Origin: a virus
Length of the DNA stretch: 37,170 nt
IMG/VR virus record: IMGVR_UViG_3300042197_001747
Span: 1 to 37,170 of that record
Direction: 5' to 3' (one strand)
In this document: in pieces, positions 1 to 37,170 of the stretch
Numbering within the stretch: position 1 is the first letter of the stretch
How the letters are laid out: each line of letters begins with the position of its first letter
The notes under the pieces: generated by a model
The model's input: only the letters and a program-made list of their open reading frames with translations
Told to the model about the DNA's origin: nothing
Database searches by the model: none
Made by a program: the position numbers and the translations under genes

Positions 1-263
1 GATCTATTATTTTTTCTTCTATTAAAAGATCTACAGGTCCAACAAACATTGTTTTTGTTCCATTTAAAATCTCTTCCGCATTGAGGGCAATTCTTTTTGG
101 TATTTTTATCTCTTTGAGTTTGAGGAAGATGTAGTTTCCTAGTGTTTCTTTGTCCGAATGGGGAACATTCCAAACAATATTTTCTTCTGTTTAAGACTTT
201 TATTGATCCATTAACTTTTATTCTATTAGGAAACTCTTGTTGACACTTACGACATTTTTTCAT
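1..263 (-). CDS. Zinc-ribbon protein, N-terminal part (cut by window edge)
   Basis: The gene starts at an ATG with AGGAG eight bases upstream and runs off the left edge with 87 codons visible. Four CxxC pairs are seen: CRKC at residues 4-7, CLEC near 30-33, CPQC near 61-64 and CWTC near 76-79. These suggest two zinc ribbons. The central CSPFGxxNTRKL segment resembles the N-terminal region of phage proteins annotated as HNH endonucleases or DNA-binding zinc proteins, which is an inference from memory. No HNH catalytic motif lies in the visible part. It sits just downstream of the split tRNA gene. Confidence 0.7.
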   Translation of the reverse strand, partial: MKKCRKCQQEFPNRIKVNGSIKVLNRRKYCLECSPFGQRNTRKLHLPQTQRDKNTKKNCPQCGRDFKWNKNNVCWTCRSFNRRKNNR

Positions 264-277
264 AATAATCTCCTTGA

Positions 278-298
278 TGTAGTCTAATTTAGACTACA
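278..298. repeat. Perfect palindrome TGTAGTCTAA-N-TTAGACTACA
   Basis: Two 10-base arms are exactly complementary around one base. The site lies 15 bp upstream of the start of the zinc-ribbon gene and 37 bp downstream of the tRNA 3' end. It could be an operator for the gene on the left, or an RNA hairpin between tRNA and mRNA. No U-run follows, so it is not a normal intrinsic terminator. The GTAGTC/GACTAC core recurs in the inverted repeats on the other side of the tRNA (629-697). Confidence 0.6.
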
Positions 299-334
299 CC
301 AAAGAGATTTATTTCTCTACTTATCACACTACAG

Positions 335-621
335 TGGCCTCTGTGGGACTTGAACCCACACGGGATTACTCCCAACGGATTTTCTTACCACTACAACTTT
401 CGTTGCCATTTCTGTTTGTGGTCTGGACTATATCTTTACCATTACTACTTCTAGTTTTAGGTATCGCCTGTTTAGTCTCTACACCTTTCTGATTACTCAG
501 ACTTGGCTCGGTATTAGCAGTTAAGCTTTCACCGAATTTAAGCGATTCTACTTTAGGGGTTTCCTCCTAAGCACTCAAATTGTATAAGTCCGTTGCGGCT
601 GCCTATTACGCCAAGAGGCCA
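335..621 (-). tRNA. tRNA-Leu(UAA), split by a group I intron
   Basis: Exon 1 (621-586) and exon 2 (383-335) form a complete class II-like tRNA. The acceptor stem TGGCCTC/GAGGCCA pairs over all 7 bp. The anticodon stem is ACGGA/TCCGT around the loop CTTAAAA, giving anticodon UAA (Leu). The variable arm (TGGGAGTAATCCCG) is long, as in tRNA-Leu, and the T arm is GTGGG-TTCAAGT-CCCAC. CCA is not encoded. The intron lies between U34 and A35, the classical position of the cyanobacterial/plastid tRNA-Leu(UAA) intron. It probably supplements decoding of UUA, which an AT-rich genome uses heavily. Confidence 0.95.
384..585 (-). ncRNA. Group I self-splicing intron in tRNA-Leu(UAA)
   Basis: This 202-nt intron follows a U (U34) and ends in G, the omega-G of group I introns. 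P1 pairs exon ACUU with intron GAGU, giving the required U-G wobble at the splice site. P2 is CTTAGG/CCTAAAG. The core strings are recognisable: P-like AATTCGGTGAAAGC, Q-like AATACCGAGCC, R-like GTAGAGACTAAACAG and S-like AAGATATAGTCC. P7 forms from GACTA/TAGTC. It has no internal ORF and is compact, as in the tRNA-Leu IC3 introns, so it should self-splice without a homing enzyme. Confidence 0.93.
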
Positions 622-628
622 TAATCCC

Positions 629-697
629 CCGACTACACAAGTCATAGATTTGAGGTTGACTATACTTGTGTGCCTCTCACTTAACTTATGTAGTCGG
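629..697 (-). other. Structured RNA leader upstream of the split tRNA
   Basis: On the minus strand the ends CCGACTACATAAGT and ACTTGTGTAGTCGG pair over 14 bp with one G-U. An inner segment, CACAAGTATAG, can instead pair with CTATGACTTGTG (11 bp with one bulge). The two pairings compete for the same 3' strand. The outer 7 bp look like an acceptor stem, but no D, anticodon or T arm fits, so it is not a tRNA. It could guide 5' processing of the precursor, act as a switch, or be an unknown small RNA. It lies seven bases upstream of the tRNA 5' end. Confidence 0.5.
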
Positions 698-714
698 AGT
701 CTTTAGTTTTTTAA

Positions 715-996
715 TCAACCGTTAGCATGGGCCTTAAGACGAGCCACAACCTGAGCCATAGCCTCAACATTGTCAACTGTCTTTGTAGGCTTCGCACGTT
801 CCATAGCGGGCAGTTCAATACCCTTCTTGGACAGTGCAGCCTTGGTACGAGCATAACGAGCCATTGTGCTAGCAACCTTCTGACCTGTCTTAGTAGCAAT
901 CTCAGCATAAGTCTTGCTGGAAAAAACTGCTTCAAGAAACTTTTCGTCAGAACAACGCACTCTGGTCTGCTTATCAAGAGTAGTAACTTCAGCCAT
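715..996 (-). CDS. Small HTH-like, possibly DNA-binding protein
   Basis: The 93-residue product starts at ATG with a perfect GGAGG six bases upstream; an in-frame TTG eight bases further up is less likely. Residues ~20-55 (KFLEAVFSSKTYAEIATKTG, then a basic alanine-rich helix) look like a helix-turn-helix. The protein is basic and has no cysteines or membrane segment. It has its own strong promoter (1072-1099) and lies just before the tRNA leader, so it may be the first gene of a short early transcript ending with the tRNA. Function is inferred from fold appearance only. Confidence 0.75.
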   Translation of the reverse strand: MAEVTTLDKQTRVRCSDEKFLEAVFSSKTYAEIATKTGQKVASTMARYARTKAALSKKGIELPAMERAKPTKTVDNVEAMAQVVARLKAHANG

Positions 997-1071
997 AATC
1001 AACCTCCAAAATCTTTAATCCAATCGATCCTTAAGTCAGTCACACGACCGAAACCTCTGATCGACTCATTC

Positions 1072-1099
1072 ATTCTATCATTGGTATCGGGTTTGTCAA
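1072..1099 (-). promoter_or_regulatory. Sigma70-like promoter (spacer CCGATA, TGA before -10)
   Basis: -35 TTGACA (1094-1099) and -10 TAGAAT (1072-1077) are separated by 16 bp. The spacer carries CCGATA and ends in TGA. It drives the HTH-like gene at 715-996 and probably the tRNA. Confidence 0.8.
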
Positions 1100-1111
1100 C
1101 TGCTGGACTTG

Positions 1112-1140
1112 AAAAAATTTGAACCGCTTAGAATCAGTTC
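1112..1140 (-). terminator. Probable intrinsic terminator
   Basis: The stem GAACTG/CGGTTC (6 bp, one G-U) has an 8-nt loop and is followed by AAATTTTTTC on the minus strand. It lies about 50 bp past the stop of the CAP-domain gene and just upstream of the promoter for 715-996. It would insulate the secreted-protein block from the tRNA unit. Confidence 0.55.
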
Positions 1141-1191
1141 TGACAGCTTTTTTAAATCATTGCTCTCAAAACCAGTAGGTTGTTTAAATCC

Positions 1192-1578
1192 TTAATTTCT
1201 TCCAAAACAAACACACCAGTACAACCTATCATATTTACTATAAGTAGCAGCACACCCAATTCTAGTATAAGAAGTACTCATAATATTAGCTCTATGTCCA
1301 GGACTCCATAACCATGCTTTCATTACGCTTTGCTCATTTTCTTGTCCCCAAGCAATGTTTTCTCCTGCTCTATTAAAACCTAGATTCATAATTTTTCTCA
1401 TACTGCTATGTACCATCCTATTATTCTCTGCCATCCAATCAGCCCAGTCTTGAGCATATAACATTAATTGATCATCCATTATCAGTGGAGAGATTTGCCA
1501 CATCCAAGAAGCTTTAGATCTAGATTCATTGTGTAAATCTACTAGCAATCTCATATTTGGTAAATATAATTTAGTCAA
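1192..1578 (-). CDS. CAP/SCP (PR-1-like) domain protein
   Basis: The sequence shows the CAP superfamily blocks in order: LHNESR near the start, VHSS, GENIAWGQ, then AWLWSPGHRANIM and CVCFG at the end. The domain fills the whole protein (about 128 aa). The best start is a TTG with GGAGG eight bases upstream; its SD lies inside the end of the previous gene, whose stop overlaps. CAP proteins are usually exported, yet no signal peptide is present, whereas the overlapping upstream protein has one. It ends a run of envelope-type genes (2344-3305 also carry export signals). Biochemical role is unknown. Confidence 0.88.
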   Translation of the reverse strand: MTKLYLPNMRLLVDLHNESRSKASWMWQISPLIMDDQLMLYAQDWADWMAENNRMVHSSMRKIMNLGFNRAGENIAWGQENEQSVMKAWLWSPGHRANIMSTSYTRIGCAATYSKYDRLYWCVCFGRN

Positions 1579-2362
1579 CGAATATACCTCCAAATTCTGT
1601 TATTAAAAAATCTCTAATAGGTTTAGCATCGGTACTATTTCTAAGATTATATAATAATAAATCTTGTGCTTTAGAAGGAAATAATTTTTGACCCTCAAAG
1701 AAAACCTTTTCTGCTTTAATTAAGAAATAATTAATAGTTTGTTTTAATTGTTCTTCTGAATCCCAATATGTTTTATCTAAATCTTTTGTAGCCATAGCCA
1801 GTGCTGTGCAATATATACTGAATTCCAAAGCACCAGATACACTATCGCTTCTTTCTTTAAAAGAAATGTCCCTATTCGCATCATCAACAGCACACTCTGC
1901 TCCAGCAATATATGCAGACCATTCATCTATGTGATATGTTGGAGTATCATCCCAATCTCCTAGTTGTTTTTCAAAATATAGATTAAATCTATAGCCTCTC
2001 AAGGACAAAGGTACATAATCTTTAATTTGCCTGAGTCTTAATTTTGGATTTTTAACCAGAATACCATAACCAGAACCAGCATAAAATCCATTTATTTTGT
2101 CTTTATAAAATTTATTTCTGATATAGGAATTAATACCATGTACAGTTTCGTGAACATTTGTAGACCTACCATGTTCATCGCCAAACGGAGGACTTTCAGA
2201 ATAATTCATTACTTCGTTATAAATAGAAGTTTCTGAAAAATTTTTATATTTTTTAAGTTTGATTAACTTTAATCCTATGGGAACTATTCTATCCGCACCT
2301 ATACTAGATGAACAAAATATTATTAGAGTTAAACAAAAGACTATTATTTTTCTGGCATCCAT
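1571..2362 (-). CDS. Exported HExxH metallopeptidase-like protein
   Basis: The 263-residue product begins with a signal peptide (charged start, hydrophobic residues 6-20, likely cleavage near residue 22-23). The zinc motif H71-E72-T-V-H75 is followed by an acidic DEWSAYIAGAE segment at 146-155 that could supply the third zinc ligand, as in gluzincins. The family is not recognised, so substrate is unknown. It overlaps the thioredoxin-like gene upstream by 19 nt and the CAP gene downstream by 8 nt, which suggests a translationally coupled export module. Confidence 0.7.
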   Translation of the reverse strand: MDARKIIVFCLTLIIFCSSSIGADRIVPIGLKLIKLKKYKNFSETSIYNEVMNYSESPPFGDEHGRSTNVHETVHGINSYIRNKFYKDKINGFYAGSGYGILVKNPKLRLRQIKDYVPLSLRGYRFNLYFEKQLGDWDDTPTYHIDEWSAYIAGAECAVDDANRDISFKERSDSVSGALEFSIYCTALAMATKDLDKTYWDSEEQLKQTINYFLIKAEKVFFEGQKLFPSKAQDLLLYNLRNSTDAKPIRDFLITEFGGIFVD

Positions 2363-2817
2363 GACATATTACCCTCATCTAGATTGTTTTCTAGCCATCT
2401 ATCATAGTCTTTATTTTTATAGCCTGTTTTACGAGATAATTCGGTTTCTTTAGAGTCTATAATAACAGATGTAGGTAATCCTCTAATACGATATTTTTTT
2501 ACTAAATCTTCATTTTTATCTGTGTCTATAAAACATACAATATAATTAATAAACTGAGTAATATTATTTATATCTTTTTTAAGCGCCTTACAGTATGGAC
2601 ACCAATCAGCTCCAAAAATTATAACTAATTTTTTATTATAAGTTTTAGATAATTGTATACATTTTTCATACTCATCGTAGTATATATTTGTTTTTAGCTC
2701 TGGTTTATTTGGAACTAATACAGGAACGATAGGGATAGAAGGATTATCTTGATACTTACTATATATAGAGTATCCTAATAAACATAATCCTATTAATAGT
2801 ATAATTTGTTTATTCAT
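2344..2817 (-). CDS. Membrane-anchored thioredoxin-fold protein (WCPYC)
   Basis: The 157-aa protein has an N-terminal membrane anchor (about residues 4-18), a proline-rich linker, then a thioredoxin-like domain. The redox motif is WCPYC (C73, C76) and a cis-proline lies at GLPTS (P115). It resembles DsbD-gamma/TlpA-like domains acting outside the cytoplasmic membrane. Its start overlaps the upstream stop by one base (TAATG). With the next thioredoxin-like protein it may handle disulfides in the exported proteins of this block. The substrate is inferred. Confidence 0.85.
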   Translation of the reverse strand: MNKQIILLIGLCLLGYSIYSKYQDNPSIPIVPVLVPNKPELKTNIYYDEYEKCIQLSKTYNKKLVIIFGADWCPYCKALKKDINNITQFINYIVCFIDTDKNEDLVKKYRIRGLPTSVIIDSKETELSRKTGYKNKDYDRWLENNLDEGNMSWMPEK

Positions 2818-3305
2818 TATTTTTTACAATTGCATGTTTTACCGCAGCAAGTGCATATCCCGTTTTTTCTACAGCGACAAGTATCGACACAATCACATCC
2901 ACAAACATTATCATCACTAAAAAATTTAGCATTCTTTTTAAGCCAAGTATCATAATTTCCTTTTCCAGAATATCCTACTAACCTATCGGATTCTCCTTGA
3001 TTTTCTTTACCAATAACCATAACTACAGAAGTTGGCCATTTTTTTATGTTCATTGTTCCTGTTAGCTTTTTATTTTTCCTAGAATCTAATACACAAACGA
3101 TATAATCGTCTATCTGTCTCATATTTGGCATATCTTCTTTTAAAAGATCACAATACTGACAGTTTTCTAAGCTAAAAATTAATAACACATTTTTTTCTGT
3201 TTTTTTAGCTAATTCTATAGCCACATCATAGTCTGTGACTATTTCCAGAGCATACGAAGAAGAAGCAAATAGTAGGGTCATTAAGATTGCTACGAAGGTT
3301 TTCAT
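2817..3305 (-). CDS. Exported thioredoxin-fold protein with cysteine-rich tail
   Basis: A clear signal peptide (residues 1-19, ...SSSYA) precedes a thioredoxin-like domain with C49-Q-Y-C52 and the cis-proline segment WPTS. The last 28 residues hold ten cysteines in CxC, CxxC and CC patterns from about 135 to 160, which looks like a small metal-binding or metallothionein-like tail. The start has AGGAGG six bases upstream. It is first in the minus-strand block and faces the M28 gene across an 80-bp divergent intergenic region. Thioredoxin fold is well supported; metal binding is inference. Confidence 0.83.
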   Translation of the reverse strand: MKTFVAILMTLLFASSSYALEIVTDYDVAIELAKKTEKNVLLIFSLENCQYCDLLKEDMPNMRQIDDYIVCVLDSRKNKKLTGTMNIKKWPTSVVMVIGKENQGESDRLVGYSGKGNYDTWLKKNAKFFSDDNVCGCDCVDTCRCRKNGICTCCGKTCNCKK

Positions 3306-3354
3306 ATTTGCCTCCTATTTTTAGTTATAGTCCAATAGATTTATATACACCTAA

Positions 3355-3367
3355 TATTGTGTATAAT
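3355..3367 (+). promoter_or_regulatory. Possible plus-strand promoter (-10 only)
   Basis: TATAAT at 3362-3367 is preceded by TGTG. No convincing -35 lies at the right distance, unlike the minus-strand promoters. It sits 19 bp before the start of the M28 gene, so the transcript would have almost no leader. The same TGTATAAT string precedes the only other plus-strand gene (6553-6560). Confidence 0.4.
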
Positions 3368-3385
3368 AATTTAAAGGAGACTATT

Positions 3386-4387
3386 ATGAAAAAAAATATT
3401 ATCGCATTAGTAGTTATTTTATTAGTATTATTGAATTTATCAAACAAATTCTCTTATAATTTAATATCAGACAAAATACCAGTTAAACCATCGCCACAAA
3501 TATCTATACAATTAACACGCGAACAAATTATAGACTTAATTAATAAAGAAGACGTTAAACGATATGTGGAAGTTCTGGCTTCTAAAGAATATAGTGGCAG
3601 AGGAACTGGAACAGAAGGAAACAATAAAGCTGCACAATATATAAAAGACCATCTAGATAAATTAAATATTCCATATAAAGAACAAGAATTTCTAGCGAGA
3701 GGCATAAAAACAAAAAATATTATAGCATATATAAATCCTATTACTATTAAGTCAGATAGTTTATTAGTAATTGGGGCTCATTTTGATCATTTAGGATCAT
3801 CTGGTAATGTCTATTATCCTGGGGCTGATGATAATGCTAGTGGTGTGGCTGGAATTATGTCTATAGCCACAGCACTGAGTAAATATAGATCTCATCTTAA
3901 TCACACTATTTTATTGCAATTTTATTCAGCAGAAGAGATGGGCTTGATAGGAAGCAAATATTATACTAATAATCCATTATTCCCATTAAATGATCCGGAT
4001 ATTAATAAGCATATTGCTATGATTAATTTAGATATGATAGGATATTTAAAAGGTAAATATGGTGATAATGAAAATATGACAAAATGTAGAAATTACCAGA
4101 TATGGACAGTATATGATTATACTAATGCTATAGATCTAAAAAATATAGTGTCTAAATTAGACAGCAAGTACTCATTTGCAAAAAATATAAGTGGATATAG
4201 GCCAGGAGGGAGCGACCATGCTCCTTTCTATAACAAAGGAATACCTATTGTATTCTTACATACTGGTTCACATATTCACTACCATAAACCTACAGATACT
4301 TCAGATAGACTAAACTATAATGGTTTAGTACAAGTAGCTAAATTAGCTTTAGAGATTATTTTAGAAGCAGATAGTGTCAACGATTAA
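3386..4387 (+). CDS. M28-family zinc aminopeptidase, exported or anchored
   Basis: The 333-aa protein starts at ATG with AAAGGAG upstream. Hydrophobic residues 5-18 form a signal peptide or anchor. The M28 metal site is complete: H132 in AHFDHLG, D148 in ADDNASG, E183/E184 in AEEMGLIGS, D216 in NLDMIG and H300 in HYHKPTDT, with GGSDHAPF before it. It should cleave N-terminal residues from peptides outside the cytoplasm. It is one of only two plus-strand genes, and its 3' end overlaps the convergent PspC gene by 4 bp. Such an enzyme is unusual in a phage and looks like acquired cargo. Confidence 0.93.
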   Translation: MKKNIIALVVILLVLLNLSNKFSYNLISDKIPVKPSPQISIQLTREQIIDLINKEDVKRYVEVLASKEYSGRGTGTEGNNKAAQYIKDHLDKLNIPYKEQEFLARGIKTKNIIAYINPITIKSDSLLVIGAHFDHLGSSGNVYYPGADDNASGVAGIMSIATALSKYRSHLNHTILLQFYSAEEMGLIGSKYYTNNPLFPLNDPDINKHIAMINLDMIGYLKGKYGDNENMTKCRNYQIWTVYDYTNAIDLKNIVSKLDSKYSFAKNISGYRPGGSDHAPFYNKGIPIVFLHTGSHIHYHKPTDTSDRLNYNGLVQVAKLALEIILEADSVND

Positions 4388-4590
4388 GTCTGTTCGTCGC
4401 TAGGCAACACTAATGCTGCTATAATATAGACCCAAAATAGAATACTTCCTGTAAATAATGCTCCTAATACTAGGGCTAATCTAATGATAGTTACGTCTAT
4501 GCCTGTTGCTTTAGAGATACCGCAACACACACCAAACAATGATCTATCTTTAGTACATTTAGTTAGTCGTGACATAATCTGTATATCCAT
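4384..4590 (-). CDS. PspC-domain small membrane protein
   Basis: The core is the PspC domain: RSLFGVCCGISKATGIDVTI, then a hydrophobic helix (about residues 38-62) ending ALVLPS. It is 68 aa from the first ATG, or 63 aa from the ATG five codons later, which gives the more typical PspC N terminus (MSRLTKCTKDR). No strong SD is visible for either start. PspC domains sit in the cytoplasmic membrane and take part in envelope-stress responses in bacteria. Here it lies beside the exported-protein block. Confidence 0.85.
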   Translation of the reverse strand: MDIQIMSRLTKCTKDRSLFGVCCGISKATGIDVTIIRLALVLGALFTGSILFWVYIIAALVLPSDEQT

Positions 4591-4645
4591 ATATAAGTAG
4601 TGCTTGTTGTAAACCGACCACTGGAATTAGTTCTAGTATTAGCAT
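4559..4645 (-). CDS. Possible 28-aa hydrophobic peptide
   Basis: A short frame (MLILELIPVVGLQQALLIYG...) starts at ATG with AGGAT seven bases upstream and ends inside the PspC start region. Its first 20 residues are hydrophobic. It may be a leader that couples translation of PspC, or chance. Confidence 0.3.
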   Translation of the reverse strand: MLILELIPVVGLQQALLIYGYTDYVTTN

Positions 4646-4650
4646 ATAAT

Positions 4651-4911
4651 TTATCCTATAAAAACCTTAATTATCATATAGTTATCTCTAGACGAGTCAA
4701 TGGGTTCTAATCTTAGTATAGTACCCATACCTAAAAAATCTTTACCTACATGGAGAAACGGACCATCTTCTATATCAATATAGCTTATACAGTATTCATT
4801 CTCTCCTACCATTTTCATGGTATCATACCGACCTTCGACTAAAAATTGATTATCTTTTATTTGAGTAACAGTAATTTGTTTATTATTCTGCTTATCTGTA
4901 AAATTAAGCAC
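4651..4911 (-). CDS. Unknown small protein
   Basis: The 86-aa product is predicted mostly beta: alternating hydrophobic residues in ITVTQIKDNQFLVEG and ending MIIKVFIG. It has no cysteine cluster and no membrane span. It overlaps the coiled-coil gene upstream by 8 nt, so the two are probably co-translated. Family not recognised. Confidence 0.65.
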   Translation of the reverse strand: MLNFTDKQNNKQITVTQIKDNQFLVEGRYDTMKMVGENEYCISYIDIEDGPFLHVGKDFLGMGTILRLEPIDSSRDNYMIIKVFIG

Positions 4912-5098
4912 ACATAGCCTCTGAATGAGGATAAGAATATTCTTTATTTATAGACGTTATATTCATAAGAGCGTCTTTTAGAAGATTATTTTCTTCTTCT
5001 AATTTAGATATAATTGTTCTGGCTTCGTTAAGTGCTTGACTTAGCACCTTGACCTTATGGGCTAATTCATCTCCGATATAATTATTCATTGTTTTCAT
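4904..5098 (-). CDS. Small coiled-coil protein
   Basis: The 64-aa product has a continuous helix with heptad-like leucines across residues ~15-50 (VLSQALNEARTIISKLEEEN...). Starts at codon 1 or 4 are both possible; AAAGGG lies upstream of the first. It is preceded by a 16-bp palindrome that could be a regulatory site. Function unknown. Confidence 0.65.
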   Translation of the reverse strand: MKTMNNYIGDELAHKVKVLSQALNEARTIISKLEEENNLLKDALMNITSINKEYSYPHSEAMCA

Positions 5099-5111
5099 AA
5101 TTACAGCCCTT

Positions 5112-5127
5112 TATATACGAGTATATA
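5112..5127. repeat. Palindrome TATATAC-GA-GTATATA, possible operator
   Basis: Two 7-bp arms are exactly complementary around GA. The site lies 14 bp upstream of the coiled-coil gene, where an operator or -10 region would be. No -35 match to the promoter family of this window is seen. Confidence 0.4.
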
Positions 5128-5144
5128 GTACTTATATTAATACA

Positions 5145-5423
5145 CTAATTAAGTATAGTATTGCAAAAGTTTTTAATATCTCTAATTTGTTCTAAATTAA
5201 GCATGATCTGGTCTGAGTACGGTTTGCCCGTTGTTAAAACTCTCCAGATATATCTGAACCTGTCTTTTAAAGATAAGCGTGTACCATACCCGGATTTAAA
5301 AATACACACATCCACAAGCTTAATTTCGTGGTCATACTCCATATATAAGATTTCATTTTTACAATCACACAGAGAGAATAAGCTGACTGTTTGATTATTA
5401 TTGTATCTTGTTTCGTATCCCAT
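5145..5423 (-). CDS. Unknown small protein
   Basis: The 92-aa product has a beta-rich first half with CDC at ~19-21 and a basic middle (RFRYIWRVLTTGK). It ends in a helix, LNLEQIRDIKNFCNTIL, like the C-terminal motif shared by several small proteins here (for example 32179-32394). It overlaps the upstream gene by 26 nt. Function unknown. Confidence 0.65.
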   Translation of the reverse strand: MGYETRYNNNQTVSLFSLCDCKNEILYMEYDHEIKLVDVCIFKSGYGTRLSLKDRFRYIWRVLTTGKPYSDQIMLNLEQIRDIKNFCNTILN

Positions 5424-5619
5424 ATAAAAATCTATTAGATTCTGATATCTCTACAAAGTCATCCTTATGTAAGATAACAGTATCTTCATTTGTTTGTTTT
5501 ACCTCTGGTTCTATCTCATAGAAATGAACATTTAATCTTCTAATAATATATCCGTATTTATTCAATTCGTCTATATTATCTGTTTTATTTTTTATCCAAA
5601 CTTTAACGCCTTTTGGCAT
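5398..5619 (-). CDS. Unknown small protein
   Basis: The 73-aa basic/acidic mixed product begins MPKGVKVWIKNK and contains no cysteines or membrane segment. Its start overlaps the end of the lysine-rich gene at 5603-5728. Family not recognised. Confidence 0.6.
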   Translation of the reverse strand: MPKGVKVWIKNKTDNIDELNKYGYIIRRLNVHFYEIEPEVKQTNEDTVILHKDDFVEISESNRFLYGIRNKIQ

Positions 5620-5728
5620 TTGAATGACCTTTTTTCTTGGGTTTAAAAATTTTATCCCAATTTTTACTCCATGTTATACTATCAACACTTTTGGGTCTTG
5701 GCTTGCTGCCTTTGCCATTTTGACTCAT
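5603..5728 (-). CDS. Tiny lysine-rich phage protein (NGKGSKPRP type)
   Basis: The 41-aa frame starts at ATG with GAAAGG seven bases upstream. The product opens MSQNGKGSKPRPKSVD and continues with TWSKNWDKIF and a lysine-rich tail. This pattern is familiar from very short proteins in many large phages, with no known function. The high charge suggests nucleic-acid contact, which is inference. Confidence 0.7.
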   Translation of the reverse strand: MSQNGKGSKPRPKSVDSITWSKNWDKIFKPKKKGHSNAKRR

Positions 5729-5749
5729 GCGTTAACCTTTCTGACTATA

Positions 5750-6460
5750 TTATATAGTAATAGATTCTTCTTCAAAGACGTAAGACCAGTATCGTGAATC
5801 AGTCTTATTTTGCTTGGCATCCCAAAAAATAGATCTAGCAATATATGCTGGTACGCCTATTTTACCGCAATTAACACTCCAGTGTCTTTCCATTTTCTTG
5901 TACAGTTCAAGTCCTTTTTTAGATTGATATGTCAATGTTTTCATGCCATAAAGTTCAAGCATATGTGTATCACCACAAAAGACTCTACATTCATTAGGAT
6001 GAGATTGTTCAAGAGCGAATGAAACCTTAGCAGTTCCGAGTCCAGATATATTATTTACAATCTGATCTCTTTTCTTAACATGATACTTCTTAGTAGTAAG
6101 ATAAAAATCTTTGGGATTCGCCCAGAATTTATCCTTAAAATCCCAAATAAACTTTGTGCGGTTATTGTAAAGTCCGCACCCACTATGCTTGATCTTTTCT
6201 CTGAGCAGTTCTTTATCGTCTAGCCATTCACTGAAATTCTTAATAGCATTATATCCAGCAACATTAGATTTCCAAGTGGTATGGACACTCATATAGGCAA
6301 AAAGATATCTACGAAAAATTTCATCATGACTATTCGGACGAATACTCTCCCAATAATCCTTATAGGCGACCACCTTATCTTTAGGAAAGTTCCTAAAAAA
6401 TTCGTCGGCCTTGCTGGTACTCATAACAATTGGTGTTTTTTCAATACTAACTTCGCTCAT
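5750..6460 (-). CDS. HhH-GPD DNA glycosylase-like protein
   Basis: The 236-aa protein starts at ATG with GGAG six bases upstream; an in-frame TTG further up is unsupported. A helix-hairpin-helix, NISGLGTAKVSFALE (about 137-151), is followed by GDTHMLELYG, whose Asp (~164) matches the catalytic Asp of EndoIII/OGG enzymes. The Lys after the hairpin (~145) is one position off the EndoIII/OGG1 lysine, so lyase activity is uncertain. No FeS cysteine cluster is present. It should excise damaged bases. A strong promoter (6496-6524) lies directly upstream. It is probably part of the repair set with UvdE and the ligase. Confidence 0.8.
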   Translation of the reverse strand: MSEVSIEKTPIVMSTSKADEFFRNFPKDKVVAYKDYWESIRPNSHDEIFRRYLFAYMSVHTTWKSNVAGYNAIKNFSEWLDDKELLREKIKHSGCGLYNNRTKFIWDFKDKFWANPKDFYLTTKKYHVKKRDQIVNNISGLGTAKVSFALEQSHPNECRVFCGDTHMLELYGMKTLTYQSKKGLELYKKMERHWSVNCGKIGVPAYIARSIFWDAKQNKTDSRYWSYVFEEESITI

Positions 6461-6495
6461 TGTTTCTCCAAAAAGTGTTTCCAAGGTATGTCACG

Positions 6496-6524
6496 ATTGT
6501 ACACTAGTGTTATCGACTTGTCAA
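6496..6524 (-). promoter_or_regulatory. Sigma70-like promoter (spacer TCGATA)
   Basis: -35 TTGACA (6519-6524), a 17-bp spacer with TCGATA, then -10 TACAAT (6496-6501) preceded by GTG. It drives the glycosylase-like gene and is divergent from the desaturase gene. Confidence 0.78.
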
Positions 6525-6552
6525 TCAGAAAACTTTAATATTTCTAATTAAG

Positions 6553-6560
6553 TGTATAAT
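6553..6560 (+). promoter_or_regulatory. Possible plus-strand promoter TGTATAAT
   Basis: TATAAT at 6555-6560 preceded by TG lies 37 bp upstream of the desaturase gene. Only a weak -35 (TTTAAT, 6534-6539) is seen. It matches the element before the M28 gene. Confidence 0.4.
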
Positions 6561-6596
6561 ATTATAGAATTTCTTTAATAGGGAGCATTTAAAATA

Positions 6597-7124
6597 ATGA
6601 TTATTCTATATTTAGTATTAGCTATTATTGTTGCTGATTTACTAACAGGAATATTTCATTGGTGGGAGGATAGATATGGTAATCCAGATTGGCCATTAAT
6701 AGGTAAATATATTATACAGCCTAATATTAGGCATCATAAAGATCCAATGTTATTTTGTAAAGGAAACTACTGGACTAGAAACTGGACAACAATCATTCCA
6801 GCACTAATACTAGCAGTTATTTGTTATATTATGCATTATTATTTTTTATGTTTAGTTTTTATTATCGCTTCTCAAAGTAATGAAATACATTGTTGGGAAC
6901 ATACTAAAACAAATAAACTGATTAGGTTACTTCAAAAATATAATATACTACAGAACAAAAAAACCCATGCACTACATCATAAACGTCCTTATGACACTAA
7001 TTATTGTGTTATGACTATGATGGTAAACCCCATACTGAATAAGATATATTTTTGGTATTGGTTAGAAACCGTAATAAATTGTGTTACAGGAATCAAACCT
7101 CGCAAGGAGAGAGAGGTTTATTAA
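6597..7124 (+). CDS. CarF/TMEM189-type lipid desaturase
   Basis: The 175-aa membrane protein matches the lipid desaturase (Kua/TMEM189/CarF) family, which converts plasmanyl to plasmenyl (vinyl-ether) phospholipids. The histidine set is complete: H21 in GIFHWWED, H46-H47 in RHHKDP, H98 and H102 in EIHCWEHT, and H124, H127, H128 in HALHHKRPYDT, with D14 and D25. Hydrophobic segments lie at 1-20, 64-92 and 139-165. GGGAG precedes the ATG. It is short for the family but holds the whole core. Converging with the ligase gene, it overlaps it by 4 bp. A phage copy would alter host membrane lipids; the substrate is inferred. Confidence 0.9.
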   Translation: MIILYLVLAIIVADLLTGIFHWWEDRYGNPDWPLIGKYIIQPNIRHHKDPMLFCKGNYWTRNWTTIIPALILAVICYIMHYYFLCLVFIIASQSNEIHCWEHTKTNKLIRLLQKYNILQNKKTHALHHKRPYDTNYCVMTMMVNPILNKIYFWYWLETVINCVTGIKPRKEREVY

Positions 7125-8440
7125 GTGTCCCTGCTGCTACCATGCAAGATTTTAAATGTGGGAAACCTAAGACTGATCCCTCCATCTTGATTTTTAGTTT
7201 GTTCAAAGTATTGCACAGTGATGATTTTACCAAGAATATTCTCTGGACGCTTATAAAATTCCTGTCTTTGTTCAATAGAGAATCCGCTACCAACTCTAAC
7301 AGTATGTCCTTTATGGGAAATCATTACACAAGACAACATGGTTTCCTCATGCTCTTTCCCATTTAGTACATATCGGAACGGCCCCATTTCTGTGTCGATT
7401 ACTTCGTATTCATCATCAAAGAAACTCTTATATTTGAGCAAATCTTTGCTTCTCTTTCCCTTATATGGTTCATCAGCACGAAGCATAAGACCTTCCCATT
7501 TTTGCTTGGTGGACTTAGAAACCCACTCAGCAAAATGATCATCATTTTTAATAAGGTCTTGTTCAAGAACAGTCAAACATGGACATTCATTAAACCTCAT
7601 GGCCCCAATTAGATCAGCAAGCCTAATAGAATATGGTCTATTGTAGGCACCCTTCTTACTATAAAACTCATCATGGGTTATAGCATCGAAAATCTTATAT
7701 GAAGGATTTGGAATAGTATGATCTTTCTTTTTGAGTTGTTTCATAATTCCTTGGAAGTCTTCGTTCCCATCTTCATCGACCAAACAAAGTTCTCCGTCCA
7801 AAACTACATTAGTAATACCGAGAGCCTTAATACCACCAGCAACAACGTCAAGAGTATCAAAACTTTTTCCCGTGCGGGAGTAGAAAGTAGCGTTACCACT
7901 ATCATCAACAATAGCGATACATCTAGCACCGTCAATTTTCCTGCTAACATACCATCCATCCTTCCAGTCTACAATACTAGGTTCATATTTATCGGCCAGA
8001 GCAACGCTAAATTCTGGAATATGATCTTCGATAGCCTTATTAATAATCTTGTCGCCAGCACGGGTTTTCAAGTCTTTATCAATAATACAATGAATAAGTT
8101 CCTCATACTCATCATTATGTTCGATAAAACTATTAACAGCAGCAATAGCGTCGTGACCAGTAATCTTGCGATCTTTTAGATCATCCAGCAGATTAAAGAA
8201 ATTATTGTACTCGTTCTTTCGTGCAATAAGATGGTTCTTTTTCTTTAGATTATCGCTGGTAACATTATACTGCCATAAAGGATGGTAGGTATAGAGCAGA
8301 ATTTTCTTAGTAAAATTTGCAGCACTACTACTATGGTTACAATAGTCTTCAATAATACCTTGCTTATCAATAGTGCTGCTAGTCGCCCTAAGATCACGAA
8401 CCATTCCCCAAACATAATCAAAATGATGCTCGTTTTTCAT
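7121..8440 (-). CDS. ATP-dependent DNA ligase
   Basis: The 439-aa protein has the nucleotidyltransferase motifs in order. Motif I is K168-IDGARC (adenylated lysine), followed by FYSRTGKSF, then LDGELCL near 215-221, EGLMLRA near 317 and LLKYKSF near 335. A C-terminal OB-like region carries HTVRVGSGF. About 150 residues precede motif I, resembling an N-terminal DNA-binding domain. It seals nicks in phage DNA replication and repair. AGGAG lies 10 bases before this ATG and 5 before an in-frame TTG at 8446, so the start may be two codons earlier. A strong promoter lies at 8469-8497. Confidence 0.95.
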   Translation of the reverse strand: MKNEHHFDYVWGMVRDLRATSSTIDKQGIIEDYCNHSSSAANFTKKILLYTYHPLWQYNVTSDNLKKKNHLIARKNEYNNFFNLLDDLKDRKITGHDAIAAVNSFIEHNDEYEELIHCIIDKDLKTRAGDKIINKAIEDHIPEFSVALADKYEPSIVDWKDGWYVSRKIDGARCIAIVDDSGNATFYSRTGKSFDTLDVVAGGIKALGITNVVLDGELCLVDEDGNEDFQGIMKQLKKKDHTIPNPSYKIFDAITHDEFYSKKGAYNRPYSIRLADLIGAMRFNECPCLTVLEQDLIKNDDHFAEWVSKSTKQKWEGLMLRADEPYKGKRSKDLLKYKSFFDDEYEVIDTEMGPFRYVLNGKEHEETMLSCVMISHKGHTVRVGSGFSIEQRQEFYKRPENILGKIITVQYFEQTKNQDGGISLRFPTFKILHGSSRDT

Positions 8441-8468
8441 TTCCAATAAGTCTCCTGTGTTTCACACA

Positions 8469-8497
8469 ATTGTATCATGCCGATTGCTCTTTGTCAA
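8469..8497 (-). promoter_or_regulatory. Sigma70-like promoter for the DNA ligase
   Basis: TTGACA (8492-8497), a 17-bp spacer ending in TGA, and TACAAT (8469-8474). The spacer has ATCGGC rather than CCGATA. The +1 would fall about 20 bases upstream of the ligase start. Confidence 0.78.
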
Positions 8498-8504
8498 GTA
8501 TCGA

Positions 8505-8849
8505 CTATTTGCGATTGGGCCTTGAAAGAAAATAATTCATAGCGTTCACAATACTTTGAAAATCATCTCCTAATTTTCCTATACCAGTGTTACAACTTTC
8601 GCAGAGCCATCCTCTAAAACTATTATCATCGTGATCATGATCTAAAGCCCATTTATATGGAACTTTTTTACAACACTCACAAACTTCTGGTTTTGGGGGA
8701 GCTTTTTTATGGAGTTTGCTTCTTATCTTAGAATGTTTTTTAATACATTTTCTACATCTACTATCTAAATTATCCTTGTACATACTGTGCTTAGGAAAAC
8801 TTTTTCTATTTTTCCTTTCGCCACAATATGAACAAATTTTTCTTGGCAT
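8505..8849 (-). CDS. Endonuclease VII-like HNH nuclease
   Basis: The 114-aa protein has two zinc cysteine pairs (CSYC at 6-9, CRKC at 32-35). The catalytic region is LDHDHDDNSFRGWLCESCNTGIG (split here as LDHDHDD and CESCNTGIG), preceded by CECC. This is the phage recombination endonuclease VII pattern. Such enzymes resolve branched DNA or act as free-standing homing nucleases; the small size fits either. It ends just upstream of the ligase promoter and follows the lysine-rich gene 8854-8994. Confidence 0.88.
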   Translation of the reverse strand: MPRKICSYCGERKNRKSFPKHSMYKDNLDSRCRKCIKKHSKIRSKLHKKAPPKPEVCECCKKVPYKWALDHDHDDNSFRGWLCESCNTGIGKLGDDFQSIVNAMNYFLSRPNRK

Positions 8850-8853
8850 TCTA

Positions 8854-8994
8854 TTATTTCTTTTTCTTTTTCTCTACTTGTTTTTCAAGTTTTTTCATGC
8901 GTTTTTCTAGAAGTCTTAAATACTCCATTTCCTGTTCATGATGTTTATTATTCTCTTTTTGAGTTTTCTTAAATAATTTTTTCCATACACTCAT
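8854..8994 (-). CDS. 46-aa highly charged coiled-coil protein
   Basis: The frame starts at ATG overlapping the upstream stop (ATGA). It is helical and lysine/glutamate rich, with heptad leucines from ~24 to 40, and ends in a run of lysines. It may bind nucleic acid or be a structural helper. Not recognised. Confidence 0.6.
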   Translation of the reverse strand: MSVWKKLFKKTQKENNKHHEQEMEYLRLLEKRMKKLEKQVEKKKKK

Positions 8995-9572
8995 ATATAA
9001 ATCTTTCTATTAAGAGGGTTTAATTTTGTAATTAACTCACTTATTTTAAGTAAACGATCAGCCTCTACTACATAAGCACCATGTAAAGACTTAATAGACC
9101 CATTATAAGTATTTTGGGGTAAATCTGAATCATTAACCCATCCTACTAAATGACATTTATAAGGTCTTTCTTTGGGAACCAATCCCAAAACATAAATCCA
9201 GTTTTTATGTCTTTCTCTAGGTCTTACTAAAAGTCTATAGTTGAGAGGATTATTAGAATATCTCATCAAACTACCTTTAATATCAACATTATCAATACCA
9301 ATAATATCTATTCCACCGTCACCGCTTAAAGGATTAGCATTAGCTTTTTCTCTGGCTTTAATATATCCATCATAAGAACCCGTTAAAACCATAGATGCAC
9401 AATAGGTAGATATTTGTCCAACAAGTTGATCTTCTCCTAAAGTAGAATTTCTATCACTAGACTTTCTGAACTGAGAATAACCTCCGATTTCTGCTTTTTT
9501 AGCATTAGATATTATCAGATTCATAAATTCTGATTCTACAGTATAAGTAATAATATCTTGATTGGTTATCAT
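8991..9572 (-). CDS. Possible PD-(D/E)XK nuclease-like protein
   Basis: The 193-aa protein has E48 in GEDQLVGQ, then GDGGIDIIGIDNVDIKG (D85/D89, D97-I-K99) followed by a strand RLLVRP. This matches the D...(D/E)xK layout of restriction-type nucleases. The family is not identified, so it is called from the motif only. No SD is visible; the ATG lies 10 bases past the 3' end of the tmRNA, and the gene may be transcribed with it. Confidence 0.5.
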   Translation of the reverse strand: MITNQDIITYTVESEFMNLIISNAKKAEIGGYSQFRKSSDRNSTLGEDQLVGQISTYCASMVLTGSYDGYIKAREKANANPLSGDGGIDIIGIDNVDIKGSLMRYSNNPLNYRLLVRPRERHKNWIYVLGLVPKERPYKCHLVGWVNDSDLPQNTYNGSIKSLHGAYVVEADRLLKISELITKLNPLNRKIYI

Positions 9573-9581
9573 ATATGATAG

Positions 9582-9935
9582 TGGACGAGTCGGGAGTCGA
9601 ACCCGAGTCTTGCGATATTTCTAACTATGCTTTCTACAAGTTTATTTTGTTCATTAGTTAAATAGGATTTTAGAACAAACAAGATTCTTCCCATTTTACC
9701 AACTTTGCTTAACTTATAATCTGTTGGATATTATAAGTGCAGAGGGATTTAACGACAGATTTTTGATCGCTACCCTCGTTCGCAATCGCAATCTGTTACT
9801 GCCCGTTTTATTAGGCAGCAAGGGCTAACTGAGTTGTGCCAGTTAAAGCATTTAATCGACTTTTAAAGTGGCCGGTCGATTAACCACTACTTGCTTACAT
9901 AATCTTCTATATCCAATCGATACCTTTACTCGCCC
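9582..9935 (-). ncRNA. ssrA: tmRNA (transfer-messenger RNA)
   Basis: A complete 354-nt tmRNA. The acceptor stem is GGGCGAG/CTCGTCC (7 bp, one G-U), and the T arm is TCGGG-TTCGACT-CCCGA. The tag frame reads ALTGTTQLALAA followed by two stops (UAA UAA). GCU is the probable resume codon. Pseudoknot 1 just upstream has AGUGG/CCACU as stem 1 and UUAAUCGAC/GUCGAUUAA as stem 2. Later pseudoknots are ACAGATT/AATCTGT with GAGGG/CCCTC, and ACTTATAAT/ATTATAAGT with CCAAC/GTTGG. CCA is not encoded. With SmpB it frees stalled ribosomes and tags the peptide for ClpXP-type degradation. No smpB is in the window, so the host's would be used. Confidence 0.96.
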
Positions 9936-10153
9936 TTATTCTTATAATAGTCTGTTCGTGATATTTCGTCCAATCGGCTAATTTCTTTTTTTATCAATAT
10001 CAAATCTTCTTCTGATACTTCATTAGCTGTGATAGTTTCATTCTTACTTATTCGATTGTTTGATATATTGATACCTATCAGGCCCACAATGAATATTATT
10101 ATTCCTACTAATATTACAGACATTGATAGTTGTGTATGGTTTCTGTCTATCAT
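9926..10153 (-). CDS. Small single-span membrane protein
   Basis: The 75-aa product has a hydrophobic segment at about residues 10-29 (MSVILVGIIIFIVGLIGI) and an acidic helical tail. AGGA lies eight bases before the ATG. The last 10 bases overlap the 5' end of the tmRNA, so the RNA is likely processed from, or shares, this transcript. Function unknown. Confidence 0.65.
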   Translation of the reverse strand: MIDRNHTQLSMSVILVGIIIFIVGLIGINISNNRISKNETITANEVSEEDLILIKKEISRLDEISRTDYYKNKGE

Positions 10154-10163
10154 AATTATAATC

Positions 10164-10343
10164 CTATATGATTTTAAAAACTTTGAGCATAATAAGAGAA
10201 CTCATAATAATACCAAGCAGACTTGTAATAGTTCTTATAAGTTCAAATTTATGATTATGTCTGTCAACCCAAAGTTCAAAATTGTCTCTTAATTTTCCTT
10301 GTTTTTTTAACTTATTAAGTCGTTTTTGACTAATGTTTGTCAT
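10164..10343 (-). CDS. 59-aa membrane protein
   Basis: The basic N-terminal half is followed by a hydrophobic segment (about residues 36-57). The start overlaps the upstream stop by 14 nt, and the stop lies 10 bases before the next gene. This pattern suggests a coupled pair of small membrane proteins with 9926-10153. Function unknown. Confidence 0.6.
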   Translation of the reverse strand: MTNISQKRLNKLKKQGKLRDNFELWVDRHNHKFELIRTITSLLGIIMSSLIMLKVFKII

Positions 10344-10494
10344 GATTATTTTCTAGTTGATATAATTCTTTCTGATATTGTTCAATCTTAGAGACTATTT
10401 CCGAACATTGTCTGCAACAATCAGAGAGTAAATATTCTTTTAGATGATGTATTTCATCCTTTAGGTTTTCTATTTTTGCTTGATTTTGATTCAT
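10330..10494 (-). CDS. 54-aa coiled-coil protein with CCxxC
   Basis: The chosen ATG gives a helix-forming product (NQAKIENLKDEIHHLKEYL) with CCRQC at ~29-33, ending in a second helix. A longer frame exists upstream but would overlap the previous gene by more than 110 nt. No SD is visible, so the start is uncertain. Function unknown. Confidence 0.5.
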   Translation of the reverse strand: MNQNQAKIENLKDEIHHLKEYLLSDCCRQCSEIVSKIEQYQKELYQLENNHDKH

Positions 10495-10843
10495 TTTTAG
10501 TTTTGATATCTGATGGTTTTTGTTTGGGCCAAAATACCATTTCGTTAGACTCATTATCCCAAGCACATTCAATTAAATCTTGTGAGGCTAATTTGGCAAG
10601 GCCGACATTATATATCCAAGCGGCTGTTTGACCAAAAATTTCTGAATTAGTATCTTCATTCAGTAATGGTCTGTTTTGATCGTCAAAACCCAAACAAATT
10701 TTATTTACCAAACCTATCATTTGTTGAAGACTGATATAGGAGTCCAAATTTTCATCATACGAATCCGACAAACTAGTTGCCGCCGCTTCTCTCATTTGAG
10801 TAGCATACGAACGCAAATCTGTGATAGCATAAACTTCTGACAT
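10454..10843 (-). CDS. Unknown protein
   Basis: The 129-aa product starts with GGAG nine bases upstream. The first two-thirds look alpha-helical with acidic patches, and the tail after residue 108 is lysine/serine rich and disordered. No motif recognised. It follows 10859-11137 closely and may share its transcript from the promoter at 11582. Confidence 0.65.
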   Translation of the reverse strand: MSEVYAITDLRSYATQMREAAATSLSDSYDENLDSYISLQQMIGLVNKICLGFDDQNRPLLNEDTNSEIFGQTAAWIYNVGLAKLASQDLIECAWDNESNEMVFWPKQKPSDIKTKNESKSSKNRKPKG

Positions 10844-10858
10844 TATTTATGTCTCCAA

Positions 10859-11137
10859 TTATATGTATTTATATACACCCTTATCTTGGTCAGACTGAAT
10901 TTTATCAATCAGCCGATTTATGGTTTGCTGCATATTTCTTTCTCCTCTTTGTAACCATCTATTATCTTCATATAAAGCTGTTATTATTTGAGGAATCCAG
11001 TGCTGATATGCTATTTCAAATTCTTCTGGAAAATATGTTTTTAATATCCTCTCTATATGATAGAGACTATCTGTAATATCGTCTCTATAATCTATTAGCT
11101 TATTAAATTGGTCTTTTTGTTCTTGTGTTAAAGTCAT
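10859..11137 (-). CDS. Unknown helical protein
   Basis: The 92-aa product is alpha-helical throughout, with aromatic residues in TYFPEEFEIAYQHW. Its ATG overlaps the stop of the zinc-ribbon gene by 4 nt (ATGA), showing coupling. Function unknown. Confidence 0.65.
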   Translation of the reverse strand: MTLTQEQKDQFNKLIDYRDDITDSLYHIERILKTYFPEEFEIAYQHWIPQIITALYEDNRWLQRGERNMQQTINRLIDKIQSDQDKGVYKYI

Positions 11138-11541
11138 GACGTTAATTCTTTTTGTTTAAGTTTCATAAGTTTATGAGCCGTTTTCCAAACGCCAGTTTCC
11201 TTGTTTTGAATATCTCCACCCATATAAATATGACAGAAGCCTTGGTGCTTGTCAATACCGAAAGCCAAAATTCCATTATCATCAAGAGACTCAACAACAA
11301 ATCTACCCCTATAACCCATAGGAATAAACTCGCCACGGCTAACAAAATATGGGCCACCAGCAACTCTTACACGATCACCCTTAACCAGTTCTCTCCAATT
11401 AAAATCGCGTATAATCTTAGTATTTTTTGCTTCCTTGCTCTTAGCCTTAAAAACAAAAGGAGTATTGCACTTTTTGCACATATACGCTCTTGGGCCAGTC
11501 ATAGTTCCACACTTGTCACAAGTTTTTTGTCCCTTAGCCAT
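11134..11541 (-). CDS. Zinc-ribbon protein
   Basis: The 135-aa protein opens with a zinc ribbon, CDKC (8-11) and CKKC (22-25) around MTGPRAYM. Residues ~50-130 form a beta-rich domain (GDRVRVAGGPYFV, GYRGRFVVESLDDNGI). The pattern resembles small phage zinc proteins of unknown role that may bind nucleic acid. The promoter at 11582-11609 lies directly upstream. Confidence 0.7.
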   Translation of the reverse strand: MAKGQKTCDKCGTMTGPRAYMCKKCNTPFVFKAKSKEAKNTKIIRDFNWRELVKGDRVRVAGGPYFVSRGEFIPMGYRGRFVVESLDDNGILAFGIDKHQGFCHIYMGGDIQNKETGVWKTAHKLMKLKQKELTS

Positions 11542-11581
11542 AATTCAGTAGTCTCCGTAGTTTAGTAGTAGGTACTCTCTA

Positions 11582-11609
11582 AGTATACCAGAGTTATCGG
11601 CGTTGTCAA
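11582..11609 (-). promoter_or_regulatory. Sigma70-like promoter (spacer GCCGATA, TGG)
   Basis: TTGACA (11604-11609), a 16-bp spacer with GCCGATA ending TGG, and TATACT (11582-11587). It drives the zinc-ribbon operon running down to about 9.9 kb. Confidence 0.82.
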
Positions 11610-11645
11610 GACAGACTCTTTAAGAATTTTCTCAAAAGCATCGGA

Positions 11646-11891
11646 TCACCAAGATCTAATAGATTTGATATTTTTTTCTTTGTCTGGATCTGTCATAATT
11701 ACTAATGATCCAGGTTTATAATGACAAAAATAACTACTGTGTATTCTCTTTTTTACTAGATTATCTTCATAAATTTCGATATAAACATTAATACGATATC
11801 TATTTTCAAATACATTAATAATTTTGGTCATTAAAAATTGTTTAGGTTTCTCTACTTGTTTGAATAAGAGGCTTTCTATTTCCAAATCCAT
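11646..11891 (-). CDS. Unknown small protein
   Basis: The 81-aa product has beta-type alternation (RINVYIEIYEDNLVKK) and ends SLVIMTDPDKEKN. The start shares one base with the upstream stop (TAATG). Not recognised. Confidence 0.6.
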   Translation of the reverse strand: MDLEIESLLFKQVEKPKQFLMTKIINVFENRYRINVYIEIYEDNLVKKRIHSSYFCHYKPGSLVIMTDPDKEKNIKSIRSW

Positions 11892-12103
11892 TAAATATTC
11901 TCCTCAAAAACTTTTTCAACATTCGTTATAAGAACTAAACGATCATTCCCTTTGATATCATTAATATAATATGTATCACAACTAAATTCATCTCCTGTCT
12001 CGGCATCGTGAATAGTAACTGGAGCCTGCCAATTAAATGATCCAAGATTCTTTATATCGTTGGCTCTTTCATTAAGAAACTTAAACAAATCAATCCACTT
12101 CAT
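11891..12103 (-). CDS. Unknown small phage protein
   Basis: From the ATG at 12103 the product is 70 aa, MKWIDLFKFLNERAND..., then VTIHDAETGDEFSCDTYYI and LVLITNVEKVF. A GTG six codons upstream (12121) is an alternative. The DAxTGDE..CDTY core is familiar from small phage proteins, with no known function. It overlaps the gene upstream by 14 nt. Confidence 0.6.
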   Translation of the reverse strand: MKWIDLFKFLNERANDIKNLGSFNWQAPVTIHDAETGDEFSCDTYYINDIKGNDRLVLITNVEKVFEENI

Positions 12104-12272
12104 CGCTGTCATTTCCCACACTCATTTCTTTATATAAGATACTATAAGACCCAGGAATTCTATCGGCAGAAATTATCTCAATATCTTCGTGTTCCATCAA
12201 CCATAAATTAATATCTGTTTGAAATTGTTCAAAAGTTTTACAACTGTCGTGATAGAAAATTTTAATTCTCAC
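12090..12272 (-). CDS. Unknown small protein (GTG start)
   Basis: The 60-aa product starts at GTG with AAGGTGA just upstream, at the stop of the preceding gene. A short beta-alpha-beta pattern (RIKIFYH..., EDIEIISADRI, YSILYKE) is seen. Function unknown. Confidence 0.55.
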   Translation of the reverse strand: MRIKIFYHDSCKTFEQFQTDINLWLMEHEDIEIISADRIPGSYSILYKEMSVGNDSDEVD

Positions 12273-12275
12273 AAA

Positions 12276-12494
12276 TCACCTTGCACGACGATTGGCCCTA
12301 TTAAGTTTACGAATAGTCTCAGTAGCATTAGAAGGAACCATTACCAAACTTGGTGCTGTTTTATGACCCCAATCCATAAAGCCAATAGCCCTGTTCTCGC
12401 TACTACATTCAATACATACCAAACTTCTGTTTGTTTCCATAAGAAACTCCAAACGTCCATCTGGAATCAAAGCATTACAATATATACAATTCAT
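12276..12494 (-). CDS. Small zinc-finger protein (DksA-like finger)
   Basis: The 72-aa protein starts at ATG with GGAGG seven bases upstream. A CIYC...CIEC zinc finger spans residues 3-30, followed by GFMDWGHKTAPSLVMV and a basic RANRRAR tail. The shape resembles the TraR/DksA-type finger and a small family seen in phages. It could bind RNA polymerase or nucleic acid; that is inference. The promoter at 12515-12543 is directly upstream. Confidence 0.65.
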   Translation of the reverse strand: MNCIYCNALIPDGRLEFLMETNRSLVCIECSSENRAIGFMDWGHKTAPSLVMVPSNATETIRKLNRANRRAR

Positions 12495-12514
12495 AGGTGT
12501 GCCTCCGTTAACAC

Positions 12515-12543
12515 ATTCTATCATACGGTATCGGCACTGTCAA
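12515..12543 (-). promoter_or_regulatory. Sigma70-like promoter (spacer GCCGATA, TGA)
   Basis: TTGACA (12538-12543), a 17-bp spacer with GCCGATA ending TGA, and TAGAAT (12515-12520). It starts the operon headed by the zinc-finger gene. Confidence 0.82.
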
Positions 12544-12548
12544 ACGGT

Positions 12549-12656
12549 TTACTTGAATATAAAATTTGACCAATGACCCAAGCAATATCCTAAGAAATAT
12601 CCGATAAAAGATAGTATGACTGTAGTTAAGAATTTAAACCAAAGACAATGTGGCAT
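12549..12656 (-). CDS. 35-aa small membrane protein
   Basis: The frame starts at ATG with AGGAA six bases upstream, inside the last 23 bases of the deaminase gene. It encodes a short protein with one hydrophobic segment (residues ~8-27) rich in Gly, Tyr and Cys. Its end abuts the next promoter. Not recognised. Confidence 0.5.
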   Translation of the reverse strand: MPHCLWFKFLTTVILSFIGYFLGYCLGHWSNFIFK

Positions 12657-13086
12657 ATTCTGTTCCTATATTAGATCCATACTTATCACAAAAACCGCCG
12701 TTATCATTACTATAATATATATCTGTTAGTCCAACAGCATTAAGAAGTTTATCACAATTTTCACAAGGTTTACTGCCGAGTATCAGTCCTCTTCTATTAA
12801 TTCGTATAACAACAATTGACCAATTAGGATCAATGGTATTGTAGCGATCCAGAAGTTGAGAAACAAGATGAGATTCTGCATGATAAAATGGATGCTCCTT
12901 ATATTTAGGAAGATTGAAGTCCTCTCCGATCCTATAAGCACCAGCATGGGTTTTAACAGGATTATTCTGAGTGAAACAAATTAATTTAGTTCCATCAAAA
13001 CACGCACTATAATGATAGCATCGAATCTCTTTGCAAGGATTCCAGTTGCTATATGCTTTCCGAATGGTTTTCTGAATTATTTTCAT
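12634..13086 (-). CDS. Zinc-dependent cytidine/deoxycytidylate deaminase-like protein
   Basis: The 150-aa protein has the deaminase signature H69-A-E71 (YHAESHLVSQLL) and P107-C108-E-N-C111. Glu71 would be the proton shuttle and His69, Cys108 and Cys111 the zinc ligands. The extra CxxC-type cysteines near 18-29 are not explained. The family deaminates cytosine-containing nucleotides or nucleic acid; which substrate is unclear. ThyX about 3 kb upstream would fit a dCMP-to-dUMP-to-dTMP route. The start overlaps the upstream gene by 38 nt. Confidence 0.82.
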   Translation of the reverse strand: MKIIQKTIRKAYSNWNPCKEIRCYHYSACFDGTKLICFTQNNPVKTHAGAYRIGEDFNLPKYKEHPFYHAESHLVSQLLDRYNTIDPNWSIVVIRINRRGLILGSKPCENCDKLLNAVGLTDIYYSNDNGGFCDKYGSNIGTEYATLSLV

Positions 13087-13236
13087 TATTTATTCCAATA
13101 TTATCTTCAGTAGTTTTACTATATATGTCATCACTCATAGGTTCTGGATATGACCTATTAATAGGCGGCAATGGTGTAAGATTGACTTTTTTACATTCTG
13201 GTGAATCATTTAGTTTGATTTGTTTGGGTTGTTTCA
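13049..13236 (-). CDS. Small disordered protein
   Basis: The 62-aa product starts at ATG with GAGG nine bases upstream. It opens MKQPKQIKLNDSPECKK, then LTPLPPINRSYPEP and a tail rich in Asn, Ser and Glu. Low complexity suggests it is unfolded alone. Function unknown. Confidence 0.55.
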
Positions 13237-13244
13237 TAAGTTCC

Positions 13245-13391
13245 TCATTTACTAGCAAGCATATATAAACCTATATTAGCATAAGCATAACCAGTATATG
13301 CTATAAACATTCCCCAATTACCCTTATAACATTGTTCTAATGCTACATAAGCATAGATGCAACCACACAACGCTATTAACCACCCGCTCAT
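13245..13391 (-). CDS. 48-aa two-span membrane protein
   Basis: The frame starts at an ATGA overlap with the HNH gene. The product MSGWLIALCGCIYAYVALEQ... has two hydrophobic segments (about 3-20 and 27-46) and resembles short membrane proteins common in phages. No function known. Confidence 0.68.
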   Translation of the reverse strand: MSGWLIALCGCIYAYVALEQCYKGNWGMFIAYTGYAYANIGLYMLASK

Positions 13392-13840
13392 ATATTGACC
13401 TTATTTTGCTTGTGAAAACTTAGTATCTCTTCACATAATAAAATAAATTCCTGATACAACAAGTTGCCTTTGGCTTGATTAGCATCACGACAAGCAATAT
13501 TACAGTTTTCTATAGAGTTTTCGCCCCCTTTATTTTTAGGAATTATATGATCTAAATGATACGATTGACCATCCATTAGATTAATTGGGCGACCAGTCAA
13601 ATAGCAAGTAGGATTTTCTCCTATTTTATCTAGCAAATCTTTTACTTTAAATGTCATTGGAGGATATTTCCATAGTTTCTTGTCTCTGTGAAATCTAATA
13701 ATTTTATTCTTCAATATAGTTTTTATGTCTGCTTCTTTAGAAGGTTTACTAATATAGGGTTTTTTCTTTTTGTAGTTATCCCTATTTCCTCTAAAATTTT
13801 CTATTTTTTTAGATATAATATCTTTAGTAGATCTAGTCAT
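13388..13840 (-). CDS. HNH endonuclease
   Basis: The 150-aa protein has a basic N-terminal region (~1-75), then the HNH core. CYLTGRPINL leads to YHLDHIIPKNKGGENS with the catalytic His pair and Asn (IENCNIACRDANQAKGN). This is the HNH family of free-standing phage homing nucleases or DNA-nicking enzymes. It is joined to the UvdE gene by an ATGA overlap. Confidence 0.88.
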   Translation of the reverse strand: MTRSTKDIISKKIENFRGNRDNYKKKKPYISKPSKEADIKTILKNKIIRFHRDKKLWKYPPMTFKVKDLLDKIGENPTCYLTGRPINLMDGQSYHLDHIIPKNKGGENSIENCNIACRDANQAKGNLLYQEFILLCEEILSFHKQNKVNI

Positions 13841-14775
13841 ACTTGAATCAAAACATTATTTATATTTGGATAAAGTTTTTCATATTGTTTAATAGCCAAG
13901 CACTTAGCTTTCAATTCAAAATCGCAATCAAATTCTAGATCATATGTATTCATCGGCTGAGTAGCATAGTCAGCATGGGCTCTTGGATTATTACCCTCAC
14001 GACTTTCACTGTAATGAAATAAAGGTCTAGTGTTCCAAGTGTTATAACACATATGAATGGCTTCTACTTCAGTTAGATTACCGGGATGACATTTATGGTG
14101 CAAATAATCAAAGCAGATAGGAATTTGTGTTATAGGGTAAAATATATTAACTAATTCATTTACGCTCCAGCAATTCAATTTGTCATCATTTTCAATAGTA
14201 AGTCTACTTTGGCAATTCTCATCCAATCTTTTGAAGTTAGAATAAAATCTATGTGCTATTTCTTCTCTGGTTCCGTTGTTGTTATGAACATGAAGATTCA
14301 TCGGAGCCACTGTGCTAGCAGGCAAACCTATTCTATCAAAGAAACTACTATAAAAATTAAGTTCAACGATAGTTTTTTCCACTACTTTTTCAGATAGGCT
14401 AGACAAACTATTAAACTCAGATGGATGTGCTGAGACACGAACATTTGTCTGTTTAATAGTCTGTTCTATGTTATCAAATTCGTCTTGAATCTCATCGTGT
14501 TGAGGCAAATCTTCCAAAGTAATATTGGCTTCATCATAAGTAATCAATGGAAATATATCAGAAGATACTCTGTAGACCCAGCCGTTGTCAGCACAAAACT
14601 TAATAGTTTCATTGGTGACTTGAAGGTTGTTTAGAATCCTACCTCCTAGAGTCTCTAGGGCTTCATTACGAGGCAAAGATGAAAATCTTTTAAAGGTCAT
14701 TGTCTGAAATTTAATAGGAGGATCACGCTCCTGTAAAGACAATGAGATACAACACAGTCCCGGTCTAATTGACAT
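13837..14775 (-). CDS. uvsE: UV damage endonuclease (UvdE/Uve1 family)
   Basis: The 312-aa protein matches the UvdE TIM-barrel nuclease family over its whole length. It begins RPGLCCISL, then SAHPSEF (H117), MNLHVHNNNG (H162, H164), LTIEND (E195), CFDYLHHKCHPG (D223, H226) and FHYSESRE (H254). These supply the three-metal site. The enzyme nicks 5' of UV photoproducts and other lesions, starting an alternative excision pathway that the encoded ligase could finish. GGAGG precedes the ATG, with a near-consensus promoter at 14794-14821. Confidence 0.95.
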   Translation of the reverse strand: MSIRPGLCCISLSLQERDPPIKFQTMTFKRFSSLPRNEALETLGGRILNNLQVTNETIKFCADNGWVYRVSSDIFPLITYDEANITLEDLPQHDEIQDEFDNIEQTIKQTNVRVSAHPSEFNSLSSLSEKVVEKTIVELNFYSSFFDRIGLPASTVAPMNLHVHNNNGTREEIAHRFYSNFKRLDENCQSRLTIENDDKLNCWSVNELVNIFYPITQIPICFDYLHHKCHPGNLTEVEAIHMCYNTWNTRPLFHYSESREGNNPRAHADYATQPMNTYDLEFDCDFELKAKCLAIKQYEKLYPNINNVLIQV

Positions 14776-14793
14776 AAAACCTCCGTTTCGGCA

Positions 14794-14821
14794 ATTATAT
14801 CATGTATCGGCGTTGTGTCAA
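14794..14821 (-). promoter_or_regulatory. Near-consensus sigma70 promoter (GCCGATA, TGA)
   Basis: TTGACA (14816-14821), a 16-bp spacer with GCCGATA ending TGA, and TATAAT (14794-14799). It is the strongest promoter in the window by consensus match and drives UvdE, HNH and the small genes after it. Confidence 0.88.
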
Positions 14822-15450
14822 CAACCACTTGAATTTTCTTGGTACTCGACCAATAAAGCATTACGAATATCTGAAGTAAGATTATTCTTATCTAAATAAT
14901 ATGATACGTTTTCATGAAAAATATTAGGCATATACGGTAATACTCTTTCAGAGTAAATGGGGTTTAATGGTCTTTTTCTTAAGTCTTTATTTATGTGATA
15001 ACTCCATATATAGGCATTAACAGCTCTAATATATTTATCACTGTCAAAATCTTCTATAGGATTATTTTTAATCAGTTTTAATACACGTTTTTCACAATCA
15101 TGCTCTATAGAGATTATATCTGTTAAACTTTGCTGTAAATCTAACTCGCTAATTTCTAATGTTAAATCAGCAATCCAATCAAATAATATATCATATGTTT
15201 TTAAGGTCGAGTCCCAAAATTTACGATCAGTTTTCCATTGTAAAAAATGACAGTATTCATGGATCAAAATCTCAAATCCCATATGATGTTTCATGGCTAC
15301 AGCAAATTCTCTTTTATTTTCATCATCATCTATCCAACACCAGCCGCCGCAGTTATCTTCTAATTTTTCAGCATTGTGCAATAATACAGAAAAATTATTT
15401 GCTAATAATTCTCTAACAACTTTGATTATAAAATTTTGTTTTGTTTCCAT
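14818..15450 (-). CDS. HExxH zinc metallopeptidase-like protein
   Basis: The 210-aa cytoplasmic protein (no signal peptide) has H64-E65-Y-C-H68 in LIHEYCHFLQWKTD. A later IISIEHDCEKRV segment could give the third ligand. It resembles uncharacterised putative metallopeptidases found in phages. The target is unknown. It lies just before UvdE but ends at that gene's promoter. Confidence 0.72.
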   Translation of the reverse strand: METKQNFIIKVVRELLANNFSVLLHNAEKLEDNCGGWCWIDDDENKREFAVAMKHHMGFEILIHEYCHFLQWKTDRKFWDSTLKTYDILFDWIADLTLEISELDLQQSLTDIISIEHDCEKRVLKLIKNNPIEDFDSDKYIRAVNAYIWSYHINKDLRKRPLNPIYSERVLPYMPNIFHENVSYYLDKNNLTSDIRNALLVEYQENSSGC

Positions 15451-15451
15451 A

Positions 15452-15634
15452 CTATATTTTTTCCGTAGAAAATATTTTTATAATTTCATATTCTGGATTT
15501 TGTCCATAAAATTCATTAATAGCATTAGTATCTGATCTGGCTTCAATAACTCTATTAATTAGTAGTGTTTGTTTATTTTTATCTTGCCTATCATAAACCT
15601 GGGCAGTAATATTATATGAGCTTATACATTCCAT
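15452..15634 (-). CDS. Unknown small protein
   Basis: The 60-aa product has strand-like MECISSYNITAQVYD and then TNAINEFYGQNPEYEIIKIFS. It overlaps the end of thyX by 13 nt and may be coupled to it. Not recognised. Confidence 0.58.
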   Translation of the reverse strand: MECISSYNITAQVYDRQDKNKQTLLINRVIEARSDTNAINEFYGQNPEYEIIKIFSTEKI

Positions 15635-16284
15635 TCTAGTTCATATCCTCCGATAGCCTCTGAAATTATAGGAAATTGTTTACAAAAAATGTATTTACAA
15701 GCTTTTGCTAATTCTTGATGTTCTTTTTGCGTTCCATTTTTTTCTCGTAAAGATATATAATGTATCCAAGATCTTAAGCTTCCACTAATATAAAGTCTTG
15801 TTGGAGTAGCCAATGGTAGAACAAATCTAGCACACTCTTTAGCCACGCCATCTTGTATCATACCGTCATATAGGGCTTTACTTTTAGCAAAATGTTCTCT
15901 GATTCTAGTATTCCATTTAGCTTTGATTTCAGACGATAGATCATCTGTGCTATTTTGTCTATTTTTTGTATCTTGGCGTCTTAACTCAAATAAAGGTATA
16001 TTATCTGCTAATAAAGTTGTATCAGCATATCTTTGACTAAATTCTTGGAAAGTAAAACTTCTATGTCTTAAAATTTGAGCAGCTAGTCCTCTGGTAGTAT
16101 TAACTTCTAAAGTTAGAAATGCTTGCTCAAAAATAGACCAGTGTTTATGATCTATACAATATTTTAATAATTTTGCACAGTTTTCGTTATCTTGATTTTT
16201 TGGATTAGAAACTCTGGCACAATAAGCTATCAATTTTTCTGCGTCAGGAGTAACTGAAATAAGTTTGACAAATTCTTCATTCAT
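15622..16284 (-). CDS. thyX: Flavin-dependent thymidylate synthase
   Basis: The 220-aa protein has the ThyX signature RHRSFTFQEFSQRY at residues 73-86 (RHRxxS-type motif). Other family blocks are AYCARVSNP, HWSIFEQ, and ARFVLPLATPTRLYISGSLRSWIHYI. It makes dTMP from dUMP using FAD, NADPH and methylene-THF. This supplies thymidine for an AT-rich genome. The start overlaps the phosphoesterase gene upstream by 8 nt. Confidence 0.97.
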   Translation of the reverse strand: MNEEFVKLISVTPDAEKLIAYCARVSNPKNQDNENCAKLLKYCIDHKHWSIFEQAFLTLEVNTTRGLAAQILRHRSFTFQEFSQRYADTTLLADNIPLFELRRQDTKNRQNSTDDLSSEIKAKWNTRIREHFAKSKALYDGMIQDGVAKECARFVLPLATPTRLYISGSLRSWIHYISLREKNGTQKEHQELAKACKYIFCKQFPIISEAIGGYELEWNV

Positions 16285-16951
16285 ATGTCACCAGATTAAC
16301 TTTTCCATTAGTTATAGTTAAATAAGTACACACGGTATCAGTCCACGACCCACTATTATAGTATTCAATATATCCCAAATCAACAGATGTTGGATGATGA
16401 GTATGACCAACGCAAATAACATTAGCATTTCGATGTTTACAATATTCTAATGCTCGTTTTTCTACTTTTTCTATCGCTCTTAAAAAGGTTTTGCTACTTC
16501 TTTTTAACTTTCTTGCTAAGTACAAGGATGGATCTAGTTTTTGCACAATCCGATAAAAGAAATCTGCTAATTTAGCCAACCGAGGATATTTGGATACGTA
16601 TTCGTCAAAGATATCTCCATGTAAAACTATAAATTCCTTTTCACCATTATTAAATCTATATTCTTCTATAAATTCTATATTCAATAACTGAGATATAATA
16701 TCTGCTGGCCCATCATGATTTCCTGCTATCCATGTAGTATGTATTTTTTCAGAAGCTTTGCGTATAGTTTTTAAAATTTTCCAATGATTATGGCTTAGTC
16801 TGGTAAAATTCCAATTATCAAACAAATCTCCATTAATAATTAAATGATTAGTACGAAATTCAATACTTTGTAAAAAATGTAGAATTTTGTCGTGTTGGCA
16901 AATATGAGAACCTAAATGTATATCACTAATAATGATAATATCAGATCTCAT
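16277..16951 (-). CDS. LpxH-like metallophosphoesterase
   Basis: The 224-aa protein has the calcineurin-like site: SDIHLGSH (D9, H11), NGDLFDNW, AGNHDGP, VLHGDIFD and VGHTHHP. Its layout, with DEYVSKYPRLAKLADFFYRI between, fits COG2908-type enzymes related to UDP-diacylglucosamine pyrophosphatase (LpxH). A lipid A role in a phage is doubtful; nucleotide or lipid pyrophosphate hydrolysis is the safer call. Confidence 0.85.
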   Translation of the reverse strand: MRSDIIIISDIHLGSHICQHDKILHFLQSIEFRTNHLIINGDLFDNWNFTRLSHNHWKILKTIRKASEKIHTTWIAGNHDGPADIISQLLNIEFIEEYRFNNGEKEFIVLHGDIFDEYVSKYPRLAKLADFFYRIVQKLDPSLYLARKLKRSSKTFLRAIEKVEKRALEYCKHRNANVICVGHTHHPTSVDLGYIEYYNSGSWTDTVCTYLTITNGKVNLVTYE

Positions 16952-17105
16952 TCTTCCACCACCTTACTAATTTAGTCCAAACTGGCTGGAAAAAATAAGC
17001 AGCAATATAGGAGATGATACCATTAATTATAGACGCAATGATGCTACTTATACTAATTGTTACACATTGCTTTTGTGTCTTTTCGGACTCAAATTGGTTT
17101 TTCAT
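16941..17105 (-). CDS. 54-aa small membrane protein
   Basis: The frame has a hydrophobic segment at ~16-40 (TISISSIIASIINGIISYIA), followed by a Trp/Lys-rich tail. It overlaps the genes on both sides by 11-17 nt. Function unknown. Confidence 0.6.
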   Translation of the reverse strand: MKNQFESEKTQKQCVTISISSIIASIINGIISYIAAYFFQPVWTKLVRWWKNEI

Positions 17106-17361
17106 AGTTTATATCTTCGGATTCTAATTTAGAAAGATATTCCATCTGATACTCTATGTGAGCATTATTAGTTATATGATTAAAAATAGCTTTGGCTAGT
17201 TTAGATACACTACTAGCCTCACCATTTATTGATTCATCGCTAATTTTAGACCATTTATATAGATAATGTGTCTCTTCTTCATCAGTATCTTTGCTTAATT
17301 TAGTCCTATCAGACTTATATCCTTTTTCTTTAGCCCAAGACCTTATGTGCGACCACAACAT
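17089..17361 (-). CDS. Unknown protein
   Basis: The 90-aa, mostly helical product starts MLWSHIRSWAKEKGYK and contains an acidic patch (KDTDEEE). The start shares one base with the preceding stop (TAATG). It could be a small DNA- or protein-binding domain; not recognised. Confidence 0.62.
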   Translation of the reverse strand: MLWSHIRSWAKEKGYKSDRTKLSKDTDEEETHYLYKWSKISDESINGEASSVSKLAKAIFNHITNNAHIEYQMEYLSKLESEDINYEKPI

Positions 17362-17708
17362 TATTTTTGCATCATTTCTTCAAAAGAGATTTTTTTACGA
17401 TAAACAAAACCATCAGCAAAACCTTGTTGATATATCCATTTTATTGTTGACAAGTGATCAAATGTATTAATAAATTCTTTATTATTTTTAGCCCAATTTA
17501 TCCAATTTTTTTCTTCATCGCTCTCACCATAAAAATCCTCAAGATAAATATCCTCATATGAGTATGCATGAGGATTTAATCCGGTATCAACAACGGTAAA
17601 AACTATATTGTTATCGCCTTGGCTTATAGAACCAACCACCAACTTTTGCATAAAAAGATTGTAGACAATATCTCCAACTTTTACATTCTCGGCCAATGCT
17701 TTAAGCAT
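17361..17708 (-). CDS. Unknown protein
   Basis: The chosen ATG gives 115 aa; a GTG three codons earlier is an alternative. An SH3-like start (NVKVGDIVYNLFMQKLVVG...FTVVD) is followed by an acidic helical half. Not recognised. Confidence 0.62.
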   Translation of the reverse strand: MLKALAENVKVGDIVYNLFMQKLVVGSISQGDNNIVFTVVDTGLNPHAYSYEDIYLEDFYGESDEEKNWINWAKNNKEFINTFDHLSTIKWIYQQGFADGFVYRKKISFEEMMQK

Positions 17709-17709
17709 A

Positions 17710-17967
17710 TTAAGCACACTTTCTACAAGATAATTTACCTATTGCTTTATTTATTGAAGAAACAAGAGAAACAGATCCGTCTGGATGAATCATTCTATAT
17801 AAATAGACACTATCCTTAGCAGGATCAAAATTAATAGTTTTTAACAGTTCTTCTCTTTCATATTCACTTAATCTAGTTTTAGATTTATGAATTACAGACC
17901 ATTCTCTGTTATCTTTATAGTATAGACAATCAGAACAATCTGTTTTAATATCGACTCTAATTATCAT
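17710..17967 (-). CDS. Small zinc-binding-type protein
   Basis: The 85-aa product has CSDC near residues 11-14 and CRKC at its C terminus, which could close one zinc site. The middle is strand-rich. It follows the helical gene upstream with a one-base overlap. Function unknown. Confidence 0.6.
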   Translation of the reverse strand: MIIRVDIKTDCSDCLYYKDNREWSVIHKSKTRLSEYEREELLKTINFDPAKDSVYLYRMIHPDGSVSLVSSINKAIGKLSCRKCA

Positions 17968-18212
17968 TAGCCTAGATCTTTAATAGATGAAAAATGAGAG
18001 TCTTTGTAGTTATCCAAATGAAAACACTGAGCCATAGTATCGTGTAACTTTTGAGCATGAAGATTTAGCATCACTCTCATACCCTCAATTACATTTACAA
18101 TTTCATCATTGGTTAGTTCATGTTCAAGAATACCTTCGCTAAGAGTACCCAACTGATCGGCAAAAGTATGAATGATACTAATTTCTTCTTCAAGATTAAA
18201 ACGGTCTTTCAT
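17967..18212 (-). CDS. Unknown helical protein
   Basis: The 81-aa acidic, all-helical product (NLEEEISIIHTFADQLGTLSEG...) lies three bases after the gene at 18216. Both are in the operon started by the promoter at 18488. Not recognised. Confidence 0.62.
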   Translation of the reverse strand: MKDRFNLEEEISIIHTFADQLGTLSEGILEHELTNDEIVNVIEGMRVMLNLHAQKLHDTMAQCFHLDNYKDSHFSSIKDLG

Positions 18213-18215
18213 AAG

Positions 18216-18452
18216 TTACTCCTTAGTTTGTGATTCTGTCTTTTCGGGAGAAGTATCTTTCATATACTTATTGAGTGTTTCCAACTTACCGTCAGCATCA
18301 TCAAGCAAATCTACATACTTTTTAATTTCTGTAAGAAGATCTGGGTGTTCTCCAACCCCAACACTAGCATTTAGATAAACATTAAGAGTAGCAACTGCCT
18401 CGCTGATTTGAGCGGCATAATGATCTTGAAGAGCCTTAATGAAAAGATTCAT
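18216..18452 (-). CDS. Small helical phage protein (FIKALQDHY type)
   Basis: The 78-aa product opens MNLFIKALQDHYAAQISEAV, then VYLNASVGVGEHPDLLTEI and a coiled segment. Similar short proteins occur in several large phages, from memory, without known function. It is first in its operon, behind a strong promoter. Confidence 0.68.
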   Translation of the reverse strand: MNLFIKALQDHYAAQISEAVATLNVYLNASVGVGEHPDLLTEIKKYVDLLDDADGKLETLNKYMKDTSPEKTESQTKE

Positions 18453-18487
18453 AATTTTTCCTTGTGGTTGATGACGAATGTTACCTT

Positions 18488-18515
18488 ATTCTAGCACTAG
18501 TGAGCAATTTGTCAA
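18488..18515 (-). promoter_or_regulatory. Sigma70-like promoter
   Basis: TTGACA (18510-18515), a 16-bp spacer ending TGC, and TAGAAT (18488-18493). The spacer lacks the GATA element. It overlaps the stop of the gene at 18512 and drives 18216-18452 and beyond. Confidence 0.78.
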
Positions 18516-18919
18516 GATTCGATAGATGGGCCACCCCAATAATCTTTCTTCAGTTTAATATCTGGATTAATCAAATAACCTTGAGGATAATGTTTCTCAT
18601 TATATTCTTTTTCTAGTCTGCGTTGTTCAGCATAGTCTGTATTCATTTCGTTTTTGTGCCACTCTTTTACAACCTCTAATGCCTCATCAAGAGTGTAATA
18701 ACAATGAGTTCTAGTATGACCAAAAACATAACTATAAATACTGATTGATGTAATTTTCATTTCACATTTTTTATCTTCCCAATAATTGCCAAACTCTACG
18801 CTAATATGACCCTCTTGGCTTTTATGCCCACAGTCAGGATCATTATGAAAAACATGATCGTATGCTTCTTTAAGCAGTTTGCGGATTAAAAGCAATTTGT
18901 TAAAGTCGTTTTGGTTCAT
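18512..18919 (-). CDS. Unknown protein
   Basis: The 135-aa product starts at ATG with GGGGAG eight bases upstream, overlapping the upstream stop (ATGA). A helical first part is followed by a His/Cys-rich region (HNDPDCGHKSQEGH) and strands (EMKITSISIYSYVFG). The tail is charged. Not recognised. Confidence 0.65.
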   Translation of the reverse strand: MNQNDFNKLLLIRKLLKEAYDHVFHNDPDCGHKSQEGHISVEFGNYWEDKKCEMKITSISIYSYVFGHTRTHCYYTLDEALEVVKEWHKNEMNTDYAEQRRLEKEYNEKHYPQGYLINPDIKLKKDYWGGPSIES

Positions 18920-19209
18920 AGCAACGGCTCCCCGCTTTCCCAAATATAAATCATTTTATATATGGGGTCGGTATTTCCTTCATGAATTAAATCTATTGGT
19001 CGCTTATTATCAAATGCTTTATTGGGTTTGTGTAGCCAAGTATCGACCTTAGTTTCGTCAAATAAATCGCCTAACTTTATTCTTAATGATAGTTCTTCTG
19101 ATTTATTAGCGATATTACGGAGCCTATGGATGAAATCAGCGTTAGGATCATCTCCAAACATATTAGTTAGTCTGGTAATAATCCAGTTAAGGAATTCTTT
19201 ATCGTTCAT
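18916..19209 (-). CDS. Orphan antitoxin-like (MbcA/ParS/Xre C-terminal-type) protein
   Basis: The 97-aa protein starts at ATG with AAGGA four to five bases upstream. Its C-terminal half (TWLHKPNKAFDNKRPIDLI, then IYKMIYIWESGEPL) has the W..xPNxAFxxxxPxxLI pattern of the DUF2384 toxin-binding domain of RES/Xre antitoxins. No RES-type toxin is next to it. It may neutralise a host toxin or be a phage regulator; both are inference. The N-terminal half is helical. Confidence 0.6.
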   Translation of the reverse strand: MNDKEFLNWIITRLTNMFGDDPNADFIHRLRNIANKSEELSLRIKLGDLFDETKVDTWLHKPNKAFDNKRPIDLIHEGNTDPIYKMIYIWESGEPLL

Positions 19210-19772
19210 TTTTATCCTTACTATTGAACAGTTTTTGTATTTCCTTGAAACTCCACGGCTCTCCAAACGGCTTATTGTAATTTACAGTATTGTCAACACC
19301 AACGTCCAGAGTTTTTCGTTTTGACTCTTTATCTTCATGATCTAGTTTGCCATGACAATGAGCATACAGATGATAACTGCCCTTATGAGAGGCGGGCCAC
19401 GAACGACAAGGGTAGTGAAGTAGATATATTCTTTGATTACAATATATTATTTCTTTGGCTTCTTCTATCGAAATAAAACCTTGAAGATTATCATTATAAT
19501 CAGACAGTTTATCGTGGTTGCCTCTTATGAGGAAAATATTCTGACAAACTATTCGTGAACGATATTCTATAGGTTTCTTGCCTCTGAAACAAAAATCGCC
19601 CAGTATATACAGAGTATCATCAGCCCCCACAGTTTCATTTATTCTGTCGAGTATAACTTGATCCATTATATGAACATTATCAAATGGACGATTACAATGC
19701 TTGATTATATTATTATGACCTTAGTTAGCCCGAAGGCTAACCAAAGTGAGTATCAGATGTGAAATATATCAT
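19199..19772 (-). CDS. Metallophosphoesterase split by a hairpin gap (candidate translational bypass)
   Basis: From the ATG at 19772, eleven codons give MIYFTSDTHFG and then a UAG stop. The frame resumes exactly at the CAU after a second GGU, giving HNNIIKHCNRPFDNV and the rest of a 183-aa phosphoesterase. Motifs across the join are complete: D7-T-H9, YILGDFC, IRGNHDK, LLHYPCRSW and AHCHGK. Without the first 11 codons the DxH metal ligands are lost. The ORF starting at an internal ATG (19666) would be an inactive truncation. A GGAG lies 18 bases before the first ATG, so initiation is weak or uses the upstream gene. It is either a gene with ribosomal bypass or a hairpin insertion that broke the gene. 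Confidence 0.75.
19718..19742 (-). other. Candidate translational bypassing element (hop GGU to GGU)
   Basis: Take-off codon GGU (19740-19742) is followed at once by UAG. The next 19 nt (19721-19739) fold with the take-off codon into GGUUAGCC-UUCG-GGCUAACU, an 8-bp stem (one G-U) with a UUCG loop. A second GGU (19718-19720) is the landing site, and CAU follows in the frame of the protein. T4 gene 60 has the same parts: matched Gly codons, a stop right after take-off and a UUCG hairpin. The 22-nt insert is not a multiple of three, and no U-run follows, so it is not a terminator. Confidence 0.65.
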
Positions 19773-19796
19773 GATATCACTTATTATTTTCTCCTT

Positions 19797-19955
19797 TCAC
19801 TGAAATAGCATCTTGTCTAGTTTGTTTCTTATCTTTGCTAAAATCTCTGGTTTAAAATAAACTTCTGCTCCTTCTGGAGAGTCGCCCATTTCATTAAGTC
19901 TTTTTTGAATTAGTGCCTGTAAAATATCTATTTCATTATTAGTTAGTTTAGTCAT
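19797..19955 (-). CDS. 52-aa helical protein
   Basis: The ATG overlaps the end of the upstream gene by 8 nt. The product (MTKLTNNEIDILQALIQKRL...) is helical and charged. Its end lies 24 bp before the phosphoesterase start, whose SD is in this gap. Not recognised. Confidence 0.6.
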   Translation of the reverse strand: MTKLTNNEIDILQALIQKRLNEMGDSPEGAEVYFKPEILAKIRNKLDKMLFQ

Positions 19956-20196
19956 CTTCTTTTACTTTATTCAAGGTTTTAGGATTAAAATGAAAGCGTA
20001 ATTCTACCGGATGATGTCCTTCTCCAAACTCTTTTTCTTCCTTATTGTAGTGATTATTACAAGCCATTATGGCGTCTGAGTAATTATTATAAATCCTTGC
20101 CAATTCAGGATTTTTGGTATAATTAAATGGACTACCAGTAATAAAACTTTGTGTTCTAGGATGATAGATTATCCATTTTTGTATAAGATTATTCAT
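19948..20196 (-). CDS. Unknown small protein
   Basis: The 82-aa product begins MNNLIQKWIIYHPRTQSFIT and includes a histidine-rich segment (GEGHHPVELRFHF). It overlaps its upstream neighbour by 8 nt. Function unknown. Confidence 0.6.
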   Translation of the reverse strand: MNNLIQKWIIYHPRTQSFITGSPFNYTKNPELARIYNNYSDAIMACNNHYNKEEKEFGEGHHPVELRFHFNPKTLNKVKEDD

Positions 20197-20461
20197 TTAA
20201 ACCCACCTTATCTTGCATCAATTTTTTAATACCAAGAATATTTACCCCAACCACCTGTTCATTGTCAAATGATAAATGTAATTCTATCGTATCATTTAAA
20301 GTTTTAGTGTAACAATTTTCATCTTTAAAATAACATTCTATAGCATCTATATCCTGATTATAATAAGCATAAGGCTGGAAACAGCCGGATGGAACCAATT
20401 TCATCATCTGGTCTAAAAATTGTTGTGAAGTTGTTATAGTGATCTTATTATTATCTATCAT
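20189..20461 (-). CDS. DUF2283-like protein
   Basis: The 90-aa product has the DAIECYFKDEN segment, then TKTLNDTIELHLSFDNEQVVGVNILGI, typical of DUF2283 proteins (small beta-rich). No function is established for the family. Overlaps the gene upstream by 11 nt. Confidence 0.58.
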   Translation of the reverse strand: MIDNNKITITTSQQFLDQMMKLVPSGCFQPYAYYNQDIDAIECYFKDENCYTKTLNDTIELHLSFDNEQVVGVNILGIKKLMQDKVGLNE

Positions 20462-20765
20462 AGTATTTATGAACCCTGGGTCTTGCTGGATCTTTTATCA
20501 TAGGTTTATGAAACTCTTTGGTAACTATTTTTCTAAAATTATATCCATAAATATCATTGACTAAATCTTGATTTGTTTCTAATACCCTATTAAAATCGCA
20601 GGCATCGTTCCAGCCGCTCATAGGTGAAGGTTTTTTATATTCTCCCCAACCCATTCGATCATACAAGTCTTGCATCTGATTGTCAAGATCATTAATACTT
20701 TCATCCAGACTTTTAGGACTAGTCCAATCGAATAGACTAAAAAATCCTTTTAGGAAACTATTCAT
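20451..20765 (-). CDS. Small phage protein (SLFDWTxPKS type)
   Basis: The 104-aa protein starts at ATG with GAGGA upstream. It opens MNSFLKGFFSLFDWTSPKS, has a helix LDNQMQDLYDRMGWGEY, and ends EFHKPMIKDPARPRVHKYY. The ends resemble a short family in other large phages (recalled, no function). It may act at the membrane or in a complex. Confidence 0.65.
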   Translation of the reverse strand: MNSFLKGFFSLFDWTSPKSLDESINDLDNQMQDLYDRMGWGEYKKPSPMSGWNDACDFNRVLETNQDLVNDIYGYNFRKIVTKEFHKPMIKDPARPRVHKYYDR

Positions 20766-20964
20766 ATTTTTCCTCACATCCTGCTCTGCAATCTTTTAAT
20801 TGATTACTTTGTATACATCGCCATAACTTACCATTCTTATGAACAGCAACACAATTCATAGCCCCGTGTATTTTGCAATGAGGGGTTGGGTTACAATTAT
20901 TAGTAGTTTTAATCTCTACCAAACCAAAATTACTATTATTATCTTCTATAGGAAAATAGTTCAT
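20758..20964 (-). CDS. Cys/His-rich small protein
   Basis: The 68-aa product has C24, C30, H33, C38, C50, C59 and C63, with HCKIHGAMNC and CRAGC motifs. It could bind zinc or form disulfides; there is no signal peptide. Its start shares one base with the upstream stop (TAATG). Not recognised. Confidence 0.58.
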   Translation of the reverse strand: MNYFPIEDNNSNFGLVEIKTTNNCNPTPHCKIHGAMNCVAVHKNGKLWRCIQSNQLKDCRAGCEEKYE

Positions 20965-21164
20965 TACTTTCCCTTATAAGAAAATGCACTAATACTACTA
21001 TTAAGAATAATAACACAAGCCCAATTCAACCAAGAGTATTCTACGGTTGTTTTGAATAGAGTATTAACTGCCCAGATTTGAATGAACGGGCCGATCACTA
21101 TAAAAATTAGTGCGACTATCAAGATCGTAAGGAAAAGACCAAGGCCAGCTTTATATTGCTTCAT
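20964..21164 (-). CDS. Small two-span membrane protein
   Basis: The 66-aa product has hydrophobic segments at ~8-35 and ~44-58, with IQIWAVNTLF between. AAGGA lies five bases upstream of ATG. A short phage membrane protein of no known role. It ends the transcript of the RNA ligase gene, one base downstream of that gene. Confidence 0.65.
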   Translation of the reverse strand: MKQYKAGLGLFLTILIVALIFIVIGPFIQIWAVNTLFKTTVEYSWLNWACVIILNSSISAFSYKGK

Positions 21165-21165
21165 A

Positions 21166-22188
21166 TTATTCCTTCAATAGAAATTGATTATTAATAGCCT
21201 TAAAACTAACTGTTCCAAAAATGTCCCTTATTACTATTCCTTCTCTTTCTTGAGAGGGTTTAGCAGATAAGAAGTGTTGAACATATTTGCCCTGTGCCAG
21301 TTCCAATAGATCGTCTACAGTATACCCGAAACTTTCACCTTTTTCAAGTACCGGCACAAATTTTAAACCTAATCGCTCAACAATACTCAAACTATCATCC
21401 AAACACAATTTAGTATTAGTAGGAATATCTACAACATTAAAAACATACAAATCTGCTATTGGTAAACCTAGTGGGTTTTTTTGCACACCGGGAGCAACAA
21501 CCTCTCCCTGTATAGCAATTTTTCTGCCCTCATTCCACAAGTCTCTTAATCCCTGCTCAATATTGTACCTTTCAGCTATTTGCCAAAAACTATGCTCTTT
21601 TTTGTTTTGGTAGCTAAAATTTCGCCCACAAACGTGAAAAGTCTCGTCTGAGGGGTCGATTAAAAAGGTGCTGCTCGTACCATCTAGTTTTAAACTAATG
21701 TAGTATGGTCGCCCTGTGAGAGTCTCAATGAACTTATATTCATCATCTAACTGAACCCTAACCTCATCAGTTTTACTAATAGGCCACAAGAACCTTCTTG
21801 CATCACCAACTATTGCTGCCGGAATTGGTGGCTCATATTTTTCTATTCCTAATAGTTCACTAACATCATCTCCAACGGCCAACTCTGCTAGTTTAGGAAA
21901 TACACTTATTGGTAATGCTAAACCCTGACTTAGTTGTTTGCGTAGTTTTATTGTTTTGAGTCTAAACTTTTTGAGAGAATCATTCCAACAACTTTTGCGT
22001 AGAAACTCAAACTCTGGAATCTCTGGTAGTAAGGAGTCTATCTCAAAATAAACACAAAGATCATCTGGTTGAAATTCTCCTTTATTGCTAACGCACTCCC
22101 AACCTAAAATTCCGACAGTTTCTATACTATCAGCATCCGGTATAGGTTTAACATATTTGATCTTTTGTATACTAGCTAACTTTCTCAT
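21166..22188 (-). CDS. RNA ligase of the DraRnl (Rnl5) family
   Basis: The 340-aa protein has an N-terminal OB-like domain (~1-130), then the ligase motifs. Motif I is K167-LDGTSS, followed by GRNFSY, IQGEVV (motif IIIa/IV region), EGIVIRD and SFKAINNQF (motif V). Family members seal 3'-OH/5'-PO4 nicks in RNA, or in an RNA-DNA hybrid, through an adenylated intermediate. Adenylation uses ATP. With RtcB 0.7 kb upstream in the same run, the phage has two different RNA-sealing chemistries. It overlaps the gene upstream by 17 nt. Confidence 0.9.
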   Translation of the reverse strand: MRKLASIQKIKYVKPIPDADSIETVGILGWECVSNKGEFQPDDLCVYFEIDSLLPEIPEFEFLRKSCWNDSLKKFRLKTIKLRKQLSQGLALPISVFPKLAELAVGDDVSELLGIEKYEPPIPAAIVGDARRFLWPISKTDEVRVQLDDEYKFIETLTGRPYYISLKLDGTSSTFLIDPSDETFHVCGRNFSYQNKKEHSFWQIAERYNIEQGLRDLWNEGRKIAIQGEVVAPGVQKNPLGLPIADLYVFNVVDIPTNTKLCLDDSLSIVERLGLKFVPVLEKGESFGYTVDDLLELAQGKYVQHFLSAKPSQEREGIVIRDIFGTVSFKAINNQFLLKE

Positions 22189-22411
22189 GCCACTCTTTTT
22201 CTAGTTTATTCAAAACTATAGCAACATTACAATTAGTATAAAAACAATCCATATCTGAATCGCTAATTTCAAGATATTTTTGATGCCAAACATCGTGTAA
22301 AACATTCATTATTGTTTGACCATATCTCCACCGATTAGTAGCAAGAACTTTTGGTGGTTGATTAGCCATAAACGTATCGTCTATTTTGGTTTGAAATTCT
22401 TCAAATGTCAT
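22172..22411 (-). CDS. Unknown small protein
   Basis: The 79-aa mostly helical product contains PPKVLATNRWRYGQTIMNVLHDVWHQKYLEI and ends in a charged helix. It is linked by an ATGA overlap to the STAS-like gene. Not recognised. Confidence 0.58.
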   Translation of the reverse strand: MTFEEFQTKIDDTFMANQPPKVLATNRWRYGQTIMNVLHDVWHQKYLEISDSDMDCFYTNCNVAIVLNKLEKEWHEKVS

Positions 22412-22704
22412 GTTAGTATTTCCGATGTTCCTTCTAAGATTGTTTGTCTAACACCTTTGTTCATATTACTAAGTAAAATATGATTTTTGACAAAACTTTC
22501 ACCTTTTTCTTTTACGATAACGCCTATTAGGTTTCTAGCCCAACCATTACTAATAGATCTAACTCCTTTGAAATCAATCTCAACATTAAAACCCAGATCA
22601 ATTTCTTCTAGCACACTCTTGCGTAATTCTGATGATAATTTCGTACTAGACAAGTCTGTACCATACATATCTTTAATTTCGTAATAAATTAACGGACCTT
22701 TCAC
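22408..22704 (-). CDS. STAS-like (DUF4325-type) protein
   Basis: The 98-aa protein starts at GTG with AGGAG seven bases upstream; the GTGA overlap with the membrane protein supports this start. A strand-helix pattern, VEIDFKGVRSISNGWARNLIG, resembles STAS-like DUF4325 domains, small regulators near anti-sigma systems. Its role here is unknown. Confidence 0.6.
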   Translation of the reverse strand: MKGPLIYYEIKDMYGTDLSSTKLSSELRKSVLEEIDLGFNVEIDFKGVRSISNGWARNLIGVIVKEKGESFVKNHILLSNMNKGVRQTILEGTSEILT

Positions 22705-22925
22705 AAATTATCTCCTATTGTTGAAGCAAAGAATCCGAAGCTAAATATCCAAGAGATAATAAGCAAAACAAAACAATGACCAAATACCCAATAGTTGTCG
22801 TTTCCGTAATTATATTTAAAATACATCACAAGAATATAACAAGCATAATAATAGATAAGCGTAAGAATAATCGAAACCGATGTTGCAAGTATTCCGCTAA
22901 TAAGCATTTTCAATAAAGGATTCAT
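22701..22925 (-). CDS. Two-span membrane protein
   Basis: The 74-aa product starts at an ATGA overlap with rtcB. Hydrophobic segments lie at ~6-35 and ~46-70. It sits between RtcB and the STAS-like protein in one coupled run (24286 to 22408). Function unknown. Confidence 0.62.
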   Translation of the reverse strand: MNPLLKMLISGILATSVSIILTLIYYYACYILVMYFKYNYGNDNYWVFGHCFVLLIISWIFSFGFFASTIGDNL

Positions 22926-24286
22926 TTCTTTTTTCTCCACGGCTTTTCTATATGTCCCGCCATGATACACCCATAGGGTTCTATTTCATCTACAACTGTT
23001 CCTAGATTAAAATGACTAATTTGTTGTTTGATTTTTTCGGCATTTTTGTAAGCACTAGGCAACTCACTTATGTCTATCTTACCAGAAAAAAATCTAACGT
23101 CAAGACCAGTTGTTTCCTCGTAGAATAATTCTTCCGATGTTTTGTCAACTAATCTATTTCTTTTATGTTCTGATCTACTAAAGTTGCGTCCAGCACCATG
23201 AGGAGCAAATCCAAGACCATTATTGTTTTCTAAACCTTTTACTACCAGTATAGGTTGGCTCATGTTTAAAGGAATAAGTCTAAGCCCATTGTATGAGTCT
23301 GGAACAAAACTATCATCCATAGGAGTAGCCCCCTTGGCATGATAGAATACATCATCTTTCTTAAATACAAAATTATGTTCATTCCAGAATCTTTCTGAAT
23401 ATACAGAACCCTTAACCTTATTTCTTATAGAGTCATGTAAAGATTCATGATTTACTTTTGTCCATTCTCGTACTATCTGAAGAGCCTCCCAATAATCCTG
23501 ACCCTCTTTAGTATCAAAAGGAATCCACGCATTTTTACTACTAACATTGGGGGCTATTTCTTTGCGGAAAGATTCAGCTTTGTATACTCCTTCATTGTAA
23601 AGATTGGCCCCGAATCCTCTGCTACCATGATGAGTAACTAAGTAAGTATGATTATTACTCTTGCTTATTCCAACAAACAGAAAATGATTACCATCACCCT
23701 GAGTACCAAGGTGACTATGAGCATACTTTAAACTTTTATCACTATTCAGATAATAGTTGCTTTGTATTTTCTCTTTAAGATCAAGAGGAAGTCTTATTAA
23801 TTGATCGTTTCTATCTCTTCCGCCTATTCCAAAATGAGTAGTTTCAAAAGCAACATCCATTACTTTTCTAGGATCGGTATGTCCTAAATCAGTAGCCATA
23901 ACTGAACAGCATATATCCGCACTGTGCATACGAGGATGAATAGCATTTTTAGTTGCTATTATCCCACCCACAGGAATTTCATCTTTACCTGTAGGACAAG
24001 CATCTGGCATTACCGCAGCATCTACTGCTGTGGGTATTGTGAGCAAAGAGTTCATAGCCTCATAAACAGACTTTATATTTTTCAACTCATGCTCATTGTC
24101 GGCCAGAATATTTTTGTGAAAATCTATAGGATTAGACAATGGTTCAACAACTTTAGGAAGTATTGAACTTATATGGTTATGCAATTGTTCTGTATTAAGA
24201 TCATTAGTATTAGCATACTCTATGACAGAACTAAACCATTTAGACGGTTGATATCCTAAATCAATTAATGTTTTTCCACTTATCAC
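22922..24286 (-). CDS. rtcB: RtcB-type RNA ligase
   Basis: The 454-aa protein has the RtcB metal and GTP site. MPDACPTGKDEIPVGG (93-108) is followed by SADICCS (D124, C127), GTQGDGNHF (H201), THHGSRG (H219/H220), HAKGATP (H316) and APHGAGRNFSR with the guanylated His (H363). The enzyme joins 2',3'-cyclic phosphate or 3'-P ends to 5'-OH with GTP and Mn. It can heal tRNAs cut by host anticodon nucleases. It overlaps both neighbours by 4 nt, so it is probably co-translated with the 24283-24597 protein. Confidence 0.95.
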   Translation of the reverse strand: MISGKTLIDLGYQPSKWFSSVIEYANTNDLNTEQLHNHISSILPKVVEPLSNPIDFHKNILADNEHELKNIKSVYEAMNSLLTIPTAVDAAVMPDACPTGKDEIPVGGIIATKNAIHPRMHSADICCSVMATDLGHTDPRKVMDVAFETTHFGIGGRDRNDQLIRLPLDLKEKIQSNYYLNSDKSLKYAHSHLGTQGDGNHFLFVGISKSNNHTYLVTHHGSRGFGANLYNEGVYKAESFRKEIAPNVSSKNAWIPFDTKEGQDYWEALQIVREWTKVNHESLHDSIRNKVKGSVYSERFWNEHNFVFKKDDVFYHAKGATPMDDSFVPDSYNGLRLIPLNMSQPILVVKGLENNNGLGFAPHGAGRNFSRSEHKRNRLVDKTSEELFYEETTGLDVRFFSGKIDISELPSAYKNAEKIKQQISHFNLGTVVDEIEPYGCIMAGHIEKPWRKKK

Positions 24287-24597
24287 TCTTTTATCCTTGT
24301 TAACACAAGATGAACACCATCTCTTAAAGGTTTAATTTTTCCATTATATTCATTTTGTAGTTGATTCTTGATTTCCTCCATAACATCTGTAACAGAATGA
24401 GTGTCTTTTTTCCACTCTATAGAATGTCCAACAGGAGTATCAGTATCAAGATTAGTCCAACCATAAACCCCAGTGAAAGAATCATCTGATATATCATATT
24501 TTTGTGAATCGAAAACTTCTATAGTATCATTTAGATCTATCTTTGCTTTCAAGCCATCTACGAATTCTTTTGCTAAAACTGATACTGATTCTGCCAT
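24283..24597 (-). CDS. Unknown protein coupled to RtcB
   Basis: The 104-aa product starts at ATG with AAAGGAG seven bases upstream. Its ATGA overlap with rtcB suggests fixed co-expression. A helix (ESVSVLAKEFVDGLKAKIDL) is followed by a beta part (VFDSQKYDISDDSFTGVYG). It is not archease by sequence. A role as an RtcB partner is only a guess. Confidence 0.6.
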   Translation of the reverse strand: MAESVSVLAKEFVDGLKAKIDLNDTIEVFDSQKYDISDDSFTGVYGWTNLDTDTPVGHSIEWKKDTHSVTDVMEEIKNQLQNEYNGKIKPLRDGVHLVLTRIKE

Positions 24598-24703
24598 AAT
24601 TTTTCTCCTTTGTTGTATTGAAAGCGCCCCCATTATTGAACATCGAGAGGGAAATCCCTACAATAGATGAACAGAGGCTCAGGACGCTACCCCTTGCGAT
24701 CAA
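24598..24703 (-). other. Leader region before the RtcB operon
   Basis: About 106 nt lie between the tiny membrane genes and 24597. On the minus strand CCCCTT...AAGGGG forms a hairpin containing the stop of the upstream gene. AGGGA-TT-TCCCT forms a second hairpin, followed by GGGGGCGC. No -35/-10 pair is evident. It may be a structured leader controlling RtcB. Confidence 0.35.
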
Positions 24704-24844
24704 CTAAGGGGCGGGTGTTAATTCACCACTTGTTTTTATAGGCTCTGCTTGTTTATATGCAACAAAAACCGTACTTGTAAGAACCCCCATAGCTGTTATG
24801 AGGGTTACTATCAAGCCTACGGTAAAAATAACAAAGTTATTCAT
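24704..24844 (-). CDS. 46-aa single-span membrane protein
   Basis: The frame (MNNFVIFTVGLIVTLITAMG...) has a hydrophobic segment at 4-30 and a short polar tail. It starts at an ATGA overlap with the next gene. Function unknown. Confidence 0.62.
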   Translation of the reverse strand: MNNFVIFTVGLIVTLITAMGVLTSTVFVAYKQAEPIKTSGELTPAP

Positions 24845-24999
24845 TTGAGAAGATTACCAAGGGAAAGAATTGATGGAACCCATAGACCAACAAAGATAGC
24901 TTGCTGCTTATTAAGATCAGTATCTCCTAGAAACCATAGAGTAACACTAAAAACAAAACTTGCAAATGCGGCCATAATAAAATAACTACTACTCTTCAT
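24841..24999 (-). CDS. 52-aa two-span membrane protein
   Basis: The product (MKSSSYFIMAAFASFVFSVT...) has hydrophobic segments at ~7-24 and ~34-48. GAGGA lies seven bases upstream of the ATG. It overlaps the 46-aa gene by 4 nt; the two look like a small membrane pair. Confidence 0.62.
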   Translation of the reverse strand: MKSSSYFIMAAFASFVFSVTLWFLGDTDLNKQQAIFVGLWVPSILSLGNLLK

Positions 25000-25014
25000 A
25001 AATAATCCTCTTTC

Positions 25015-25200
25015 TTAGAATTGAAACTCTTTTAGTATATCCAAAATTCGTCGTGCCAACGCAGCACCACCAACTATTCTTCCATCAGTATAATCCTCAC
25101 CATATCCAGCACTACTTTCATGTTTTTTTTGGTCTTGGATTTTTTCATTACATAATTTCATAACCTCAAGGATTAACTCTTTTGATTTTTCGTCAATCAT
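25015..25200 (-). CDS. Unknown small protein
   Basis: The 61-aa helical product has EDYTDGRIVGGAALARRILDIL at the end. It overlaps the next gene upstream by 8 nt. Not recognised. Confidence 0.58.
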   Translation of the reverse strand: MIDEKSKELILEVMKLCNEKIQDQKKHESSAGYGEDYTDGRIVGGAALARRILDILKEFQF

Positions 25201-25417
25201 TGGATTTAAGTTCTTCTCCAGTATTATAATCTATTGTAGGATAATCCCACGCCTTTTGCATTAAATTTTGTTCTTTGAGTAAACCTTCTATAGAATCTGA
25301 CCAAATAGCTGGCATATCACTAATATTAGAGATGTCTCCATTCTCATCAATAAATACATGATGAAAACCCCATTTAGTATCTTTCTGAACAATTCTATAT
25401 TGCCAACCAATATCCAT
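25193..25417 (-). CDS. WxYRV-type small protein, copy A
   Basis: The 74-aa product (MDIGWQYRIVQKDT..., FHHVFIDENGDI, PTIDYNTGEEL) resembles the following gene along its length. Such short proteins with a W-x-(Y/H)-R-(I/V) start and H-x-V-Y-x-D-x-x-G centre occur in phages and bacteria without known function. It is probably a diverged tandem duplicate. Confidence 0.65.
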   Translation of the reverse strand: MDIGWQYRIVQKDTKWGFHHVFIDENGDISNISDMPAIWSDSIEGLLKEQNLMQKAWDYPTIDYNTGEELKSND

Positions 25418-25420
25418 TAC

Positions 25421-25648
25421 TTATTCCTTGATTTCCTGTAACGTGTCGTAGTCAATTATAGGACTCTCCAAACACTTTGTCAATCGCTCGACCGTTTTTC
25501 TTAGATCGCCCACAGTTTCTTCACTAATTCTTATAGGTTCTTCAGTCAGACCATTAATCTTTCCTTTTTTATCATAGTAAACCTCGTGAATCTCATACAT
25601 ATGAGTATCAGAATAAGTTCTACGAATTACACGATGATTCCAACTCAT
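25421..25648 (-). CDS. WxYRV-type small protein, copy B
   Basis: The 75-aa product (MSWNHRVIRRTYSD..., IHEVYYDKKGKI, SPIIDYDTLQEI) matches copy A in the start, centre and end, with little exact identity. It lies three bases from copy A on the same strand. Confidence 0.65.
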   Translation of the reverse strand: MSWNHRVIRRTYSDTHMYEIHEVYYDKKGKINGLTEEPIRISEETVGDLRKTVERLTKCLESPIIDYDTLQEIKE

Positions 25649-25649
25649 T

Positions 25650-26036
25650 TTAATCTATCTCTTTTCTTATTATTTTACCAATTTTACTCTGTTTATTTTC
25701 CCACAATTTTTCAAAAGTTTCAACCATTTCGTTCATTTCTATAGTGCTAATACTTCTAGGCCCAGTATTTAGTCCATCCCACTCTTGTTTAAGACTTTGC
25801 TGAACTCTATCATAGTTTTCGTTATGAATTCGCACAATATATTCGGCGGTCTGTTGATCTAATGCCCCAGCGTCAACAATAGAATATTCATGTTTGTTAT
25901 CTGGATTTTCTGGATGACTATAATATATTGGCTCAACAGGAACTATGATTCTGCACCAACATTCTGGCCCACTAAAACATTCGATGGCTTTCCACTTGAC
26001 CAGAAAGGATAGTTCTCTTGCTTGTTCAAAGTTCAT
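25650..26036 (-). CDS. Unknown protein
   Basis: The 128-aa product has an aromatic, cysteine-containing N-terminal part (ECFSGPECWCRIIVPVEP) and a helical, acidic C-terminal half. It overlaps the gene upstream by 11 nt. Not recognised. Confidence 0.6.
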   Translation of the reverse strand: MNFEQARELSFLVKWKAIECFSGPECWCRIIVPVEPIYYSHPENPDNKHEYSIVDAGALDQQTAEYIVRIHNENYDRVQQSLKQEWDGLNTGPRSISTIEMNEMVETFEKLWENKQSKIGKIIRKEID

Positions 26037-26451
26037 GGCGATTCTCGTAAAGTTTGGGCATCCAAATTGTTAGCCACTTAGCATTATTTCTTTGGCTTCC
26101 CAAGTACATATCAATGCTCTTTCGCTCATCATAACTTAAGGCCCAATATCTGTCAATACCAAACTTTTCCCATTCTTTAGCATCATAATCGCTAACAACA
26201 TCTACAAACTGTGCGTCATTTCTGATGCGATAATTTTCATGTAGGTGTTGAAATACATCTCTCACTACATTAAACTTAGTATGACTATCAAGGTCATCCC
26301 AATAAGTTTTTATCCAATCTTGAACTGCTGCTGGTACATAAGTCATCCTCCCAAGAGAGTATCGTAATGCACAAGTAACCATGATGCCGCCATCAACATC
26401 ACAGTTGAATCGCGGTTTTTTAGCAGCACTAGTGGTTTTTCTTTTTCTCAT
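26026..26451 (-). CDS. Unknown protein (VTCALRYSLGR type)
   Basis: The 141-aa product has a basic start and then IMVTCALRYSLGRMTYVP, a motif familiar from uncharacterised phage and bacterial proteins. The rest is helical with many Trp and Asp residues. An in-frame TTG two codons earlier is less likely. Function unknown. Confidence 0.62.
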   Translation of the reverse strand: MRKRKTTSAAKKPRFNCDVDGGIMVTCALRYSLGRMTYVPAAVQDWIKTYWDDLDSHTKFNVVRDVFQHLHENYRIRNDAQFVDVVSDYDAKEWEKFGIDRYWALSYDERKSIDMYLGSQRNNAKWLTIWMPKLYENRHEL

Positions 26452-26453
26452 AA

Positions 26454-26708
26454 TCAAAACTCGTCCTGTAATACTTCTCTAAAATCTGCCATGTGTCTCA
26501 TAGTTTCTATATGACCATCATCAAGATCAACCAACAAACAATGACCGGGAGCAGCATGAATTTCTGTTAAAAATACAAAAAACTTTTTCCTGTCTGAACC
26601 GTAACCCAAAGACCCATAATATTTAATCTTATCTTTTTCTGGAAATTGTTTCCAAAATTCTGGATTAAAATTTTTTGGTTCAAATACAACTACTGATCCA
26701 GTTTTCAT
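26454..26708 (-). CDS. Unknown small protein
   Basis: The 84-aa product (MKTGSVVVFEPKNFN..., HCLLVDLDDGHIETM) is beta-rich and small. It shares one base with the stop of 26708-26989. Not recognised. Confidence 0.6.
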   Translation of the reverse strand: MKTGSVVVFEPKNFNPEFWKQFPEKDKIKYYGSLGYGSDRKKFFVFLTEIHAAPGHCLLVDLDDGHIETMRHMADFREVLQDEF

Positions 26709-26989
26709 TACATTAATCCTAGTTCTTGATCTAAATCACTTAGTTTTTGTAACGCTTCTAATCTTTTCTTTTGACTTTTATATTTTGATTCTCTTTTATT
26801 TAGTACATTTAATATATCAACAATATCTAGTAGATGATGTCCACAAAAACTTTTTTCATTAGGAATAAATTTCCATTCATTAGATTCTTTAATAAAAATA
26901 CCATCAGTACTAGAATAATACCCACTTGAAGTTTGAACTATATGAGGCCCGTTGCATTTCCACGGAGTTACGCAATTGGGACAATCCAT
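26708..26989 (-). CDS. Small CxxC protein with helical tail
   Basis: The 93-aa product begins with cysteines in CPNC and WKCNGPH, and FCGHHLLDI lies later. These could bind one metal. The C-terminal half is a long basic coiled-coil-like helix. Not recognised. Confidence 0.6.
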   Translation of the reverse strand: MDCPNCVTPWKCNGPHIVQTSSGYYSSTDGIFIKESNEWKFIPNEKSFCGHHLLDIVDILNVLNKRESKYKSQKKRLEALQKLSDLDQELGLM

Positions 26990-26991
26990 AA

Positions 26992-27195
26992 TTAAATTAT
27001 TTCTCTTTCTGATGGTGTTCCTATTGTATCTAACAACAGAAAATATAATTGTTCGGCTTCTTTGTGATTAAGATTAAATTCTGTGGTTTTATTTTTATTA
27101 GTAATCGTTATATTCCAGATATCTTTATGATTATATGATGCAATAAATGTGGACTTATTGCCGAAATCGAATATTTTGTATGTATCATCACTCAT
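26992..27195 (-). CDS. Small protein with terminal ExxxL helix
   Basis: The 67-aa product has beta strands (STFIASYNHKDIWNITI), then LNHKEAEQLYFLLLDTIG. The C-terminal motif is like those of 28526, 32179, 32397, 32578 and 36196. It overlaps the HExxH gene by 4 nt. Confidence 0.58.
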   Translation of the reverse strand: MSDDTYKIFDFGNKSTFIASYNHKDIWNITITNKNKTTEFNLNHKEAEQLYFLLLDTIGTPSEREII

Positions 27196-27791
27196 TTGTA
27201 TTTATTATAGAGGCGTGTTACCTTGCTTTTTATACCAGAATCTATAATAGATGATATAAAATTTTGATCATCATCTAGTATATATGCTTGTAGTTCATCA
27301 TATACTACTTCTTTATGATAACCTTTATTTAGCAGTTTACTTATTGCTTGTTTAACGGACAAATTTTTTGATTTTTGAAAGATTTTGTCAATATGTGTCT
27401 TATACTCTGTGCTATAATAGTATAAAGCATGGTGTAATTCGTGTTTCGTTACTTCGTCACTATTTGAACCTATAATATAGAAATTGTTGGTTCTATATCT
27501 AAACAGATCGATAACTGCTTGTTCATATTTGGTAAGAGGATCAAATAGTCCTTGCCTAAATGGATCTAACACATAACTAGGAAAATTAAATCCTACCCAA
27601 TCTTTAGCATAAGTATCTGCTCCATATTGTTGGCTATACCACTGTTTTAAAACTCCTATAGTAAAAATTTGATGTCTAAATTTAGGGTTTTCATAATACT
27701 CTTGAAATCTCATTAAAGAATAAACAAGTTCTTTTTGAGAATCTGATTGTATCAATATACTATTATAGGGTTTTTTAATTACAGTTAGCAT
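27192..27791 (-). CDS. HExxH zinc metallopeptidase-like protein
   Basis: The 199-aa protein has EVTKHELHHALYYY with H117, E118 and H121, then YDELQAY in the last third, where Glu could be the third ligand. No signal peptide is seen. A TTG twelve codons earlier is possible, but no good SD exists for either start. A promoter (27901-27928) and a 100-nt structured leader lie upstream. Substrate unknown. Confidence 0.7.
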   Translation of the reverse strand: MLTVIKKPYNSILIQSDSQKELVYSLMRFQEYYENPKFRHQIFTIGVLKQWYSQQYGADTYAKDWVGFNFPSYVLDPFRQGLFDPLTKYEQAVIDLFRYRTNNFYIIGSNSDEVTKHELHHALYYYSTEYKTHIDKIFQKSKNLSVKQAISKLLNKGYHKEVVYDELQAYILDDDQNFISSIIDSGIKSKVTRLYNKYK

Positions 27792-27894
27792 ATTATAAAA
27801 TAAAGCAAGATTTTCAGTCTTACACAAAACCGTGCTAAAAGTCTACGGAAGTTGATTGTGAGAATACCCGCGATCTCTACCTTGCGGCATCAAC
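27792..27894 (-). other. Structured 5' leader of the HExxH gene
   Basis: About 100 nt follow the promoter. On the minus strand GTTGAT/ATCAAC encloses CCGC/GCGG around AAGGTAGAGATC. It is longer than other leaders in the window and has no clear SD near the start. It may be a control RNA; no known riboswitch is recognised. Confidence 0.35.
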
Positions 27895-27900
27895 AATACC

Positions 27901-27928
27901 ATTATACCAGACTATCCTATGGTGTCAA
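27901..27928 (-). promoter_or_regulatory. Sigma70-like promoter (GGATA, TGG)
   Basis: TTGACA (27923-27928), a 16-bp spacer with GGATA ending TGG, and TATAAT (27901-27906). It overlaps the last codons of the phosphoesterase gene on the right. Confidence 0.82.
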
Positions 27929-28517
27929 TCTCTAGTTCATTTAGACATTTAAACTGTGTTCCATTAATAGTCATAGACCAACTTTTATGCCAATGTCCAA
28001 AATACCAATATTTAGGCTGATGTATATTGAATAGTTCCTGTAATGCCCAACCAGTATTTTGCTGAAATATCCTACCATTTGGAGGTATAAGATAATGGGC
28101 AACACTTTCTGGACAATCATGAGTTAATACAATATCTGGTTTAACTTGACGATAAAGTTCTCTAGCCTTCATAAAGCTTTCAATTTTTACCTGCTCTTGT
28201 TCCCACCAGTCTATTCCTATAGTACGGTATATCTGATCGATACTCCATGCTCCACGATAATAGAAAAAATCTATGCTATTAAAGTTCACCATATATCCAT
28301 AGTCACCAAGATAGTTAGGAACATCCGTAACCTTATCATAGTTGTCGTGATTACCTCCTATAAATACATGATGTTTAGGATCGACGTTTTTTAATGTTTC
28401 ATAATTGAAACCAAAGTCACCTAATTGTACAGTAAATGGATGTCTGTCTTTTTCTCTAATGATTCTATGGTAGCGTTCATACTTACCATGAACATCACCT
28501 ATAAGTGTTATACTCAT
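27912..28517 (-). CDS. Metallophosphoesterase
   Basis: The 201-aa protein has the calcineurin-like motifs GDVHGKY (D8, H10), LGDFGF, GGNHDNY, LTHDCPES and FGHWHKS. It is a compact enzyme similar to small phosphoesterases in phages. It may hydrolyse phosphodiesters or nucleotides; substrate unknown. It is the third such enzyme in the window and, unlike 19199-19772, has an unbroken frame. Confidence 0.88.
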   Translation of the reverse strand: MSITLIGDVHGKYERYHRIIREKDRHPFTVQLGDFGFNYETLKNVDPKHHVFIGGNHDNYDKVTDVPNYLGDYGYMVNFNSIDFFYYRGAWSIDQIYRTIGIDWWEQEQVKIESFMKARELYRQVKPDIVLTHDCPESVAHYLIPPNGRIFQQNTGWALQELFNIHQPKYWYFGHWHKSWSMTINGTQFKCLNELEIDTIG

Positions 28518-28525
28518 TGCGTTAC

Positions 28526-28768
28526 CTAATTCTCGTCTTTCTCAGTAAAACAGTCATTATAGTCTTTAACGTCTGGTTTGTCAAATAAACAATCGGCTAA
28601 ACTCTCACTTAATCTTAACAATTCTTTAGAGTCTAAACGAGCGTCTACTAAGCCATCATAACCAAAAACTCTACATAAGTATGGTTTTTTAGATATATTA
28701 GGATTGTAATGAATATCTATAATAAGTTCTTGACATACTTCTATTGTTTTTTTAAAGTATTCACTCAT
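28526..28768 (-). CDS. Small protein with terminal KELLRLSE helix
   Basis: The 80-aa product has a beta part (ELIIDIHYNPNISKKPYLCRVF) then LDSKELLRLSESLADCL, and an acidic tail. The end helix is like that of the small paralogue set noted at 32179-32763. The ATGA overlap couples it to 28765-29016. Confidence 0.58.
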   Translation of the reverse strand: MSEYFKKTIEVCQELIIDIHYNPNISKKPYLCRVFGYDGLVDARLDSKELLRLSESLADCLFDKPDVKDYNDCFTEKDEN

Positions 28769-29016
28769 TTATAGCCCAAAACCTCTGAACTATAATCTAA
28801 AATCTTGTCTCCATTTTCTAATTCTACCAAACAATTAAAATTAGATAGCAGTTTGATTTCTATATCTTCTGCTGTTATTTTATAATCTTTAAATTTAGCT
28901 GGATCTTTCTTGTTATGAACTCTAAAAAAATGATTTTTTTTAAATGGGTCATATAAAAGATAACCTTTTACTCCTTTGGCTCCTTTTTCTTTGGTTCTTT
29001 TTTGTTTTCTATTCAT
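28765..29016 (-). CDS. Unknown basic protein
   Basis: The 83-aa product begins with a run of lysines and arginines (MNRKQKRTKEKGAKGVKG) and has a strand-rich second half. It could bind nucleic acid. It overlaps both neighbours by 4 nt. Confidence 0.6.
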   Translation of the reverse strand: MNRKQKRTKEKGAKGVKGYLLYDPFKKNHFFRVHNKKDPAKFKDYKITAEDIEIKLLSNFNCLVELENGDKILDYSSEVLGYK

Positions 29017-29300
29017 AGTATATCATAACCTTCGCCCTTTAACGGGTCTTTGGCATGAGGATAATTAAAACAGCCCAAAAATCTTTTTCTCTTTTTTGTC
29101 ATCCATTCTATAGTTTCATCGAAACAATTCTCACACAAATGAATATCATACTTCTTGCCGTCTTTACCGGACGAATATCCCCAAATAGCCTCAAGAGTTG
29201 CATATTCTGAGCCTAATTGTTCGGTGGTACAATTTTCTACGCAGACATCACAATAAATTTTATCTTCAACTTTTCTTTTGACAGTTTTATATGTTCTCAT
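29013..29300 (-). CDS. Small zinc-ribbon protein
   Basis: The 95-aa product has CDVC (17-20) with a nearby Cys and CENC at ~57-60, spaced as one zinc site, between basic stretches. It could bind nucleic acid. Family not recognised. Confidence 0.62.
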   Translation of the reverse strand: MRTYKTVKRKVEDKIYCDVCVENCTTEQLGSEYATLEAIWGYSSGKDGKKYDIHLCENCFDETIEWMTKKRKRFLGCFNYPHAKDPLKGEGYDIL

Positions 29301-29778
29301 ATGGTTTTACAATCCATCCCATTTTAAGTAAATCAAGTCTGATTTCTTCTGTTACAAAACTCTCTCCGACATATCCAAGACTATTTTCTGAATCTGAACC
29401 AATACCAGAACAGTACCAGTCTATATAATCTCCTTTTTGTAACATATCAGCAATTATACCGCCAGCGTGTCTCCACGAACAAGTCCATTCCTTATCTCCA
29501 TAAAAAAATCTATTATTACAAAGGGCTGCGTATAAATTCTGACTATAAGTGTCACTATTTCTGGCTTTATTTAAAATTTCTGGATTAGAACGCAAATCAT
29601 ATTCTAGATTAAAACTCTTATCTTCTTCGCCTTCTCTTTCCTTTTCTTTATCAAGAATATTCATCATTTGATCATATAATTCTTGTGTGGTCTTACCCTC
29701 TACTAATTGCTTTTTCCATATTCCACGGTAAAAAGAACCTCGTTCTGGTGAACTAGAATATTGTTTATTATTAGTCAT
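29287..29778 (-). CDS. Unknown protein
   Basis: The 163-aa product has an acidic helical first half. The second half (ALCNNRFFYGDKEWTCSWRH, then GIIADMLQKGDYIDWYCSG and FVTEEIRLDLLKMGW) looks globular with alternating charged and aromatic residues. Similar small globular proteins occur in phages; no function recognised. Confidence 0.62.
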   Translation of the reverse strand: MTNNKQYSSSPERGSFYRGIWKKQLVEGKTTQELYDQMMNILDKEKEREGEEDKSFNLEYDLRSNPEILNKARNSDTYSQNLYAALCNNRFFYGDKEWTCSWRHAGGIIADMLQKGDYIDWYCSGIGSDSENSLGYVGESFVTEEIRLDLLKMGWIVKPYENI

Positions 29779-29996
29779 AGATCAATATTTATTTGGTGTT
29801 CATTAATAAGTTTATAAAATTCTTCTCGTATTTTATCTAATGCATCGTCGGCATCTTTAAATTCATGATGATATTTATACCATGAACGAAGTTGCTGACT
29901 AAAATCCCAAATAAAAGATTGCATTTTTTGGGCCTGAATAGCCACTTCATATTCGTGTTGATCATCAGGTAAATTATATTCTAGAATAGCTTTCAT
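29775..29996 (-). CDS. Unknown small helical protein
   Basis: The 73-aa product starts at an ATGA overlap with the gene upstream. It is acidic and helical with many aromatic residues (QSFIWDFSQQLRSWYKYHH). Not recognised. Confidence 0.58.
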   Translation of the reverse strand: MKAILEYNLPDDQHEYEVAIQAQKMQSFIWDFSQQLRSWYKYHHEFKDADDALDKIREEFYKLINEHQINIDL

Positions 29997-30754
29997 GTCC
30001 AAATTTCCTTTCTGATCTTAATTAGTTCAATAAGTTTGTTAGTATCTTCTTTATCATATTGTTCTTCTAGTTTAGTCATTTTATGCATCGCTCTTATCTC
30101 TTCTTTAGACTTTTTACTAGAAAATTCATTACCTTGAAATCTCTGCATATTTACAGCATCATATGGTTCGATTCTATTGGGTCTTGTTTCTTTCCACCAT
30201 AAATATAGTTCTTTAACTTTTCTGGCTGACAATGCTTGTGGAGTAATTTGTCCATAATGGTCATCGTCTTTAGATATTCCATATTCTTCATTATATACCA
30301 AAGAACAGGCCCAATCAAAATAATCCATCGCGGCTTCTACACATCGACCATTTTTGAATTTATATTTCTTTTCTTTACTATATTTACTAACATGAGCCAA
30401 TTCCATTTCCACATAATCCACTAATTCATTAAATAAACCATGTAGGACTCTATAATCAAACTCATAATAATGACCGGGCTCTAGTCCAGTATTCAGAAAA
30501 TGTGTTTTGCTTATCCACCTATTATGAATATAGGTTTCAATACTATGATACAGGTCGCTGGGGAACATGACTATGTTCTGTAGATTCTTTAATCCTGTTT
30601 CTGCTAGCCAATATCTATAAGGATGTTTGGACTTAGCCTCTTTGTGCCAATTTTCCCATTCTCCCCATTCTAAAGCAAATGGTTTCGGAGTACCCCTAAT
30701 AAAATCTGCTATTTTAGAGCAGCACCAGTAATTGTATCTAGAGCGAAAAATCAT
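29993..30754 (-). CDS. Conserved phage protein of unknown function
   Basis: The 253-aa product begins MIFRSRYNYWCCSKIADFIRG, continues GTPKPFALEWGEWENWHKEA, then ISKTHFLNTGLEPGHYYEFDYR, and ends in a charged helix. I recall this arrangement from a family present in many large phages. No catalytic motif is visible. It is the longest unassigned gene on this side. Confidence 0.68.
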   Translation of the reverse strand: MIFRSRYNYWCCSKIADFIRGTPKPFALEWGEWENWHKEAKSKHPYRYWLAETGLKNLQNIVMFPSDLYHSIETYIHNRWISKTHFLNTGLEPGHYYEFDYRVLHGLFNELVDYVEMELAHVSKYSKEKKYKFKNGRCVEAAMDYFDWACSLVYNEEYGISKDDDHYGQITPQALSARKVKELYLWWKETRPNRIEPYDAVNMQRFQGNEFSSKKSKEEIRAMHKMTKLEEQYDKEDTNKLIELIKIRKEIWT

Positions 30755-31170
30755 TTGCTTACCCTATCTTGTCTATGCTTATCACATAGAGTTGAAATCC
30801 AGCCTGTTTTATTGGTTGAACCTTTATCTCCACAAACTTCACAAGTATAATAACTAATATGTTGTGCTATAGCAACAAGACCTTTTACATATTCGTCGCC
30901 ACCAGAGTAATAAACGCTTAGTCCTCCAAACTTTTCTTTAATTTGATCAAATGTTACCGGAATATAATTTGGATTATATCTAGGCCATTTAGGATTCATA
31001 ATATATGTTTCATGATTAAGAATACCATTACATAATACATCTATAATATGAAACCAGCCATCACCCGTAGACACTCCCCAATACATACAACTTTCTTGCA
31101 TGGTTTTATATCTATTTTCAAAAAGTTTAGGGTATTTTTCATACAATTTATTTTGTAGTAACTGATTCAT
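30751..31170 (-). CDS. Unknown protein with C-terminal zinc motif
   Basis: The 139-aa product starts at ATG with GGAG six bases upstream, inside the previous gene. It has STGDGWFHIIDVLCNGI and IKEKFGGLSVYYSGG, then CEVCG...LCDKH near the C terminus (likely zinc). It resembles a family of bacterial and phage unknowns. It overlaps the gene at 31148 by 23 nt. Confidence 0.62.
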   Translation of the reverse strand: MNQLLQNKLYEKYPKLFENRYKTMQESCMYWGVSTGDGWFHIIDVLCNGILNHETYIMNPKWPRYNPNYIPVTFDQIKEKFGGLSVYYSGGDEYVKGLVAIAQHISYYTCEVCGDKGSTNKTGWISTLCDKHRQDRVSK

Positions 31171-31423
31171 TACATACTCCACATCTTCCTAGTGCGATCC
31201 TTACACCCAGCTTTTTACTATAATTATCTTTAGGACTACACCATGCTTCTCCTTCATAGTGCTTACCATCTGGACTGTCTATTACTATTTTAGTAAATCC
31301 ACCTTTAGGCGACTCGTATCCATTGACACTGGTATCCATCCTATTTTTAATTATTCTGTCCCGAAAATGCAATACCCTAACCTTATACCCTGCTTTACGC
31401 AATTCTTGAATAGAATTCATCAT
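31148..31423 (-). CDS. Small phage protein (IELRKxGYKVRVxHFR type)
   Basis: The 91-aa product (SIQELRKAGYKVRVLHFRD..., VIDSPDGKHYEGEAWCSPKD, KLGVRIALGRC) matches a common short phage family of no known function. CGVC near the C terminus is an extra feature. It starts one base inside the stop upstream (TAATG). Confidence 0.65.
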   Translation of the reverse strand: MMNSIQELRKAGYKVRVLHFRDRIIKNRMDTSVNGYESPKGGFTKIVIDSPDGKHYEGEAWCSPKDNYSKKLGVRIALGRCGVCNESVTTK

Positions 31424-31629
31424 TATTCTCCTTTAAGGTATTCTTTAATATCAATTTGAAAATCTTCTGTTTCACCCAAAACTATAGCGGCACAATAGAG
31501 GATATGCTCTCTGGGGTCATTACCATCTTGAATATATTCTTGATATGATACTTGTTCACAATCGCTATCAAATATATATCTAGCACACTCCATAGCAGCG
31601 GATTTATAGTCCAATGAGACATTATTCAT
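31423..31629 (-). CDS. Unknown small protein
   Basis: The 68-aa product starts at ATG with GAGGAG five bases upstream. It is acidic and helical (SAAMECARYIFDSDCEQ..., LGETEDFQIDIKEYL). Not recognised. Confidence 0.58.
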   Translation of the reverse strand: MNNVSLDYKSAAMECARYIFDSDCEQVSYQEYIQDGNDPREHILYCAAIVLGETEDFQIDIKEYLKGE

Positions 31630-31671
31630 AATTACTCCTCTATCAAGGTTTTCAAACATTAAATGTACAAA

Positions 31672-32121
31672 TTACTGTTCCCACGGAAAAATAATCCATT
31701 GAGCATTTGTATTTCTATCAATTATATTTGCAAAAAAATCTATATTAAATGATTGTTTATCATTAAAATATAATGCACAAGTTTTTACCGAATTAAATCC
31801 TTCTTCTATGAATTTTTGAATTATATCTGTAATAGTTTCACCGCTATCACATATATCATCTACTATTAGTACATTTTTATCTTTAGGCAAAGTTTGTGCT
31901 TCTAATAGTCTAATAGAGTTATCAATACTGTCTCTGAGTTGATAACTCATCATAATCATTGGTTTTGATAATAGGTGACTAAGCTTAATAGCAGGAACAA
32001 GACCTCCTCGTTTAACACCCACTATATAATCCGGTATCCAATGTTGTGATAGAATTTTCTGATAAAGAAAAATAATATCATTATCAAATTTTGACCAAGA
32101 ATAAGATATAGTTTGTTTCAT
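31672..32121 (-). CDS. Phosphoribosyltransferase (purine-type)
   Basis: The 149-aa protein has a type I PRTase fold: IVGVKRGGLVPA near residues 33-44 and the PRPP loop VLIVDDICDSGETIT near 84-98. It resembles xanthine/hypoxanthine-guanine PRTases, which make nucleotides from free bases and PRPP. It may salvage host bases for phage DNA. The promoter at 32144 lies directly upstream. Confidence 0.88.
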   Translation of the reverse strand: MKQTISYSWSKFDNDIIFLYQKILSQHWIPDYIVGVKRGGLVPAIKLSHLLSKPMIMMSYQLRDSIDNSIRLLEAQTLPKDKNVLIVDDICDSGETITDIIQKFIEEGFNSVKTCALYFNDKQSFNIDFFANIIDRNTNAQWIIFPWEQ

Positions 32122-32143
32122 TGTTTTCGCTCTGTATATCTGG

Positions 32144-32171
32144 ACTATACCACACTATCACTTGTTGTCAA
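32144..32171 (-). promoter_or_regulatory. Sigma70-like promoter (TGATA, TGG)
   Basis: TTGACA (32166-32171), a 16-bp spacer with TGATA ending TGG, and TATAGT (32144-32149). It drives the phosphoribosyltransferase. Confidence 0.8.
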
Positions 32172-32178
32172 TAGAGAA

Positions 32179-32394
32179 CTATTTCAAATTACTATTAATA
32201 AAGTTTGCAAGAGCAGATAGTTCTTGAGATGTTGTATCTAACGTATAACTAGCAAATCCTGACCCTAATTTAATTGTATAGCCTTGCTGGGTTTTTCTGA
32301 CAGCGATAGGAATTTTTTTTCTTCCTATATAAAATATATTAGAAGATTGAGTAAATATAGGCGTATAGAAAAATTCTATGATTGATTTTAACAT
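32179..32394 (-). CDS. Small protein of the terminal ELxxL set
   Basis: The 71-aa product has strands (IFYIGRKKIPIAVRKTQQGY) and ends TSQELSALANFINSNL. The two genes upstream (32397, 32578) have the same two-part layout, which suggests a tandem family. Unknown function. Confidence 0.6.
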   Translation of the reverse strand: MLKSIIEFFYTPIFTQSSNIFYIGRKKIPIAVRKTQQGYTIKLGSGFASYTLDTTSQELSALANFINSNLK

Positions 32395-32396
32395 TA

Positions 32397-32591
32397 TTAA
32401 TTACTTGATTTGGTTTTAAATAGTTTGATCAAATATTCTGTAAGATATTTTAATTCTTGCACCGTCATTTCATTAAATGAATCAACTCTCATCCAGTCAT
32501 TATCAATACCATATGGTCTATATATTTCAAGGGTTATATTTTTACTAATGGGATTTTGTACAACTCTAAACTTTATGCTATCGTTTATCAT
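32397..32591 (-). CDS. Small protein of the terminal ELxxL set
   Basis: The 64-aa product (SIKFRVVQNPISKNITLEIY..., MTVQELKYLTEYLIKLF) has the strand then helix layout. It starts 14 bases inside the upstream gene. Unknown function. Confidence 0.6.
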   Translation of the reverse strand: MINDSIKFRVVQNPISKNITLEIYRPYGIDNDWMRVDSFNEMTVQELKYLTEYLIKLFKTKSSN

Positions 32592-32763
32592 AAGTCAAAT
32601 GTATGACTATTTTTTCAATATTATCTCTTAGTTTTAAGAGATCGTCATAAGATAAAAACTGAACTTTTTTGTGATGTTCAAAATTGATTTGGTCTTTTGT
32701 GCGTAAAAAATCTATAGTATAATTTTGACCATTATCTACAGTATATATATGAGATTGTATCAT
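32578..32763 (-). CDS. Small protein of the terminal ELxxL set
   Basis: The 61-aa product (YTVDNGQNYTIDFLRTKDQ..., SYDDLLKLRDNIEKIVIHL) has the same layout with a more divergent helix. ATGA overlap with the lipoprotein gene upstream. Unknown function. Confidence 0.58.
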   Translation of the reverse strand: MIQSHIYTVDNGQNYTIDFLRTKDQINFEHHKKVQFLSYDDLLKLRDNIEKIVIHLTYDKR

Positions 32764-33044
32764 TTACGAGTATTTATATCCATAACATGAGTTTCAGCAA
32801 CACCGAAACCATTTTTGCAAGTGAATTTAAGAGTAACAATATCTCCTCTGACTTTAGTATAAAATTCATGAAACACCAAAGTATCTGGATAGTTCACCAT
32901 ACCTCTAACAATTTCTTTAGCCTTCAAAATCTTATTGATTTCTTCATCACTAATAGCAAAAGCAGTTTTTGGAGTAATAATACTATAGGTGCTACAACCA
33001 ATCAAGACAATAGCAAAAACAAAAGATTTTATAAATTTACTCAT
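32760..33044 (-). CDS. Probable lipoprotein
   Basis: The 94-aa product has a basic start, a hydrophobic segment (8-16) and the lipobox VLIGC (Cys17). The mature part (SDEEINKILKAKEIV..., YPDTLVFHEF..., DIVTLKFTCKNGFGVAE) looks like a small envelope domain. A lipid-anchored phage protein could act in exclusion of other phages; that is inference. Confidence 0.72.
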   Translation of the reverse strand: MSKFIKSFVFAIVLIGCSTYSIITPKTAFAISDEEINKILKAKEIVRGMVNYPDTLVFHEFYTKVRGDIVTLKFTCKNGFGVAETHVMDINTRK

Positions 33045-33220
33045 TTAGTATTCTCCACAAGTGAAGTATCAAAACTTTGGGACAAAATATCAATGTCCTC
33101 CTTAGAATAGGGCCAGATACTAGGAAGGCCAAATAACTCTCTTTGCCTCATAGTTTCTTGCATAAATTCTAGAGCATCAATAATAATACTCATATCGTGT
33201 TTTTCAATAAAAAAATTCAT
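33041..33220 (-). CDS. Unknown small protein
   Basis: The 59-aa product starts at ATG with GGAG seven bases upstream. It is helical (EKHDMSIIIDALEFMQETMR) then SIWPYSKEDIDIL. The promoter at 33291 drives it and the lipoprotein. Not recognised. Confidence 0.58.
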   Translation of the reverse strand: MNFFIEKHDMSIIIDALEFMQETMRQRELFGLPSIWPYSKEDIDILSQSFDTSLVENTK

Positions 33221-33260
33221 TGTATGTCTCCAATGTGCCAAAAATGTCACTTATCGTCAC

Positions 33261-33271
33261 AGATACTATCT
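33261..33271. repeat. Palindrome AGATA-G-TATCT, possible operator
   Basis: An 11-bp palindrome lies between the -10 at 33291 and the gene start at 33220, with TGACATTTT repeated on both sides. It is placed where a repressor or activator could bind. Short, so chance is possible. Confidence 0.3.
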
Positions 33272-33290
33272 AAAATGTCAACTCTGACAC

Positions 33291-33318
33291 TTTATACCAT
33301 AGTATCGGCGTTTATCAA
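33291..33318 (-). promoter_or_regulatory. Sigma70-like promoter (GCCGATA, TGG)
   Basis: TTGATA (33313-33318), a 16-bp spacer with GCCGATA ending TGG, and TATAAA (33291-33296). It drives 33041-33220 and the run down to 32.2 kb. Confidence 0.75.
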
Positions 33319-33518
33319 TCTTCTCTTGAATCAAAATCCAAAAGGTCTGGATTAATTAGATCAATCATATAATCCGAGGCTGCTCCAAACATTACTTCAC
33401 TATCAGTAGTAATAAGAATATCTATAAGATCAGCTATTATTTTTTGAACCAGATCGTTAACATCACATAAATTAGTTCTATCTAGATTTTTTAGTTCTTG
33501 TTTTATATTTACTTCCAT
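33315..33518 (-). CDS. Unknown acidic helical protein
   Basis: The 67-aa acidic product (TNLCDVNDLVQKIIADLIDILI...) has two helices and many Asp residues. It shares one base with the upstream stop. Not recognised. Confidence 0.58.
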   Translation of the reverse strand: MEVNIKQELKNLDRTNLCDVNDLVQKIIADLIDILITTDSEVMFGAASDYMIDLINPDLLDFDSRED

Positions 33519-33730
33519 TAAAACATTCTTTCAATCTTATGAGGTTTGTTCTCTACAATCTCAATAATAGTATCCACACAGCCTTTAATTTCATTCAGAG
33601 CATCAACAATAGTTATATAACTATCGCTACTAATCCTATCATCTTTGATCTTTACTGCACCAATAGTATGGGCAGAAGTTTTAATTATATTCGCTAGTTC
33701 TAGCAAGTCTTTTTTATCTAAATCATTCAT
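33518..33730 (-). CDS. Unknown helical protein
   Basis: The 70-aa product starts at an ATGA overlap with the ASCH gene. It is helical (DLDKKDLLELANIIKTSAHT...). An in-frame TTG three codons earlier is less likely. Not recognised. Confidence 0.58.
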   Translation of the reverse strand: MNDLDKKDLLELANIIKTSAHTIGAVKIKDDRISSDSYITIVDALNEIKGCVDTIIEIVENKPHKIERMF

Positions 33731-34098
33731 ACTATACAATCTTTTGAAAAAACAATTCCTCTTTTCTTGGGCGGCTCAACCGGCTTATCAAATTTTACAA
33801 TTTGTTTTACAATCCATCCATACTTAGGTTTATCGTTCCAACCGTAAATATCATCTGGTCTAACATAATGTCTATTATAGTCAGATGCCCATGATGTTTC
33901 ATTGTCATATTTAAAAGAGTCACTAAAAGTAATAGTTCCTATTATTCTACTTTTAAATTTTTTACCGCCGGGAGTTTCTATGAGAGCCAAAGTAACATCT
34001 CTGTACTTTTTAGGTAGTGGATAGGATCGTGTTTCGATGGTTTTCTGACCATTTATTAAAAGACTAGACCACGGGCCTTGAATGTTTATACCATTCAT
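33727..34098 (-). CDS. ASCH-domain protein
   Basis: The 123-aa protein has the ASCH/PUA-like opening NIQGPWSSLLINGQKTIETR, with G-x-K-x-x-E-x-R, then IIGTITFSDSF and YGWIVKQIVKF. ASCH domains bind RNA or nucleotides, and some are RNases or amidohydrolases. It lies two bases downstream of the glycosylase-like gene. Its target is unknown. Confidence 0.82.
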   Translation of the reverse strand: MNGINIQGPWSSLLINGQKTIETRSYPLPKKYRDVTLALIETPGGKKFKSRIIGTITFSDSFKYDNETSWASDYNRHYVRPDDIYGWNDKPKYGWIVKQIVKFDKPVEPPKKRGIVFSKDCIV

Positions 34099-34100
34099 AT

Positions 34101-34688
34101 TTAATCCAATCTACCACTCATTTCAGTCCAGATTAATAGATCTATTTTAGACAAAGTAAGACCCGGATAATATTGTTCCATAAACTGTTTACAAATAATA
34201 GCCCACTCTTGATATTGTTTAGGGTTTTGTGGAGTATTCTGTGGTGCATCTATCATATTACATCTGGTTCTTAGCCAGTTCAGAATATGAGTATCCAATA
34301 CTATTTCATCACAAAATTCTCTACTATGCAATAAGAAAAATCTTGCAGTTTTTGGCCCAACTCCATGAATTTTTACCAAATCTTCTACACTACAAGTTTT
34401 CAGATCTAAATTAATACTTTGCCAAATAGCCCTAGAAATACGATCATATTGACCAGTTCTATTTTTATGTAGAATATCTCTCAGACCTTCATATCCTATT
34501 CGTTGTATGCCGTCGAATAGACTATCCCAAGGTTCAAGATCATTAATAATATTAGATATAACTCTACTTGTAGTATCTGAATTTTTTCCAGCAACCAAAA
34601 TACAAAACAGCCAAAAGGCTTGAAGTTCATTATCAGTTCTGTGATAATTTGTGATTTGTTTGGGATCGATAGTTATTATAGAACTCAA
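34101..34688 (-). CDS. EndoIII-like HhH-GPD DNA glycosylase
   Basis: The 195-aa protein (from TTG 34688, with GGAG six bases upstream; GTG 34700 is an alternative) has the HhH KIHGVGPKTARFFLL with catalytic Lys113. The EIVLDTHILNWL segment carries the catalytic Asp132. Both match the EndoIII lysine and aspartate positions. No FeS cysteine cluster is present, as in some shorter members. It should cut oxidised or mismatched bases. It is a second, distinct glycosylase next to 5750-6460. Confidence 0.85.
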   Translation of the reverse strand: MSSIITIDPKQITNYHRTDNELQAFWLFCILVAGKNSDTTSRVISNIINDLEPWDSLFDGIQRIGYEGLRDILHKNRTGQYDRISRAIWQSINLDLKTCSVEDLVKIHGVGPKTARFFLLHSREFCDEIVLDTHILNWLRTRCNMIDAPQNTPQNPKQYQEWAIICKQFMEQYYPGLTLSKIDLLIWTEMSGRLD

Positions 34689-34716
34689 TTTTTGCTCCAC
34701 TAAATTAGTAGTAATT

Positions 34717-34881
34717 TTACTTATAAGACTGTTTTATAATCAATCTGGCTTCCAGCACTTTTTCAAAAACTTCTCCTAGAGTATCGCACTGTCCTACTCT
34801 TTTGTCAATACCATCCGGCCCATCGTACAAAGTCCACAAATATTTATCTGACTGCCAATGATGACTTATTTCAATAACCAT
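34717..34881 (-). CDS. 54-aa phage protein (LWTLYDGPDGID type)
   Basis: The frame starts at ATG with GGAG five bases upstream. The product (MVIEISHHWQSDKYLWTLYD, then GQCDTLGEVFEKVLE) has a motif recalled from small proteins of other phages. Function unknown. It overlaps its neighbour upstream by 11 nt. Confidence 0.65.
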   Translation of the reverse strand: MVIEISHHWQSDKYLWTLYDGPDGIDKRVGQCDTLGEVFEKVLEARLIIKQSYK

Positions 34882-35005
34882 GTTCTCTCCATTGTTTTAT
34901 AATTATTTTTTCGGCTTGTTTCCAATGATAACCATTTTTTATTAAAGACTCGTATTGTTTTTGCATAAAATATTCATTGAATCTAATACTATATATTTTT
35001 GTCAT
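34871..35005 (-). CDS. 44-aa small basic protein
   Basis: The frame starts at an ATGA overlap with the Pth2-like gene. The product (MTKIYSIRFNEYFMQKQYES...) is helical, basic and aromatic. Not recognised. Confidence 0.55.
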   Translation of the reverse strand: MTKIYSIRFNEYFMQKQYESLIKNGYHWKQAEKIIIKQWREHGY

Positions 35006-35319
35006 ATAGGCTTCCATAATTTAGCGTATTTTAATACATTTGGCAAAAGTACGTTTTCGCATGGCACAGGAATTGCACAAGATTTTTGAGCATTTAATGT
35101 ATGATTTTCATGAGCCAGATAAACTTCTGGTAATTCGCATATTTTTTCAAATTCTTTTTTATTAACACGAACAACACATTTTTTGAAAGAATTAATTAAC
35201 CAATTCTGATAGTCTACATTGTCTTGAAACTTTAAATGAGCCCCCAATACAGCATGGGCTACTAAAGTTGGAGTCATGTAATCTGGAAATTCATCCAATA
35301 CTGCTATGTATAGCTTCAT
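35002..35319 (-). CDS. Pth2-like (peptidyl-tRNA hydrolase II) protein
   Basis: The 105-aa protein has the Pth2 pattern: KLYIAVLDEFPDYMTPTLVAHAVLGAH at its start (H in AHAVLGAH), then KKCVVRVNKKEFEKI. Ends in a divergent tail. Pth2 cleaves peptide from stalled peptidyl-tRNA. Since it is shorter and divergent in the middle, function is not proven. It joins the rescue set with the tmRNA. Confidence 0.7.
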   Translation of the reverse strand: MKLYIAVLDEFPDYMTPTLVAHAVLGAHLKFQDNVDYQNWLINSFKKCVVRVNKKEFEKICELPEVYLAHENHTLNAQKSCAIPVPCENVLLPNVLKYAKLWKPI

Positions 35320-35480
35320 TTTATCCACTCATAAAAACCATAACTTATCGCATCTTCAATTTCACGATCTGGATTATTTTTCATATATAAAAGAGCAGAC
35401 AAAATAACCTCTGGCACAAGACCATATTTTTCTGCATCATTGATAAACACCGTAACAGTATCTAAAGGATGAGGACTCAC
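35316..35480 (-). CDS. 54-aa protein (GTG start)
   Basis: The frame starts at GTG with GGAG eight bases upstream and ends in an ATGA overlap with the Pth2-like gene. The product (MSPHPLDTVTVFINDAEKYG..., EVILSALLYMKNN) is mostly helical. Not recognised. Confidence 0.62.
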   Translation of the reverse strand: MSPHPLDTVTVFINDAEKYGLVPEVILSALLYMKNNPDREIEDAISYGFYEWIK

Positions 35481-35518
35481 TATTTATTCTCCATAAGTTA
35501 TTCTTGTTCAACTATAGG

Positions 35519-35773
35519 CTATATTTCTGCTAACCATCCAACCGGCAATCTATTTTGTCTCCAATTATTGTCATGCCAATCAAAATACATTAAAGTATCT
35601 CCAATAAAATGTACAGTTGGAACACTAGTACTATAAATAGTCTTTTCTTTATGAATCATACCATTAGAATTCGTGATAGTAACTTTATATTGTTTAAGTT
35701 GGGAAACATCTGGTTGGCATCCCATAGCCAAAAGTGGCACAATCATATATGCAAGTTTATATGTTTTACTCAT
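35519..35773 (-). CDS. Probable lipoprotein
   Basis: The 84-aa product has a basic start and the lipobox LLAMGC (Cys19), with hydrophobic residues 8-18. The mature part is strand-rich (KYKVTITNSNGMIH, TVHFIGDTLMYFDW). It may be attached to the envelope. It overlaps its neighbour by 8 nt. Confidence 0.7.
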   Translation of the reverse strand: MSKTYKLAYMIVPLLAMGCQPDVSQLKQYKVTITNSNGMIHKEKTIYSTSVPTVHFIGDTLMYFDWHDNNWRQNRLPVGWLAEI

Positions 35774-36032
35774 TATTTAGACTCCTTTTTACTTTGTCAT
35801 CCCAACTGTTTATAAAAATTGGTAGGCCCATTTCGTCAAGACCAACCATCGGTCTAGCATATCTCCAGTCTTTAGTTATACAAATTTTACTTTCTGATAC
35901 CCTTATATTCTCGCCATTTTTCATAGTTAATTCAAAATAGTTTTCCGTTGTTCCAAAAACAGGATGAATAGAAATAATAGGACAATTTTTTGTGCCTATT
36001 AGAGTTTGTAGATAATCATAAAGTTCATTCAT
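35766..36032 (-). CDS. Unknown small protein
   Basis: The 88-aa product has strands (YFELTMKNGENIRVSESKICI) then RYARPMVGLDEMGLPIFI. ATGA overlap with the membrane gene upstream. Not recognised. Confidence 0.58.
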   Translation of the reverse strand: MNELYDYLQTLIGTKNCPIISIHPVFGTTENYFELTMKNGENIRVSESKICITKDWRYARPMVGLDEMGLPIFINSWDDKVKRSLNNE

Positions 36033-36196
36033 TTATTATCCTTATTTAAGATAGTCAATAGACCCAGCATAACTATCCACCCCATATTAGGAGGAAAACT
36101 ATATTCTGGTTTTTCCATAAAATTCATTAGTGTTCCCAATAAGATACTAAAATAGAAACTAACACAAAGAATATTATAAGTAGACAAGTTATTCAT
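36029..36196 (-). CDS. 55-aa two-span membrane protein
   Basis: The frame starts one base inside the upstream stop (TAATG) and overlaps the next gene by ATGA. Hydrophobic segments lie at ~7-25 and ~39-50. Not recognised. Confidence 0.62.
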   Translation of the reverse strand: MNNLSTYNILCVSFYFSILLGTLMNFMEKPEYSFPPNMGWIVMLGLLTILNKDNK

Positions 36197-36399
36197 TAGT
36201 GATTTTCCAAATACTGATATATAAAATCAGCTAAAGATTTAAGTTCTGCTCTAGAAATAGGAGGATTAGCATGACCTTTAGTTGGACCAAACATTATACC
36301 ATATTTATCATTATACATCATTCCTTGATGAAAGAAATGAATATTTAGAGCATCGCTTCTAAACGAACTTTTATTAGTATTAGATTTACTGCTCTGCAT
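36196..36399 (-). CDS. Small protein of the terminal ELxxL set
   Basis: The 67-aa product ends SRAELKSLADFIYQYLEN, as at 32179 and 32397. The front (SDALNIHFFHQGMMYNDKYGI) is strand-like. Unknown function. Confidence 0.6.
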   Translation of the reverse strand: MQSSKSNTNKSSFRSDALNIHFFHQGMMYNDKYGIMFGPTKGHANPPISRAELKSLADFIYQYLENH

Positions 36400-36401
36400 T
36401 T

Positions 36402-36749
36402 TTATCTCAATGGATAATCTTGATTGTTCTTAAATAATTTGTCCGCTAGGGTAGCCACTTCCCTTTCACTCCAACCCGAAAAATATCCTCTCATGAATAT
36501 TTGGGTCAGTTTTTTACGATTTGGCTCATTCTCATAATATTTTTGGACTGCTTCTATCCAAGTTTTAGTAGCAGATTGTAGATCATTTTCGTCAGATTCA
36601 ATCTTATAATAATCAATAATAGCCATCCTCAAAAAATTTAAGGCTGTTTGTAGGCTATTATAAAGATAAGCCTCACGGCTAATTTCATTAGTAGGATTAT
36701 CACAATCGACTAAAAATTTTTGAATATTTTGTCTAAGTTGTGGACTCAT
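36402..36749 (-). CDS. Unknown protein
   Basis: The 115-aa helical product (SLQTALNFLRMAIIDYYKIES..., SGWSEREVATLADKLF) overlaps the gene upstream by 17 nt. Not recognised. Confidence 0.6.
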   Translation of the reverse strand: MSPQLRQNIQKFLVDCDNPTNEISREAYLYNSLQTALNFLRMAIIDYYKIESDENDLQSATKTWIEAVQKYYENEPNRKKLTQIFMRGYFSGWSEREVATLADKLFKNNQDYPLR

Positions 36750-36951
36750 TATTATTTTCCTTAAAAGTTTCTTTTAACAACTTAGCATATTTTTTATTAA
36801 AATGATCGTACTCAAAATCAGATTTAATGCCTAATTCATGACATATAAATTCATAAACACTAAGCCCCTCATAATCACTCTCTGGATATTCTCCATGATC
36901 GTAATCATATTTCATTATTAGGTTTTTGAGTTGTTCAATTGAGATATTCAT
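36733..36951 (-). CDS. Unknown acidic protein
   Basis: The 72-aa product (NISIEQLKNLIMKYDYDHG..., YEFICHELGIKSDFEYDHF) is helical and acidic. AAGGAA lies five bases upstream of the ATG. Not recognised. Confidence 0.58.
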   Translation of the reverse strand: MNISIEQLKNLIMKYDYDHGEYPESDYEGLSVYEFICHELGIKSDFEYDHFNKKYAKLLKETFKENNNESTT

Positions 36952-37170
36952 TCTGTTTCCTTATAAAATCGACTATAATGTACCAACTGCACCCGTCCCT
37001 ACAATTTATTCCACTAAAAGAGGGCCGCTATAATAATAGGATATTTGGAACTATTATTTCACGATTCGGTCTGGTTTAGTCTCCCGTAGGTAAGAATACG
37101 TCTTATCATCATGGAAAGTCCCATGCGACTCATTATAATCAATATTTTATCCGTACTGCGTCCATCGTCG
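36952..37170. other. Right-edge segment, no confident gene
   Basis: About 220 bp hold no frame with a start and SD I can support. On the minus strand a frame reads NIDYNESHGTFHDDKTYSYL... and ends at UAA near 37051. It looks protein-like, but an in-frame UAA precedes it and no start codon is seen. It could be the end of a gene that is frame-shifted or starts at an unusual codon. No clear promoter of the window family is present. Confidence 0.35.

Follow-up and report, generated by a model that had tools for sequence, protein, structure and literature searches.

The locus examined here raises the question of how a phage gene that meets a stop codon after eleven codons could still yield a complete protein. 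It lies on the minus strand of the window, by which we mean the whole 37,170-nt stretch of viral DNA analysed (IMG/VR record IMGVR_UViG_3300042197_001747). There, an ATG at 19772 opens the reading MIYFTSDTHFG, the last codon of which, GGT at 19742-19740, is followed by TAG at 19739. After a 22-nt gap, TAGCCTTCGGGCTAACTAAGGT (19739-19718, minus strand), which itself ends in GGT, the CAT at 19717 starts HNNIIKHCNRPF..., and this frame stays open up to a stop at 19199 (minus strand). An earlier note had read the locus in this way and had pointed to the two GGU codons and to the UAG that begins the gap; the sequence confirmed these points, including the 183 aa of the joined product (11 + 172). The joined protein is a calcineurin-like phosphoesterase that matches phrog_547 with an E value of 2e-45, as against 8e-37 for the downstream part alone; the phosphoesterase family match is to PF00149, with ORF2 as the remainder of the metallophosphoesterase. 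The features of the site are as follows.

19791..19796, minus strand: Shine-Dalgarno-like AAGGAG, 18 nt 5' of the ATG (sequence)
19744..19782, minus strand: predicted 5' stem-loop AAGUGAUAUCAU.../...GAUA(C)UCACUU, with the start codon inside and the 3' arm stopping 1 base before the take-off codon (folding)
19740..19772, minus strand: ORF1, 11 codons (MIYFTSDTHFG), containing the metal-binding DxH motif (sequence, homologue alignment)
19740..19742, minus strand: putative take-off codon GGU (Gly11), paired within the stem (sequence, pairing comparison)
19737..19739, minus strand: UAG stop adjoining the take-off codon (sequence)
19726..19739, minus strand: inner (putative A-site) hairpin UAGCC-UUCG-GGCUA, the same as in T4 gene 60 (sequence comparison)
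19718..19747, minus strand: predicted extended take-off stem (13 bp), whose 3' base holds the landing codon (folding)
19718..19739, minus strand: non-coding gap, 22 nt (sequence, relatives)
19718..19720, minus strand: putative landing codon GGU; the next codon, CAU, is the conserved His of the relatives (sequence)
19199..19717, minus strand: ORF2, 172 codons plus stop, the rest of the metallophosphoesterase (phrog_547; PF00149) (profile matches, selection)

No second site of comparable anatomy was found elsewhere in the window. Three metallophosphoesterase genes lie within 12 kb of one another (16277-16951, 19199-19772 and 27912-28517, all on the minus strand), with the insert in the middle one only.

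By analogy with T4, we consider it very probable (roughly 85%) that the 22 nt serve as a compact element for translational bypass of the kind found in T4 gene 60. The published T4 features comprise matched Gly codons, an adjacent UAG and an A-site stem-loop (PMC5009743, PMC11194080). According to the T4 model, when the P site contains a Gly codon and the A site contains UAG together with the hairpin, the tRNA is released, slides and pairs anew with a matching Gly codon, while a 5' stem-loop favours movement in the forward direction (PMC11194080, PMC5009743). Judged from the sequence, the elements of this model (Gly, UAG, A-site hairpin and 5' stem-loop) are all present here. T4 gene 60 itself reads GATGGATAGCCTTCGGGCTATCTATAG, with an annotated gap of 50 nt, and comparison with it bore out the likeness drawn in the earlier note (Gly codons, adjacent stop, UUCG hairpin, 50-nt gap). 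No earlier report of bypass in these genes was found in open-access papers.

The 8-bp UUCG hairpin described in that note, GGUUAGCC-UUCG-GGCUAACU, is correct, yet it forms the inner part of a longer 13-bp stem, ACUUUGGUUAGCC/GGCUAACUAAGGU (19747-19718, -17.6 kcal/mol), which also includes, on its upstream side, the take-off codon and preceding codons. Pairs p1 to p10 are intact in all eight element types (window, L157, L002, L019, L043, L075, T4 and L065), p1-p5 having belonged to the search pattern and the remaining pairs not fully. Pair p6, formed by the wobble base of the take-off codon, covaries, being U-A in the window, A-U in T4 and G-C in the T4-like phage L065; p9 is U-A or A-U, p12 is C-G, G-C or U-G, and the tetraloop varies from UUCG to UGCG, all variants still being UNCG. 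UAG stands immediately 3' of the take-off codon in every element. Take-off and landing codons are GGU/GGU in eight records, GGU/GGC in L075 and GGU/GGA in L043, and this last difference counts against bypass. The His codon before Phe-Gly is CAC in eight close genes, in contrast to CAT in close insert-free relatives, and the C of that CAC base-pairs with the landing codon. The pairing of the gap tail with the upstream codons was matched by 13 of 2000 shuffles for the window and by 29 of 2000 for L043. Since the eight close elements are kin, much of this conservation is not independent.

The distribution of the insert was established from scans of 2.9 million viral contigs (IMG/VR records), and the homologues are metagenome records. 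Related phages carry the gene in both forms, nine with the insert and more than 30 without. The 22-nt insert occupies the same site in the window, L002, L004, L007, L019, L143 (=L023), L157 (=L103) and L159 (=L024), and the ninth case, L043, which is a distant homologue from a contig of 194 kb, has a 26-nt insert there. The insert-free relatives, the checked relatives of L043 included, read ...DxHxG-H... directly or have the Gly substituted. In the complete scan of the 2.9 million contigs, the pattern GGTTAGCCTNCGGGCTAA...GG occurred at 11 places, 8 of them at the phosphoesterase site, the other three being L075, L029 and L030; the core hairpin was present in exactly one copy per record in 10 records of 19-223 kb. 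The recurrence of the 22-mer at the same site in independent records, together with the 8 of 11 places in the scan, puts the insert beyond chance. Mapped on the protein tree, the insert shows a scattered distribution, with five changes, at least three of which are forced by well-supported branches, and the insert-bearing L019 is sister to L017, which has none. Searches of bacterial genomes gave neither a match to the insert pattern nor a close protein relative.

Other hairpins were met in these scans. L029 and L030 represent one shared GC-rich locus in which a split gene was not apparent on inspection. Further matches to the hairpin pattern, among those listed and examined, proved to be part of a coding sequence in a different frame or else resembled UTRs or terminators, and within that set no split genes were found besides L043, L065, L075 and the phosphoesterase records. 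A recurrent element, TCTATCTCTCTCACTTTCTCAA followed by GGGTAGCCTTCGGGCTACCC, often lies directly 5' of a start codon (L027, L028, L035, L037, L042 and about 20 loci); it is a UTR-like hairpin from another phage group, with no split gene. The hairpin ACAGGGATAGCCTTCGGGCTATCTCCTGT / ACAGGGGTAGCCTTCGGGCTACTCCCTGT shows compensatory changes and is apparently intergenic (L038, L052, L056, L058 and L072). As to other RNA features, a phage-encoded tmRNA (tag GTTQLALAA) lies at 9581-9935 of the window (minus strand), and tmRNA is also found in G001, G003, G005, G006, G007 and G008, and so in seven of the eight records with the 22-nt insert. A group I intron is located at 402-595 (minus strand), and group I introns are present in G002, G004 and G008, too.

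No residues are gained or lost where the two parts of the protein meet. The solved homologue 1xm7 runs across the join position in a gapless alignment (MIYFTSDTHFGHNNI / MMYFISDTHFYHENI), and in the alignments with it and with the insert-free relatives the join is seamless. The gaps measure 21, 22 or 26 nt, three different classes modulo 3, and the correct protein is rejoined each time; since the downstream frame thus takes every possible register, one single frameshift is insufficient. The downstream part of the eight 22-nt genes has pN/pS values of 0.16-0.35 (pS 0.5-0.8), with all frames open. Changes in the 11 upstream codons are mainly synonymous, the sole amino-acid change (T to I) being found in insert-free relatives as well. 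By these measures, both flanks of the insert evolve as protein and are under purifying selection.

A 5' stem-loop is predicted in all nine insert-bearing phosphoesterase genes, with its 3' arm stopping just before the take-off codon; the arms are AAGUGAUAUC.../GAUA(C)UCACUU in the window, AAAGUGAGU/ACUCACUUU in L002 and L019, and AAAUGAA.../UUCAUUU in L043. Its z values range from -1.8 to -3.2 in these nine genes, compared with -0.9 to +1.3 in 15 insert-free genes, none of which (0/15) showed a stable 5' stem-loop. The folding energies of the two groups differ with p = 0.0003 in a rank test that overstates the independence of these related sequences. In compact elements the 3' arm of this stem-loop extends over part of the lower take-off stem, and, unlike in T4, the two structures would therefore compete. 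As the 5' stem-loop holds the start codon, it could alternatively control initiation. As regards a 3' stem-loop, the insert-bearing genes did not differ from the insert-free ones.

The element is not confined to phosphoesterases. On the phage contig L075, MDAQRILIFRSGAFG is followed by the 21-nt TAGCCTTCGGGCTAACTAGGC and then by DNIILTPVIRFLK..., and the gene interrupted in this manner encodes a GT9 glycosyltransferase (PF01075, 4e-9), unrelated to the phosphoesterase. As no useful match was obtained among GT9 relatives sought in phages, plasmids and the PDB, the second GT9 of the same phage served as comparator; the alignment with the joined protein is gapless across the join and scores 178, against a shuffled maximum of 65. 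The insertion context is TTTGGT, as in the phosphoesterase. At the equivalent position L075 shows GACGCGC/GCGCGUU as a 5' stem-loop, with p = 0.003 for the last 40 nt and 0.02-0.08 for longer windows. The same contig has a weak group I intron match at an HNH gene, apparently splitting a capsid-like gene.

Other ways of obtaining or losing the protein were weighed against these data. If the 22 nt were cut out of the RNA, by cutting and ligation of the tRNA type or by an unknown ribozyme, the ribosome would read a continuous message. The exact boundaries of the insert, with their GGT repeat, agree with such removal, as do an RtcB-type ligase (22922-24286) and a second RNA ligase (21166-22188) encoded on the minus strand of the window. 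RtcB was not found, however, in the nine other records tested, which include contigs of 223, 197, 194 and 158 kb and may be fragments. An unbulged hairpin of 21-26 nt, with a perfect 13-bp stem in the window, offers no bulge-helix-bulge and is too small for a ribozyme, and the Rfam families gave no match at the insert site. Splicing would also leave unexplained why UAG is fixed as the first codon and why the take-off codon is paired, and we regard it as improbable. We give as little credence to a broken gene, whether it yields a short peptide and, by re-initiation at an internal Met, a separate downstream product, or is in decay, perhaps under the control of the hairpin. An internal ATG (HI-M-DQ) does lie 17 codons past the gap; yet the DxH metal ligands sit upstream of the gap, and the 17 codons between gap and Met are kept in frame with the family-invariant H1, I4, I5, C8, R10, F12 and H16. 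The pN/pS values given above are unlike those of decay, and so are the downstream frames, intact in all nine insert-bearing records.

Decoding of the gap by ribosomal frameshifting or stop readthrough appears very improbable. The +1 frame is open across the gap in L157 and the -1 frame in L043, but in the window and six other 22-nt records (all except L157) the +1 frame is closed by a UAA within the gap, L043 would need another shift, and L075 would need readthrough of an in-frame UAG and UAA. A slippery sequence is absent, and the extra residues would fall in an active-site loop where the relatives have none. Hairpins can disturb sequencing, and the insert might on that ground be an assembly or sequencing artefact; its occurrence in nine records, each with an IMG/VR sample number of its own, in variants that preserve the pairing, leaves this a negligible probability. 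An intrinsic terminator was also considered and rejected, the hairpin having no U-run after it; none was found. Of these four processes (frameshifting, readthrough, termination, RtcB splicing), none accounts for all the copies.

Based on the T4 model, we propose that bypass at this site proceeds in several steps, in which (i) the ribosome would translate the 11 codons and arrive at GGU with UAG in the A site; (ii) the UAGCC-UUCG-GGCUA hairpin would fold in the A site and displace the release factor; (iii) the peptidyl-tRNA-Gly would release GGU, and the mRNA would slide by 25 nt; (iv) the tRNA would re-pair at the landing GGU, and decoding would restart at CAU to give one 183-aa phosphoesterase. 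The 5' stem-loop may act as a ratchet, its 3' arm closing only once the ribosome leaves the take-off site, and the shorter slide may require less anchoring than in T4. A KKYK signal is impossible with just 11-18 residues preceding take-off; the motif is absent, and the residues before take-off match those of the insert-free relatives. In T4, bypass drops below 10% upon mutation of this nascent-peptide motif (PMC11194080), which, together with so few upstream residues, shared with insert-free relatives, makes the efficiency of bypass uncertain here. The best reading of the elements is a compact class in which the gap is 21-26 nt, take-off comes after no more than 11-18 codons, a nascent-peptide signal like that of T4 is lacking and inheritance is patchy. 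The suggestion in the earlier note of a minimal, second type of bypass gains support: gap length, seamless join, protein-like flanks and the rejoining of three registers speak for a minimal element, which is nevertheless not wholly unlike T4, as it shares the stop codon, the A-site hairpin, the take-off stem and also the 5' stem-loop, and lacks only T4's long gap and its extended nascent-peptide signal.

The same note had alternatively suggested a mobile hairpin that inserts without harm to its host gene. The patchy distribution, the GT9 copy and a cassette of about 80 nt (ribosome site, first codons and insert), which the window shares at 80-100% identity with L007, L157 and L159 in unrelated upstream neighbourhoods and with gene bodies mostly 55-85% identical, agree with this; recombination at the 5' end would give the same pattern. 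L012 has an upstream region similar to that of L002 and L019, yet it is without the insert. The pattern fits possible recombinational spread of the gene's 5' end, or independent losses. For the T4 cassette, spread by recombination has been proposed. We see about even chances that small mobile bypass hairpins of common origin with the T4 gene 60 insert have spread among unrelated phage genes (phosphoesterase, glycosyltransferase and topoisomerase) with hops of 21-51 nt, the compact members depending on RNA structure only and doing without a long signal in the nascent peptide.

To our knowledge, T4 gene 60 is the one well-studied phage example of high-efficiency ribosome hopping. Shorter counterparts are presumed to exist in reviews (PMC5009743). 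If our reading is true, natural, compact and conserved bypass elements exist in several phages and in two further gene families; the essential parts of the T4 signal would be the stop codon, the A-site hairpin and the 5' stem-loop, the long nascent peptide and the long gap being dispensable, and genes interrupted in this way would escape gene callers.

Among the known systems, the byp elements of Magnusiomyces capitatus mitochondria are likewise short non-coding inserts in several genes that are skipped in translation (PMC5009743); they depend on organellar ribosomes with context-independent, relaxed decoding, in contrast to the phage setting and the one conserved stop-bearing hairpin described here. 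Short bypass has also been proposed for two candidates, the Prevotella loescheii adhesin (29-nt hop) and the terminase of Streptomyces phage Hau3, which are described without this hairpin and without conserved homologues in several phages (PMC5009743). A T4-like topoisomerase (L065, 162-kb record, minus strand near 2871-2887) has a GGG-UAG take-off, the same hairpin and a 15-bp stem; with its in-frame 51-nt gap and its take-off at the T4 gene 60 position, it differs from the compact elements and, on its sequence, clearly represents the T4 gene 60 system. T4 gene 60 itself resembles the compact elements in its Gly take-off and landing codons, the UAG right after take-off, the identical inner hairpin UAGCC-UUCG-GGCUA on a stem prolonged upstream of take-off, the 5' stem-loop and the patchy presence among related phages. 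It encodes a topoisomerase subunit, with a 50-nt gap as opposed to 21-26 nt and 46 codons before take-off as opposed to 11-18 without KKYK, whereas the elements described here belong to other genes and phages, have the landing codon at the base of the stem, and carry a 5' stem-loop that lies directly against the take-off codon and draws on some of the same bases as the lower take-off stem.
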